Shown here one piece after another: positions 1 to 64,000 of a stretch of DNA of 64,000 nucleotides (its first letter is position 1; every line of letters starts with the position of its first letter). Source of the stretch: Paraphaeosphaeria minitans (taxonomy: Eukaryota; Ascomycota; Dothideomycetes; Pleosporales; Didymosphaeriaceae); contig WJXW01000001.1 of assembly GCA_015832175.1 (NCBI GenBank), positions 1,178,001 through 1,242,000 of the forward strand, read 5' to 3'. The notes beneath the pieces were generated by a model. That model made no database searches and was not told where the DNA came from. It saw only the letters and a program-made list of their open reading frames with translations. The position numbers were made by a program, and so were the translations under genes.

Positions 1-1068
1 GGACCTCTTTTCGGCGTGTGTCGGTGAAGCGACCTCGCACCTTAGGCTTGACAGACTTGTGGCTGATGCTGAAGTCAGTTCCAAAGTGCGCCTGGGTACC
101 ATTTGGATTGATTGCAATTGGACGTGGATGCGAGGGTTTTTTGGGAGCATTCTCGTCAATGGTGGCGTGTTGTTTGCTATTCGCTTGCTCTGCAAGCAGA
201 GGATCGATTGAGTTGTGCCATTGGCCTGGGCGATTTTGGAAGACGGACATGGAAGTGTTGTTCATGTGCATGTTGAGCTCCGGCTCCAGCGCGAGACCAC
301 CAGTGTTCAGTGGAAGCAAGTCGTTCGCGGCGGACGCAGCCATGACGAGGGACGGGACCATGTGGGCCATGGGCGCTGAGCTGGGGATTGGCATGCCACC
401 GATGTGCGGCGAGCCCGTCGGCGAGTGGTGCAGTGGCCCGTTGAACTGGTATATCGACGGCAACGCAGGCGCATGCGGCATATCCAGGCCCTGGGACAGT
501 GCGCTCAGCTCGCTCTCTGGGCGGTCGTCGTGGACCAGGTATTCCTCAAACAGACCCTGATGGTGGTCTTGGATGGTTCCGACGTGTGCTTGGGAATGCT
601 GCTGATGGGCAGGCGGGTCCTGGGGCTGCTTCGGGGCGGCTCGCTTGCCAGACAGATTCAAGTGTTGTCGCGACACCTCGGCCAGTGTTTCAAGCGCAGA
701 CAGCCCCTGCTTCGAAGGCGGGAAGGGCAGATTCATAGCCTGGGCGGCGTGCATAGGGCCCGTCGCGGGTGGGGCAAGGGCGGGGAGGTCGGGCAGCTCG
801 TGGATCTGCAGCAGGGCGCGCTGCCGGTCGCGAAGGGGAAGAGCAGGACATTTTTTGACAAGGTGGTTCGTGAGCGAATCTATTCTGCCCTTGGGGAACT
901 GTCGCAGCCGTCAGTCAGCAAACGAAAATGCGGTGGGCCTACACCGACGGATGTACTCACCTTCTCGCCGCACGACTTGCACGTGTGCTGGTAGCGGTTG
1001 CTAGCATCCTCGAGCTTCGGGCCGCGCTCAAAAAACTCGAGGATCAGCTGGTTCGGGCGCCTCCCCAT
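1..1068 (-). CDS. Zinc-finger transcription factor (BED-like finger), truncated by the window edge
   Basis: Two exons are visible. Exon 1 (1068-961) begins MGRRPNQLILEFFERG and carries the first zinc pair, CKSCGEK (C-x2-C). A 62-nt intron (960-899, GTGAGT to CAG) follows, and exon 2 resumes FPKGRIDSLTNHLVKKC, supplying H-x4-C. Together this forms a BED-like finger in roughly the first 55 residues. The frame stays open to base 1, through a Pro/Gln/His-rich stretch and ending in the basic RGRFTDTRRKEV. In fungal relatives I recall, that basic stretch leads into a Zn2Cys6 cluster, which would lie outside the window. An in-frame ATG at 1131 adds 21 residues; I prefer 1068 because the conserved block starts there. 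It is probably a nuclear DNA-binding regulator. Its targets cannot be read from the sequence, and the C-terminus is missing. Confidence 0.75.
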
Positions 1069-1131
1069 GGCTCCGCGTCTGCAGTCGCGCTGGGTCGTGG
1101 ATTGGATATGGCGTCGCAGAAATTCTGCCAA

Positions 1132-1449
1132 AGCTCACACACCGCCCGCTTTGGTGGGGGAACTCGCCAAACCCACTCGCCTGCGCCAAGTGATGCAATG
1201 CCGGCAGCTGTTCACGTGCCCACTGGTCGGGCGTGCCAACTTCTTCAGGTGCGACTTGAGACCATCTGATTTTGCAGATTTAACCCTCGCGCTGCCAGAG
1301 TATCTTCAAGCGGGCTATCCAGACTATCCAGATGTAGACTTCGTTCGCAAGGACGAACACGGCATATCGTCTACTGTCGCCGCTTCTATCGCTACATCGT
1401 TCGAGAGGCGATACCTTCGAGTCCCAAATCATGGCCGCGCCCTTCTTGC
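1132..1449. other. Intergenic, no gene seen
   Basis: This 318-nt stretch lies between the start of the zinc-finger factor and the stop of the TPR gene. Open frames here lack any recognisable protein. It should hold the factor's promoter and the TPR gene's 3' end. Confidence 0.6.
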
Positions 1450-2247
1450 TTACTTCCCGCCCTTGTCGAAGTTCATGCTATAGCCCCCACTCGCCTCATC
1501 CTTTGTGAACTGAAAGTTGTCTGTGCTCAGCCCAAAAGGCTTCAATATCCCGTTCCCGAGCTGCTTCAGCTTGCCCATCATATCCGCCAGCTCCGTATTC
1601 TTCGCCTCGTCCAACCTCGGTGGCAGCTCTCTCAGAGCAACCTGGACGGTTTTCCGGTCCAAGGTCGACAGCTGATGCGGCGGCTTCGACAGCGCTTGGT
1701 AGTCCTCCAGCGCGCCTTGTAGTGACGACCAGCCTCCCACTTGCTGCCTTGCCTTCGCGCGCCGGAGTAGCGCTTTCGTACGCAGCTTGTGAACGTCGTT
1801 TATCGTCTTGCCCGTCCGCATGAGCGCCGTGATGCGAACTTCGGTCGCGTTGTCGATTTCCTCGACCTTGCCCTCGCCGGTGTCATCCGCCCCTCCGTCC
1901 TTCTCAGCTGTGCTTGCGGGCGGATCGATGGCGTTCAGCGCCTCGAGAGCTTGCGTTGCTGACTCTATGGCCTGCTTCCACTCTTCGAGCTTCAGGTGGC
2001 ATGCGGCGATGTTGGAGCGGAGGACGGCGATGTCGTATTCGAGATAGGTCGGGCACGAGGCTAGGGCTTTCTCGTAGCCCTGAATTGCGGAATTGTATTC
2101 ACCGGATGCGAAGCCCTTGTTTGCATCTGCCTTTTCCGTGTTGGATTCTTCGAGCAGCGTCTTTTCTTCATCGGGTGGGAATATTTCGGGCTCGGTGGAT
2201 TCGTGAGCAATATGCGTTGCAGGAGGCGTAGGCGAGGAAGGTGCCAT
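1450..2247 (-). CDS. TTC1-like tetratricopeptide repeat protein
   Basis: Single-exon protein of 265 aa. An acidic N-terminus (about residues 1-45) precedes a TPR block. The first helix pair is NKGFASGEYNSAIQGYEKAL and the next contains LRSNIAACHLKLEEWKQAI. A third repeat after a Glu/Asp linker includes LRRAKARQQVGGW. The C-terminus (MMGKLKQLGNGILKPFG then GGYSMNFDKG) matches the ending I know from TTC1 proteins, which are cytosolic TPR adaptors that bind chaperones and small GTPases. The start at 2247 has A at -3; an in-frame ATG at 2364 would add 39 residues without TPR character and is less likely. It is divergent from the HAD gene, with 235 nt between the starts. Family assignment is firm; partners are unknown. 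Confidence 0.85.
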   Translation of the reverse strand: MAPSSPTPPATHIAHESTEPEIFPPDEEKTLLEESNTEKADANKGFASGEYNSAIQGYEKALASCPTYLEYDIAVLRSNIAACHLKLEEWKQAIESATQALEALNAIDPPASTAEKDGGADDTGEGKVEEIDNATEVRITALMRTGKTINDVHKLRTKALLRRAKARQQVGGWSSLQGALEDYQALSKPPHQLSTLDRKTVQVALRELPPRLDEAKNTELADMMGKLKQLGNGILKPFGLSTDNFQFTKDEASGGYSMNFDKGGK

Positions 2248-2482
2248 CTTGCTAAAAGCGTTTCGCGGTCGCGAAACGTCCTCCGACGATGCCCGAGGAG
2301 CTTGTTTGGATATGTATGGCGATCTGTTGTTGCACGCCGCTAAACAGCAAGGAAAGCTAGTCATCGGTGGTGGGGTAAAACATTCACCGATGACCCCAAC
2401 TTTTCTTCCCCAGACAATTGGAACCCTGTATCATACCAATACCAAGCCTTTCCCTTGTACTCCCACACCACAATTCACCAAC

Positions 2483-3403
2483 ATGGGTTCCAGCAAGTAT
2501 GCCTACCCCCTCTACACATAACTCAAGTCATTGACATGTTACTCTAGCACCCCGCCCCCGCCAATTCGCGCTGCTCTCTTCGACATGGACGGCCTCCTTA
2601 TCGACTCCGAAGACCTCTATACCGAAGTCACCAACACCCTCCTCGCACGCTACAATCGTCCCTCTATCCCGTGGTCTGTAAAAGCACAACTGCAAGGTCG
2701 CCCCGGAGCCCAGGCCTACGAGATCTTTCGCGCCTGGGCCCAGCTCCCCATCCCCGTTGAGCAATTCCAGAAGGAGCAGCAGGAGCTACAAACGGAGCTT
2801 TTCCCCAAGACGAACTGGTTGCCAGGCGTGGTGGAGCTATTGGAGGGATTGCAGAAGCGGGGCGTACACATGGCGCTTGCAACGAGTAGCCATCGGTTTA
2901 CTTATGAGTTGAAGACGGGACACCTGAAGGAGGTCTTCGATACATACTTCAAGGACGAGCACAAGGTGCTGGGAGATGACAAGAGAATACCATCAGGGAG
3001 AGGAAAGCCAGCGCCGGATATCTATTTGCTTGCGTTGTCTACCCTAAACAAGACTCTCGAGGAGCAAGGCGAGATGCCCTTGCAACCGGAGGAGTGTTTG
3101 GTATTCGAAGACAGTGTACCGGGTGTCGAGTCGGGAAGAAGGGCGGGCTGTCAGGTCGTGTGGTGTCCGCACCCAGGTCTGCTAAACGAATACAAGGACA
3201 AGAAGAAGGAGGTGTTGGCAGGTCTGACTGGAGAACACAAGGAGGATGAGGAACAGCAGCTGCAGCGGACAGAGATGGAGGTTGAGGAGGGCAAACGGAA
3301 AGTAGGTCTGACTGGAGAGGTTGACGATGGTTTTGGGAGATTGCATGACACACTAGAGAACTTCCCGTACGACTCATATGGGATCAAGGCGCCGGCTGCA
3401 TGA
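2483..3403 (+). CDS. HAD-superfamily phosphatase, DOG/GPP/pseudouridine-5'-phosphatase type
   Basis: join(2483..2496,2548..3403), 289 aa. The 14-nt first exon (MGSS plus two bases) is followed by a 51-nt intron (GTATGC to CTCTAG) with CATTGAC near its end. HAD motif I is FDMDGLLIDSED with both nucleophile aspartates, motif II is ATSS, the motif III lysine sits in GRGKPAPDIY, and motif IV is FEDSVPGVESG. The cap domain between motifs I and II fits subfamily I. Such enzymes dephosphorylate small phosphosugars or pseudouridine 5'-phosphate in the cytosol; the substrate here cannot be decided. An unusual feature is an acidic Lys/Glu/Gln-rich insert near residues 230-265 before the conserved C-terminus. 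An ATG at 2531 lies inside the proposed intron in the same frame; the spliced start is preferred. Confidence 0.85.
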
Positions 3404-3588
3404 TAGATGGGGCTTTCTTTAGACTGGCATCTACATCCGCATGTAGCACCATAGACCTCAAACTGCTAGATGTCAACATGCTTCCAAATAGGCTACACAT
3501 GAACCCGTGGACTCCAATCGCTCTATGCCTGTAAAACACCACCCATGCCTGACTGCTCTAAGACCATGCCACACGCAAGTCGCAAACG

Positions 3589-4325
3589 CTAGCTCTGTAG
3601 AGCTTGCAGACGGTTCCTCATTTGTCGCAGCATCTCTTCGTTGTCCTCTTCCTCCTCCTCTGCCTCGACCGGCGCAGCGGGAAGCGCCTCTTCGGCTGCC
3701 TTGCTTGGTGGTAATCTGTCCTTCAATATCTCGGATAAAACTTTGTCGACCTCGCCTTCAGCCTCCTCGTCTTCTCCTTCCATCAATGCGCTGTCATCGA
3801 GCGTGTCTCCCACCATCTCCTCGATGATGCCGGCCTTCATAAGCTCAGAAGAGAGCTCCCGCATGGTCCCCGTAAGCTCCGGCAATCGTACAAGCGTATT
3901 CACATCTTTCATGATGCCTGTGGAGGCGCGTATGCTGCCCTCAATCTTGCGTACAGAGAAGGCCTCGTTGACCTGCATCTGCACTGAGTTGAGCTGTGCT
4001 TTGCTAGTCTGTAGTCGACTACTTTGCTTTCGTACGCGCACAAGTTCACGTGCGAACGTTCGGACATCTTGGTTCGCCTGCTTGGCCATCGACGGGTTCT
4101 TTTGGGCGCGCTTCGACGATTGGAGGATGAAGTTCTTCGTTTTGGCCTCGGTCTGCTTGAGCTGCATGATGTCTCGGTCGAGCTTGCGCACGTTCTGCCG
4201 AACGAGCGCATTGCATTTGCGTTTCTGCGAGGCGATTAACCAGGTGCTGGAGAAGGGCGGTAGGCGCTGGTACTGACCTGCTCTTCCGGCGTCGGTTTCC
4301 AGAGGAGACCGCGAATGGTCTCCAT
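3589..4325 (-). CDS. VPS24: ESCRT-III subunit Vps24/CHMP3
   Basis: complement(join(3589..4224,4278..4325)), 227 aa, close to the usual 220-225. Exon 1 encodes METIRGLLWKPTPEEQ. A 53-nt intron follows, and exon 2 opens KRKCNALVRQNVRKLDRD, the basic helix 1 typical of Snf7-family proteins. Helices continue through a Met/Gln-rich coiled region to an acidic C-terminus ending MLRQMRNRLQALQS, a good MIM1-type motif for Vps4 binding. Vps24 polymerises with Vps2 on endosomal membranes during multivesicular-body sorting. An internal GTG near 4191 could be mistaken for the start, but METI plus splicing restores the full family N-terminus. The gene is divergent from the p23 gene. Confidence 0.92.
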
Positions 4326-5011
4326 GATCGGTTTGCCCAGATGTAACCGACTACCAGTCGGGCGGCGAGTGTTTCTTGTTTACGATTGCGGGCGCGGACT
4401 CGCGGGATGCAGTTGATAGCTGAGCACAATGGTTGGGAGCGTGGGGCAGGACAAGGTTATGCAGGACTACACAGACGCGTGGACTTGACCGGCAGGTTGC
4501 TAGTGGACGTGGGAGGGTTGAGGCGGCAGTTGAGGGCGCATGCGTGATGCTTCACGGGCAAGTGTCCATGGGCAGCGTTGGAATCGCCCACTGCGGTTCG
4601 GCGAGAGCGTCGTGGCCCAAGCTCAGTGACGTTGGCGTTCGCGGGGCAGGCAGGCGCAACCCGCCGCCAGAGGCCACCAGAGACTGCGAAAATTGGTCTC
4701 CACTGCCTACGACTGCAAACATATTCAATTGGGATACGCTTGCGAGTTTGCGTGCAAGCCGCATGAGCATACAAGCTTGCAACTGCATAAAGTAATCATT
4801 GGCTGCGGGGCTGAGTTTCTGCACAGCTTCCATTACTTTCCACCAGCCTCGTCCGCGCTAGTCTACTACCTGCAGCACCTGCGCATTTCTTCTCCCTCCA
4901 CCCAACCTTGACCGCCTACATCAAACGACTTTCACGACCCGTTGACGACGCTATCTTCTACACGTGCACAACAACCAATCGCTCTCCCAACCACACGCTA
5001 GGCGCCTCAAT
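4326..5011. promoter_or_regulatory. Divergent intergenic region between VPS24 and the p23 gene
   Basis: 686 nt separate the two start codons. No coding frame here resembles a protein. Promoters of both genes must lie here. The last ~150 nt before the p23 start are C/T-rich, as is common in fungal leaders. I could not assign individual factor sites. Confidence 0.5.
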
Positions 5012-5938
5012 ATGTCTACCATCACCCCCGAAGGTAAGCTGTAGCCCTCCCAACCACACTCCGCATCCGTGCATGCCCTGGATGCCTACGCTTGCCACCG
5101 ACGTGGTGCCTAGAGCGCACCGACAGCCGCGTACACAACACTTGAGGGCCGTGAAGTCTCGACTGCGCATCTCGCACGTGCATGCGCCGCTGCAGTCGTC
5201 GTGGATTTTCACGTAGCGGGGATTCTAAAGCTGAGCTCGACTGACACGTACCAGTCACCTGGGCACAACGCTCATCGACCTCCGAGCCAGAGAAGAACTA
5301 CGTCTTCCTCACCATTGTCGCTACCGATGTTCCTGAGTCAGACAAGCAGCTCGACCTGCAACCTACCAAGCTCACCTTCAAGGGCACCTCAACGTCCAAG
5401 AAAGTCACATATGCCCTCGAGCTCGAGTTTTTCGCCGAGATCGACCCCAAAGAGTCCAAGATCCACCACACCGGCCGCGATATCGAGCTGGTGCTGCGCA
5501 AGAAGGAGCTCAAGGAGGAGTTCTGGCCTAGGTTGCTCAAGGACAACAAGAAGATGCACTTCTTGAAGACCAACTTCGACAAGGTAGGCACTACACTGGT
5601 GATATGTTCATCACATGTCGATCGACTCAGGATTCGTGGCTAACCTTCATCAGTGGGTCGATGAGGACGAGCAGGATGAGGCACCCGATGATGAGGACTA
5701 CATGTCCAAGATGAACCCCATGGGCGGCGCTGGCGGTGGTGAGGGCGGATTCGGTGGCATCGATTTCAGCAAGCTCGGCGCTGCTCAGGCCGCAGGAGGT
5801 CTTCCTGGCATGGAGGGTCTTGAGGGTGAGGGCGAGAGCAGCGATGATGACGAGGAGGACGATGACATGCCTGCGCTCGAAAGCGACGACAAGGCAGAGG
5901 CCTCCAGCAGCAGCAAGAAGATTGAGGAAGTCTCGTAG
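5012..5938 (+). CDS. Hsp90 co-chaperone p23 (Sba1/Wos2 family), CS domain
   Basis: join(5012..5033,5255..5583,5654..5938), 211 aa. Exon 1 encodes MSTITPE plus one base. A long 221-nt intron with GTAAGC and CCAG ends follows, and exon 2 starts VTWAQRSS. The CS domain (about residues 8-115) includes KNYVFLTIVATD, KLTFKG and GRDIELVLRKKE, then the p23 signature around EEFWPRLLKDNKKMHFLKTN. The third exon, after a 70-nt intron, begins WVDEDEQDEA and is acidic and Gly-rich, ending in KKIEEVS. p23 binds the ATP-closed Hsp90 dimer and slows ATP hydrolysis during client maturation. The 221-nt first intron is by far the longest of the confident introns here and contains no obvious gene. Confidence 0.92.
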
Positions 5939-6416
5939 ACGAATCAACTTCGCGAGAGGAGTTTGGGGACGACTTGGTGGGACACTGATTACAAACGCTA
6001 GCGAACTGGTTGGCGGGACGCGACTTAGACCTGGCAGTGCCAAATATGGCTTTGCAAACTGGTCGCACGGAGTCCATGCTGGCTTTTTCGTATAATGGAT
6101 GCTATGTAGGTGATGAGCATAGTATATGACTCGAAATACACCTCAATATCGACTCAGTGGTCCCGGTGCTAATGAAGAAGTCTTTGATGAAACCCTTAAG
6201 TACTGACTTAACCTTGTGGAAGCAATAGAATTTCCTCAACGGTGAATCCCAGAATCCATAGAACATTCAAATTAGCCCATACTCATTACCCCTGGAAGCA
6301 TAAAAACGTGTCAGGAACACGGATTTCCCTTGATATCATAGAATCGGTGCACGGAGCCAATGGTGCTGAGATTGAACTTGGTGCCACCAAGATTTCCCCA
6401 TCTATTTCCAAGTACT
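5939..6416. other. Intergenic, convergent 3' ends
   Basis: 478 nt between the p23 stop and the stop of the CCCH-finger gene on the other strand. No coding or RNA feature recognised. Confidence 0.5.
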
Positions 6417-7304
6417 CTACTCAACAAATCTCGTTGTGCACACCGGAGGTTCCGGCAGCGCCCAAAAATCCCTGATGCCCTCCCATTGGGCCTTTGCTGC
6501 AATCGAGCGGATCCAACGCACCTCACTGAGACTGAACCATTGGTGGCGATTTGTGCAATTTTTGCCAGCAGGACACTTCTTGGATGTACCAAAGACATAG
6601 TAACAAAGTCCGAGATTGAAGTTACAGGAGGCTCCGTACATTGAAGGATTCATTACTCCGTGACGACGTCCTCCGCGGTAGATGGCTGAGGGCGGAGATT
6701 CGCGCCTAGCCATGGTCCATGTTGAAGCTGTTTCAAAACCAGTAGATGGAGAACCGTTCTTGTGGACTGGCCTTGGGCCTTGCGGAATCGCTGGTGCCAT
6801 AGATTGATGGGTTGTAGTCGACGGCAGTTGGGAACAGATTTCAGTTCCTGGTGTTGATGGTGTCTGGTGAGTTCCACTTGAGGCTACCGGTTTTTGGGAG
6901 TTCTTTAGAGTAATCGGAAAGGGCTGCTCCAAGGCGGGCTGGTGCACATAACAGAACAGCTCTATAGAATTTGTAAGCTAGAATATACAATCGGTTCTCG
7001 GTCGCTTACTGCAGAACCGTTTGAGGCCTTCAATGTCAGTCGTTTCGAGCTCCGACATGGCCAGTAGTGGGTCGTCTCCAACGAATTGAGACAGTGTTAG
7101 GTTGAGCTCATCGATATCGATGATTTGTAGGGCTGACGGCACACGATGTGAATGGTTGACGTAGAATTCAAGGACTGCGTCAGGAAGACGGAGACTCTGG
7201 CCATGGATTCGATCCCCAAAGCACTGAAGCTGGTATAACTTGTCGCGGCTCTCAGTGCCAAGCCGTTCAGCCACCAGGTCATGCATGAAACCGGGGTCGG
7301 TCAT
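6417..7304 (-). CDS. Hypothetical protein with one CCCH-type zinc finger
   Basis: Proposed complement(join(6417..6961,7010..7304)), 279 aa. The 48-nt intron has GTAAGC and CTATAG ends and keeps the frame. Exon 1 begins MTDPGFMHDLVAERLG and is acidic with no known domain. Exon 2 is Pro/Ser/Thr-rich, then contains CNFNLGLC followed by C-x9-C-x5-C-x3-H (C at the end of LGLC, then KKC, KNC, NRH), close to the CCCH consensus C-x8-C-x5-C-x3-H used in RNA-binding fingers. I do not recognise the family. An AG precedes the ATG (CTCTAG then ATAATG), so an upstream exon is possible; the sequence up to 7640 has one open frame but no recognisable domain. The surrounding region is gene-poor, so the gene may be lineage-specific or non-functional. 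Confidence 0.4.
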
Positions 7305-8863
7305 TATCTAGAGAACAGAGTCAGTTGACCACATGCCACCACAAAAGAGGAGATCGTCGACTCACAGTGGTCAAACCGTATATACCACAGCCTACTTCCA
7401 GCGATGATGCTTTTTGATCCTACCCGAAGACAATAGCAAGAGTGTCCTTTTTGGGGAACCAGTTGCCAAAGCGATTTGATTTCGTAACGGGCGTTTGCGA
7501 CCGCGAGAGCACGGACGGAACATAACAGCCGCGGAAAAGAGCGCCCGTGGTTTCAACGAGGAGACCGCCGTTTCCCATGTTGAAACACTCTTAGTGTCCT
7601 GGTCTTGACAAACACAGACATTTGATTCCGGCTGCGACATGCATTGGAAGAAATTACAGTCGAAGGTTGACTATCATCATGAGAACGATATCCAGAGTCC
7701 GAAACCTTATACTATCGCTCCATCTTTTGGTTCTTTTGCATTCTCTGGGGCTATCTAGTCCGCGAGGGTTCTCTGTCTGACAACTTTCTTCTTGAACTCC
7801 TGCTCGCGCATTTTTCGTATGCTGAGCGGATTCCTGCCCCAAGATTCAAGTGTGACGCGGATATAGAGCCCCGAAATGATCAACAAACGACGAGTCTCAA
7901 CAAACGCATCAGTTATACTTGCTTGGCAACGTGAGCCTCGTCTGCTGAAAGTGTTGACATGGCGTTCCGTAGGGACCGCAACTGAGATAGTGTGAGTAAT
8001 ACACATTCTAAAAGCTCTTGTCGCTACTTTATGCTGAGGATAACAGTGGAAGCAGCAATACCAATGCCATGACCAAATACGCGGACCTGTGCTACGGGAA
8101 CTTGAGCAACGGCTGTATCACAAAATTAGCTACGTTATTCTTTGACGCCGGGAGATCCTTACCGTTGTCTCTGATTTCGCTCTCCAAGTTGGCTACCATA
8201 CCTACTGGATGTGCTGATGATCAAGCCGAACCAAGTCCGACAAAAACTTGTAAACCATACCTGAGTCTTCGCTGCCGCACCCCAAATAGGCCAACGTATA
8301 TGATAATGTTATCGAACTCCTCTCCGGTGGTATTAGAACAGTTGCGACAGTGGATGTGTCGAGGAAGCGAGGAATAGTCCGAAACAAATACTGTAAATGT
8401 CCGTACAGTTTATCGTACAAGTAGCACTGGGTGAAGTGGGGGCCTGCCTACCTGTAGGGACCCGCACAAGGACCCACTACTTAGGTCAGCGCTAAGAGGC
8501 AGAGACTTCATAAAGCCCTCAGTGCCCCTTTGTACGATAGACCAGACGTAATCAATTGAACCTACTTCTCACCCTTTGCACGATAGTATACTATCAACCC
8601 TCAAATGCTTGATTGCAGATTGAGCCAAACCAACAGTAAATGTGATAATTAGATGACATTCATGACACAATCCATCGGAAAACATACAAGTGTAGCGACC
8701 TTGTGGCTCGAGGAAAGAGAACATAGTAATCATACTTTTTGTGCATCACCCTAAGGCTCGATGGTCTCGTACCTGACGTAGAGCGATACGCGTACAAGTA
8801 ATTATCCTCAAGCTCTCGGCCATTGGAGGCAGCGAATTTGTCAACCTGTTCGTGCATTGACGC
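7305..8863. other. Gene-poor stretch
   Basis: 1.56 kb. Only short open frames occur (largest about 119 codons), none with a recognisable motif and frames interrupted throughout. Sequence looks like decayed or non-coding DNA. Confidence 0.5.
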
Positions 8864-9367
8864 TCAATGTTGTGCAACATCCAAACTCAGTTTGATAGCG
8901 GTCCTCCCCGGACCGTAGTAGTTAGTGAGCCGCTCAATCTGCTGGAACCCACAGGACGCATACAGTGCTCTGGCTGGGTCGCGAGCCTCATCTACCCACA
9001 AGACTATTGTTTGACAGCCTCCTTTCTTCATCTGCTGACGCAGAAAATCCACGAGACACTTGGCGATACCTTTGCGTCTCTCTTGCTCGATAGTGGCCAG
9101 CTTGTGTAGCCAGGCTAGGCTTTTCTGTCTTTGATAGACGAGGTAAGCAACAAGCTCTTGGGTTCCTTCCTTGAAGACTAAAATTATTCCAATGTTCTTC
9201 TTCTTCAGCTCCACGCCGTAGTCGAAGGCCACACTTGACGGGAAGAGTTTCTTCTCAAATTTGGCCAGTTTGGCTGCTAACGATTCGCGATCCTTTGGCG
9301 GGCATGCCGCAATTGATTGCAGAACAATACCGGAAGGCAAGGTTCCCATGGGGCCTGCGGTCGTCAT
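8864..9367 (-). CDS. GNAT-family N-acetyltransferase
   Basis: Single exon, 167 aa, a normal length for a stand-alone GNAT domain. A beta-strand segment (ELVAYLVYQRQKSLAWLHKL) leads into the acetyl-CoA motif A, with IEQERRKGIAKCLVDFL providing the R/Q-x-x-G-x-A pyrophosphate loop and helix. Motif B follows as ALYASCGFQQIERLTNYYG, the usual Y-x-x-x-GF form. The protein ends KLSLDVAQH. It should transfer acetyl from acetyl-CoA to an amine; the overall look is closest to RimI/Naa-like enzymes, but the substrate cannot be told. There is no signal peptide or extra domain. It stands alone in a gene-poor stretch yet has an undamaged frame, which argues that it is functional. Confidence 0.8.
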   Translation of the reverse strand: MTTAGPMGTLPSGIVLQSIAACPPKDRESLAAKLAKFEKKLFPSSVAFDYGVELKKKNIGIILVFKEGTQELVAYLVYQRQKSLAWLHKLATIEQERRKGIAKCLVDFLRQQMKKGGCQTIVLWVDEARDPARALYASCGFQQIERLTNYYGPGRTAIKLSLDVAQH

Positions 9368-9916
9368 CGCGTCGCTTTTGTATTTTGTGTTTTGTTTTGA
9401 GATGTTAAAGAAGCGGGTGCAGGAATCGTCTAGGTACCGACCCTAATAATTGGTTCCACCCTAAATAGGGCATGCCAAGTCAGGTGACAGCGCGCCGCGG
9501 GCTGCCCATGCGCGATGTGCCATGGTTTCATTCTCCCTGCCACAGCAACTCACTCCTTTGAATGCCAATTAGCGAACAGACAACGAGCAATTGACCCCAG
9601 CTACTTGTCGAGGGCACAGCTACTTATCGCGGGCAGTGGCATCGAACCTCTTTCGGGCAAATTGTATTGCCTATCGCACCGAGGTCTTCAATCGGAGCAC
9701 TGGGGGCCTTGACTTGAGGGAAACGCAAAATACCATGCCCAAATGTGGACTTCAGCTTGGCGAAAATTCGAATTGGCCAAGCCCACCGCAAAGGGGCTTT
9801 CATACTAGGCAGCGCTCATGTTGCACCACGGCTTGGTCCGCTTCAATGTTACCTACCTAGCGCGATTACCAAATGTTCCTTACATATATGTACTACCTAT
9901 GTATCTTCGTTCCACA
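9368..9916. other. Intergenic, no gene seen
   Basis: 549 nt with short open frames only and no recognisable motif. A TCGAACC string near 9648 resembles a tRNA T-arm but lacks a matching stem. Confidence 0.45.
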
Positions 9917-10953
9917 CTATGTAAGCTTTGCCCTTGAATATTCCAGTTCTCTGACTCTGCTAATCCCTCCATTACCCATGATCCATAGTTCCCTCAAATC
10001 GTCGCCGACAAAGGCGAAGTTCTGAACCGTGTAGTTTGTTTGAATCCTGAACAACATCTTTCCAACGTCATCGATCACATCAATGCCGGTACCAGCCCCT
10101 GTAAGGAGAAGACCTTCCCTGCTAACTTTCAACCCGTCCGATACCCAGCTTGAGCTTAGGTAGAAGCTACGCTTATTAAACACCTTCGTGCCGTTGTTTG
10201 CCAGATCGAACGCGTAAATAGTTGCTGGACGTGTCGCATTGAAGGTAGTCCCACGGTCCTTTGCTGCAGTATTTGGATTAGCAGAGCCCTGAACCGCACC
10301 GGTATCAGATATGTACAAGGTGTCGGCGTTTGGGTTAATTGCTATTCCGTTGGGTTGAGCAAGAGTATCATCAATCAGAAAGGTTGCGCCAGTGGTGGGA
10401 TCGAAGCGATATGACGCTGCCGGAAGCTGTGGAGCTGTGTCTGTAAGAGCATTATACCAACTTTGGTCATTGTTAGTCGTGTACTGATGCGACAGGGAGG
10501 AAACACACCTGTAGTAAGAATCTGTAAAATAGATATCTCCAGTAGTAGGATGACAACAACATCATCCATATTATTGAAATATGAACTAAAGTAATTGTTC
10601 AATAGAACAGTAGAATGACTATTGATCGGATCGAGCACACGAAGAGAGGCTCGTTGCTCCATTGGGGGATCTCCAATGCTGCTGCTGCCATCGCTGGCCG
10701 CGAATAATATGAGCGTTCCGTTACCGTAGGACGTACCGCCGTTTGGTGCGTATACTGGCGGGTTCGGAAGATATTCTGACAGAGTTGGGACACTGGGGTT
10801 CAGATCTACGACAAGCTGAGGTAGATAACCAGCTGGGGGTGCTAGCTGGGAGATATACAGCTTGTTCTGTGTCGATACGTAGACAGGTGCCTCATGAACC
10901 GCGTCAGATACCTTGAAGATGAAATCATATGTTGGTGACCCGAGGTAATGCAA
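9917..10953 (-). pseudogene. SMP-30/gluconolactonase-like secreted lactonase, frame broken and N-terminus missing
   Basis: The reading follows the SMP-30/gluconolactonase beta-propeller family. The first segment contains VHEAPVYVSTQNKLYISQL, then YAPNGGTSYGNGTL and VLDPINSHSTVLLNNYF. At about 10552-10556 the frame shifts by one base after NNMDD, and the homologous text resumes as HPTTGDIYFTDSYY. A 66-nt intron (about 10441-10506) leads to TAPQLPAASYRFDPTTGA, then QPNGIAINPNADTLYISDTG and a normal C-terminus. These enzymes hydrolyse sugar or aromatic lactones, often outside the cell. No ATG begins the first segment: a stop lies just upstream, and no convincing signal-peptide exon was found. 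It may be a true pseudogene or a sound gene with a base missing from the assembly. Confidence 0.65.
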
Positions 10954-12640
10954 ACCTCTCTATTGATCAAAGACAACAAAGCTTTGCGTTCGAAAGTAGC
11001 TGGAATGATGAATCAGACGGGACTGAAGTGTTCTGAAAGTCTAGGATGCCTGAATTTGACGAGAAATTTCGGAAGAAGTGATAAGGTAAGACTGATCCCT
11101 ACTGAGTAATGAGCACTTCGCAAGCTTTGGTCTCGAGGGATGCTTGACGTACATATCTATCGTTGCACGCAAATAACTTCACCTGAATCACTACATTGCT
11201 GAGCAACAGGCGTCGTTACGCCAAGAGGTTGTGGAGTTTGTGCATAGGTACTACTGCCTTGCAAACAAAATATGATTATAAATGTCTGTATACTCCGCAT
11301 TTGGTTAGTCGTATTGTTAACCCAGCTTCTCGAGTAGTGTGTTGGTCCAGGTTCGCGGAGTATTATGAGGTGACACCTTGAGCTTCATGTGCACAGAAAA
11401 TGTGCCTGCCCCAGCCTCGCTCCTTTGTGCACTCTGGGTGACGAGCATCCCGTTAGGTAACTCGGGAGGGGTACCCTGCTTTAGGCTAATATATCTCTAA
11501 GTCTTCACGGAGATATGCGCTACATCAGGGCTCGATTGAGTCTACACTTGAAGATCCTGGGAAGTTGAGGGGTAGGTAAGACGGCATCTCGGCAATTGAT
11601 CGAAGGACGTTGAGTGTTCGAAAGCTCATAATGAAGCAACGACCACTACATATTTTGTGAGCAACATAGTCTGAGGTGAGGATTGAAGTGTGACTTCTGA
11701 ATATTGAGCGATTAGGGCGCGTTCTTTAACACAATAAATGACATTGTGCCTAGCTAATGTAGATATTCATTTTAACTTGAGCAGCGATCGTCTAGGCTAG
11801 CTACATCGATCAAACCCAAGGTTGATGTTGAGTTTGTCATGATGGAAGGGCTGTACGTGTGCCGCTCGGTTTTTCAAATCTCATCAGTGTTAACGACGCC
11901 AGAAGTACTGTGCAGAGATCGTCCGATGCCGTGCATGTGCTTAAGTGCTAAGAAATTGTGACTTAAGAAAGTCCGCATTCAAGATATCAGATCCGTTTGT
12001 GACGAGCGGGGATTAAGACTTAACAATCTTACCGCTGTCTATAACATTTTACTCTGTCGTGATAGAGAGTAATTGCACTGTCGTCAATTACGATACGATC
12101 TTCGATCTTTAGCCTAAAGGCGATCACTCAATTTTTCTGAAGCTTTCGCGATGCTTAGTTGGTGACTACCTACCGCCTTTGGTACGGTAGCATCTCCGTC
12201 CACCTAATGGCCAACTCTCCGCATTGCTGGTGTCGGTGTCCTAAAACATGTCATCGGGGCCAAACCAACTCAAGACCATGCGAGCTCGTAGCGCCCTTAT
12301 GAAATGCGTATATCTTGTTGCCGGCTTTGGCTCCTCCTGCTTGAACACTCGCTTCTGTGACTTGAGCTGATCGCAGCGTACATTCGACTATTTGATTAGA
12401 TCATGAGTGCGGTGAAGCCTAGACGATCCGATGATATTAGGGCGAAGTTGTCCTTCAATAACATTACCAACGGATACGATTACGAGCACGGTCTCACGGG
12501 GGAACAGTATGCGGGGATGGATTGTACTACCGCCTCTCACCTTACTTCCTGATATAGAAATGTGCTCAACAGTTGATTGGAGCAGAAGACAGGCTTTGAC
12601 AGAATGCTCTCCCTCAGCACCAAGGGCTTGCTCAACGGCA
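10954..12640. other. Gene-poor, probably decayed DNA
   Basis: About 1.7 kb in which only very short open frames occur, with nothing recognisable on either strand. It separates the broken lactonase from the sugar-transporter relic. Confidence 0.5.
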
Positions 12641-12649
12641 GGGTAAGAG

Positions 12650-13545
12650 GCGGATACCTCACATCTATGGTGGGCTTCGGAGCTTTCAGAGCATTCTTTC
12701 TCTTAGGATACGACCGTAAACCTGAATTCAAAGCCTGAAAATAGAACAAATCTGACATGCCATGAAGCCGAAGTTATGAGTGGAACAATCACTGAGCCAT
12801 TTTTTAACCTTTCCTCGGCATGGAGCCCGAGAACAAGTCAGACGCAATACAAGCTCTCGTCATGGCTATCTACAAGATCAGCTGTCTCATCGACGTAGGT
12901 GATATCGTAGCCTTTGGTGACAAAATTAGGCGTCGTTGCGCTGTCGTTATAGGCGCTCACGTTATTCTCGTCGGTGCTGCGATTAAGACTTCGTCTTTTG
13001 GGCTGGCGCAGATGATAGTAGGTGTTGGACTGGGCATCAGTTGGACCAAAGTGCTGGCTGACTATCAATAGGTTGGCTCCATTGTAACAGACGCTGGGTA
13101 CGGTATGAAAACCAGAACGATATCTGTTTGGGAGTGAGATGGCACCACCAAAGATCCGTGTAATTTTTGTGTTGCTTATAGGTGCGCTCATCACCGCGGG
13201 GATCATGCTCACATACTGGTTTGACTACGGATTCTGGTTTGTTACGCAGTATGGAAGCTTCCAGTGACGGTACTCTAAACTATCCGCTTCCCAAAGGAGG
13301 AGTTCGAACTGAAATGTACCAACAGCTTCCCAACTGCTTTCAACTGTGTCTTCGGTGTCATTGCGATATCAGCGGGGCTCCTGTAAGTATATTAGCGACG
13401 CCCGCCGTATGTACCACTCATTGAATCTAGGTGCCTGAAAGTCCTCGCTGGTTGCTGAAGAACTGCATAGAAGAAGAGGCCGCGGGGATCATGGGCTTTT
13501 TGCACGAATCGGATGCAAACAACCCTGAGGTCTAGGAAGACATTA
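12650..13545 (+). pseudogene. MFS sugar (hexose) transporter relic
   Basis: Fragments of one transporter lie in order on the plus strand but in changing frames. VGFGAFRAFFLLGYDR near 12670-12717 matches the first membrane helix of fungal sugar porters. IQALVMAIYKISCLIDVGD and GDKIRRRCAVVIGAHVILVG near 12850-12980 match helices 2-3 with the degraded GR-[KR]-x-G-RR motif, followed by GLAQMIVGVGLG. VPESPRWLLKN at 13431-13463 is the diagnostic sugar-porter PESPR motif. A fossil intron with GTAAGT and CTAG ends (13383-13430) still precedes it. Stop codons and shifts interrupt every segment, and the second half of the protein is not recognisable. It is non-functional. Confidence 0.7.
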
Positions 13546-14330
13546 AATAGATCAACGAAGTGAATGATATCACAATTGGAGGAAAACCAGTGGATGGCAG
13601 TTGGAACGGCGCAATCGCTGCCACAGTATTTATTTCGTCTATGAATTTATGATACCGCTTTTGCGATAGGGTGATTGGGTGTAACATGGCTCTATCTGGC
13701 AGAGATTACGCCTATCCAAATACATGCGGAGATGACTGGATCTAGTACTTGTTTGAATTGGTGCGTGTACTGTTACAGTACCATTTTATACTAACCGTGG
13801 TGTCACATGCCGTTCAATTATGCAGTCGCACAAATGGCACTAGTTATGGTCACCAAAATGACCTGGAAGACATACATCGTATAAAGTATTGGACGGGGAT
13901 TATGGGATGATGCACGCTCTCTCTTGAACGGGTAGTGCTGTCATCGGTGATGGAATACCTAAGAATTGCGCAATGGTCAGTGAGTTTTTATACCTACCGT
14001 ACTGTGATTATCTAGGTATGAAGACCGCATTGCAATACAGTTTCCAGGCAGGTTCAGTATTGTTTATGACGATTTCGAAGCAACAGAAGCTAGGCATGAA
14101 GAACAACCGAGCACGTGCACAAGAAAACGGAAAGCAATGCACCATGAGCAGAGATTGATGGGATGCAATGCAGTGTCTGCGCTCAGATCGCCAACGAAGC
14201 AGCCCCGCTTCTTCCGACGCCGCTCGCCAAGAACGGGGCTCGGCGCTCGAACAGGCTTGTCAACTGCAGGTTGCCCGCCACTCCTGACCACTCTATCTTA
14301 ACGATACATGACTATAACGCGATTGCGAGA
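13546..14330. other. Decayed DNA between two relics
   Basis: 785 nt, probably including unrecognisable remains of the transporter's 3' half. Only 60-75 codon open frames, with no motif. Confidence 0.4.
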
Positions 14331-15873
14331 ATGGGAGCCAAAACACCCGACGGTCATCACTAGGGACCCAATGGTATCGCTTGACATATCGGCCATTCCA
14401 TCAAAGGTTAACACGTGAGCAGAGTCCGCCGTCCACTCTGCAATTGCCTCTATCAACCCTCCCAAGCCAGCTGCAGCAAGCGGGCTTCTTCAAGGTACCC
14501 TCGAAGGGGAAGACGAAGGTGGGTGGTCTTGTTCCTGATTTACTATGTTCATGCTTAATGTGTGTTTTGCCAGATGGAGACGACGACGATGCTAGAAGCG
14601 GAGCTGATGGGGAAGTGACGGACGCCAAAGAGGGCCAAAAGAAGGAAAGGAAACGCAACAAGGAGAAGACGAAGGGTAAGATGCCTGCGAATCAAACAAT
14701 CCCTCCCCGAGTTGCCTTGTCCAACCTTTTCCCGGACATGCAATTTCCCACGGGTGAAGTTGTGGATCGTGTTGTTGAAGAGAACCTGCAACGCACTACG
14801 GCCGAAGAGATCCGCCACCAAGCCGTTCTGGACGACATGGACGACGAGTTCTTGAGCGACTACCGTAAGGCTGCCGAGGTGCATCGCCAGGTCCGAAAGC
14901 ATGTGCAGACTATCGCAAAGCCGGGCATAACCATGACCGAGCTTGCACAAGAGATAGAAGACGGTGTGAGGGCGCTTGTTGGCCACCAAGGTCTCGAGAC
15001 GGGCGATGCTCTTGAAGTTGGCATGGGTTTTCCCACAGGGCTTTGTTTAAACCACATTGCTGCACACTGGACACCGAATTTCGGGAACAAGGAGGTGGTC
15101 CTGAGGAATGACGACGTTCTCAAGATTGACTTCGGGGTGCACGTTGGTGGGAGAATTGTTGACAGCGCTTTCACATTGGCGTTCAATCCTGTGTACTGTG
15201 TACGATCCCCTACTTGAGGCAGTAAGAGCGACCACCAACACCGGACTGAAGGAAGCTGGTACTGATGCCCACATGGACCATCTGAGCGAGGTTATGCAAG
15301 AAGTGATGGAGAGCTATGAAGTCGAGATCCAAGGGAAGACTGTCCCCGTGAAAGCCGTTCGCAACATTACCGGTCACAACATCTTGCGCTACAGGATCCA
15401 TGGCGATAAACAGGTTCCTTTTTACAAGACGAAGACAAGCCAACGTATGGAAGAAGGCGACATTTTTGCTATCGAAACTTTCGGCACTACAGGCAGAGCT
15501 CGAATGATGGACGATATTGGCATTTAGGGGTACGGTCGTAACCAGAACGTGAGCACTGCGGGCCTTCACCATGTTTCTGCTAAGTCGTTGTTAAAGACGA
15601 TAGATGCAAATTTTGGCTCGATAGTCTTTGCTAAGCGCTACCTTGAACGCATCGGTGTCAAGAACTACCATCTTGGCATGAGATCGCTGGTGCAGCACGG
15701 TGTAGTTGAGTCATACGCGGCACTAGTCGACATCCCAGGCTCATATGTGGCCCAGTTTGAGCATGTAAAGAATACCCATGCAGTACGATTGATCACTTGC
15801 TAACCTTGCGTTGTAGACTGTGTTACTGCGTCCTAATTGTAAAGAGATCGTCTCTCGTGGCGACGATTATTGA
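14331..15873 (+). pseudogene. Methionine aminopeptidase 2 copy, inactivated
   Basis: Nearly all of a fungal MetAP2 can be followed. It starts [10 protein letters not shown] at 14331 but meets TAG at 14361. After an acidic/basic low-complexity stretch and a 55-nt intron (14519-14573), the pita-bread domain runs [37 protein letters not shown] (His ligand region), [18 protein letters not shown] (two metal aspartates), then [17 protein letters not shown] and [11 protein letters not shown] tandem 7-bp duplication (TGTGTAC twice, 15190-15203) shifts the frame after NPVY. A TAG at 15525 interrupts the last third. The final 52-nt intron (15765-15816) and the C-terminus LLRPNCKEIVSRGDDY are intact. 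MetAP2 removes initiator methionine, so a working copy must exist elsewhere; this looks like a decaying paralogue. Confidence 0.85.
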
Positions 15874-17092
15874 TGCTGGTCGAATATTGAAACGGGATGT
15901 ACGAGTCACATGCATCCCTTGGCTGGGTAGATGCGCCTTGGACTTCAACAGCCACGGTAGTATGCACGGTTACAGATTTTTGAGAACCTGGGATGACGAA
16001 ATACCACGATTCAACATCGCACTCGCTTCTTCAACTCCACTAAAGTGATATTCTGTCTTTTAGCGGGGGTTGACACAGGTCAGGGATAAAGAACATTATA
16101 TGACCAATTTTCGGCGAGAAGGTGAAAGATCAAGTGAGAATAAGCCGACTAGGTATATGCGTCAAATGTTATGCACACGAATCGCCAATGCGTCAATGAA
16201 AAGGAAGACAAAAAGTCCACACCTGAACCGTATCAAGCTCATTGAATTTGACACACGAGTCCACTGATGTGCCGTAGGCAGGCGGGATGGTGTTACGAAT
16301 GCACTATTGGAGGCTGCACGAGAAAGGGAGTACTGAGAATGCCGAAGTCCGATGGCACGCTCAGCCTAGTCTAGAAAGAAGCTGCTTGATGCCGCCCTAT
16401 GAATAGACGACGGCTTTTAAATACTAAAGGACAGAATGAAGGGTACTTGACTGGTCATACCAACAGCAGCGTCCCGAAATAGGCGAGCGGTTGCCGGTTG
16501 GTGAGCCCACTCAACATGATTGGCTGCTGAAGCGCATACTGTGTTGCGACCATAAGTAGCCCCAGTGGGGACGCTCGGAGTGGTGTTTCGGTACACTGAT
16601 CGGTGGAGCTTTGACGCGATAATATATTGATTCCCCCTCATAAAATATGGGGAGATGCTGAGGTTCCTACTTCATAGAGGAAATTGCTAGCTAATCTAGG
16701 TACTTTGTTACTGTGTATACAGTACTAGAGGACTCTGGCAGTTTCGGGGTGCAGGGGGGTGAAACAAGGCCCCACTGGGACTACTTATGGTCGCAACCAC
16801 AGTAGCTCCAATATCTATCCGCACCCATTATCCTTGTCGATGACAGCACTAGGAATACAGTTCGTCGGTCAAACATGACCGCATATTAGAATTACAGTAA
16901 GAGCTAAAAGATACCATGTTGAGCTCGACACCGAAATGGCTCTGGTGCCCGTACTTGGTACCCGCTCCCCAGCGCAGGAACCGCTGGTTATGGCATGCAT
17001 CTAGTGAGCCTAGTTGATAGCCGTGCTATGTTGGCGCGACTATGGCGTACGGCAAGTGGAGAAGCCTGTGTCCAGCTCCTGGAAGTGCCGTG
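15874..17092. other. Gene-poor stretch
   Basis: About 1.2 kb without recognisable genes. The last few hundred bases must hold the promoter of the secreted protein gene at 17167. Confidence 0.5.
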
Positions 17093-17098
17093 TATAAA
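17093..17098 (+). promoter_or_regulatory. TATA-box-like element
   Basis: TATAAA lies 69 nt upstream of the ATG at 17167, a plausible spacing for a fungal core promoter with a short leader. Supported only by sequence and position. Confidence 0.45.
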
Positions 17099-17166
17099 TG
17101 GCCTCGTCAATTCAGGCATACAGTAGAGATCATTCGTTTCAATTCTCATTGCTCCCATCGCCCATC

Positions 17167-18453
17167 ATGGCACGTGTACGCTCACTTCGCTTGGTCACTG
17201 TGGCTTCTCTTCTTGTACTGTCAGCCGCAGACCCCAACAGTGTCTGCTATTCGTACGGTGTCGACTATGTTGACGAGGGAAGCTACTTCATCAACGGCAA
17301 CTCGAGCGAACCTTTCACCTGCGTTTCGACCTTCCAAGGATGTAACGAGGGCCCTGATACTGCAGAGATCTTATTCGTTGACCCGAATAATGAGGAGTAC
17401 CTTTGCTCAGAAGTCCAGACTACGCCTGACGACACGCCAATGTTGTCGACATGTCCTTTCACTAAGAACGAGATGATCTCTGGTCACAACATAATCTTGG
17501 TGATTGGAAATAACGACGACGGAGAGCCATTCGCCTGGCAAAGAGGTCAGTACGCTATCTCAATTACATTGAACATGACACTCATGGCAGGCATAGACAT
17601 CTATCTCACCGTGGGAACGCAAGCCACAACCACGTACACGCCCACAGTGACTTATAGTATTACTTCCACGCCAGTGGTCACTGTGACAACGACGTCTACA
17701 CTAGACGTTACGTCAACCTTTAAGAACACTCACGTTGTTACCCTGCCATCTGCGACGGCGAAAAAGACACAGTCCATCACACCCCCAGCAGTTTTCACAA
17801 CGAAAACGAAGACAATGACTCGTACGCGACTGGCATGGACCAAGCAGCTGAGCATCAAAACAGAAACCAGTACTGAAGCTTGCATCACTCCTGCGCCATG
17901 GTCGCATAAGCCGGACAAACCTTGCTGGTACTCGCCCACTCTTGTTCATCCTGCCGCCCTGGAGACTCCAGCCGCATATACGATTCAACATAGAAACATG
18001 CGCAAGTTTGACCGAGCCGTGTCTATCACATACGCTCGCGCTCGTATTGAGGCGGCCAAGGCTCGACGCGACCAAAAAGCCAGAGCAGACCAGTTCGACA
18101 AGCGAGCCCCCGATGTCCCAACAATAACAGTCAACGCCACATTGCCTGTGAATGTTACAATTACCATCACTGGCAGCCCGATCACCACCACTGAGTCTAC
18201 GGCTGTTTCATCCACTACCACGATCACACTGCCACCGCTGACGGTATATTCTGGAAGATACACACCCGTCACAACGCTGCCAACGCCGACAAAGACGCGT
18301 CTCGCCTTCGCACGTACGACCACCACTACCACCAAGACAATCCGTGCTACTTTCACGAAGACAATTGTGGTAACGCCAGCAGCATCGTTGAAAACTTGTA
18401 GAAAGCAAGGAGGGCACTACTGGAACGGTTGGGACTGGTTTTCACGTTGGTAA
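17167..18453 (+). CDS. Secreted Thr-rich surface glycoprotein with dibasic processing site
   Basis: Single exon, 428 aa. It begins MARVRSLRLVTVASLLVLSA, a clear signal peptide with cleavage expected near SAADP. An upstream in-frame ATG (17098) would bury the signal. Residues about 25-150 form a Cys-containing, Asn-glycosylatable domain (SVCYSYG, CVSTFQGC, CSEV, STCPF), possibly disulphide-linked. The remainder is Thr/Ser/Val/Pro-rich with repeats of the TTTYTPTVTYS and VTVTTTST kind, typical of O-mannosylated stalks. FDKRAPD near residue 315 is a good Kex2 KR site, suggesting maturation into two chains. The C-terminus ends WNGWDWFSRW without a GPI signal. I do not recognise the family. It probably acts at the cell wall or outside the cell, and it is intact between decayed regions. 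Confidence 0.7.
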   Translation: MARVRSLRLVTVASLLVLSAADPNSVCYSYGVDYVDEGSYFINGNSSEPFTCVSTFQGCNEGPDTAEILFVDPNNEEYLCSEVQTTPDDTPMLSTCPFTKNEMISGHNIILVIGNNDDGEPFAWQRGQYAISITLNMTLMAGIDIYLTVGTQATTTYTPTVTYSITSTPVVTVTTTSTLDVTSTFKNTHVVTLPSATAKKTQSITPPAVFTTKTKTMTRTRLAWTKQLSIKTETSTEACITPAPWSHKPDKPCWYSPTLVHPAALETPAAYTIQHRNMRKFDRAVSITYARARIEAAKARRDQKARADQFDKRAPDVPTITVNATLPVNVTITITGSPITTTESTAVSSTTTITLPPLTVYSGRYTPVTTLPTPTKTRLAFARTTTTTTKTIRATFTKTIVVTPAASLKTCRKQGGHYWNGWDWFSRW

Positions 18454-20080
18454 TTTGCGTTGCATGTCTTATTACGTATATCCGCTTGTTCACTCTATAC
18501 CATTTCATGAGACAAACAGTAATAATAAGCCTAATTTGATAGTACGCGTCCACAATCTATCAGGCCACAATCTGGCTTCTAGAAGAACTGTGGTGTTGAC
18601 CTTCCAACGTGAACTAATCGAAATCCTAAAGTCTCCAATTAAACATCTAGGTACCTTCACAATAGCAAGTAGATAGCGATGAACAACATCGTATAGAAGG
18701 CAACTGTCTATCAGAAAATTTATATATGGTGTTCTGCTCTCACCCGGACGTCAACCCCGATCCATGATTGTGTGAATCCAAGATACCAACAATTGACTGC
18801 ACTAGACGACATGGCGCTAAATACGAGAGTAGGACGCCGATTTCAATAATATCCCCCCTGAGCTTACATGCGACGCTTCGACATGCGGGAGAAGACTCTG
18901 GTCGCCTATCGTACCAAAGTTTGGTGCCGAGTCGGTACCGCATCTAGGGAATCCAGGGGCAGTAAGAGTCCCTAGCTAGCTATTCTCTATACTAGCATTT
19001 AAATGGACTTGCGCGATTAATTAACCCAAGTTGCGTTATAATGTGTGAACGTCTGTCGGCTCCGTGAATAGTCTCAGAGCCGCAGGCTCCCCGCACGTTC
19101 CGAGATATTGGGCACCCAGGGCACGCGGCTAAGTGATCGCTAGGTAGTCTAGCTCATCAACTAGCCAACACGGCTGGTTAGCCCCCGTAAAATATCTTTT
19201 CAGAGTTGTTTCAACCTGGCGTACCTATGCAAGTTCAGGACTAGCAGCCGCGGCCTGCCCCTCCACCCAGAGCATCACCCGTCGTCCATCGGATCCCGAG
19301 CTATCTCACCCGTGAAAACGTCAAATCCCAATTTAGCAACAGTAAACCGAGCCGCTGCACTGTAAACATTGCGTCAGACCACGTGCATTACCTAGGTCCC
19401 CTCTGCCTGGGTCCGTGGACAGCTTACAACCACGTGCCCTTCAGCGCGCCTTGTTCCGTCCATACTACCTTTATGATTTTTACTGACCGGAATATCCGGT
19501 TATCTTCACTGGAAGTGAGCGTACTAAACCGTGAGGGGAACGCCATCAGCGTGGCCCGCTACGTAAAGCTTTAGAATGTGTGGAACATAGGTAGTGAGTG
19601 TCAAGAGTGTTGTGAGGTGCCTAGCAAATGAGACTTGTCCATGGCGACTTTGCCTGCATCGCTACACGTCCACCCAGCGGAATTGTCTCTCCTCAAATCC
19701 GCGTTCTCCCCTTTGTGCTGAAAAACTGCAGGCGCCAGCACCTCTTCAATGTACGCGCTCGATAAATTAGATGCCTCAATGATGAAAAGACAACTCCTGA
19801 AATTAGCCTGCAGTATGAAGCAGGATGCTTGTTATCTGATGATTCTGCAATGATTTATGACGATCAGAACGTCCGATTCGAAAGGACGAGTGTGCTCACC
19901 CAAAAGCCAAAAAGCTTCACTATGTGACAAATGCAATCCAAAAAATCAAGTCGCTGCCCTCTTCAAACATTTCCTGGCCCAAAGCCCAACTCCGTCCACA
20001 CCATGAAACCATCGAAACCCGCTTGAAGAAGCGATAATACACAAGAGCGAGCGTCACGGACAGATATGTTGTAAGGCAAC
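18454..20080. other. Gene-poor stretch downstream of the secreted protein and PRP5
   Basis: 1.63 kb between convergent 3' ends. Only scattered open frames up to about 73 codons, none recognised. Nothing else seen. Confidence 0.5.
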
Positions 20081-23000
20081 CTAGACAACACTATAGCGTC
20101 CAGTTGCCCCGCGTGGAGCATCATCGGAAGACATGGTTGCCTCCTTAAGAAGTCGAGTGATCTCCATCATGGCGTCAGTAACCACGTTCTCATTATCTCC
20201 CTCGACAAGGATATATAGCTTGGGCAGATCGGTCTCTCCAGGTTCTTTGCCTGGCGGATAGAAGTTGCCCTTGGTAGTGATAGAAACGCCAGTCGTATCC
20301 AAGATCTTGACAACGTTGGTGCGGTTGGTGACAGCCCATCGCGCTTTCTGTGGGAAGTCGTTGATTTCGATCGTTGAGTGGAAAGCACCGGCATCTGGGC
20401 CCTTGTTGTCAATGGGCTGACCGTGATGGATCATACCCTTCTTGCTCAAGCGGCCATCTACCTTGCTTGCTGCTGCCAAGGCCCTCTCTTTGGCCGTCAT
20501 GGGTTTCGTTGGACCAGTAGTAGCAGGACGTTCGGTCTTGCTCACAACGATCTTGCTGGTGAGGAGGCGCTTCCATGCTGGTTCATCGGCTGCAGGCTCA
20601 GCGTCTTTGCCCGCCGCGGTGGTTGCAGATACCACTTCGGGCAAATTCTTCAGAGCGGGCAACTCCGGTTCGTCATCACTGACATCCTCACCTTCGATAT
20701 GATGTGCACGCTTCTCTCGCCTTTTCTCCATGGCGCGTGCTGCATCGAGCTTATCAAGACCTTTGCCGCCAAACCCGGGATCGAACCACTTCTCCTCGCC
20801 AGCTTTGATCTTAGCCTTGAAGTCCTTTGAAATCTTCTGGAGGTCCTCAGGGACGTCCTGTCCACTCTCCCTCAAGGCCCTAGCGACGTGCATAGTAAAC
20901 CGTTCTTCACCTGGGATTTGGATAAGTGTAATGGCTGTTCCTTTGTTGCCAGCACGCCCCGTACGTCCGCAGCGATGGACATAGTCCTCTAAGTGCGTCG
21001 GGCAATCGTAGTTGAACACCATGGCCAGATTGGGAACGTCCAATCCACGCGCAGCAACAGACGTAGCAATCAGGATGGGTAATACGCCCTGCTTGAAGTC
21101 GTTAATCGCCTCACTACGATCCGTCTGATCCTTAGCGCCGTGAATCGTATTTACACCGACATACTTCGCCTTCATAAGCTTGTGGAGAAGATCCTCGGCC
21201 GTCTCCTGTCGCTCGACAAAGACAAGAATTTGGGCATTCTCATCTTTGGAAAACAAGAGACCGAGTTGTCTGAGGAGCTCTTTGATCTTAGGATCGTGGC
21301 CTGGCGATACTATAGCCACTACTTGGTGAACTTCCTTGGTAACGACACTTCGACCTCCGATTATCACTTCAGCGGGATTTGTAAGCCCCTTCTTTGCCAA
21401 AGCGTTGATGTTCTTGGGCATAGTGGCAGAAAAGAGAATTGTCTGCCGATCTGGCCGAATGTTGGCCATGATTTTCATGACCTGTGGCTCGAAGCCCATG
21501 TCGAACATGCGGTCAGCCTCATCAAGAATCAAATAGGTGACGCGCCTAAGGTTGAGAACACGGCCCGAGTTGCTCTGAAGCAGGTCAATAAGGCGACCGG
21601 GAGTTGCGCAAAGCACGTGTATGCCACCACGCTTAATCATCGCGATTTGCTCTGAGATGGGCGAGCCTCCATATGCGCAAGCAATATGCAGGTTCGACGC
21701 CTTGAGGAAAGGCCTCAACTCTTTGCCGATCTGATCGGATAATTCTCGAGTGGGGGCCAGGACCAGAGCGATCGGACCATCTGAAGGCTTGAGAGGTTGC
21801 TGATCCAGAATGTGGCGAATCATGGGGATTCCGAAAGCAAGAGTCTTTCCGGACCCAGTCTTCGCTACTCCGATGAAATCCAGGCCGGACTCAGCCATAG
21901 GAATAGCTTGTGCTTGGATCGGCGTAGGCTTTGTGAAACGCAGCTTACCGAATACGTCCATCGTCTGCTGCAAGAGACCCATTTGTGCCCATTTGGTGAC
22001 AGGGCGGGGCACGTTAGCACCTTTGACGATAATCCCATCAAGTTCGAAGCGAAGATTGCGTACTTCTTCCTCAGTCATGTTGGCGATTTCCGTAGGCTCT
22101 GTGTAGAATTTCTTACGGAAAAATTCGTACTCAACTTTAGAATGGTCGGTGATGGGAACCTCCTTCTTCCTCTTCTTGGTAGCAGCGAGTGCCAGGAGAT
22201 CCTCGCCTTCGACAGCAGTCAGGTCCGGTTCGTGGTCTTCGTCAAACATAGTTTGGCCTTGGGGTCGACCCCTGCTTGGCTGTGTCTCTGACAGGCCTGC
22301 CATGAAGGCGTCGAGGGGATCGATGTCGTCTTCTTGAACGCCTGCGACTTCGTCAACGTCCATCTTTTCCACGGACTCTTCTTCGGTGACTTCTTTCATC
22401 TGCGCATCTTCGTTCGCCATTTCAGTACGGCGCTTCTCGAGTTGAGCCTGAATCTCAGCAGCATTATCCCCTTCAGGGCTGTCCATGTCGTCCATGACGT
22501 CGTCTTCCTCAGCATCGGGTGCATCGGGTGACTGGTCAAGCGGGGTGAAATCGGGAAGCGTCTGAAGTGAACGTTTGCCCGTGCTCTCTCCGTCGTCCAA
22601 AAATGCCTTCTTTGCTGGCTTAGCCGCTTCTTTGCAGAGTGTAGCTTTGTTCCCGAAGGAGCCGATTTTACCCTTTGATTTGGACGCCAGTCCAGCTCGA
22701 TCTGTGCAGGTGAGTAAGTGACTGGTGACAGAGACGCTGTACATACTGGAGACTGCAGCACCATTCCTAGGGGCACTGTTAACCTTAGCGAAAGGCGCCG
22801 GGGTAGCGGTCTCGGCGAGCTTGAAGGGCTCCTTCGCCTTGGCCTGCTTAGGCTTCTTCTCGCCACCAAGTTTTGAAGGAGCTGTAGCTTTCATAAGAGC
22901 TTGCTCTGCAACACTTGTAGAAGGAGCCGAAGGAGCTGCCGGCGTGGCGGGCGTAGCGGGCGCGGGCGACGAACCGCCAGCGGGGCTGTCAGTCTGTGGC

Positions 23001-23497
23001 TGCTCCCTATTTTTCTTCCACGCCTCAATGCGAGCGAGCGTAGCGGCTTTCCTCGCGTCCTCGTCTAGCTTCGACTTCTCGTCAGCACGCTTGTTTTTCT
23101 CTTGCCTGGTGTCGTTGGCCCGGGAGCTCGGGCTGGGGTCCGCGCCGGGGGTAGCCGATTGGGAATGATGAGCGCGGTCATCGCTGCGTCGGTGGTCGTC
23201 ATGCCGCTCCCAGCGGTCATCATGACCGGAGCGTCTGTCGTCGCGGCTGCCGCGATAGCTGGAACCATGCCCTCTGTCTCGTGACCGGTCTCTGTCCCGG
23301 TCGCGACGAGGCGAGCGGCTGCGACGGTAGGAATCGCGGTCGCGGTCCCTATCGCGGTCGCGGCGACGATCGTTGCGGCTGCGCTCGTCGTCGTAGTGGC
23401 GGCGGTCGTCACGGTCCCGCGTGTCGCGTCTGTCGTCACGATCACGGCGGGGGCCGCGTTCGTCGTACCTTGTTCGATCAGCGTGCCGGGAAGCCAT
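20081..23497 (-). CDS. PRP5: Pre-mRNA-processing DEAD-box RNA helicase Prp5
   Basis: 1138 codons read through, or 1123 aa if a 45-nt in-frame intron (22702-22746, GTATGT to ACAG) is removed, which I favour because it restores a compact conserved linker. The N-terminus is an Arg/Asp/Ser-rich RS-like tail (about 1-115). DIDPLDAFMAGL is the DPLD motif that is characteristic of Prp5. The helicase core follows with the Q region (TKPTPIQAQAIP), motif I AKTGSGKT, Ia PTREL, TPGR, II DEAD, III SAT, V ARGLD and VI HRCGRTGRAG, all intact. The C-terminus (STIEINDFPQKARWAVTN and onward) is the KH-like tail of this family. Prp5 acts in the nucleus when U2 snRNP joins the branch site in the prespliceosome. 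The gene is divergent from ERB1. Confidence 0.93.
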   Translation of the reverse strand: MASRHADRTRYDERGPRRDRDDRRDTRDRDDRRHYDDERSRNDRRRDRDRDRDRDSYRRSRSPRRDRDRDRSRDRGHGSSYRGSRDDRRSGHDDRWERHDDHRRSDDRAHHSQSATPGADPSPSSRANDTRQEKNKRADEKSKLDEDARKAATLARIEAWKKNREQPQTDSPAGGSSPAPATPATPAAPSAPSTSVAEQALMKATAPSKLGGEKKPKQAKAKEPFKLAETATPAPFAKVNSAPRNGAAVSSMYSVSVTSHLLTCTDRAGLASKSKGKIGSFGNKATLCKEAAKPAKKAFLDDGESTGKRSLQTLPDFTPLDQSPDAPDAEEDDVMDDMDSPEGDNAAEIQAQLEKRRTEMANEDAQMKEVTEEESVEKMDVDEVAGVQEDDIDPLDAFMAGLSETQPSRGRPQGQTMFDEDHEPDLTAVEGEDLLALAATKKRKKEVPITDHSKVEYEFFRKKFYTEPTEIANMTEEEVRNLRFELDGIIVKGANVPRPVTKWAQMGLLQQTMDVFGKLRFTKPTPIQAQAIPMAESGLDFIGVAKTGSGKTLAFGIPMIRHILDQQPLKPSDGPIALVLAPTRELSDQIGKELRPFLKASNLHIACAYGGSPISEQIAMIKRGGIHVLCATPGRLIDLLQSNSGRVLNLRRVTYLILDEADRMFDMGFEPQVMKIMANIRPDRQTILFSATMPKNINALAKKGLTNPAEVIIGGRSVVTKEVHQVVAIVSPGHDPKIKELLRQLGLLFSKDENAQILVFVERQETAEDLLHKLMKAKYVGVNTIHGAKDQTDRSEAINDFKQGVLPILIATSVAARGLDVPNLAMVFNYDCPTHLEDYVHRCGRTGRAGNKGTAITLIQIPGEERFTMHVARALRESGQDVPEDLQKISKDFKAKIKAGEEKWFDPGFGGKGLDKLDAARAMEKRREKRAHHIEGEDVSDDEPELPALKNLPEVVSATTAAGKDAEPAADEPAWKRLLTSKIVVSKTERPATTGPTKPMTAKERALAAASKVDGRLSKKGMIHHGQPIDNKGPDAGAFHSTIEINDFPQKARWAVTNRTNVVKILDTTGVSITTKGNFYPPGKEPGETDLPKLYILVEGDNENVVTDAMMEITRLLKEATMSSDDAPRGATGRYSVV

Positions 23498-23800
23498 GGC
23501 GGCTCTCGGAGTAATACTGTGACTTCAGTGCTGGAAGCTGCTGTGGTGCGCGGCAGCAGCAGCGGCGGCGGCGGCGGCGTTTTCTGGTATTACTGGTGTT
23601 GTCGAGGCCGCGCGGGTGGCTGCTCAATAATGTCCAACAGAGGGCGAAAAGCAGTTAAGACAACGCGACGGGGCAGAAACGAGCCACTAGCATCGGGTCC
23701 GTGCGCCTCCCCTTATCGATAACACCGAACCTTCGAAGAAAAATGTACTGTGCCAGCCGCCGAGCGCAACACTTTCTACACCGCGACGTTGCACGCCACA
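23498..23800. promoter_or_regulatory. Divergent promoter region of PRP5 and ERB1
   Basis: 303 nt between the two ATGs. It includes a CAG/CGG trinucleotide run (23551-23579) in the PRP5 leader. It must drive both genes; I could not identify a clear ribosome-biogenesis element. Confidence 0.55.
23551..23579. repeat. CAG/CGG trinucleotide run
   Basis: Short run of GCAGCAGCAG followed by repeated CGG units in the PRP5 5' leader. A GC-rich microsatellite that may form structure in the mRNA leader. Confidence 0.7.
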
Positions 23801-26182
23801 ATGGCCCCGAATCCCCGTAAGAGAAAGGCCGTCACGCGTGACGTGCCTGCCGCCAGCGACTGGGATGAAGAGCTAGCTGACGGCCTCCTCGACGGCATCC
23901 TGTCGCACAGCGAGGGCGAGTCCGATGCAGACTCAGAAGAAGAAGATGCAGAGAGTGACACCAGCAGCGTGATCGAGGGCTTGTCCGACGAGGATGAGGA
24001 AGACGATGAGAATGGTGCCTTCTCCGACACTGACCCCGACGAAGGGGAGCAGGGCATCCGCGAACAAATGCGCAAACTCAACACAAGAGATGTATCTGCG
24101 CGCCTCAATGGTGTGGACCATGCCCTTGACCTCGACTCTCGCCCGCAGGCCGAAGGCGAGCTGGATGATCAGACAGATGAAGACCTGAAGCCCAACTACA
24201 CCATCACGACCGACGCAAATGGCAACACACGCTATCTGTACAAGGAAATTGACCCCGTGTACGACTCAGACGATTCAGATGCCCCGGAGACGACCAATAC
24301 GATCGGCAATATCCCGCTCACGTACTACGACGAGTATCCGCACATAGGCTATGACATCAATGGCAGGAAGATCATGCGCCCTGCAAAGGGCGAGGCATTA
24401 GATGCGCTGTTAGATCAGATCGACATACCCAAGGGTTGGACTGGTCTGACAGACCCCGCCACCGGCAAGCCGCTCAACCTTTCGGAAGAGGAGCTAGACG
24501 TCCTGAAGAGACTCACCAGAAACGAGGTAGTCGAGGATGGCTACGACCCCTACCCAGAGATGGTACACTATTTCTCCGGGAAGAAGGAGATCATGCCTCT
24601 AAGCGCTGCACCGGAGCCGAAGCGGCGCTTTGTGCCTTCCAAACACGAAGCCAAACGTGTGATGAAGATCGTCAAAGCCATTAGAGAAGGTCGGATCCAA
24701 CCTTACAAGCCACCGTCTGAAGAGGAAGCGGAAGAAGAGCGGGTGTACTACGATGTGTGGGCTGACGAAAAGCCGCGTCCCGAGAACTCAATGCATCTCG
24801 CTGCACCCAAATTGCCACCGCCCGGTTACGATGCAAGCTACCATCCTCCTTCGGAGTACCTCCCCGATAAGAATGAGGAAGCTGCTTGGCTGGCGGCTGA
24901 TGAGGAAGACCGAGAGAAGGACTATCTCCCCAAAAATTACGAGGCTTTGAGGAAGGTGCCGGGTTACGAACGTTTTGTGAAGGAAAGGTTCGAGCGCAGT
25001 CTCGACCTGTACTTGGCTCCCAGAGTACGGCGGAACAAGCTCAACATCGATCCAGAATCGCTTCTTCCCAAATTACCCAATCCAGAAGACTTGAAGCCGT
25101 TCCCGACGACTTGCGCGGCAATCTTCCGAGGCCAGGAAGGGCGCGTCCGCAGTGTATCGTTTGATCCGCATGGCATTTTCGTCGCCAGCGGTGGCGACGA
25201 CGGCTACGTGCGCATCTGGGAGTTACTAACAGGCCGTCAAGTATGGAATGTCAAGTTGTCGGATGAAGACGCCGTAGATGCGGTCAAATGGAGGCCGACC
25301 AAAGATGCATCCATACTGGCAGCAGCCGCAGGAGAGAGCGTATATATGATCGTGCCTTACTCAATCTTGTCGCCGGATGTAGAGCAAGCAAGTCGCGATA
25401 TACTAGACGCGGGATGGGGCTATGCAGCATCGAAACCATCCACTACTTCGATTGGCGTAACGAATGAGCCTCCGGGCAAGTGGGCTCGACCTGGCAGTAA
25501 ATTCGAGTCGAAGGGCGTATTGGTACAGGCCACTGTCCGTTCGATGGTCAAGATCATCAATTGGCACAGAAAAGGCGACTATTTCGCTACGGTATCACCT
25601 CGAGGCCAGAGCTCGGCGGTGGCGATCCACACTCTGTCCAAACATCTCACACAATTACCGTTCCGGCGGCTCAAAGGTATTGCTCAGACGGCGCAATTCC
25701 ATCCGTCCAAGGCAATATTCTTTGTGGCCACCCGCAACACCATCAGAAGCTATGATCTCGCCAAACAGGAGCTCGTCAAGATTCTTCAGCCGGGTGCGAA
25801 GTGGATATCCTCCATCGACGTGCACCCAGGTGGAGACAACATCATTGTCGGTACCTACGACAAGCGGTTGCTGTGGCACGACCTTGACCTGTCAACGAAG
25901 CCTTACAAGACGCTTCGTTTCCACCAGGAGGCGATCCGTGCGGTGCGGTTCCATCAAGGAGGCTTGCCGCTTTTTGCAGATGCGAGCGACGACGGCAGTC
26001 TGCAGATATTCCACGGCAAGGTGGTTGGCGACCTGATGGAGAATGCCACGATCGTGCCGCTCAAGGTGCTGAAGGGGCACAAGGTCAAGAGCAGGTTGGG
26101 AGTGATGGACGTAGACTGGCATCCTAGGGAGCCATGGTGTGTTAGCGCAGGGGCTGACGGGACGTGTCGACTGTGGAGTTAG
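23801..26182 (+). CDS. ERB1: Ribosome biogenesis WD40 protein Erb1 (BOP1 homologue)
   Basis: Single exon, 793 aa, normal for fungal Erb1. The start is [14 protein letters not shown] at 23801; an in-frame ATG at 23750 is less likely because it adds 17 unrelated residues. An acidic N-terminus (about 25-110) is followed by the BOP1NT domain (about 170-430), with [40 protein letters not shown] and [19 protein letters not shown]. The C-terminal half is a WD40 propeller beginning at [20 protein letters not shown] and ending [20 protein letters not shown]. Erb1 joins Nop7/Pes1 and Ytm1/WDR12 in the nucleolus for 27S pre-rRNA processing and 60S assembly. The frame is intact, with no introns. Confidence 0.95.
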
Positions 26183-27103
26183 ATGGCAGCATTGCGTGTT
26201 TAGTGTGTACATGGTGGCGCCGTCAGAAGGGATATAGGTACAGCAGCAATCTATGTCGATCAGTCGTTGATGTGCGTTCAACACCACGCCAAGTGAACAT
26301 GCGCCCAGATACGGCAACTGAGTCGAGGTCCGTCGAAGGTTTCGCCACCAGTTCAGGGGGGAGAGGCTCGGTGTAAAGGGTCAGGTGTATCTGATATCAC
26401 ATGCCAGGGGTATCGTTGCGCAGAGGAGGCGGACAGGCACACGTGCGGGGGTTGTTGAACCCAGTGTTGAGTTTGACGAGCAGGATGGCATTGGGTGGTT
26501 TGCTGGCGTGGGCGTGGGCGTGGCGGTGTGAGTGGGAGTGACGACTGTGACGACTGTTAGGGTTTACTTATCTGTAGCTTCATCGCAGAGAGCCCTAGGT
26601 AGGATGAGCGACTGTACTGTGTACCTAATAGATAGGCGCCGCGCGTAGCTTTGGAAGTGCAAGAGAGCCAAGTCAAGGGCCACAAACGTCAATTGAGATC
26701 TCGGGATGCTCGAGTAACTACCTAGCTCCTACAATCAATCAGATGATGCGCGAGAGGTTTCAACCCACTTCGCAGTGTACTTCGTAGTCTACTGTGCAGT
26801 GGATGTTCAGCATGTATCTAGCCTAGCATGCCTAGCACGTCTAGCACGCCTATGCCCCGAAAGCTGTAGATCATACATCTCAGTCACGTTGCGTACAAGT
26901 GGCCCTGATTGGCCGTGGCTGTCGATGCAACCGCAAGGCATTCACAGGCACACGACACCGTCGACGCTGCCCGCCGCCATGTTTCCAATGTCTCTGTGTC
27001 TGTCTCGCCGCCCGCCACGCTGCACTCCTGTCTGCGCTCTCGCCCTTGACCTCGCCCTCGAGCTGCGACACGCACTGCAACCCCAAGGCCCTCTGCCTCC
27101 CTG
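26183..27103. other. Intergenic; 3' end of ERB1 and promoter/leader of the bHLH gene
   Basis: 921 nt without a recognisable gene. The final ~200 nt are C-rich and read openly in several frames, consistent with a leader. Confidence 0.5.
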
Positions 27104-28486
27104 ATGAGCACCCCAGCAGGCCAGCGACCCATCATGCCGCGAGCCAGCTTTCCCCCCACACCCGCACCCTCCACGGACATCACGGGCAAGACGAGTGCGC
27201 ACCCAGGCCCCTTGGACACGGTCCAATTCGCCCTGCCGCCCGCCGCGATAGGCAGCGCCCGCCGCAGCACCACCGAGACGTCGTCCTCGGCCTCGAACGC
27301 CTCTGATTCCTCGTACCGGCCCTGGTCGCCCGCGTCCCCGTCAGCTTCGCGCAAACGCCCCAGCTCGAGCCAGAGCGTCGTCATCAACGATGACTACTCG
27401 CTGCCCCCGCCGCCGACGCGCTCGCGCAAGATCATCCAGATGAAGCCGAAGGAGTCGCAGGAGCAATCCAAAACAGCCCCCTCGCCGGCCTCAGCAGCCA
27501 AGTCGGCGCCCGCTGCTGGTGCTGCTGCCGGGAAGCGGAAGCAGTCTGGAAACACGACTGCGGCAGGCCGGAAGATTGCTCGCAAGACGGCGCACAGCTT
27601 GATCGAGCGCAGGCGGCGGTCCAAGATGAATGAGGAGTTTGGCGTGCTGAAAGATATGATCCCCGCGTGTGCGGGGCAGGACATGCACAAGCTCACCATC
27701 TTGCAGGTACGACCCCAAACAAGGTACCAGCACACAATTGCCACTCCGACCCGCTGACACGATGTGCAGGCCAGCATCGAGTACATGCGCTATCTGCAAC
27801 AGTGCGTCGACGATCTGAAGGCTGCCCATCGCCCGAGGCGCGCCTCGCCCACGCCTGCGTCCCCCCGACGGGAGCGACCCCCACCTGCCGTCGCGACAGC
27901 TGCCGCGGAAGACGAAGGTGAAGACGGAGACGGAGACGACGACGAAGAAGAAGACGAAGAAGATGTCCAGGATGAGGACATGCCTGACGCCGTCCCTCCA
28001 AAGCACACTGCACATGCCCCGCGGACAGCGAGCTACCAATTTGCCAATGCCTCGCCTGCCATCTACCCCTGTGACCGCAGCGTGTACTCCACTACAACAT
28101 CGCCTGCACTCCGCCCAGGCGACGTGCAGAACTACTCCGCAACCATGTCTCCTGCCCTGCAACCCTCTGACCCGCACCACTACTCATTGTCCTCGTCAAT
28201 CCGTTCTACAGCTGCATCGCCAGCATTTGGAGGACAAACTCCGTCGCAAGCGCAATTTCAGAATCCCTTCCCCACGGCTCCATCGAGCAAAAACTCGCTC
28301 TCTGGCCCTGCGGGTGGTGGCTTTGCGCTCACCTCTCCTGCATTGGGACCACAGGCAGATCGCGAAGACCATGAAGCCACCGAGGCACTGTTAATGCTGA
28401 ACACAGATCGAGGAAGTTGGCATCGCAGCAACGGTGGCCAAGTTGGTGGACGCGGTATGAGTGTAAGGGATCTTCTGACCGGATAG
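27104..28486 (+). CDS. bHLH transcription factor
   Basis: join(27104..27706,27770..28486), 439 aa. The 63-nt intron (GTACGA to TGCAG, with CTGAC before the acceptor) falls inside the bHLH. Residues 1-165 are Pro/Ser/Ala-rich. The basic region is ARKTAHSLIERRRRSKMNEE, with the His-Glu-Arg arrangement of E-box binders. Helix 1 and the loop run to HKLTILQ, and helix 2 ASIEYMRYLQQCVDDLK begins exactly at exon 2. An acidic run of Asp/Glu (about 265-285) and repeated SPAL/PSDPH-type segments form a possible activation domain. The end is MSVRDLLTG. The start is uncertain: the ATG at 27104 is followed by a second at 27134 with A at -3. Probably a nuclear regulator; targets unknown. Confidence 0.85.
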
Positions 28487-30101
28487 ACGACTGTAATCCT
28501 ATGTGGGACATGTTCCGGGCTATGTTTGACCTCCATACACTGGGTAAGATGGGGAATCTACATGGAAGGCGTTGGAGGACTTTTGCTTTGCAACTGTTTG
28601 CTCCTCCAAGGCCGTCAATTGTCAGCTAATGTGCGCTCTTGTGTTGAAACCCGCGTAGGGTGCGGTGCGATGTAGTAAGTACTTCTATAATGAGTTGGAG
28701 AAACGCACCAAAAGTGTAGGGAAATATCAACCCTTTCTAGATGCTCAATGTTCGCAGCAAAGCAGACAAGTGGGCGGGTGCGGAGAGCTGAGCACAAGTA
28801 CCTAGCATGTGGTATATATTCCATTCCTCCAAGGACAACGTTCCGCGCATCGACAGTAACCCATGCGACATGGTCGGCACGTGGCATGGTTTCGCCCGTG
28901 GACCCATAGACGGCTGCTGATGCCTTGGGTTCTGGTGTCGGAACCTTCTCTCGACCGCGCTCGCGAACCCTCCCCGTGCAGAATATACACAGTACCACAC
29001 ACTACTTCCGATCCGATCCCTCCTCTCAATGAACAGGCACCAAGGAGTACCGATCGGAACCCAGTTGGGAATGGCAGCCAAGAGTCGGTGTTGGGCAGTC
29101 GTCGGCCCTACGAGAGCCGCATGAGCCATGAGGCTATGAGCGAGGCAGTCGAGAGCCATTGCGTATCAATACCTAGGGCTGCGGGCCGGGGCCGCCCATG
29201 GTAGACAGGAGATGGATTGCACAAAGAGAAAGTCTGGCCACTGGCATGTTTGTCTTTGCATCAAGGTCACCGTCTTCGATCTGCGAGTCCCGGTGTCGCA
29301 CCCTTGTCGCTCAATGCCTTCATACGTCTCATTCCTCTCCTTGTTCTCTTACTCGTCTTGTTTTACACATGGCTGTCTCGACGGAACAGGTCCTCGCGTA
29401 GGGTTTGACGTGCACACACATCTTGGCCGTCGGTCTTTCGGTCTTTCGGTCTTCGCGAGGCCGAGCTCAGGGCTGGAGCAATCGGTGAATCCGATCCCTG
29501 TGCCTGTTCTCCTCTCAGCCTCGCCCGCCAAACCCGCAAGATGCAATAGCTCCCCAGGCAAACATCTTGGTCTGAGCATGCGATCATATTCGTAGCTCTT
29601 TGCGCTTGGTAGCAAGGCCGAGAAAGCTTGACAGGACACAAGAGCGGCCACCCCTGTGGTGAGCGTGGCGGTCTTGCGGGTGCTATGACCCCGCATTCAC
29701 CCTCACTACCGCTACGACCGCGTGCGGCCGCACTGGAACCGGGCACCTTTGGGTCGCTTGGGGCTGGTGACACGGATTTAATACTCCTAATACCCAGCCT
29801 TGATAGTGGTATATTTGGAGATGCCGTTCCCACCTGTGAGTCACGTCACGCGTCTACTTCGACCGATAACGTCTTCTCGAGGCCCTCTAGAATTACTGGG
29901 ATTCTGCGCACCTTGTTTCCCCTTGTTTGCCTAACGTACGACCCATCCCGAAGTCGCAGCATCTCGAGATACCCATCGGACCTTGAATCTAATTGACTCT
30001 TCACCTCCGGAAACGCCAACACACGTTAAGACGATACTCATAATCACCTCAGTCGACATAGACATCGTCCATACAAGCCCCCTTGTAGCTGTCGGAACAA
30101 C
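28487..30101. other. Gene-poor stretch upstream of the MFS gene
   Basis: 1.6 kb. Several overlapping open frames of 60-156 codons occur on both strands, none with recognisable domains, and their overlap suggests low stop density rather than genes. Confidence 0.45.
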
Positions 30102-31909
30102 ATGTCGCTCGCTGCGGAGACAGCGGCACCTTCGAGGGAAAGTTCCGAGTACAAACAAAAGGACGTCTACGGAGATGTTGAGCAGGGCGCGATACCAGTG
30201 GAGGAAGCAGAGAAGGAGCTCACAGTATGCCCGGCTTGCTGAAGCAATACTTCTACTTGCTGACAGCCACCTAGAAGACCGAAGCACCTGAAACCGATAT
30301 AGGGAGCGAACTTGAGAAACACCTCTCCCGGAAAAGCACACGAACACGAAAGCAACAGCTGGAGTCAGAAAGCCTACCTTTGATGGACTTGGAAAACAAT
30401 CTCGTCGGATGGGACTCACAAGATGATCTATTACATCCTCGCAATTTCGCTGAGAACAGGAAGTGGTTCATCATGGCACTGTTGTCCGCAATCACGTTTT
30501 TGTGTCCGTTGACGTCGTCAATATTTGCTCCAGCTGTCAGCTTCATGAACGCAGATTTCCATAACACGTCACAGCTTCTGGGCGCATTGGCTGTGAGCGT
30601 GTTCGTGCTCGGTTTTGCAGTAAGCTAGTTTCCAACGTCAACTGCTACATTGGAAACTCATGTCATCGCAGGTCGGCCCCTTGATCCTGGGTCCCTTGTC
30701 CGAGATCTACGGTCGTCGCATTGTTCTGAACGGGGCGAACGTGATCTTCTGTGCATTCGACCTCGGGTGTGCGTTGGCACCAAACCTCAGCGGACTCATC
30801 TTGATGCGATTCTTTGGTGGCATGGGCGGCTCGGCTTGTCTCACGGTAGGGTCCGGTGTCGTTGCGGATCTTTTTCCTGCCGAACAGCGTGGCAAGGCGA
30901 TGGCTTTTTACTCCACCGGCATCTTGTTCGGCCCCGTGCTGGGTCCCATCCTAGGTGGGTTCATCGCACAACAAGCTGGCTGGCGCTGGGTCTTCTGGGT
31001 CGTGTTCATTGCGAGCTTTTTGATTGCTACCGGCCTCTTCATCTTGTACCGCGAAACGAACCATGTCGTCTTACTGGACTGGAAAACGGCAAAGTTGAGG
31101 AAAGAAATGAACCTTCCTGGGTTGCAGAACATCATGACACATCAGAAAGACGCTGTGGCACGTTCGGCTACTACGGTGCTCAAGCAGGGCGTTATACGCC
31201 CGTTGAAACTGCTCACCAGGTCCCCCATCGTCTTCTTCCTGAGCATATACGTGGCTTTCATTTTCGGTTTGCTGTATCTTCTGTTCACGACAATCACGGA
31301 AGTCTACATCGCGACTTACGGCTGGTCTCCGCAGATTTGCGGTCTTGCCTATCTGGGTCTTGGCGTCGGTTTCTTCATAGGATTGACCGTCGTGGCTCGA
31401 ACGTCAGATGCGACCATCATAAAGCTCAGTAAGAAGAACAACAATGTCTACGAGCCGGAGTACCGCCTGGCACCTTGCCTCGGTTTTGGATTCTTCATCC
31501 CCATCTCGTTCTTCTGGTAAGCTGCATCCACCAATGAACATCCACGCAAGCTTGACTAATCTCGAAACGCAGGTATGGATGGTGCACGTACTACAAAGTC
31601 CACTGGATCGTCCCCATCATTGGCCTGATCCCCTTCGGCTTTGGCTCTATGGGTGTCTTCATGCCGATCCAAACTTACATGGTTGACTCCTATCCGCAAT
31701 ATGCCGCTTCCGCCATGGCAGCCATGACGTGTGTCCGTATGCTGTTCGGGGCCGTACTCCCACTTGCTGGGCCAAGTATGTATCGCAGTCTAGGACTGGG
31801 ATGGGGAAACAGCCTCCTAGGATTGGTGGCCGTAGGGATGATTCCTGCCCCCGCATTGATATTCAAGTATGGGACTCAGCTGCAAAAAAGGTTTCCGCTG
31901 AACCTGTGA
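30102..31909 (+). CDS. MFS drug:H+ antiporter, DHA1 family
   Basis: join(30102..30224,30275..30619,30672..31516,31573..31909), 549 aa. The three introns are 50, 52 and 56 nt with canonical ends, and the last has TTGACTAAT. The cytosolic N-terminus (about 1-105) carries the degenerate DHA1 entry motif ending RNFAENRKWF. Helix 1 is LSAITFLCPLTSSIFAP, motif A lies near LSEIYGRRIVLNG, and motif C-like Gly/Pro spacing is seen in GPVLGPILGGFIAQQAGWRW. The second half retains six helices, including FIFGLLYLLFTTITEVY and GFGSMGVFMPIQTYMVDSYP. Such plasma-membrane pumps export drugs or fungal metabolites by proton antiport. Its neighbours are a GST, a decayed dehydrogenase and an old yellow enzyme, suggesting detoxification or metabolite export. 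Confidence 0.9.
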
Positions 31910-32320
31910 TTGATCGAGGGGGGCCCGATCACGGAAGCTTGGGGGCGTAGGAAGGGCTGTCACGATAGGATGCTTTTTTCTTCTTCTAATGGCATATCAT
32001 TGGGTGATAGACGCATTATCATACAGGGATACAAACAAGGTAGAGCAACATGATCTTTGCAGTAGGAGGAAATCTTGGAAGGATCTGTACGTCCGTGGGT
32101 AATTAATTTGATATAGGCTAATAATCAACACACTAGCATCGCTACAACATTCAAAAACCAAACCACATCAAGTTGTTCCGAAATCAGGCTGTGCTTACGT
32201 TTTGTAGTGATCAAAACCCATACAAGTCGCTTTAGTGTGGGAGTTCAATTGACCTCAGCAAAAGTTTTACCGGTCACAAAGTGCCGTGGATTCATGCAGC
32301 CCGGTGTGCGTGCTGTTCGA
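31910..32320. other. Intergenic between convergent MFS and GST genes
   Basis: 411 nt of AT-richer 3' sequence, with no gene seen. Confidence 0.5.
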
Positions 32321-33292
32321 TCAACTGTCCCTCCTCGACCACTCCTTGCACGCCTCATACACCCTCACGAATCCCTCGTCGAGCCCCACAACTCTCTCAA
32401 GCACCTCGCCATCCACCCTTCCCAAAAACTTCAAGAAAGCCACGAATATGAAATCAGCATAGCTCACCTTCGCCCCCAGGAAGAATGGCCCGCTGGCATC
32501 CTTCCTTAGCAATCTGCCTAGTTCGGTCGCGGCTTTGCCTGCTTCCTCCCAGCATTTCCGGGTGGCGTCTTCCGCTAGGACTCGCGAAAGGGGCTTGCCG
32601 AACCGAACCTCTCTAGTCTCCAGGAAGTAGCTTGCGCTTCGGGGATTGAGTATAGTAGGCACCTTCGGGATGACGAAGGGCCGAAGGGGACTGGACAGCG
32701 CGGTTACCAGGTCTCTGACTTGAGCGTTGATCGGCTCTTTGATGTTGAGAGAGGGTGTCGGATAGAGTTGCTCAAGTGTGTGGGCGATAACCCAGGAGTC
32801 CATTTCGAGCGTGGAGTTGTGGTACTTTATCGCGGGAGAGGAGTAGGGGACAGGGTTTCGGTGTGATGGGTTGGGAGATATGCCTCTGGGTATATCGTCA
32901 GTGGACCACACCGTGAAGAATCGAGGTGATAGGCTCGTGTTGCAGATCTTTCGAATGAGATGTTTGAGGCCGGCCAACACAGAGCGACGATGGAGAACAA
33001 GGGTCTTGATACGCAAACCACTTGAACCGGATGCTTTCCTTGATCATGATAAGCTATGAGAGGGGGTCGACGAACAAAGATGACAGTGTATGTGCGAGGT
33101 CAGGGTACTCAACCCATTGAGTGGTGTACGGGATGGACTTGTAGTTGAGGATCATTCGCGCTATGGATATCTTGTCAGTGCTACTGCGTGTAGCATGAGT
33201 GGGAACAAAGAAGCCGACTTACTTTTCCAAGGATTGAGAGACCATGCAGTACCTTGCTTAGACGGCAAGTCATAGAGAATCACCTGGGACAT
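32321..33292 (-). CDS. Glutathione S-transferase-like protein
   Basis: complement(join(32321..32885,33076..33160,33223..33292)), 239 aa. Exon 1 encodes MSQVILYDLPSKQGTAWSLN. After a 62-nt intron (GTAAGT to CATAG), exon 2 gives TRMILNYKSIPYTTQWVEYP, the beta-alpha-beta of a thioredoxin-like GST N-domain. Exon 3 restores SLGISPNP, then YSSPAIKYHNSTLEMDSW (substrate-binding cis-Pro region), and an all-helical C-domain including FFLGAKVSYADFIFVAFLKF. The family resembles fungal GSTs of the Ure2/omega-like or etherase type. The second intron is 190 nt with an uncommon donor, GTTCGT; it is inferred because it rejoins the fold in frame, and could be two introns. It probably conjugates or reduces small molecules with glutathione in the cytosol. 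Confidence 0.8.
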
Positions 33293-33835
33293 CTTGAAGA
33301 AATGGGCAGTAGTGCTAAGATCTCGTCAACAACCTTGGAATGGTCCAAGCAAGATTCGGATGGTGAATGTTTAGTCGGTGTCGTGGTAATAGACGGCTGC
33401 TGTTCAACTTGATATGGTGCTTATGAAGTATGCTGACACTTCCGCGGCCGTTGTGTGTCACGCAGGGACTAGGCTGCATCGGGCATCCTTCTCCTCTCCC
33501 ACGGCGTTAGCGGCAACCAGTGCGACCGTCTGGGCTACCGAAGTAGGTATACTTATGCAGGGACATCTCTTCCGAGCTTCAATATTTTTCTTACCCATGT
33601 TGCTATGGCCTCACGGAACGAGGAAGCGATTCCTTTTCCATCTCAGTCAGCTCGTGCAGGAATTTCGAGGTATCGCCCACGGACCTGAGACAATGAACGA
33701 CCACAGATGCAGAGAGCGCGGCAGCGGGTGTGTGCATGTTTTGCAGATCTCATGGAAAGTCTCCCAAACCGCCATGGAAAAGCACATGAGCTCCATAGGC
33801 TTCTTCCATACTTCAATGCTTAGCAATTGAAAAGC
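33293..33835. other. Intergenic; GST promoter and possible remains of the dehydrogenase relic
   Basis: About 540 nt. Open frames here have no recognisable motif. The part nearest 33835 may be the unrecognisable 3' end of the ERG26-like relic. Confidence 0.4.
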
Positions 33836-34520
33836 CAGCAGTGTTGGAGACGAGTCGAACTACTTTCCAAAAAGGCCATGGCTCACCGTTGATTATGTTG
33901 AAGACTACGTCGTCAACGCGTTTATTTACGGGGATGGAAGTATCGGGAGATGCGGCTTGCAGGAGTTTCTCGTGAGCACCATATCTCCTTCTCCGAGAAG
34001 GGTGCAACGCCGAATTGCAGTTCTCAAAAGACCTCTTTGTCTACTGGCAGCCAGCACTAAGCCTTCACCAAGGGCTTTAATCTTTGCGTAGATGCTGCCA
34101 TTGACCGGGTTTTCCTGGACAGGCCATTCCTTGGTTGCCGATATCATGTCGCGAAATGAGTCTTGTATGAATTCGGAGTTCGATGAGTATACAAGCATGC
34201 AAATGCCTTGTTCCTGCGCCAATCTATGATATTTTCCACGCCCACTATATTGCACCTCGCGAACTGGTTTCTTAGATGTCATGGAGTTAGGCGAAGCGAC
34301 ATTGATAAGGACGTCACGATTTGTCCGTTTGAAGACTGCAGATGCAGCATTCTTTTGGGACAAGTCGCCAGCCATGTCGTTGATCCTATCGATGCGGTTC
34401 GTTTGACGCATATATCGAAATCAATAAAATTCATACAGAGGTTTGCCATTCCCATAAGGAATTTGAAGATGTGGTGACCAAGAAGGCCGCAACCTCCAAT
34501 GACTAGGACATTCCCTAGAT
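33836..34520 (-). pseudogene. ERG26-like / 3-beta-hydroxysteroid dehydrogenase relic
   Basis: A short-chain extended dehydrogenase can be traced in shifting frames. Near 34518 LGNVLVIGGCGLLGHHIFKF gives the Rossmann G-x-x-G-x-x-G. In another frame follow ASAVFKRTNRDVLINVASPN, EQGICMLVYSSNSEFIQD and ENPVNGSIYAKIKALGEGLV, which holds the catalytic Y-x-x-x-K. AIRRCTLLGEGDMVL comes next, then a third frame carries NIINGEPWPFWKVVRLV, the conserved late motif. The stretch that normally separates the last two is missing. Functional relatives oxidise C-3 or C-4 sterol carboxylates or related alcohols with NAD(P). Multiple shifts and the deletion make this a true pseudogene, unlike the single-base breaks elsewhere. 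It lies tail to head with the old yellow enzyme. Confidence 0.75.
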
Positions 34521-34882
34521 CCTAGACGGAGCTCTTATATCCCTTCTGAGCGCTAGCTATCCCCTTTCAAACGCTATTTTCGCACTGATGCGCCCATATT
34601 CATCAACGCTGGGACTGCAGAGTTGTGACACCATGAAGCGAAAGGCTTCTCAGCAAAGACGACTGAGATTCTTGGCAATCAGACACGCTACCACGAAACC
34701 AAACGTCCACCCTATGATATTATTGTGGCAGGCTGTTGAACTGATTTCGTAGAGCAAGCTGAGAAAGCGACAGAAGTTGCACGCGACTTCTTGAAAAACA
34801 ACAAGCTAGAATCCTTATGAGACCGAATGGGTTTGCTTTTGACAGCATTATGCTCAAAGAATAGTACTGGCTGGAAGATGCA
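34521..34882. other. Intergenic between the relic and the OYE gene
   Basis: 362 nt with no gene seen; may include the lost 5' end of the dehydrogenase relic. Confidence 0.4.
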
Positions 34883-36384
34883 CTATAGTTTTGGGAATTT
34901 CACACGAAGGAATTGGCTCGGCCACGCGATGTCCAATCCAAGCTTGTGGGCCACTCTCAACACCCACTCAGGCTCGCGCATAAACTGCCTGGCAACCAGG
35001 ATGACATCAGCTTTAGGGGCCTCTCCGCCTTCAGATTCCGTCATCTGCACTGCAGCTTTCACCTCTCTATCGATGTCCGCACCTGCTCCATCCGCACCGT
35101 TGCCGGCGCGACTAGCACCACCCTCTTCAAGGATGTCGCGAGCTTGTTCAGCTTCGGTTATGAGGCCGACCGCACCGATGAGAAGATTCTTGCCGTCAGC
35201 TTTGACAGCAGCGCGAATGCGGTCCGCAATTGCCACCTGATAGTTGTTGTGCATGGGAATCTTTGCTTGAGGACTATTGCCTGCAGAGCTCACGTCGAGG
35301 AGATCCACCCCGAGTCCCGGAAGCATTTTCGCCAGGCGAATGGAGCTTTCAACGTCCCAGCTACCGTACTCTTTACCCAGTTCGCTAGTCTCGTGCCACT
35401 CTGTGGCGCTTAAACGGAGGAAGAGGGGCATCGTTTCTGGGATGACCTTCCTTATCGCTGTAATTATCTCAATCAACAGGCGCGTCCTTCCCTCAAAGTC
35501 GCCTCCGTACTTGTCCGTTCTCCTGTTGGAAATTGGGGACAGGAACTGGTGCACGAGATATCCATGCGCGCCGTGTATCTCGATGACATCAATTCCAGCT
35601 TTAACAGCTCTTTCTGCCGCACTCACCCAGTCTTGTACCAGTTGTGAGATGTCCTCCTCGGTCAACGCCCGTGGCGCCCAAAATCCACCTGACGGATCCA
35701 TGCTCGGCTTTCCATCCCACGTCCACTCCTCCCCGCCCATAGGCCCCACGACATCGTCAGGGAACCCTCCGACGTCCGCTCCAGCTCTGGCACTGATCTT
35801 AGAACCAGGCCTGGAGGAGGTCGTCCAGGGCGCGGCCGTGCTTCCTTTGCGGCCGGCATGTGCGAGCTGGATACCACTCAGGGCACCTTGGCTCTTCATG
35901 AAGTCGCTTATCCTTCTCAGGGCAGGAATTTGCGCATCAGACCACAGCCCTGGGCAGTTGGGGGTAATGCGGCCATTCGGCTGAACACCTGTGGCCTCGA
36001 TAAAGACAAGGGCGGCGCCTTTTAGAGCGTAATGTCCAAGTGTGGCGATATGATAGTCGGTAAGGCTTCCCGTCTCTGGCCCAAACGCAGCGGTTGAATA
36101 CTGGCACATGGGTGCTACCAAGATGCGGTTCCGTAACGTGGATCCGCGGATGGACAGAGGTTTGAAGAGTGTTGGCACTGGGGCCGTATTCTTTACATTC
36201 GGTGTACCTGAATATCGCAATTCGACGTCAGCTCAGTGATACATTGCGTCGAAAGCTTAGGCCGCCTGTTCCACTCTAGCATAGTCTTGCGAAGACACTT
36301 ACCAGGAGACACGGCATGATCGGGCGTGAAGTACGGAAGGCCCTTCACGCCAGGGTTATTGTGATTTTCGCGTGTGAAAGACAT
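34883..36384 (-). CDS. NADH:flavin oxidoreductase, old yellow enzyme (YqjM/thermophilic-like class)
   Basis: complement(join(34883..36207,36303..36384)), 468 aa. Exon 1 encodes MSFTRENHNNPGVKGLPYF to SPG, then a 95-nt intron (GTAAGT to TTCAG). The TIM barrel shows LFKPLSIRGSTLRNRILVAP, then MCQYST with the Cys that marks the thermophilic-like OYE class. GIQLAHAGRKGS and IEIHGAHGYLVHQFLSP supply the paired histidines that bind substrate, followed by SNRRTDKYGG and late GAVGLITE and VARQFMREPEWVLR for FMN phosphate. A Gly/Ala/Glu-rich insert (about residues 385-425) is unusual. FMN-dependent enzymes of this type reduce activated C=C bonds with NAD(P)H. The frame is intact. Its place beside a GST and an efflux pump fits xenobiotic handling or a small pathway. 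Confidence 0.92.
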
Positions 36385-36750
36385 AGTGTTGTTGCGTGGA
36401 GGGTCCCAGAGATTGAAGAGCGCACGGCCGTTGGATTCGTTGTATAGTGACTGTCTCTCAGGTGCACCAAGGCGGTGTACCGGTTCACCCACAAAGATGG
36501 CAGTGTCAAGTATAATCTTATACTGGCAGGTGCTGCACCGTAATACTTTGATTTGTAAGATTATTATGTTTTCATGTGGAGCTAAGCCTGACATGGCAAT
36601 AGCATCAATGTACCGAGGCTATTGTCACTAGCTACAGTAGCTTGCTTTCGTTTACCATTGCTCAATTACATGTATTAACAATGTAATGATAGAAGGCCAG
36701 CAGCAGGAAATGCGGCTATCTAGACTCAATTAAGATTCGGCCGGCACAGC
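36385..36750. other. Intergenic; OYE promoter and NPR3 3' region
   Basis: 366 nt, no gene seen. The open frame extending upstream of the OYE start is out of context and is not needed. Confidence 0.5.
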
Positions 36751-39333
36751 CTACCAATGTCGCACAACAACTAACCAACCGCCTTCTCGAATGCCCTGCA
36801 TCATTGCACTTACTCTCTTTCTCTTGAAGCCCTCCCTTGGGCTGATATCCTCAATGGCATGCTTCCCGTCAAAGTACTTCAAAAGTACGCTCCAGTGCGT
36901 CCTCAGGTCTGCATCTGTGAATCTCTTGCCAATAGCTTCTAACCATCTTGCCTCTATAGCGTTTGCTCGTTGCGGACTGAGGATCAAAGAGGCTGTGAAG
37001 TGTTCTGATACGGGTGGTGGAGACGGTGGAGGTTGATTGGTGCTGTGTGTTGGCGAAGTCGGCGAAAGGGGTGGCGGACGCGAAGGCGAGGATGACTTCA
37101 GATGCAGAGGAGATGGTCGATGGGGTGGTTTTGTGGTCGATGGTGGGAGGGGAGAAGAAAGCTGTAAAGGGGACGTAGGACGGCCAATCGCGTTATATAG
37201 TATGGTCGTGCGTGCAGAGCTGGTGCTTCCAGCGTCGCTGGATGCGCGGGCAGGGCTACCTCTCCAGCCTGGGCCGCCGCTGGTGGCTGCCATACGCGGA
37301 CTAAGGATCGTACTGGTGTCCATCTCCTCATCCCCCTCTCTGTCGCGATGGGCCCTACGAAGAGGTGTTCCTGGTCGTGGTCCTCCAACCACTGTGCCAG
37401 CCGACAAAAAGCTTGACCGTTTATCCGAACGCAGTGAGCCTGCGAGAGATTCGTTGTCCTGCTGGTCTTTCTTCAGGCGCTCCTCGCGCTCCATGTCGGC
37501 TGCGACTTGAGCTTTGATGTCGGGGCTGACACGCACCCAGGCGAAGGTGCGGAGCTGGGTGACCCAACCGCCGCGCATAAGCCATGCGAGGATATCCATG
37601 TACGCATCCCGATGCTCAGCCGTGGGTATCAAGTATCGATACTCTTTGGGCTTTTGAGACAACAAGCTCAGCATTTTGGGTAAGCTAGGGAGAGTCGGGA
37701 AGCGTTGCGCATAAGCGACCATCGCAGCTTGTAGGTTGGACAAGTCAGCATTGGGCGAAACGATGTAGGTATCTCGTGGGTGCAAGGGGGTTATCAGTCG
37801 TGCGCGACGCCAGTATACCAAGTGGCTGGCTATGTATTCCATGTCTTGCGCGAGGATATTGTGTTTGATTGAGATTTTGAGCAGTGACTTGGTGGGCACA
37901 ATGGTGCGAATGTAGAACGAGAGGGCTGCAGCGTTCGCCTTCTCACCTTGGAGGTCTTTGAGAATGACTTCGGGGTCCTGCAGGAGCAACAAGGCGGCAT
38001 GCTGGGTCATGGGGGCGTCGTGATCGTCGTCGACTGCCACGTTTGAGGTCGTGAGCCATAGACCGGGCATCTGCGGTTCCATTGCATTTGGGAGGTACGG
38101 CGTCGAGTCTGCCTGCGGGATTTGGAAGGACGTGTTGAAACTGGCGTCAAAGTGGATGTGGGCAATCTTGTCGGATGAGATGGCGTCGAACATGGTTGCG
38201 AGGGACTTTGCCAAGGGCGAGGTGCTGACAATGGTTTTCCACGTAGCTGTCAAGGACTCGCCGTTCTCCTTTGCACGCTGCTTGGCGTCGATGATGCGCA
38301 TCGACTCCTTCCACACATACTGGAAGCGTGCCTCTTCGTACTTGAGCGCCTTTGCGTACTTTTTGGTCACGTTGTCGTACATGTCCTTGACGCGCATCTG
38401 GTGTTCCAAAGCCGGGGGGTTGAGCACAAAGACGACGTTGAACATGGACATGTCGGGTGTGTTATTGGTGGTGGAGTCGCTCTTGACGTCGGAACCGACA
38501 TCAGAGGCGGCGGCCGAGGACACTGCAGAGTCGATGTCGTGGCCATAGCCGGCCTCGAAGCCCGGGGGAAGCACAAAGACGTCCTTCTTCTTTGGCTTCG
38601 CGCGGTGGTGGTGGAAGTGGTCCGCAGTGCTGGCGGCGAGGTGGGCCAGCATGTCGCCCTCGTGCAGACGGTCGTCGGGCGAGCGCTTCCGACGCTTCTT
38701 GCGCTTCTTCCAGAGACCGTCGTCGCGCACGAACATGGGGGCGCCCACAAAGACGACGCTCTCGACGCCGAGCTCGAAGCGGCGCTTGTTGAAGGCCTTG
38801 GTCGGACACAGCATCTTCTCGAGCGCGTCGACCTTGAAGCCCAGCACCGTGTCCCAGTCGCGGTCGCCGCCCGCATGCTTGCCGTCCTTGTCGGACTGCA
38901 CGCGGCCGCCGCTGCCGTCGGTGGGCGGCTGGTCGCCATCGTCCTCGTCGAAGCTTTCCTGCCTTCCCCAGGCGCCCGCAGTCGGCCGCGCCTTCTCTCT
39001 GTCGCGGTGGCTCTGGCTCTGGCTCTGGCTCGCGCCCGTCCGCCCCGATGCGCGCCCTGCGCTGGTCCTGCTGCCGGCCTCGCAGTCGTCGTCGGCGCCG
39101 TCGGCCTCGGTGCTGCTGTCCCAGTCGCTGCTGGACGCCGTCGAATCGTCGATGCTGGCCGTGGTTGTGTCGTTGCCGAACCACGCGGGCGCCTTGGTCG
39201 CCAGCAGCGCCGCCGCCGATGGCGAGATGGGCGGGTAGTGGAAGACGAGCCGCGGGCCCAGCGACCGCGACTTGGTCACCAGAAGGACCGCCTGCAGGTG
39301 CGAGTTGGGCGGGAGCGGCAACGCCAGCGCCAT
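36751..39333 (-). CDS. NPR3: Nitrogen permease regulator 3 (Npr3), GATOR1/SEACIT subunit
   Basis: Single exon, 860 aa. The N-terminus MALALPLPPNSHLQAVLLVT to LVFHYPP is a longin-type strand/helix start typical of Npr3. A long Ser/Asp/Gly-rich insert (about 60-160) precedes DTVLGFKVDALEKMLCP and VVFVGAPMFVRDDGLWKKRK. The core FNVVFVLNPPALEHQMRVKD starts the conserved central domain. The end is a winged-helix segment, FDGKHAIEDISPREGFKRKR to EGGWLVVVRHW. A Pro/Ser-rich disordered insert lies near residues 690-780. With Npr2 and Iml1, Npr3 acts on the vacuole as a GAP complex that restrains TORC1 when amino acids are low. The high GC content of the N-terminal third produces long mirror frames on the other strand. 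Confidence 0.93.
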   Translation of the reverse strand: MALALPLPPNSHLQAVLLVTKSRSLGPRLVFHYPPISPSAAALLATKAPAWFGNDTTTASIDDSTASSSDWDSSTEADGADDDCEAGSRTSAGRASGRTGASQSQSQSHRDREKARPTAGAWGRQESFDEDDGDQPPTDGSGGRVQSDKDGKHAGGDRDWDTVLGFKVDALEKMLCPTKAFNKRRFELGVESVVFVGAPMFVRDDGLWKKRKKRRKRSPDDRLHEGDMLAHLAASTADHFHHHRAKPKKKDVFVLPPGFEAGYGHDIDSAVSSAAASDVGSDVKSDSTTNNTPDMSMFNVVFVLNPPALEHQMRVKDMYDNVTKKYAKALKYEEARFQYVWKESMRIIDAKQRAKENGESLTATWKTIVSTSPLAKSLATMFDAISSDKIAHIHFDASFNTSFQIPQADSTPYLPNAMEPQMPGLWLTTSNVAVDDDHDAPMTQHAALLLLQDPEVILKDLQGEKANAAALSFYIRTIVPTKSLLKISIKHNILAQDMEYIASHLVYWRRARLITPLHPRDTYIVSPNADLSNLQAAMVAYAQRFPTLPSLPKMLSLLSQKPKEYRYLIPTAEHRDAYMDILAWLMRGGWVTQLRTFAWVRVSPDIKAQVAADMEREERLKKDQQDNESLAGSLRSDKRSSFLSAGTVVGGPRPGTPLRRAHRDREGDEEMDTSTILSPRMAATSGGPGWRGSPARASSDAGSTSSARTTILYNAIGRPTSPLQLSSPLPPSTTKPPHRPSPLHLKSSSPSRPPPLSPTSPTHSTNQPPPSPPPVSEHFTASLILSPQRANAIEARWLEAIGKRFTDADLRTHWSVLLKYFDGKHAIEDISPREGFKRKRVSAMMQGIREGGWLVVVRHW

Positions 39334-39334
39334 C

Positions 39335-39480
39335 TTCCTGTTCCTGTTCCTGTTCCTGTCTTTTCCTGTCTTTTCCTGTCTTTTCCTGTGGTTTCCTTTC
39401 TTTCTTTCTCTTCTCTTCTTCTCTCTTCCTTTCTCTTCCTTTCTTTTTCTTTCCCTCCCTCTGATCGATTATCTTTCGTT
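39335..39480. repeat. Pyrimidine-rich tract with short tandem units, NPR3 leader
   Basis: Immediately upstream of the NPR3 ATG the plus strand is almost pure C/T. It contains TTCCTG repeated four times (39335-39358) and TTTTCCTGTC repeated three times (39361-39390, last copy ending G), then irregular CTTT units. On the NPR3 sense strand this is a purine-rich leader. Confidence 0.75.
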
Positions 39481-40483
39481 CCTCTCCTTGTCCACCTTTT
39501 TGCGCCGCAGCATGCGCATCCTTGCTCTCTTTGTTTAGTCGTCCCGTGTCCAGTCCACCTCCTTGCTCAACCTTCGTCACCGTCGAATGCTCCGACTCCA
39601 ACGCGTGTGGGTTGCGAACAGGCACATGGTGGGGCGCCTTCGGCAGCGCCGGAGCTTGGGCCCCCTCGGCACACAAGCGTCACATCGTTGGGCGGGTGAT
39701 GGGAACATCTGCGCCAGTACATCACCCAACGAGATCTTGGAACTCATGCATGTCGTAACAAAACGCTACGAGGCACTTGTGTATTTGGACCATCGCAGCA
39801 CAATGGCAACATGAGGTGAGCCTTGTGCTAAGGATGCACAACAGCATAACGTGCGCGATGTGATGATTGAAATAGGAAGAGACCGGTACGTACCTAAGTA
39901 GGTAAGGCATGTGCTACACCGACCAAAACATTCATGCTCTAAAGCCGATCACTATGGGACGAATATAATATGCGTAGATAGCATTCCCTCATACTACCTC
40001 ATCGATAAGACGGTACCCGAACCTTTCGATCTCTGACATATATTACCGTATACGTCGGGCGCTCATATTGGTGCAGTTTGCATCACTCCTTTCCCCCCCC
40101 CACCCTTGACGACTGACGGCAAGAACCTCAAGGGCAGAAAGGTGTTCTTGTTCGAGTAAGAGAGACAGCGCCAAAAAATGTTCTTCTCGAAACCCCTTGG
40201 TCCATGCGATAGGCTGTTGAACATACGGGAAAAGCATCGACTGCTTGTGCCGTATCTGCCTTTCATGTGGGAAGAATATGCGTCTCGGAGCGATCGACTC
40301 GAGTCACCATGACGAAAGCTTGTTGATTGCATAGATTTGGCATTATTTTCGAGTATGTATCGCTTTACGTTTCAGAAGTCCATTCATCCATTTGGCAGTT
40401 CAAAGCCTGAACTCCTGTGGTATCATTGCGCAGGGTAATGCACACCGCCCACCCATTATCATATTATACGCACGTACAGGCTT
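39481..40483. other. Intergenic, no gene seen
   Basis: About 1 kb between the NPR3 leader and the stop of the CFEM gene. Short open frames only. Confidence 0.5.
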
Positions 40484-41322
40484 CTATATCCTGGCAAGAG
40501 CTCCAAGCAGCATACCAATCCCGACGAAGGAGGTCGAAAAGCCCCAACGCGCTGATCCGCCCTGCGCAGAGAGATCGAAGGGGCTCCCGTTGCCGATGTT
40601 GGTCGCTTGTGCTGTGGCAGAAGAAGCTGGCGATACCTGCGGTTGCGACGGCGCCGCGGCGGTCGATCCCACGGCCTCAGCATTCGAGGTCGCAACACGA
40701 CTGGCGGTCGGCTTGCTGTCAAGCGTTGAAGTTATCATCTCTCCCGTGGTCATGGTGCTGGGACCCAGGACAATCGGAATGAGTACCTGCAGCGTGCTCC
40801 CACTCTTGTTGGTCGTTGTCACCGTCACAGTGCTTGTTACGGTGCTCTCCAGCCCTTTGCCCGCGTCCGTCGAGGTTTTGGGAGCTTGGGTGGAGTGTTC
40901 GACCTTGCGCGTTGGGGACGGAGTCGTTGACGTGGACGTGGATGTGGCAACTGCGCAGGCATACGCGCTGCTCATGATTTCGTTAGGGATCTCGTTTCGA
41001 GTGGCCTTGCAGTACATCTGCAGAGGCGCAAGGAAGCTTAGGATGACATTCAATCCATCTGCGCTGCAGCTCTGCACCACGCATTCGACTGCACTGGTCA
41101 GGTAATCGACATTGGCCAGTATCGCATATGCCTGAGATCGCATCAGTACGTGTGTGACAAGAACGATCGAAGCGGACTGGCAGCTCTTGGAGTCGCATCC
41201 ACTGTTGTCCAGACATCTCTCCAACAGCTTGGCAGCCCATGGACCCAGTCCCATCCGCCTCGGCCGTGCGCGACAGCTCCAGCAACGAGATTGACCACCA
41301 GTGCGGTGGCTGAGAACCACAT
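40484..41322 (-). pseudogene. CFEM-domain GPI-anchored surface protein with a broken frame
   Basis: The ATG at 41322 begins MWFSATALVVNLVAGAVAHG, a good signal peptide, and continues WDWVHGLPSCWRD. The cysteine pattern then continues in another frame as CLDNSGCDSKSC, and later as YLTSAVECVVQSCSADG. Together these give the eight-Cys CFEM spacing except for the C-x-C pair. A single missing base at about 41214-41217 would join the first two parts. A candidate 46-nt intron (GTCCGC to CTCAG) follows, but its phase does not fit without a further change. The long second frame goes on through a Ser/Thr-rich stalk to a hydrophobic GPI-type end, FVGIGMLLGALARI. CFEM proteins take part in haem/iron capture, wall structure or adhesion. 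Either assembly errors or early decay explain the breaks. Confidence 0.6.
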
Positions 41323-42146
41323 GGCGTTGGCAGAGGCAGAGAAAAGAAGAATAAAAGAAGAACAGAGCGACAATGTGCAGTGTAGGTACTGTGCACGGCG
41401 GCTGCTGCCAGCATCTCGCGAGCTGGTGCTGAGCCCCCTCATGGTAGGTACCATGGCATCACCGCTGGCCACTCACACAGTCCATCTACGCGAACGCCGG
41501 CGATTCCTCTGCGTCCAATCAAGTAGTTTGTCTCGTTTCGCAAGCATGAAATGAGCATGCGCGCTGGTCCTGTCGGGCTGCGCTGGCGTTTCAGGTTAAA
41601 CGGACAATGGCACAGCATAGGCCAGTCCTTCGTGATTATGAACCTATGTTTAACTTGCCCACGCTTGAGTTGGGCGACATTGGACAACCTACACTAATAA
41701 CAGGGTACGGGACTATTTGGTGCCCTTTCGCGTTGTTCCGCATGTCTGAACTATGTAAAGAAGGTGAACATCGGACCTTGTGGGCCTCTGGAAACACGAA
41801 GTCACGTGCAGCCCCATCTAGATCCGGGCTAAGCCAAAGGCACCCTTTTCGTCACGCTTCATGTGCCTCTCTTGACGACTGCAGTGATGGACACTTTCGC
41901 ACAGCCTGGGAAACACGTGGCATCGAGATCCTTAGCGAGTTGTAATGCTTTCTTCACTAGGTTTGTCTACGTAACTGCACCAAGCTGTGCTAGTCCTCAA
42001 ACATATAATACCATGACGATGGAGCGTGACATATGTATGCAATGTTACGCCATGCCTATGCTCTATCGTGCTATGGTACAACCATACTCATACAAAACAT
42101 TTTAACACAAATTTACAATGCGGTCCACTCATCGCGTCATTCTCCC
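41323..42146. other. Intergenic, no gene seen
   Basis: 824 nt between the CFEM gene start and the TIM54 stop. No recognisable coding or RNA feature. Confidence 0.5.
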
Positions 42147-43578
42147 TTAGTTCGAATCATCCTGCAGTCCCTCCCACAGCTGTTTCTCTCTCTTCGGCCG
42201 CAGCCCCGTGAACCACGAGGCCCCTTCATTTCCAACAGGTATGTTCTTCGCCCTGTCTTCTTCATCTGCACTGAGCTGAAATTTTCTCATTCGCTCTCCA
42301 ATTCTCGGATCGATGACCATATCGTCTAGCCAGACCCTCTCTCCTTCGCCCTCTTTTCTTTCCCTCACCGTCTTATGCCACTCAGGCTCTTCATGTGTGA
42401 GCAAGCGCAGCTGTTCCCATTGCCCGCCTTGGTCTTCGTCGCTGCTGGCTAGCTCCGGAGCAGTGGTGTCGTACGGTCTGTAGGAAGCAAGCACGGCGGA
42501 GACGACTTCGCGTCCGGCTTCGTCTGCAACCTTCCGTCGGTTGAGAAAGCGATACATCCGTATTGGAAAGTTGAAGAAACCGAGCAAATGTGGGAGTGCG
42601 ACAGTCGCACTAGGTCCGAGGGCTTGCGGGCAGGTTGGCGGGAGTTGCGCCTGTGAATATTCGGCCGTTGTGATGAACGGCGGAGGCTGTTTCTTCTTCT
42701 TGGGCTTTGCCTCTTCCTTGGGTGGTTCGGCTTCGGAGGGTGCTGGTGTTTCGTGGACAGTGGTAGGCGATGCATCATCGGTCGGAGTCACTGGCGTAGG
42801 CTGTTCTTGGACTGCTTCGGGTGTGGTAACTGGCGGAGCTTCAGGCGCAGGCGGTGCGGGTTCGTACAAGTCCACAGAAGATGGGGGATCTAGTGGCCCG
42901 AGCCATCCCTCATGCATCCCTCTAACATACTCTTTCCATGTATGTCTCCCAATCACTATGTCACCCGCCGGCTCATTGCACTCTGGAACACCGGCCCTAA
43001 GCCTCAGATCTTCTACGATGTCCTTTGTGTTGAGCTCAGGTTTCTCCTTCAGAGTCTCCCCTCTCTTCCACCTCAACCTGCGTATCCTTTCCGCCAACCC
43101 TGCTCTGACATCACCCTCGTGTCTTCCCTCCACCGCATCCCAGTCCAGTGCCGCCGCGACCAGTATCGGCTTCACGTACTCGTTGAAGTGGTCGCGCGCA
43201 GCTACTAGCCCATCGGCCGGCGGCGCCGAGAGATATACAGTAAGCTTGCGTGGCATCTGGCGCTCGTTCACCGATTCTTTCGCGATGTGTTCGACCATCT
43301 TTGTCCATTTCTGTTGTATGCGCTTCTTTTCACGACGGTCGTAAACAACGGCGGCCGTCCAGGAGCCGGTGATGGAGAGGAATATCATCCAATTTCGCGA
43401 AGGAAGCTTCCAGCGGAAATTGGGCAGACCTGTACTTGTTAGCAAGGGGAAGCAGAAGTCAATGGCAAGACGGAGGCGCACCCATCATCCTCCACACAGG
43501 ATTCGGAGGCTTTGGCGGCTTCGCAGCATTCTGCGATGGATTGGGGGCTTGCGACGCTTTCGCATCGGATTCAGCCAT
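42147..43578 (-). CDS. TIM54: Mitochondrial inner membrane translocase subunit Tim54
   Basis: complement(join(42147..43429,43482..43578)), 459 aa, normal for fungi. Exon 1 encodes MAESDAKASQAPNPSQNAAK to NPVWRMMG. A 52-nt intron (GTGCGC to ACAG) precedes LPNFRWKLPSRNWMIFLSIT, the single membrane helix near residues 40-60. The intermembrane-space part contains MPRKLTVYLSAPPADGL and RDHFNEYVKPILVAAALDWD, both typical of Tim54. A Pro/Glu-rich linker follows, and the C-terminal block has LGFFNFPIRMYRFLNRRKVA and WLDDMVIDPRIGERMRKF. Tim54 belongs to the TIM22 complex, which inserts carrier proteins into the inner membrane. Translating without splicing would give a false N-terminus starting MRLRLAIDF. 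Confidence 0.92.
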
Positions 43579-43786
43579 GCTGTTTGTATGCGCGGTGATG
43601 AATACCACCACATCTTGGTCGGCGCAACAAAAAGTTGGACGCGGAGACGGAACCACATCGGCCCGATGCCGCTTTCACCGTCTCCCGATGGTCCATTAGC
43701 GCTTGCTGCGCTAAACCTGGAACGATCCGGCGAACCCCACACCCAACGAGAAGATTTCTCACTTGGTCCCAAGTGGCGGAATGGGC

Positions 43787-43792
43787 AAAAAA
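43787..43792 (-). terminator. RNA polymerase III terminator (T6)
   Basis: Six T on the minus strand, 17 nt past the 3' end of the tRNA-like sequence. Position and strand fit a pol III terminator for that gene. Confidence 0.6.
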
Positions 43793-43809
43793 GAAAGCTT
43801 TACAGCTAT

Positions 43810-43962
43810 TGGCGGTACTGGGAATCGAACTGTTACTACAGTCAGTACTCGTTGCTTGCGTTGATGAGATCCTCTCGAGGAGAGGGCCAACCTACCCCAG
43901 GCTGGCGCGGAATTATCATGTGTTTTCCACAACGCGACGTCATACCACTAGACCATACCACC
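43810..43962 (-). tRNA. tRNA-His (GTG) with an anticodon intron and a 66-nt T-arm insertion
   Basis: The 153-nt locus folds as a tRNA once two segments are set aside. Acceptor stem: GGTGGTA (43962-43956) with TACCGCC, and discriminator A at 43810. The D arm GTCTAGTGGTATGAC has a 3-bp stem. The anticodon stem pairs CGCG with CGCG, and the spliced loop is TTGTGGC, identical to the yeast tRNA-His loop as I recall it, with anticodon GTG and G37. A 16-nt intron (43911-43926) sits after G37, the canonical position, and its ACAC can pair with the anticodon. T stem CTGGG/CCCAG is perfect and the loop is TTCGATT, but 66 nt (43830-43895) separate stem from loop. A B-box-like AGTTCGATTCC survives across the junction and a T6 terminator follows. 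The 27-43 pair is a T-C mismatch. It could be a pseudogene. Confidence 0.65.
43830..43895 (-). other. 66-nt GT-AG, intron-like insertion inside the tRNA-His T arm
   Basis: Read on the minus strand it starts GTAGGT and ends GTAACAG. It carries TACTGAC 15 nt from its end, like a spliceosomal branch site, and contains a perfect 6-bp hairpin CCTCTC-CTC-GAGAGG. Removing exactly this segment rejoins a perfect T arm. Its length is within the range of protein-gene introns in this window. Introner-like elements, which are mobile spliceosomal introns with stable hairpins known from Dothideomycetes, are a possible source; this is inference. Confidence 0.55.
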
Positions 43963-44550
43963 GTGGTATTTAGATGGTGAGTCGCAATCACCTGATTGAT
44001 GAAAATTCTGCTGTGCAAAACAAATATATACCCAATTAAAACGGAGTATTGACAACGGATCCGGTAATTTCCTTCCAAGCCACATGCCGTGAGCCTACCT
44101 GTGGATATAATCGGTGCGAATTTGATTGGCATGTGCAACGCCGGACTCCACTTGACCGCTCCACTTGGCTCCTAGAATCTTCAGATGGTGTACCTCGCAA
44201 GTAGTAACATCGAATCTACAAACTCTCCATGCATTGTAAGACGCATCGGTGATACTCAAGATTAAATACGAAGAAAACTGTGTTCTGCCTCGTGAGGGTG
44301 ACACGGGTCGATTTGCTCATCGATCACAACTATGTACAAAAACAAGATCAAGTCCTGTCTCTCTTCCTGAGCTGATGAAGCTCTAACCTGCCTTCTATAG
44401 GACGTACTTTAATCTATAAGTGCTACCTGGTTGGAATTTTCCATGAAAATCCGGGCATTAGTCAGACGCACGTTCCGTTCAACACACGGCATGATCATGC
44501 TGCTCTTTCAATATGCACAAAACCGGGGAGGTGGAGTGATGCCCTTTTTT
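43963..44550. other. Intergenic, no gene seen
   Basis: 588 nt between the tRNA-like locus and the stop of the AT-hook gene. AT-richer than the neighbours, no recognisable feature. Confidence 0.45.
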
Positions 44551-45252
44551 TTATAGCTCAGATTGGCGGACGCCGGAGCTGCCGGAATCGATAGATCGGT
44601 CACTCAGGTCATCTGGTACTGCCGCGTCTGCGTCTGCGTCTTCCTCCTCGACGTCGGAAGTTATGATAAGATGGACAGGTGTTGCGGGCGTAGGTGTCGC
44701 AGTCGAAACATCCGTAGCTTTCCTGGGGCGACCCCTACCTCGACTGGTGTTAGGGGTGCTGTCAACAGTCTTGGAGCTTGTAGCTGTTGTATCATCTTTC
44801 TTCGGTCGACCTCGTCCTCGGCCAGATGTTGCAGGTGCCGTTGTAGTCGCGCTTGAAGTAAGAACCTTCTTGGGACGGCCTCTTGTGCTTCCAGTGGCCT
44901 TCGAGCTTGCAGCTGTCGTCGCATCCTTCTTTGGGCGTCCTCTGCCCCGGCCAGGCGTTCCTGCAGTTGGCGCTGTTGGCTCAGAAGTGACGATTTTCTT
45001 CGGTCTGCCTCTCCCACGTCCTGCGACCTTGGGGCTTTGGGAAGCAGTCGTTGAGCCCTTTGGGCGACCCCGACCGGCCTTTGGCACTTCAGATGATGCA
45101 ACAGCAGCTTTCCTCTGAGTCGCAGCTTGCGGAGGTAGTGATGTAGTGGTGTGTACGCTTGAGTCTTTCCTAGGACGACCACGCGGACGTTTGGCTGAAG
45201 GCGCGTCGCCATCTTCCAACGTTCGCTTTGCGGAAGCTTGAGCGGTCGGCAT
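44551..45252 (-). CDS. Multi-AT-hook chromatin protein
   Basis: Single exon, 233 aa. Seven AT-hook cores are spread over residues about 20-180: KRPRGRPRK, GRGRPKG, GRGRGRPKK three times, TRGRPKK and GRGRPRK. They are separated by 15-25 residue Ser/Thr/Ala-rich linkers. The C-terminus changes to an acidic tail, DVEEEDADADAAVPDD, then a Ser-rich end, like HMGA proteins, which also combine AT hooks with an acidic tail. Such proteins bind the minor groove of AT-rich DNA in the nucleus and alter chromatin architecture. I do not recognise a named orthologue. Internal repetition suggests growth by duplication of a hook-plus-linker unit. The frame is intact, and the start MPTAQASAKR at 45252 is the first ATG. 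Confidence 0.8.
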   Translation of the reverse strand: MPTAQASAKRTLEDGDAPSAKRPRGRPRKDSSVHTTTSLPPQAATQRKAAVASSEVPKAGRGRPKGSTTASQSPKVAGRGRGRPKKIVTSEPTAPTAGTPGRGRGRPKKDATTAASSKATGSTRGRPKKVLTSSATTTAPATSGRGRGRPKKDDTTATSSKTVDSTPNTSRGRGRPRKATDVSTATPTPATPVHLIITSDVEEEDADADAAVPDDLSDRSIDSGSSGVRQSEL

Positions 45253-46013
45253 TCCAGGCGGTTGCTTCCAGAGATTGAGTCACGAAATGAAGAAGATGTG
45301 TAAGTAGTGGATGTGGACGTACAGAAAGAGGTGGTTGGGAGTTGATGGACGCGTCGTGGTCTCCAAACGCGCTTGCCGCACGCGTCTTAGTCTAAACTCC
45401 CAGCCACACGTCACAAACATCCGTGATCGTTGCTGAGCCGCCGCAGAAATTAATAAGACACTTAGGAAGCTAGAGGGTAGTTTTGCATTTCACGTAAGCA
45501 GGCAAAGCAATATTTTGAAGGGGAAGCAGTTGTGTGTCCAAAACTAGCGAGTTGACACTTATAAACAAAAGCCCATGTACGTAGCTTTGGCTGATTCGCG
45601 TACCCTAGATAAACTTAGGCTACAATGAGCCTGTGTGGATAAACCTACGTAAGACCTTGAGAAACGAAGCCTTTAAGCAACGAGATCATAAATTAATGTT
45701 GCCATTTCATCGGTCAGCCCCTAGTTCCTGTCCTGTTTGAAGGGGGGCCATAGACTATTCGTAATGCTTGCTTTCTGGCCCAAGTAATATCAAAAGTGCC
45801 ATGCAAGGTTGCAAGTAATCTTGCGGTTGGCTTTATGCGTTTGATCTAGAGGATCAGCACTCCTACTAGGGATATCACGCACGCGCCACCAGCCCACCAC
45901 GCAACTACCCCGCCATACTCGTAGACTAGCTGCCCCTCATTAACGCGCAGCATCTTCAACGCGCCTTCTCTCCAAGCACTCCCTCCGCTTTTCAATCTTC
46001 TCAAGACGCTACC
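45253..46013. promoter_or_regulatory. Divergent intergenic region between the AT-hook gene and TMA20
   Basis: 761 nt between the two start codons. No gene recognised. It must contain both promoters; the last ~80 nt before TMA20 are C/T-rich. Confidence 0.5.
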
Positions 46014-46727
46014 ATGTTCAAGAAAGAGTATGTATCCGCTGGCTGCCCGTTCTTTGAACGATCATGCTAACAATAATAGCATAACCTCCGGCGCGAAGTC
46101 GAAGGTAAAGTCTTCAGTGCAGCGCACCATCCGCCAGAAGGTGCTGGACACGTACCCGCTCCTCGAGCCGCATATCGAGGATATCATGCCCAAGAAGGAG
46201 CAACTTGACCTCGTGAAACTGTACGATTATTTGCCCGCCCAATTTCCGGACCCTCACTTTCGTCACGTCTCCAGTGCTTCGTTTCTGGAGCGTTGCTAAC
46301 AAGCATACTTAGACCAGATCGCGTATCCCTCTACACTCTGCAGTCGACTCCGCTCTTCTTCCAGCACATGGATGACGCCATCCTGCCACACCTTGCTATC
46401 GTCCACCGCTATCCAGACTGCTTCCCTAGGCTGCGCATTGACCGCGGCGCCATCCGCTTTGTGCTCTCCGGCGCAACCCTCATGGCGCCAGGCCTGACGT
46501 CGCCAGGCGGTCGCTTACCGGGCGATCCAGAAGACACCGAGGGAACATATGGCAAAGAAGAATTGGAAGCAGGTACACCGGTCGTGATCGAGGCCGAGGG
46601 CAAAGAGACGGCGTGCATGGTAGGCGTACTGAAGGTGGGCACGGCGGAGATGAAGAAGACGAAGAAGGGCCAGGCATGTGAGGCAGGGCATTATCTGGGA
46701 GATGGACTGTGGACCCTTTCATTATGA
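46014..46727 (+). CDS. TMA20: PUA-domain translation factor Tma20 / MCT-1
   Basis: join(46014..46027,46080..46220,46313..46727), 189 aa, matching the family length. Exon 1 is only 14 nt (MFKK plus two bases). Introns are 52 and 92 nt, the second with GCTAAC near its end. The N-terminal pre-PUA domain reads ITSGAKSKVKSSVQRTIRQK, then YPLLEPHIEDIMPKKEQLDL. The junction gives VKLPDRVSLYTLQSTPLFFQ. The PUA domain contains RIDRGAIRFVLSGATLMAPG, the family's most conserved block, and ends HYLGDGLWTLSL. Tma20 with Tma22 (DENR) recycles 40S subunits after termination and can assist reinitiation. Three short exons are needed; any single-frame reading loses the start or the PUA link. Confidence 0.92.
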
Positions 46728-47147
46728 TGAGGGCATGGACGCGAGACAAGCTTGCAGTTGTGGTCTTGGTGGAATAGAGACAACTGGAGGTACTGGATAT
46801 ACCAAAGCAAGGCTTGGGGAGAAGCGTGCGGTTTGTATATCAAAGGCGGCCATTATTTGCGTGGTTGCTGTTAGCAGGATCTGGCAGACTTGAAAGCACA
46901 GCCCGTCAGACTTGTTTTGATCGCGATGAAGAACGCGTGCATCGTTCATCCTTACGTGTTATACTGCACGACGACTTTTAGAGCTTTTCAAAAGTCAATT
47001 CGTGCTGATGTTGAGCATAAGCTAGAGTACGATGAGCAAGGACACTTGCTTGAATAGCATCTGGTATCATCATTATTACCGTCTAATTATGTGGTGATAC
47101 TATCTTTCGGATCTTCCAAGCATGTGCGCGACCGAAGCGCTTTCCGA
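46728..47147. other. Intergenic, convergent 3' ends
   Basis: 420 nt between the TMA20 and SGT2 stops. No gene seen. Confidence 0.5.
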
Positions 47148-48418
47148 TCATGCTGAGCCACCAGCTCCCCGGCCAGCACCGCCTCGCCCGGCACCACCCA
47201 TGAAATTTCGTGCCCTGTTGGACTATGTCAGCGGTCTAACCCGGGTAGCAGATAGTCGAAACTTACATCTCCGCAATATTAGGATCGTTCATCATAGACG
47301 AGAGATCCGGCATGCCGCCGCCACCTTCTCCTCCTCCCGCACCACCGCCGCCAGCGAACCGCTCAGCCATTTGCCTCATTTGAGGGTTGTTCATCAAATT
47401 GCCCAGGGCGCTAGGGTCTTGCATCATCTGCTGCACCATGGGACTCTGCATCGCCTGCTGGATCATCGGGTTGTTCATCAAACCCGCAAGGCCGCCCATG
47501 CCACCTCCCTCACCACCGCCACCTCCGCCTCCGCCTCCGCCTAGCATGCTTGCGAGCGAGGCGAGATCAGGCATTCCACCTGCACCTGCGCCGGGTACAC
47601 CGCGTGATGCCTCCGACTCGACAGCGCCAACGTCACCACCCTCTTCTTCGTATCTCTTCTTCGCCGTCTCGTATCCACGGCGCATAACATCTGAACCGCC
47701 ACCTTCAGCATCCATGCCAGACTTGTAAGCCTCCATAGCGCCCTTTGCATCTCCAAGCGCGAAATTAGCAAAACCAAGTCGGGAGTAAGCCTTCGAGTAG
47801 CTGGGATCCGCAGCGACGGCCATTTCGGCATCATTCTTTGCGTCGGCGTGGTTCCCGGCGCCCGAGTGAGCGGCGGCGCGGTTCGATAGATATATGGGGT
47901 TGAGCGGGACGATTTCAAGAGCGGCAGAGTAGTGCTTGACAGCAGAGGCGTAGTCCTTCTTCTTCATGGCCTCATTCCCTAGCCCCTTGAGTCGCTCTGC
48001 CTCGTCCTTGTTCACGCCACCGGGCCCAGCTTTCACGTTCTCGGATGACGACGTCTGCGGCGTCGCGGGGCGTGCTTCCGAAGCCGAGGAGGAGCCCTGC
48101 GTGGTAGCCGTCGTCTTGCCCTTTAGCTTTTCGTACACGTTGTATATCGCCAGGAGGTTCTGGTCGCCGAGGGCATCCTTGACCGCGCCGCTGTCTGAGA
48201 GGTCGACTTTGAAGGCGTCGCTGATGCAATTGGCGGCGACCTCGAGCTGTTCGGCATCTTCAGCTGCAACAGAGCCGTCGGTCTGCGAGGTCTGGAGGAA
48301 GTCGAGAATTGCGAGTGCAAGGCGCTTCTTCGTCTGCACGGGTGATGCCTGCATCGATTCAGTTACATGCTACAACGACTATTGATTCGTGGCGGGGCAA
48401 GTGAATAAAACTCACCAT
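47148..48418 (-). CDS. SGT2: Small glutamine-rich TPR co-chaperone Sgt2
   Basis: complement(join(47148..47214,47267..48348,48416..48418)). The dimerisation domain is KKRLALAILDFLQTSQ, followed by three TPRs (about 110-225) with RLKGLGNEAMKKKDYASAVK, NPIYLSNRAAAHSGAGNHAD and YSKAYSRLGFANFALGDAKG. A Gly/Met/Asn/Gln-rich C-terminus has LMNNPMIQQAMQSPMVQQMM. The last intron (52 nt) splits a Met codon and leads to MARNFMGGAGRGGAG. Sgt2 hands tail-anchored proteins to Get3 through Get4/5 in the cytosol. Start choice: an ATG in a strong GCCGCC context at 48418 is followed at once by a GTGAGT donor, and the 67-nt intron ends in CAG just before ASPVQTKKR, giving a start exon that contributes only ATG. 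Alternatively translation begins at 48354 with MQASPVQ. Confidence 0.92.
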
Positions 48419-50146
48419 GGCGGCAGATAAAGGCTATTTGGGTATGTGTCGCACTTGGATTCGGATCCGAGGACGGCTGCAGCGAGAGCGAGGATTTTTA
48501 CGCAGGGAGCCGTGCAATGGGGCTGTTGGAGAGCTTCGAGTGGAGGGGTGCGCGGGTAACCGATGAAGTTACGCGAAGCTTCTACTCGTGGTTCGCGGGG
48601 CGTCTTGCCTCACCTTAGAAGACGCAGGTGCACGTGCACGTACCTACTCACCCCAGCCCTGATGCTTGCGCACCTCACTCTCACACTCACGTCGGAGTAC
48701 GATAGCCTACGTTGGACATTGAACTTTTCGCATAGGATAGTATCCATTTAACTATCAAATTTTTTAGGTAACAACTCAACCTGCACGGTAGGTGCCGTAC
48801 CAGTGCACCTACGAGTTTTCTCATTGACACGAACTACGGTAACCACGAAGTGATATCGAGTAAACTAGCAGACAAGTGAAACAACCGCTCTACACAAGAG
48901 CAGAGCTGCCGTGGTGCGATAGATCTTAGAGCAAAATCACGGTGCCAAATCTCTACGGTAATATTCCCGCAACTAATACAATATGATAAGTGTGACTGAA
49001 GATGTCTCTGACATTGTGCAGCCAGACTTTATGCTAAGGTACGATGGCGATTGTGCGCCTGAAAGCTGAACTCAGCAACCTCTTTTCTCAGCTTGAAATC
49101 TTCGCATGGCCTTAGACTGATGGAGACTTAACGAACATAATGCGAGGTCTTTTGTGATGTCTACCCGGGAATGCAGGCGCAAAGCCACGGTAGGCGCTGG
49201 GTTGATGCTTCAGGTGCGGTACAACGCCAGTGAGTCAAAATAGGCACAGCTAGGCGATAAAAAAGTCTTTCCTTCGCCAGAATGACACATTCACTCGGTT
49301 CGCGGTGGTTTTATTGAATAGCTGAGCTCATTCAGATAGTGTCACTCATCGTTCGATGCCACTTTAATGTTGATCAATGACAGACATTGTCAATGAGATA
49401 TACGTGATGCAGACCCGACAGTGAACGAATTACCGGCAGGTTGAGCCATCCTGTGCCCTGATCCTGACCTCCGGCGCACTGTACTCTGCAGGTATTTTGC
49501 ATTGCTGAAGCTTACCGGAACTATGTGGCGGTGCTAAGCGGTGCTCATTTAATTAATTCCACAGATTACTTACATCTCGAGGTCTAGATATCATACGCAC
49601 ACATAAGATATAACACTTTCAACCCCCTTGGAGATTGCACGTAGATCCAGACTTTACGCCCTGTGAGTCTCATCTAGGAAATCTCACATGCATAAGCGCC
49701 TGCGATTGCGACTCTTGTCTGTGGTGCTTAGCGGGTTTTATCTCTCGTTTAATTGTCGCGTACATTTATCCGGAGCAGGACATGAATGCTTTACGTCAGT
49801 TCAGTGGACGCCATTGCCTGCAACCCAGAAATACACACCGCTTGTGGTTGTCGTCCGAGCTGGAGGTATGTCCCCGATAGCTCAGCACGCACGCGGACGC
49901 ACGTTTGCTGCAGCCCTGGGTGGAAGCTATACCTGCAACACAAGGCTATTGATCCCAGGATCGCTTACTGTAGCATGAACTCGCGTTTTCCATACCTAGT
50001 CGCTTGGCTTGTGCAAGGAACAGCTTCAGTGCAAGTGGTGAATTACATGGGTGGAAGACGCGAACGTTAAATAGCGCGTGTGCCGGCGAATTTATGAGCA
50101 GTTGAACAGTCTGTTTGGCTCTGCACTCTACAAGGTTTTGGTCAAG
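48419..50146. other. Gene-poor stretch
   Basis: 1.73 kb between SGT2 and the FAD oxidase. Only short frames; largest about 96 codons with no motif. The final part must contain the oxidase promoter. Confidence 0.5.
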
Positions 50147-52028
50147 ATGGCTCGTATCATTCTATTTGCTACACTCTTTGCTGCTTCAATTGTGCCTTTG
50201 CGGCGCCATGGAAGGGCGAGGTTAAGATGATGGGTGGCGCTACGTACCAGTGCAAATGCTATTCGGACAACTCGTGCTGGCCAACCAATGCGGACTGGGA
50301 CGCGTTGAACAAGACTATGGACGGCGCTTTGCAGGTAGCGGTCCCTCCTGGTGCAGCTTGCCACAAGAGCTTTAGAAACTCAACGGTCAGCGTATACAGC
50401 GAGGCGGCGTGCGCTGAGGTTCAGGCGAATTGGATCAATGAGCAGTGGCTGTAAGTGAGTAGCTCTGGGCCTCTGGCAACAAAGACAGTACTGAGAAATA
50501 GCAGAACTGATCATCCCATTGCAAACCTGTGGCCGCTGTACACGAACAATACCTGCCTGCCGGACGATGACCCAAGCACTCCTTGTACTCGGGGATTTAT
50601 AAATACGTCGTCTTGGCGAGGACAAGGGAGCACATCAAGGCCGGTATTGATTTTGCACGGGAACGAAACCTGCGTCTGATTATTAGAAACACTGGTCACG
50701 AATTCATGGGACGCTCCACAGGCTTCGGATCGCTCATCGTCAACACCCACAGCTTCAAGGATATGAAGTTCCTCAAGATGTATAGTGGACCCGGAAACTG
50801 GACTGGTAGCGCTGCAGTTGTAGGTGCGGGAGTACAAGGACGTGAGTTGTTCCGACAGGCATTTGCACAGAAGCCACCAGTTGTCATTGTTGGTGGAGAG
50901 TGTCCAGTAGGCGAATTCCAGACCCACGCGAAGAAGTCAGCTAACACTGGAAAAGACTGTCGGATGGGCTGGGGGGTACATCCAAGGAGGCGGCCATGGT
51001 CCATTGACATCGATTTACGGCATGGGTGCCGACAACGTATTGGCCTTCGACGCCGTGACTGTGGATGGTGAATACGTCACCGCCAACACAAAGGAGAATG
51101 CAGATCTTTTCTGGGCCCTGAAAGGTGGCGGTCCGTCCACGTGTGCAATCGTCGTCTCAGTCACAGTGAAGACGTTCCCCGAAATTCCAACCGCGGGGAC
51201 AATAATCAACATCAACAGCACCCATACTAACGATTCGGCTGTCTTCAACAAGGGATTTCATATTTTTCACAACCTGGCGAACCATTACGTGGGCAACGGC
51301 ATGTTCGTCTACTTTGAGGTGGGACCAGGACCAGGCAGACTGCACATCGCTCCTCTCGTTGGTCCTAAGATGGATGAAGAAAAGCTCAACGAAGTGCTGA
51401 AGCCTCTGTTCAATCAGTTGGACGCAGCCAAGATCCCTCACGACAGACACACTAGAGCTTTCCCCACCTTCTTTGAGTTCTACATTGACATGTTCGAAGA
51501 AGAACAGCCGAATCAAAACTCAATCGTAGGCGGGCGTCTCTTTACACGCAAGGATATGGACGACGATGCAGACGAGGTAGCGGATGCGATCCTCTTTGGC
51601 AGCAGCAACCCTACCAAGGACAGGATCGGCTTCTCGGTTGGGCACATTGTTGATCCTGGCCATGGGGTGCCGTACGCAGACAATTCCATCAACGACAAGT
51701 GGCGCAAGTCGAGCAGCTTTGTCATCACGAACGTGATAATGAGTGGCCTGGAGACTTGGGAGGAGAAGAAGCAGCTGGAAGACGTCCAGACCAACGTCAT
51801 TGGAAAGCGGCTTAGGGAAGCTGGACCCGACGGGGCGACGTATGTGAACGAAGGCGACCTCAACGAGCCCAATTGGCAGCACTCGTATTGGGGCGACAAG
51901 TACCCTAGGCTGTTAGAGATTCGGAAGAAGTGGGATCCGAAAGGGTCTTATACACAAAGGCGACGCCTGGGACCGAGGACTGGGATATCCTTGACCAAGG
52001 AACGAAGCTCTGCAAGAAGGCTTCGTAA
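50147..52028 (+). pseudogene. Berberine-bridge-type FAD-linked oxidase with three single-base frame breaks
   Basis: The signal peptide MARIILFATLFAAS starts at 50147. The family text then needs a base near 50191-50195 to reach PWKGEVKMMGG. A normal intron (50451-50501) follows WINEQW. The second break lies in the G4 run at 50591-50594, before IYKYVVLARTREHIKAG. The FAD-binding PP-loop domain has IRNTGHEFMGRSTGFGS (covalent His) and GGECP, joined by a 49-nt intron (50907-50955) to TVGWAGGYIQGGGHG, so the Cys of a bicovalent flavin is present. The long third exon is intact to the BBE motif NEGDLNEPNWQHSYWGD. The third break lies in the G3 run at 51943-51945, before YTKATPGTEDWD, and the stop is at 52026. 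These secreted oxidases act on sugars or secondary metabolites. All breaks look like one-base losses, so sequence error is as likely as decay. Confidence 0.75.
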
Positions 52029-52546
52029 GCGTCTTTGTCCTACATGGCTGAAATTCCCTATGACAGATAACCGCGATGGTATGTTGATAGTGCCAATCCC
52101 GAGCAGTGAGCAGTTTGCTGGAACGAAACGTGATGTGCCATGTCGAACGTCGCGACGATAGTGTGGAGAAGCGAACGATGACGCTTGGCGGACCAGCAAA
52201 TCGGATGCAGACTAGCGGGCAATCACAAGCGCAAGGAACAGCAGCGCAACAGCTTCGCTTCGCGCACCGCTGCAACTCATCTCTCACCGGCTCATCTGCT
52301 CCTCCCTAGCTCGCGAGTCCGTTGTCGTCACAGCTCAACGCCCTCGGCACCACCTTTCACTTCCCGGCCCCAGCCAGACCCCTGCGCCTGGCCAGCAAGA
52401 CACGCAGACACGCAGACACGCAAGCACGCAGGCACCCGTCGACAGCGCGCCCGGCGCTCACCACCACCGGCTCGCGCGGTCCGCCCTACGAGGACCCATG
52501 GTCCGCGATCGATGAACGTGCTGCGAGTCCCTTCCCTGCCGATTGA
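52029..52546. other. Intergenic; leader of the VPS9-ankyrin gene
   Basis: 518 nt. The second half is C-rich with short direct repeats of CACGCAGACA type. No gene seen. Confidence 0.5.
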
Positions 52547-55500
52547 ATGCCTCCGGTCCTGAATCCCTTCCTGCGGGCTTTCTTCCGTAGCACTCTCCCC
52601 AGCCAGTGCTCCCCCGTCCAGCACCACGTAAGTGCCCCTCCCGCCGCCTGCTGGATGCCCCGGCTAACGTGCAGTAAAGGTCCTCCTTGTCCCCACCACC
52701 GAAGTCCTCCTCACCTCCCGCGACCGCGACACGAATGCCTCGTACGCCGACCTAAGTGGCTCCGAAGAGTTCCTGGCCAGCCATGTCCTGCGCGTCCCAG
52801 GCGGCGTGGGCCCCAACAACCACGTCAAGGATGGCTCCACGTTCAGAGAGAGCCGTGCCAAGGCAAAGCAGTATTCGACAGCCAACGGGAGGACCGTAAT
52901 CATTAAGGACGCCTTCGTCTATAGCAACAAAGGCTTTAAGACACTGAACCAGGCGCAGCTACTGAACGACGTCATCTTCTTTCCGGACACATTCGAGCCG
53001 CAGCCATGGCTGGTCTACTTCATCTCGCGGCCGCTGATTGGAACATACGATGCGACGCCAATAATCCCTGCCTCTTTGCCAGACCCTTACATGGAGCGTG
53101 CGCCGAAGCATGCCCCGGCCGGCCCGTCGAACAGTGGCCCAACGGCGTCTATGCCGCGGAAAAAGGACATCAAGTCCTTTGGGGACCTGCTGAACCATTT
53201 CCCCATGATCGCACGGCAGATGCAGCCAGGCCTCGATAGGCTCTTCACCGAATTCAGGAGAGAGTTGGACAAGCCGCTTCCACCCACACCTTCGAGCACG
53301 TCTCGTGCGTCTTCACTGAGCTCCCGAAGAAGGGGGTCCATGTCCTCTGCAGAAAGCGCACCATTGTCGTTACACAGCAGCATCTCAGGCCCTAATGGAT
53401 TTATCTCAACGTTGGAAATCGACGATGAAGAGGACCTGATGCGGAGGTCGTTGGAGACAGCGGTCATTGCGGCGATAGATCTATTTCAGGGGGTCGACAA
53501 GCAACAGCTCTCGTTGCTGGGCGCCACCACCGATTTGACGGGACCTATCGTGGAGCGCATGATCGAGAAGTACATCACTGAACAGCTGCATACATCCATG
53601 TTCCCTCGTCTGCAGCATATTCGAAAGTCGGATGATGTCGAGCTCGAGATGCGAATGCGGCAAATGGTAGACATCGACATTTCGCAAGTAGGCATCAATA
53701 TCGGTCATGGTCGGAAAGGCAAGAACGAGCTTTCGGTGCGCTTGTCCAAGGCAGGCGAGATATTCAAAAAGATGGGTGTAGCTGGCAGTCCGCAAGAGAT
53801 GGTGGAAATACTTCTCGCAGTACAAAAAAGCATAACCATGCCCGAGGCTTCTTCGACTGGTGCAAAAGCTCTTCTGAATGGCCAGTCTTATTCAGAAAAG
53901 AACGACCATTTGCTCACCATCAATGCAGACACGCTTGTGTCTCTCCTGCTCATCGTTGTCATACGGTCCCCGATAAAGAACCTACAAGCCCGTCTGTCTT
54001 ACATGCGGCATTTCGTCTTCATAGACGACGTAGAGAGTGGCGAGATGGGCTATGCGTTGAGCACCTTTGAGGCTGTACTCTCATACCTAGTCAGGGATTC
54101 AGGGGGTTTGCGCAAAGCCAGTCGGCGCAACAGAAATTTATGGCAAGCAACCAAATCGGGTGATCTTGCAACCCTGCAGGGTGTGCTTGAGCCCGAGAGA
54201 TCGTTCCACGAAGACGCTTGGGTTGATTCAGAAGAGGACGAAGAGATCCGCGAAAATGTTCGACCCGTGAGGTTTGCACCAAGCGCCTCAGAGCTTCTGG
54301 CTTCAGCTGAACCAACTGTTAATGGCGACACCGGGTCATCGTACAGACCTGGAAGACTCTCCCGACTTCGACACACAGATGAGGGTGGTCCTCTGTCTCA
54401 TATCTTCCCCTTCCAACGAGCTCCAACGCCTCCATTACCAGAGCTTCCCGAGCGACCAAAACCTAAGAAACGGGTTTCAATGGACACAAGAAGTATGTCT
54501 AGCTCTTCGGTAGTCTCTTTCCGGTCGCATACTACACTAGGCTCCCGTGGTACGGGCCTTGAAGGCGACACTTCGATAGAGAAATTGTCCAAGACGCAGG
54601 GCTCAGAAGGCGATTCCGTCTTGATGATGGCTGTAGAGAATAGACAAGATAAGGCACTGCAATACTTGCTCAGCCTATCCGAGTTTTACTCTTCTGATTT
54701 CATTCTTGATGACTGCAACAACGAAAGCACAACCCTACTCAGCGCGGCCGTACAAAGCGGTAACGCAAAGACTACCGACGTCCTACTCAGCTGGATCCTT
54801 AATATAAGACCAGCAGAGGATAAATTACGAGCGTACCTGGCAAAACAAGATTCCAAAGGCCGATGTGTGGCACACTACCTCTTCAATCTGCCATTGCTCA
54901 TCGACAGGATTGGTCACCTGGTACCTTGGCGCCTGAAGGACAAGAATGGGCAGACTCCCATGTTTGCCCTTTGTCGATCTTACGACCACGACGAATATCG
55001 AGACATGATCGACAGGGCGCTCTACGCCGCTACGCGAGCCCAGTACGATGGCCAGCCATTGCATTTGGATGAGCACATTGACAACAAAGGCAATAGCTTG
55101 CTGCACATCGTTGCAGATCCACAGATTGCAATGCGGCTGCTGTATCGGTGCGATTCGGATGTGAATGCTCCGAATGACAAGCATTTCACTCCACTCATGG
55201 TAGCCAGCAAATACGGCCGCACTGAACTAGTTCGCGTCCTCTTTCAAGATCCCAGGGTCGATTTATCTGTCAGGGATGTCAGAGGGCTTACCGCTGTCGA
55301 GCTGGCCAAGGACGATGAAGTACGCAACAGAATTGACGACATGGTGTTGCTATCAAACGAACCTGGTCCTGACGGTCGTACAACTACTGTCGTGAGATCG
55401 TTCTTTGTCGAAGATGGAAGCATCCGACTTGTCCTCAAATCAGGTGCCCCCAATTCGAATGTCACAATCACTGTTACGACCTGCCGACGCTCCCTTCACG

Positions 55501-56771
55501 ACTTCGAGAACTTAGCAAAATGGTTAGCCCAGGAGCACCCAGCATCCTGGCTTCCGGTCATCAACAATCTTGCGTCTCCATTCCTCATTCCGTCACGGCC
55601 GTCGCGTTCTGTCCTTCGGGATATACAGCTTCGACTTGACGCATTTCTGAAGATCCTTTTGAAGCATCCTACATTCGCAACCCATGAAATGGTCTGGGAA
55701 TTCTTCCTCGTCCCAGATATCGATATAGCGATGCTTGCAGAAAGATCTTCTCGCAAAGCTGAGCTGCTTGTTGAGCGGATTCGGGAGGAATACACCCCCG
55801 TGTATGATGTTCGCGAAGTGGAACTTTTCGTGCAACATGCCCGCGAATCCGTTCGTTCTCTACACCATGCATCTAGATCCGTTCTACGTCGCACGAACAA
55901 AATGCGTACAACATCCACGGATCTGACTGACGCAGCAAAGCTCGCCAACACGGCTATCCACACTCTGAAGTTCTTGCCGGAGCCACATTTGAGAGCTATG
56001 GATCGGTACACCAAGACTCTGACCCAGAGTGAAGCAAGCCCCTTGGCAGGGTTTTACTACAATATCCACGCAATCGCTAGCACCATCAACGCCATACTCA
56101 GCGCTCTGAACCGGCCTTCGACGCTCATCAATTCCATGTCTGCAACGCAAAAAGCCGTCGATCGTCACTCTCTTTCCATGCGTCGGTCTGACCGCTGGCC
56201 TCTTGGTCTGCTGGATGATGCTCGCTCGCGCATGCAACGCGATGCGCAGGAGAAGATGGAACGCGCCACCGAAGAGCTCTCCGGCTTGGGTAAAGAAATG
56301 CGGTATACACAGCAAGTCGTCGCGCAAGAGCTTGCCAGCTGGCAGGAAAACCGCGTGGATATGGGCAGGCGAGCATTAAAAGAGTTTGCACGGAAGATTG
56401 TCGTGTCCGAACGAGCAAGGCTAGAAAGTATGAGGCGTGCTGTGAGGGAGCTGGGAATCGGTGCAGCGAAATCCCAGGCAGGCAGCAATGGTGTAGCCGT
56501 AGATGGAGTGAACGGGACATATCCGGATAGGGATCTCGATACTGCAATGCTCGAGAGGAGAGGCAGTATCGAAGATGTGACAGACGAGGTGGACGGCGCG
56601 CTGGCTGCAAATCCCGAGCAGGATACGATCAATGGAGATTTCGATGCAGCAGAGGATGAGCCCCTGCTTCCACCGGCATCACCACTAGAAGCGGATGGTG
56701 AATTAGATGGCGCGCCAGAGGCAAGCGATGAGGGTGAGCGATTACTGGTGCCTCGGCCTGAGGCGGCCTGA
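52547..56771 (+). CDS. VPS9-ankyrin-PX endosomal protein (Vrl1/VARP-like)
   Basis: join(52547..52627,52680..56771), 1390 aa. Exon 1 encodes MPPVLNPFLRAFFRSTLPSQ to VQHH, and a 52-nt intron ending TAAAG leads to VLLVPTTEVLLTSRDRD. The VPS9 domain lies near residues 270-490, with NADTLVSLLLIVVIRSPI and LSYMRHFVFIDDVESGEMGY as the GEF core. Ankyrin repeats (about 680-890) include NESTTLLSAAVQSGNAKTTD and FTPLMVASKYGRTELVRVLF. A PX domain follows (about 920-1030; TVTTCRRSLHDFENLAKWLA, then PSRPSRSVLRDIQLRLDAFL). The last 350 residues are helical and BAR-like. The order VPS9-ankyrin-PX-BAR matches yeast Vrl1, which is lost from common laboratory strains. It should activate Rab5-type GTPases and bend or sort endosomal membranes. 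The frame is intact. Confidence 0.88.
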
Positions 56772-57608
56772 AGACCGCAATGGGTGGGAGTTTGCATCCG
56801 GGGGTGTTTATCTTCTTGTTTATAGTTTCTCACTTGTTTGCATACTGAGGTGTATGGGAGCGGCATTCCGATACCATGTTCTTCGCGTCCCGTCTTTCTG
56901 TTCAGCGATGGCGATCGGAGGGACTGTGCAGTGGACGCATTTGAGCGTAACGTAATCTCTATTCATCATATATATCCTTGCCGTGCAGCAGCGTGCAAGC
57001 AGTCGAGCCACCCGAGGCATGGCTTTCCACCATCACAACGCTCACAGTTGGACAAAACAGCCATGCTCGCGTTGCAAACACGTATTGACTCATTTCGCAT
57101 CGCACAGCCTAGGTACGTTGAGTTCTGCTAAGGGCGCTTCCGTTTGATGGTTGTACCTAGCCACTGGAAAGCATGTGAGCATCTACCAACTAGGTAGGTA
57201 GCAGCAACGTTCCACCTTCGTAGATTACCAATGCACCGGTAAGTACGGTATTCCTATTCCGAAACTCCGTTGAACCGCAATATACGCATAGTCTACATGC
57301 TCGCCCCTCATCAGGGCACCAAACCATGGTCGCCTACCTACGATAGGTAGGTAGTAGTCTATGCGACTAGGTCCAGCTCCGAGCGCCGAGCCCCGCAACA
57401 CCCGCTCGCTGCCACGGAACCCTTCCAAGAATCTGTGTGCTAGGATGTCTAGGTCCGCTGCATCATCTCTCGTCCGGGGGGTGCGAAGCTGCCGAGGACA
57501 GGCCATGCGAGGCTAGTCCACTTCACGCGACGTAGTCGTTGGTATTTGCGTTAGGTGCTGCGGGCGCGGGACTCGGCGGGTAGTGGTCAACGGGCAGGTC
57601 TCTAAGTA
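56772..57608. other. Intergenic between the VPS9-ankyrin gene and the TIR elements
   Basis: 837 nt. Contains several TAGGTAGGTAG / CTACCTACC strings (57191-57200, 57332-57352) but no gene. Confidence 0.5.
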
Positions 57609-57659
57609 CCGTAGAGTTTTCCAAGTAACGGATGACCAGGGTCTGCATAAGGCTAGCTG
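57609..57659 (+). repeat. Left TIR of element A
   Basis: 51 bp starting CCGTAGAGTTTTCCAAGTAA; inverted match at 58099-58149 with 49 of 51 positions identical. Confidence 0.85.
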
Positions 57660-58098
57660 CCTAGGGTAACGCGCGCCAAGTCTACAAACGTTAACTATCT
57701 TTACCTTTTTTTTACTACTTATAACTTAATAACTATACTATAGATTTAATCATTTTTAAGATAAAGTAATTACGTGTAGCTAGTTCTATAAAGTAGTTTA
57801 ATTTTATCTAAATTAGATATGTTTTAGTAGTGTAGTCGCTATAAATAGAAACTTTAAAATATTAACCCCTCTTACTTTATTACTAGTTTATCTATCTATA
57901 TTTAGATTATTTTTAGTCTATTACTATTATAAGCGTTAATAAAGGCTTTAGAAGTAGTTTAATAAAGGCTTTATAAAAGATAAATAAATAATAACTTTAG
58001 AATTAGATTTGTGTAAGGAATACTTATAAATCTAATCTAGTTAGCATTTAATACTTAGTAGCTTACGAATCACGTTTACCACCTGTCTATACGCTATA

Positions 58099-58149
58099 CA
58101 GCTAGCCTTATGCAGATCCTGGTCATCCGTTACTTGGAAAACTCTACAG
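58099..58149 (-). repeat. Right TIR of element A
   Basis: 51 bp ending GGAAAACTCTACAG; inverted partner of 57609-57659. Confidence 0.85.
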
Positions 58150-58151
58150 TA

Positions 58152-58206
58152 ATCGCGGGCAGGCCTGCAACCGGATCCGGTTAAGCTCGCGCAGGGATTT
58201 GTGCAG
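58152..58206 (+). repeat. Left TIR of element B
   Basis: 55 bp starting ATCGCGGGCAGGCCTGCAAC; inverted match at 58582-58636 with 51 of 55 positions identical. Confidence 0.85.
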
Positions 58207-58581
58207 ACTAAGGCGCTACTTGTTTTACCCTTGTTATAGAAGAATAAATAACGTCGTAAAAAGAGTATTCTTTGTGACTAACATGCTGTAACGCTATTCA
58301 TATTGTGTAGATCCTTAGTATTTGATCAAATTAATTTAGCGCTAGTCGCCGGAGGGTAAATATTCTAAGCCACATAGGAAAACTTTGTGTCGCGAACGCC
58401 CACGAACGCAGAGGGTGCTCGATAGTAGACGTGTTAGCGATAAGCGTGACGCTAGCGATAGAAAACACTACGAATCTAGGCGATATGCTTTCGCAACGTT
58501 ACCGCACATAAGCCATAGCTAAATTTCTCTTTACTATAACAAACACAGTACTAATCGAACATTAACAAGTGGCGCCTTGGC

Positions 58582-58636
58582 CTGCAGAAATCCTTGCGCG
58601 AACTTAACCGGATCCAGTTGCAGGCCTGCCCGCGAT
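58582..58636 (-). repeat. Right TIR of element B
   Basis: 55 bp ending GCAGGCCTGCCCGCGAT; inverted partner of 58152-58206. Confidence 0.85.
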
Positions 58637-59331
58637 TACTTATTAGGGACCTGCTCGTTGGGTATCATTGCGGTGGCGTTTATCTTCTGGATGCTGACAG
58701 ACGCGCATGGGCGTAGCACTGGAGCGCGCCTTTTTATAGAAACGTGCTGATGTTGAGATTGGTGAGTCACGCAGGCTGTGTTGGAGACATCGAGGATCTC
58801 GGCAACGATACGTTGCAGGGTAAGATTGAACAAAGGGACAGACCCAGTAGACGTCTGAGCGAAGGATGAATTGGAAACACTCATGAACAGTCACTATGAT
58901 ATTCGAACCAACCGCCTTGTGTGACTAAGCAGGAGTCACGGCAAAGGAGTCATTATGGTGTGTTGAAGGCGAATATATTGTGAAAGAACCTGCCAGGCTT
59001 GAGCCAAAAAGGCAGCCACTGTTCACTAAGCTGCTGGAATAAACGACAGTAAACACTCGCGCAGTCAACAAGATGTTGACTGAAACCATCGCAACCGTTA
59101 CCAGGAGGAGTCGATCAACCCAAGGGAGACTACGCTCCGGCCGGAGAAACAAAAATGAAGCACATTAGAGAAAAAAGGAAGATAGCCATGCTGCCAAAGA
59201 CAACAGATCTAACACTGACCATGACTGAGGAAAGGAAAACTTTTCGTCGAGGCCGGGATGGTGAGGCTGTCCTCACCCGCTCCACAGGACCACCGATACC
59301 GAGCCGGACCGGCTCCGGAGGGCGCAAAGCT
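58637..59331. other. Intergenic, short hydrophobic open frames only
   Basis: 695 nt. Overlapping minus-strand frames include hydrophobic stretches such as VVFGSMAIFLFSLMCFIFV, but no consistent splicing or family was recognised. Left unannotated. Confidence 0.4.
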
Positions 59332-60653
59332 TCATGATCCGGAATAACCCCGAGCATAGGCTATCTGCTTCCATTTCTCCACTTCCGCCTCGAGCTCTGC
59401 ATTGCGCTTTTCCAGAACGTTGACATGGTCGAACTTTCGTTGACGCGAGTCACGAGCTGCAAGCGTGTTGCGAGCTCGCTTCAAGGCAACCTTGTCATTG
59501 GGATCCACCATGATGGTGGGAAGAGGACCTTTCCGGCGACGGGGTTTAGTTATTGATGCGTTCGTGACGGGCGAGCCGTGAACCGATGACTTCCTTCGGT
59601 GAGAGCTGGCAGACATGACGGCAGGCGAGTTGACGCTAGAGCCGCTGGACTTTGTAGTGTTGCTGCTGACACTGCGCTCAAGGGCGGGAGCGACTAGAGG
59701 AGCAGCAACGGCTGGCGCGGAACCCTTGTTGTCCTCCTCAGGGAAGAGAGAGAACCAATTGTCGGTCGGCATGTAGGCGTCACCCTGGAACATGGGCGAC
59801 GTCTCGAAGCTGTCGGTGATGAAGGGCGACTGGTCGATGTCTGGGGAAGTCATGTTTGTGAAGGTCGTCGAAGGTGGCGCAGACTGGAATGGGTCGGCGA
59901 AGATGTCCTTGGGAGACACTGTGCGCGTAGAGCTCGACACCGAGTGGGGGTTGATGGTGGTGAAGGCGTTCGAGGGCGTCTCCCAAGAGACCTCCTGCTG
60001 GAGGCCAGCGAAGAGGCTGGCCCCAGAGTCGAACGAGTTGCTGCTGTTCAAGTCTGGTCTGAGCGTGAGCTTGTGTCTATGATGCGCAAGAACAGTGTGA
60101 GTCCTACCTGCCATGGCTGCGACGTTGCTGTTCTGGTGGATGTGGGAAATGCTGTTGCTAGAGCTGTTGAACAAGGGGACCGGTGGACGTTGTTGTTGAT
60201 GTGACTGTGGCTGCGGGAAAGCTAGGGTGGATGTAGGCGCTGAGTTTGCGTAGAGGGGCGGGTTTGTGTTAAACGGAGGCCCAAGTTGCAGAGCGCTCGG
60301 TGCACGATGCGGCCGAAGAGGGGCTTGAGCGGGCTGGTCGTAGAGCACGAAGTCGTTGTGCGGAGAGGCGAAATCGGTGTGGGACGTATTGGTTGGTTGC
60401 CGCGAGGCGTGGGGAGCTGGTGAGGGAAGCCATGTTGACTGGTGAGAAGCCGTGATGGACGACGTAAAGTCGAGCGGGTGGTTGGAAGGTGACGTCGAAC
60501 TAAAGCTGCACTGGGCGGGACTATAGTTCAGAGGTTCCAAAAAGGAAGGCTCTGAGGTTGTGGGTGGAGTGGGGAAGTGGTGCAAGGTTGAGGAATCCAA
60601 GGTGTCGGCTGGTGCGTCGACTGGGGGTGGGAAGGGGGCTAAAAGACAGCCAT
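59332..60653 (-). CDS. cpcA: GCN4/CpcA-type bZIP transcription factor (frame break near the start)
   Basis: About 440 aa. The C-terminal bZIP is KVALKRARNTLAARDSRQRK, then FDHVNVLEKRNAELEAEVEK, matching the Gcn4 basic region and short zipper. A central acidic activation region contains SPMFQGDAYMPTDNWFSLFP. The rest is Ser/Pro/Thr-rich. The main frame has no ATG for about 210 codons: it is open upstream only from a GTG at 60744. An ATG at 60653 (MAVF) sits one base out of frame across a T4 run (60641-60644), so one missing T would supply the start. A 49-nt GT-AG segment (60059-60107) also looks like an intron but is one base out of phase. Gcn4/CpcA activates amino-acid biosynthesis genes on starvation and is normally controlled by upstream ORFs. 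The symbol is given by family. Confidence 0.8.
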
Positions 60654-60782
60654 TATGGTGGTTGCCTGTGTGTGTTGTTGGTGGTTGTGTGAAGTTGTGA
60701 TGGATGAAGGGAGGAAAGGGAAACGGATGCCTGGCGCGGGGCACTGGTCTTTTTGTGTGCGCCAGCGAGAGGCGCTAAAAAG

Positions 60783-60790
60783 ATGAGTCA
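60783..60790 (-). promoter_or_regulatory. GCN4/CpcA recognition element
   Basis: ATGAGTCA on the plus strand (TGACTCAT on the gene's strand) is a perfect Gcn4 core site, 130 nt upstream of the ATG at 60653. Autoregulation of cpcA is known in other fungi; here it is inferred from sequence and position. Confidence 0.55.
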
Positions 60791-60821
60791 CAAGAGGAGC
60801 AAGAAACGCGAGCTGCGGCAT

Positions 60822-62870
60822 GGATGTCGCGCGCCGGCCGCCCTTACGCAGCCAACCAGCGCCCGCCGCCGCGCCCCTCTGGGACGGCCGTAGACAGCGC
60901 GCCCCGACCGCTCTCACCTTTCCCTCGCCCTCGTCTTGCCTCACTCTCGCCATTCCCTCGCCCTCGCCGTCGCCCTCGCCTTTCCTCGCTCTCGCTCTCG
61001 CCATTCTCGCCCTCGTCCTCGCACTGTGCATCGGGGGCAGAGGGCACCACAAAGCGAGCGTCGCCAGCCAGCGCGGCCGCGGTGCCGACATCAGGCATCA
61101 ACTTTTTGGCAACTAGGGCGCGAACCAGAAGCCGGCGCACCCTAGCTGCTGAGCCAGCTGAGGCGGCCCAGAAAAAACCGAACTGCTTACGACCCACTAA
61201 ACCCGTGCTCGCTGCGGAATAACGAGCATAATGCCGACGAGAAAAGAGGGCGGAACAAAGGAGCGCCCTTTTGGCTGCTGCAACTCCGACTTGCTGCGCC
61301 CGCGGCCCAAGTGGTCAACTTGCATTGTTGGCGACGCGAGCTGTTGCAACTGATGGCGAATTCTCCACGTTCGCAGAACACTAACAGCAGGTATCGATAG
61401 TCTAGATCCAGATGCGACCGACCGCCGCAATCCCCGTCCCCGCGTTTCGCGCAAGAAGCGGTGTGTCGAGTTGAATCGGCCTCTGCATCCCGCTGAACAC
61501 GCCAAGTACCCATGGCTTCCCAGGCATCACCCAATTTATCAAATCCCACTCAGCCCCAATCCACTCCATGTACTCTCGCCCTAAACGCTGGCCCGTCGCT
61601 GGGGTTGCCGGGGTTGCACACCAAACCACAGCCCACAGCCCACAGCCCACAGCCCACAGCCCAACCCCCAAAGACCATGTGACCTGTCATGACCTCTTGC
61701 GCTTTCACAACCTCGTAACCTCGACACATCTTGCAACTCCAGCTTCGGCTTCGTGATTTCTCAGGTCGTCTTCATTTAATACAACTGCCGAGGTACCGCT
61801 GTAGGACAGATGATCAATCTGCACAGAAGGCTTCCAATCATCATGACTACCAAAGGTCCGAAAAGGGCGCAACGATCACGACATATCCTGCCAAACATAC
61901 CCCAGACGTTCGTTCTAGCGTCCACCTCGTCTGTTCTTCGCCGCTCGACTCTTGTTAGCCCCATTAGGCTGCACGGTGAAGTCAGGGTAGACGCTATACC
62001 TACCAACCGGCGTCCTAGGTAGGGAGCAGCATCTCGCATCGATGGTACCTACACCAACCAACACTCTCTGCCACCCCGACTCTTCCAGTGCCTGCATTAA
62101 TGCATGTCATTGGACAAGGCGCCTGCATTATCTATCAGAGCTAATCTTCTTACACTTCTTTGAACATCATGTGCCTGCGTTCTCCTCCGCGTCCGAGCCT
62201 ACGGTAGTCGGTCCCTCCGACACCAACAGCTGCTCGGCGCGACCCGTCCAAGTCCCCCGAGAACCGCCATTGACGTAACGGCTGCTAACAGTCTAAACGT
62301 GATGGTGGAGGCAGACAGGACGGAGGCCGTCGGCGCTCGTTGGGGCGGCGCTCGGCTTTCCCCATCCTACCTACCATACTCGTAGGCATGGTAGGCTAAA
62401 TTAAGAAGAGCGACATTTGCGGTGCTAACGCTGCTTCGCCCTCCTCATGCCGTCAGATTGAGCGTCCTGCCTGACGCAGAAGTACTTGCTTGCTAATCTC
62501 GAAGTAGCGGTACTGTAGGCAACAGAAGCTCGAGGACGGAAGATAGTCCGACGACCACGCAACGCGCATCTGCGCTTTTTCTATTTGGCTTCTGGAACTG
62601 GCACGGTGCAGCGGATCTGGCGGCTTTGGCATCAGCGGGAGCGGCGATGCCGATGCTGTTGCCCACTGCTTCATTGGTGCCACTTTGGAAATAAGATATT
62701 TGAGAAGCAACTGCGTGACCCTTAGGTTGGTTGACCCAGCAAGGCTTACTGGAGACTGAGATCACAGTGTGGGTAGCTGTCGTCTATATGCCCTTACGTA
62801 TATGCATGATATAACCCCGAACTAGAATACATCATTTCTATCCGTACTGAAATTCGATAACATGCACGGC
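60822..62870. other. Gene-poor stretch; GC-rich leader then no gene
   Basis: About 2 kb. The first 300 nt are CTCGCC-rich low-complexity sequence upstream of the bZIP gene that opens long mirror frames on both strands. The rest has short frames only. Confidence 0.45.
61626..61663. repeat. CCCACAG tandem repeat
   Basis: A 7-bp unit (CCCACAG) repeated about five times in an intergenic stretch. A minisatellite without apparent function. Confidence 0.8.
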
Positions 62871-63271
62871 TTACCATTCAACATGACATGTTTGGAGGAT
62901 CTGCGAGTAAATACGACAAACTGTCCTCCCTGCCGCGCGCACCACAAGACACGTTCCCGTTAGCGAAGTAGCAACTTGCTCTGAAGATTCCAATACTTGC
63001 AACATCAATATCAGGGTTCCAGAGCATCTCGCCAAGCTACGAGGAAATTGGACATTTTCGGACGGTTGAATGCAATATCCAATGCAGCTGTCCGGCTCCT
63101 GTGTCTCATATTGGTTGCCACAATCCAGTTTTGCGCGGCACCGGGAGATTGAAACTCGAACAATGGCGTAATCGTACACTATGTCTCTTAGTTTCTTTGG
63201 AAGCCCCATGAAAGGAAAGGGTGGCCCTACTTGGGCCTTCCTCTTGCGTGGTGGAACTTTGCGTCGCCGCT
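62871..63271 (-). pseudogene. Fragment resembling fungal 2EXR/F-box-like hypothetical proteins
   Basis: An open frame whose upstream part reads PPFPFMGLPKKLRDIVYDYA followed by IVRVSISRC. The pattern FMxLPxxLRxxIYxYA is the start of the large 2EXR-like family common in Dothideomycetes. An overlapping frame supplies an ATG (63300) but in another register, and the expected C-terminal half is missing. It is probably a fragment or an eroded copy, or a gene whose splicing I cannot resolve. No function can be inferred. Confidence 0.35.
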
Positions 63272-64000
63272 TGTGTGGCTGTTCGTCTTCTGAGCTTCAA
63301 TCGGGCTCCGCATAGAGATTGGCAGGTTGCTAGTCACTTTTCACTTGCAACGTACACATATGTAAGAAGTCACTCTAGGTCGCTTGAGATTGGCCATAGC
63401 CTCGTGCAGATTCTTCGCCATTTGTAGTGTCATTTCAAAGCTGACTCTGTATGGAGACCTCGGACGTAAAACATTCATTCTTTATTGCGGGTACACCTGA
63501 GAGATCGGCTCTGTATTGTCTATGGTGTCGGTCTCAAAATTCCTATCAGTCTTGTACTTTGAAAATGCTGTGAAAAGAGACGCGATCCCAGGGATTTACG
63601 TCTGAGCCTGACAGACAACCTCTCCGTTGTGCACCATGGTGGTGTCTTGTATCTTTTATCTGATGGAGCTTCATGATTAGGAAAAAGAGGATTACTTTGA
63701 TTCCTGGACGATAAAATGGTTTTGTGCCATTGTGTGAAAGAGGCTCATTGTTGATGCTCCATAGCCCGGCGTGTGGCAGCTACACTCGCTGGGAAGCTAT
63801 GCACTTCGGCAAGAAATGATCATATAGAGCACTTGAGGTCTTGAAAAGGATTCTAAGCCTGATACCTACGTGCAGCAAACCTCTAAATTTGTCTTCATGT
63901 CGGACGAGTTCCAGCGCTGGTGAGAATGCTGCAAGCCTACTACCTACAATGAGTCACATCATGATGGCTTCGGACTTTACCGCAATCACACTCTTCGATG
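63272..64000. other. Right edge of the window, no gene seen
   Basis: About 730 nt with short open frames only. Confidence 0.45.

Follow-up and report, generated by a model that had tools for sequence, protein, structure and literature searches.

The tRNA-His(GTG) gene on contig C1 of Paraphaeosphaeria minitans, a mycoparasite of the Pleosporales (Dothideomycetes) with biocontrol use, is split by a 66 nt insert which very probably is a true spliceosomal intron of the major (U2-type) class in a nuclear tRNA gene, and at least 13 such introns, at ten insertion sites, are predicted in this genome. In the textbook division the spliceosome serves mRNA and an endonuclease with a ligase serves tRNA, and we know of no action of the spliceosome on tRNAs; in P. 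minitans, both splicing systems seem to share one small RNA as substrate. At the level of sequence, this is supported by inserts with precise boundaries and splice signals, by acceptor and T stems that are intact, by paralogues without the insert in several isotypes, and by TATA-like elements and T-runs that have been retained. The spliceosome is likely to be indispensable for tRNA maturation in this lineage, being required for the His and initiator tRNAs, with pol III transcripts as routine substrates, and with introns that keep invading by reverse splicing while the internal promoters still work. The making of essential tRNAs in P. minitans thus probably requires the spliceosome.

Anatomy of the tRNA-His(GTG) gene on contig C1

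Positions given without a contig refer to the window, i.e. the whole stretch of 64,000 nt of DNA that was analysed, in which the features described below are all on the reverse strand. The tRNA-His(GTG) gene (43810..43962) extends from G1 of the acceptor stem to the discriminator base A73, as aligned with Rfam RF00005 and by ARAGORN after excision of the insert. Its 5′ part (43896..43962) comprises the acceptor 5′ strand, the D arm with the A box, the anticodon arm, a canonical 16 nt anticodon-loop intron (43911..43926) that is expected to be removed by the tRNA splicing endonuclease, the variable loop and the T-stem strand CTGGG, while the 3′ part (43810..43829) supplies the T loop TTCGATT, the T-stem strand CCCAG, the acceptor 3′ strand TACCGCC and A73. 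The 66 nt GT-AG intron (43830..43895) is located between positions 53 and 54, at the T-stem/T-loop junction. Its length and that of the anticodon intron were confirmed as given in the original prediction, as were the GTAGGT start (5′ splice site, 43890..43895) and the AACAG end (3′ splice site, 43830..43834). The branch-point sequence TACTGAC (43841..43847) had been placed 15 nt before AACAG, which was incorrect, as the branch A is base 13 of the insert when counted from its 3′ end with A included.

The acceptor stem is complete (7/7 pairs), and the T stem increases from 1/5 pairs with the insert to 5/5 pairs (CTGGG/CCCAG) without it, in line with the restored stem that had been predicted. As also expected, the B-box-like AGTTCGATTCC survives the insertion, with the AG of the insert replacing bases 52–53, and this stretch may serve as B box; a T6 run resembling a pol III terminator (43787..43792) starts 17 nt downstream of the gene. 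A TATA-like element was detected 68 nt upstream (44015..44031). ARAGORN reported no tRNA at this locus before excision of the insert and His(gtg) after it. An Rfam scan of the 64-kb window gave no family at or above its cut-off, and at a permissive threshold the Rfam tRNA model aligned the whole gene, insert included, with a score of 26.9 bits (cut-off 29).

The window also contains the downstream Tim54 gene, of which the protein shares 99% identity with P. minitans PMIN07_000055 (98% query coverage), with Didymosphaeria and Karstenula being the next named relatives; Bimuria is a further relative that was matched at the protein level. The 52 nt intron of this gene (GTGCGC...GCTAACAAGTACAG, 43430..43481) was confirmed by protein alignment (P. 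minitans protein P0001), and its build matches that of the tRNA inserts.

The perfect 6 bp hairpin described for the insert (CCTCTC-CTC-GAGAGG) is present in the C1 copy and is shorter in both other tRNA-His copies; a functional role was rejected, given these shorter versions and a folding z-score of +0.58. All three His introns share an ACTGT-N4-ACAGT inverted repeat between the branch point and the 3′ splice site (43829-43842), with a different loop in L003, which may draw the 3′ splice site nearer. Furthermore, the eight bases directly preceding the tRNA (AATACCAC, 43963-43970) are kept in all three copies (including L002 and L003), as opposed to most of the leader, and seven of these eight bases are complementary to the 5′ acceptor strand ATACCACGGTGGTAT (43955-43962).

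The insert is shared by the three tRNA-His genes detected

A DNA search of the genome (47.45 Mb, 30 contigs) with a 211-base query from the locus identified three tRNA-His loci, on C1, C2 and C6, and an exon pattern of 21 bases, in which as many as three mismatches were tolerated, returned the same three loci together with three Pro genes. Both additional tRNA-His(GTG) genes carry an insert at the 53/54 site, giving inserts of 66, 62 and 57 nt, next to canonical anticodon introns of 16, 8 and 8 nt, respectively. The mature parts are nearly identical in pairwise comparison (71/71, 70/71 and 70/71), while the inserts share 53/62, 46/57 and 47/57 bases, with conservation of the initial GTAGGT, the adjoining stretch and TACTGACTGTA...ACAG. 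The 5′ splice site and the branch-point sequence TACTGAC are identical in the three copies, with the branch A of CTGAC always at base 13 as counted from the 3′ end. Conserved mature parts with drifted inserts are the pattern seen when selection acts on the mature RNA and the intron is freer to change. In sequence, the other two copies have unrelated flanks. An exact 22-base His exon pattern had no match in viral contigs, and in prokaryote genomes it matched only two bacterial tRNA genes, which lack the insert and are not relatives.

Split tRNA genes at ten insertion sites

A spliceosome-type intron in a tRNA gene, as originally proposed for the single locus, proved to be an anatomy shared by 13 genes genome-wide, with ten further split genes comprising two Pro(AGG), two initiator Met, three Leu, one Ser, one Thr and one Ala gene. 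The 13 genes represent ten insertion sites (numbered by hand), and were observed among 87 nuclear tRNA genes, the other 74 being unsplit and called by ARAGORN in an incomplete inventory. Two of three Pro(AGG) genes contain GTAAGT...CTAAC...CAG in the D loop, and the third has no insert. Matches to Rfam led to the initiator tRNA-Met L076, with GTAAGT...TACTAAC...TTAG at 38/39, to the Ser gene L078 with an intron after base 3, and to the Leu(CAG) gene L079 with an intron after base 10. The second initiator tRNA-Met (L082) has a different intron at 46/47, and the Thr gene L081 is interrupted after base 5, while Leu(AAG) L102, Leu(CAG) L110 and Ala(CGC) L139 were recovered from places matching a B-box pattern. 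The introns of L110 (24/25) and L102 (23/24) are one base apart and do not match each other, and are apparently independent gains at a near-identical place. Insert-free relatives are present for Pro(AGG), Ala(CGC) (L105, the partner of L139), Leu(AAG) and Ser(CGA). Both initiator tRNA-Met genes found are split, at different sites, in a non-exhaustive survey that could miss an insert-free copy. The single U6 gene found is full length and without intron (47 of 2663 candidates scored), as are all 28 of the 28 5S matches (47 of 2502 candidates scored), which indicates that only some classes of pol III genes are affected.

The B-box pattern matched 100 places in the genome, compared to 71 for a reversed control; 15 were already in the set and 85 were new. 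A T-stem filter passed 34 of 80 of these places and then none of five, and inspection by eye divided the 34 into 23 clear tRNA genes, six odd ones and five chance matches (L091, L101, L152, L153 and L155). The 74 unsplit genes include these six odd genes and the degenerate Glu-like L080. A first look with Rfam, in which 62 of 1307 candidates were scored, had missed Asp genes that were found by the B-box search. A D-loop pattern matched 13 places, as did its reversed control, with the two known Pro genes as the only tRNAs and repeats or chance matches making up the rest.

Several side observations were made in this survey. The six odd tRNA-like genes (L095, L104, L108, L121, L130 and L162) mostly have long inserts in the anticodon region, with T-runs downstream, and show GAGAC or a similar sequence ahead of the T stem; five ARAGORN introns in the unsplit genes measured 91 to 142 nt, and the six genes may be tRNAs with long introns, or a repeat family that derives from tRNAs. 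The D-loop pattern also detected an 18 nt tandem repeat resembling an A box (L045-L049, C1:2002722-2002884). A dispersed AT-rich repeat (TAGCTAAAGGGTAGTAGGT...; L051, L052, L054, L055 and L056) displays many transitions between copies, which is suggestive of repeat-induced point mutation. Mitochondrial-type tRNAs were seen by eye inside contig C3 (C3:2840217-2853194), and indicate either mitochondrial DNA inserted in the nuclear genome or a join made in assembly. Finally, L028 (C10:840122-840236) resembles a tRNA gene without a clear isotype, in which the anticodon region is interrupted by a repetitive insert.

Excision of the inserts restores the tRNA

After excision, all 13 genes have 7/7 acceptor pairs and 5/5 T-stem pairs (G-T allowed; scoring covered the acceptor and T stems), with the acceptor pairs of the Ser and Thr genes increasing from 5 to 7, and the T-stem pairs of the three His genes from 1–2 to 5. 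Before excision, ARAGORN found no tRNA in eight of the split genes, a wrong isotype in four and the right one in a single gene, while after excision the expected anticodon was reported for 10/13. The three miscalls after excision (His_C6 as Asp, Ser as '???' and Thr as Trp) are attributed by us to the placement of the second, canonical intron by ARAGORN, and the isotypes Ser(CGA) and Thr(CGT) were assigned by eye. In the Rfam scan of the genome (cut-off 29 bits) the His genes scored 28.0, 26.9 and 25.3; five split genes were above the cut-off (30.2 to 45.7), and the scan had no entry for L102, L110, L139 and the two Pro genes. As some insert-free genes (e.g. L039) were missed as well, a low score alone is weak proof of an insertion.

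Comparison with empty sites gave close matches, with spliced Pro L038 and insert-free L039 alike in 89/90 bases, spliced Ala L139 and L105 in 84/87, and spliced Leu L102 and L069 in 95/98 with one gap. The initiator tRNA-Met genes L076 and L082 each lack the intron of the other and have identical spliced forms (72/72 bases), and on sequence grounds this pair is the cleanest proof of the intron boundaries. The boundaries of L076 which restore the L082 sequence correspond to GT-AG at 38/39, and not to the endonuclease site at 37/38.

Splice signals and controls

All 13 inserts have GT-AG ends, and 11 contain the full motif GTRNGY/CTRAC/YAG, with the exceptions being the Leu genes L102 and L110, which have weak branch points, and of which the L110 insert ends in AAG. 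The 5′ ends are GTAAGT (six inserts), GTAGGT (three), GTAAGC (two), GTACGT and GTGAGT (one each), and the 3′ ends are CAG (ten), TAG (two) and AAG (one). The branch A of CTRAY is 10–13 bases from the 3′ end (A counted) in 12 of the 13 inserts. Insert lengths range from 49 to 66 nt, against 52 nt for the sole confirmed protein-gene intron (Tim54, n=1).

The order GTRNGY...CTRAC...YAG had 16 matches in the 64-kb window when both strands were read and overlaps were allowed (the His insert and the Tim54 intron are among them), compared to an average of 7.8 over 20 simulations of the window with a first-order Markov model, corresponding to approximately one match per 8,000 to 16,000 positions. That 11 of the 13 genes have so rare a motif at the junction which the tRNA fold dictates is not due to chance. 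ARAGORN called anticodon introns in 60 of the 74 unsplit genes; the control was restricted to the 20 that are long enough for a looser version of the motif, since most canonical introns are too short, and none of these 20 contained it. Anywhere in the gene, the looser motif was present in 1/74 unsplit genes (L095) versus 13/13 split genes. Four mitochondrial-looking loci (L012, L015, L016 and L077) were excluded from these intron-control counts, and from the TATA and T-run counts given below.

Transcription signals

A TATA-like element is located upstream of 11 of the 13 split genes, at 40–54 nt from exon 1 in ten of these and at 68 nt in the His gene on C1, with none upstream of the other two; in the unsplit genes, such an element was present in 47/74 at a median distance of 46 nt. 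The distances for Ser (47 nt) and Thr (42 nt) were counted from first exons of 3 and 5 bases, and thus provide independent support for these mini-exons. A run of four or more T residues within 50 nt downstream was found for 13/13 split and 73/74 unsplit genes. As judged by eye, the A and B boxes are undamaged by any of the 13 introns, and the intron-terminal AG substitutes for box bases in the His genes (52–53) and in Leu L079 (9–10). The sparing of both boxes suggests that only insertions which leave the promoter functional survive.

Alternative explanations

The original prediction proposed that an introner had landed in the tRNA gene. Introner-like elements, a mobile intron family of short GT-AG introns reportedly described in Dothideomycetes in a 2012 paper, would match the inserts in their size, their GT-AG ends, the fungal class of the host and the hairpin in the His insert. 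However, genome searches with the His insert matched only the three tRNA-His loci, and those with the ten other inserts returned only the ten self matches (in a word-based search that old or diverged families would escape), so that no multi-copy family was found and no copy of the His insert exists among the matches outside these loci. Furthermore, inserts at different sites have no mutual match at E 0.01, and 11 of the 13 inserts lack an unusually stable fold (folding z-scores of -1.5 to +1.2, with -2.03 and -2.76 for the other two). The absence of copies and of cross-site matches, together with ordinary folding in these 11, fits poorly with an active introner family, and we consider such an origin quite improbable. 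The C1 gene and Tim54 share a strand, with the start codon of Tim54 approximately 230 nt downstream of the tRNA gene, which would fit with pol II making longer capped RNAs from the split genes, in which case the splicing would be ordinary and only the host gene odd. This has very little probability, as the split genes keep TATA-like elements (11/13, at the distance seen in unsplit genes) and T-runs (13/13), and the two other His copies are in unrelated flanks.

Removal of the inserts as non-canonical tRNA introns by the tRNA splicing endonuclease, or by another endonuclease, together with a ligase would make the GT-AG ends incidental. Sections of a review (PMC4090602) describe non-canonical introns from archaea at sites that include 3/4, 25/26 and 53/54, as well as some from eukaryotic nuclei, and most of the split genes also contain a canonical intron. 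Such an enzyme needs no GT, CTRAC or AG, yet GT-AG ends are present in every insert and the whole motif in 11/13, compared to 0/20 long canonical introns; the boundaries of L076 that match L082 fit GT-AG at 38/39 and not the canonical 37/38; and none of the 13 inserts reaches a bulge-helix-bulge with 4 central and 3+3 flanking pairs, in a strict count at exact boundaries only which makes for a weak test. We therefore regard this explanation as very unlikely. The split genes would alternatively be pseudogenes disabled by insertion, with insert-free genes supplying the working tRNAs, as is conceivable for Pro(AGG), Ala(CGC), Leu(AAG) and Ser(CGA), and in agreement with the statement in the same sections that D- or T-arm inserts in eukaryotes are supposed pseudogenes (PMC4090602). 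Against this, all three tRNA-His and both initiator tRNA-Met genes found are split, the latter at different sites, the acceptor and T stems are whole in all 13 genes while the introns drift, and random insertions would not all have splice signals at their exact boundaries. A pseudogene origin hence has hardly any probability, and the dead tRNA envisaged originally is unlikely as well, with the mature parts of all three His genes conserved.

Proposed maturation pathway and origin of the introns

The preferred explanation remains that these inserts are spliceosomal introns. Pol III would transcribe the split gene through the intron, U1 and U2 would recognise GTRNGY and CTRAC, respectively, the spliceosome would excise the insert as a lariat, and RNase P, RNase Z and the tRNA splicing endonuclease would complete the tRNA. 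Since the acceptor stems of the Ser and Thr tRNAs are whole only after excision, spliceosomal removal should precede the trimming of the ends. The presence of ten sites with dissimilar insert sequences points to several independent gains, and the introns may thus have originated repeatedly. In our preferred route, free introns would be reverse-spliced into pre-tRNA, and reverse transcription and recombination would follow, as was proposed for U6.

The split genes make it possible to test the dependence of the spliceosome on a cap or on pol II, and to test how it acts on a transcript of <250 nt. Intron gain likewise becomes testable, as paralogous tRNA genes with different introns offer exact sites and empty-site controls.

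Comparison with known systems

In a literature search covering few subscription papers and no bioRxiv preprints, a spliceosomal intron in a tRNA gene was unreported among the matches listed, an absence that is not proof. A phrase search matched only two papers, PMC13281952 and PMC13247085, the latter through a citation of 'non-spliceosomal splicing of tRNAs'. The available text of the 2014 tRNA-intron review (PMC4090602) has no word beginning with 'spliceosom', and the same applies to the available text of the tRNAscan-SE 2.0 paper (PMC8450103), which describes a non-canonical intron search for its archaeal model, using bulge-helix-bulge covariance models. The split genes point to a blind spot in tRNA gene detection.

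According to sections of two papers (PMC4090602, PMC3978253), the non-canonical tRNA introns of archaea and Cyanidioschyzon merolae are substrates of an endonuclease that depends on the bulge-helix-bulge, and nucleomorph tRNA introns are 3–24 nt in length, with a mode of splicing that is unknown. The P. minitans inserts resemble these introns, as described in the same sections, in occupying 3/4, 25/26, 53/54 and other sites, sometimes with several introns per gene, but differ from them in carrying spliceosome signals.

The premise of the original prediction, in which pol III transcripts are not known as substrates of the spliceosome, is contradicted by the U6 gene of Schizosaccharomyces pombe, which has an mRNA-type intron for which an origin by reverse splicing was suggested (excerpts of PMC10484740). 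The tRNA inserts share with this case, as described there, the location of a spliceosomal intron within a pol III transcript, whereas the U6 gene found in P. minitans has no intron. As U6 is a part of the spliceosome, its intron could be explained as an accident, which does not apply to tRNAs, since these are not in the spliceosome.

Ascomycete nuclear rDNA also contains spliceosomal introns (Cubero 2000 and Bhattacharya 2000, as cited in parts of PMC11889510 and PMC8527467), and a lichen rDNA intron placed in yeast rDNA was reported in those parts to be spliced from a pol I transcript. Both there, as far as these parts describe, and in P. minitans, GT-AG introns interrupt a structural RNA that is not made by pol II. 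In contrast to the pol I rRNA, the P. minitans hosts are pol III tRNAs of several isotypes, with ten insertion sites, and unlike rDNA the tRNA genes are tiny, scattered and equipped with internal promoters. Spliceosomal introns outside pol II genes are already known from rDNA and S. pombe U6, and tRNA would be a new class of host.
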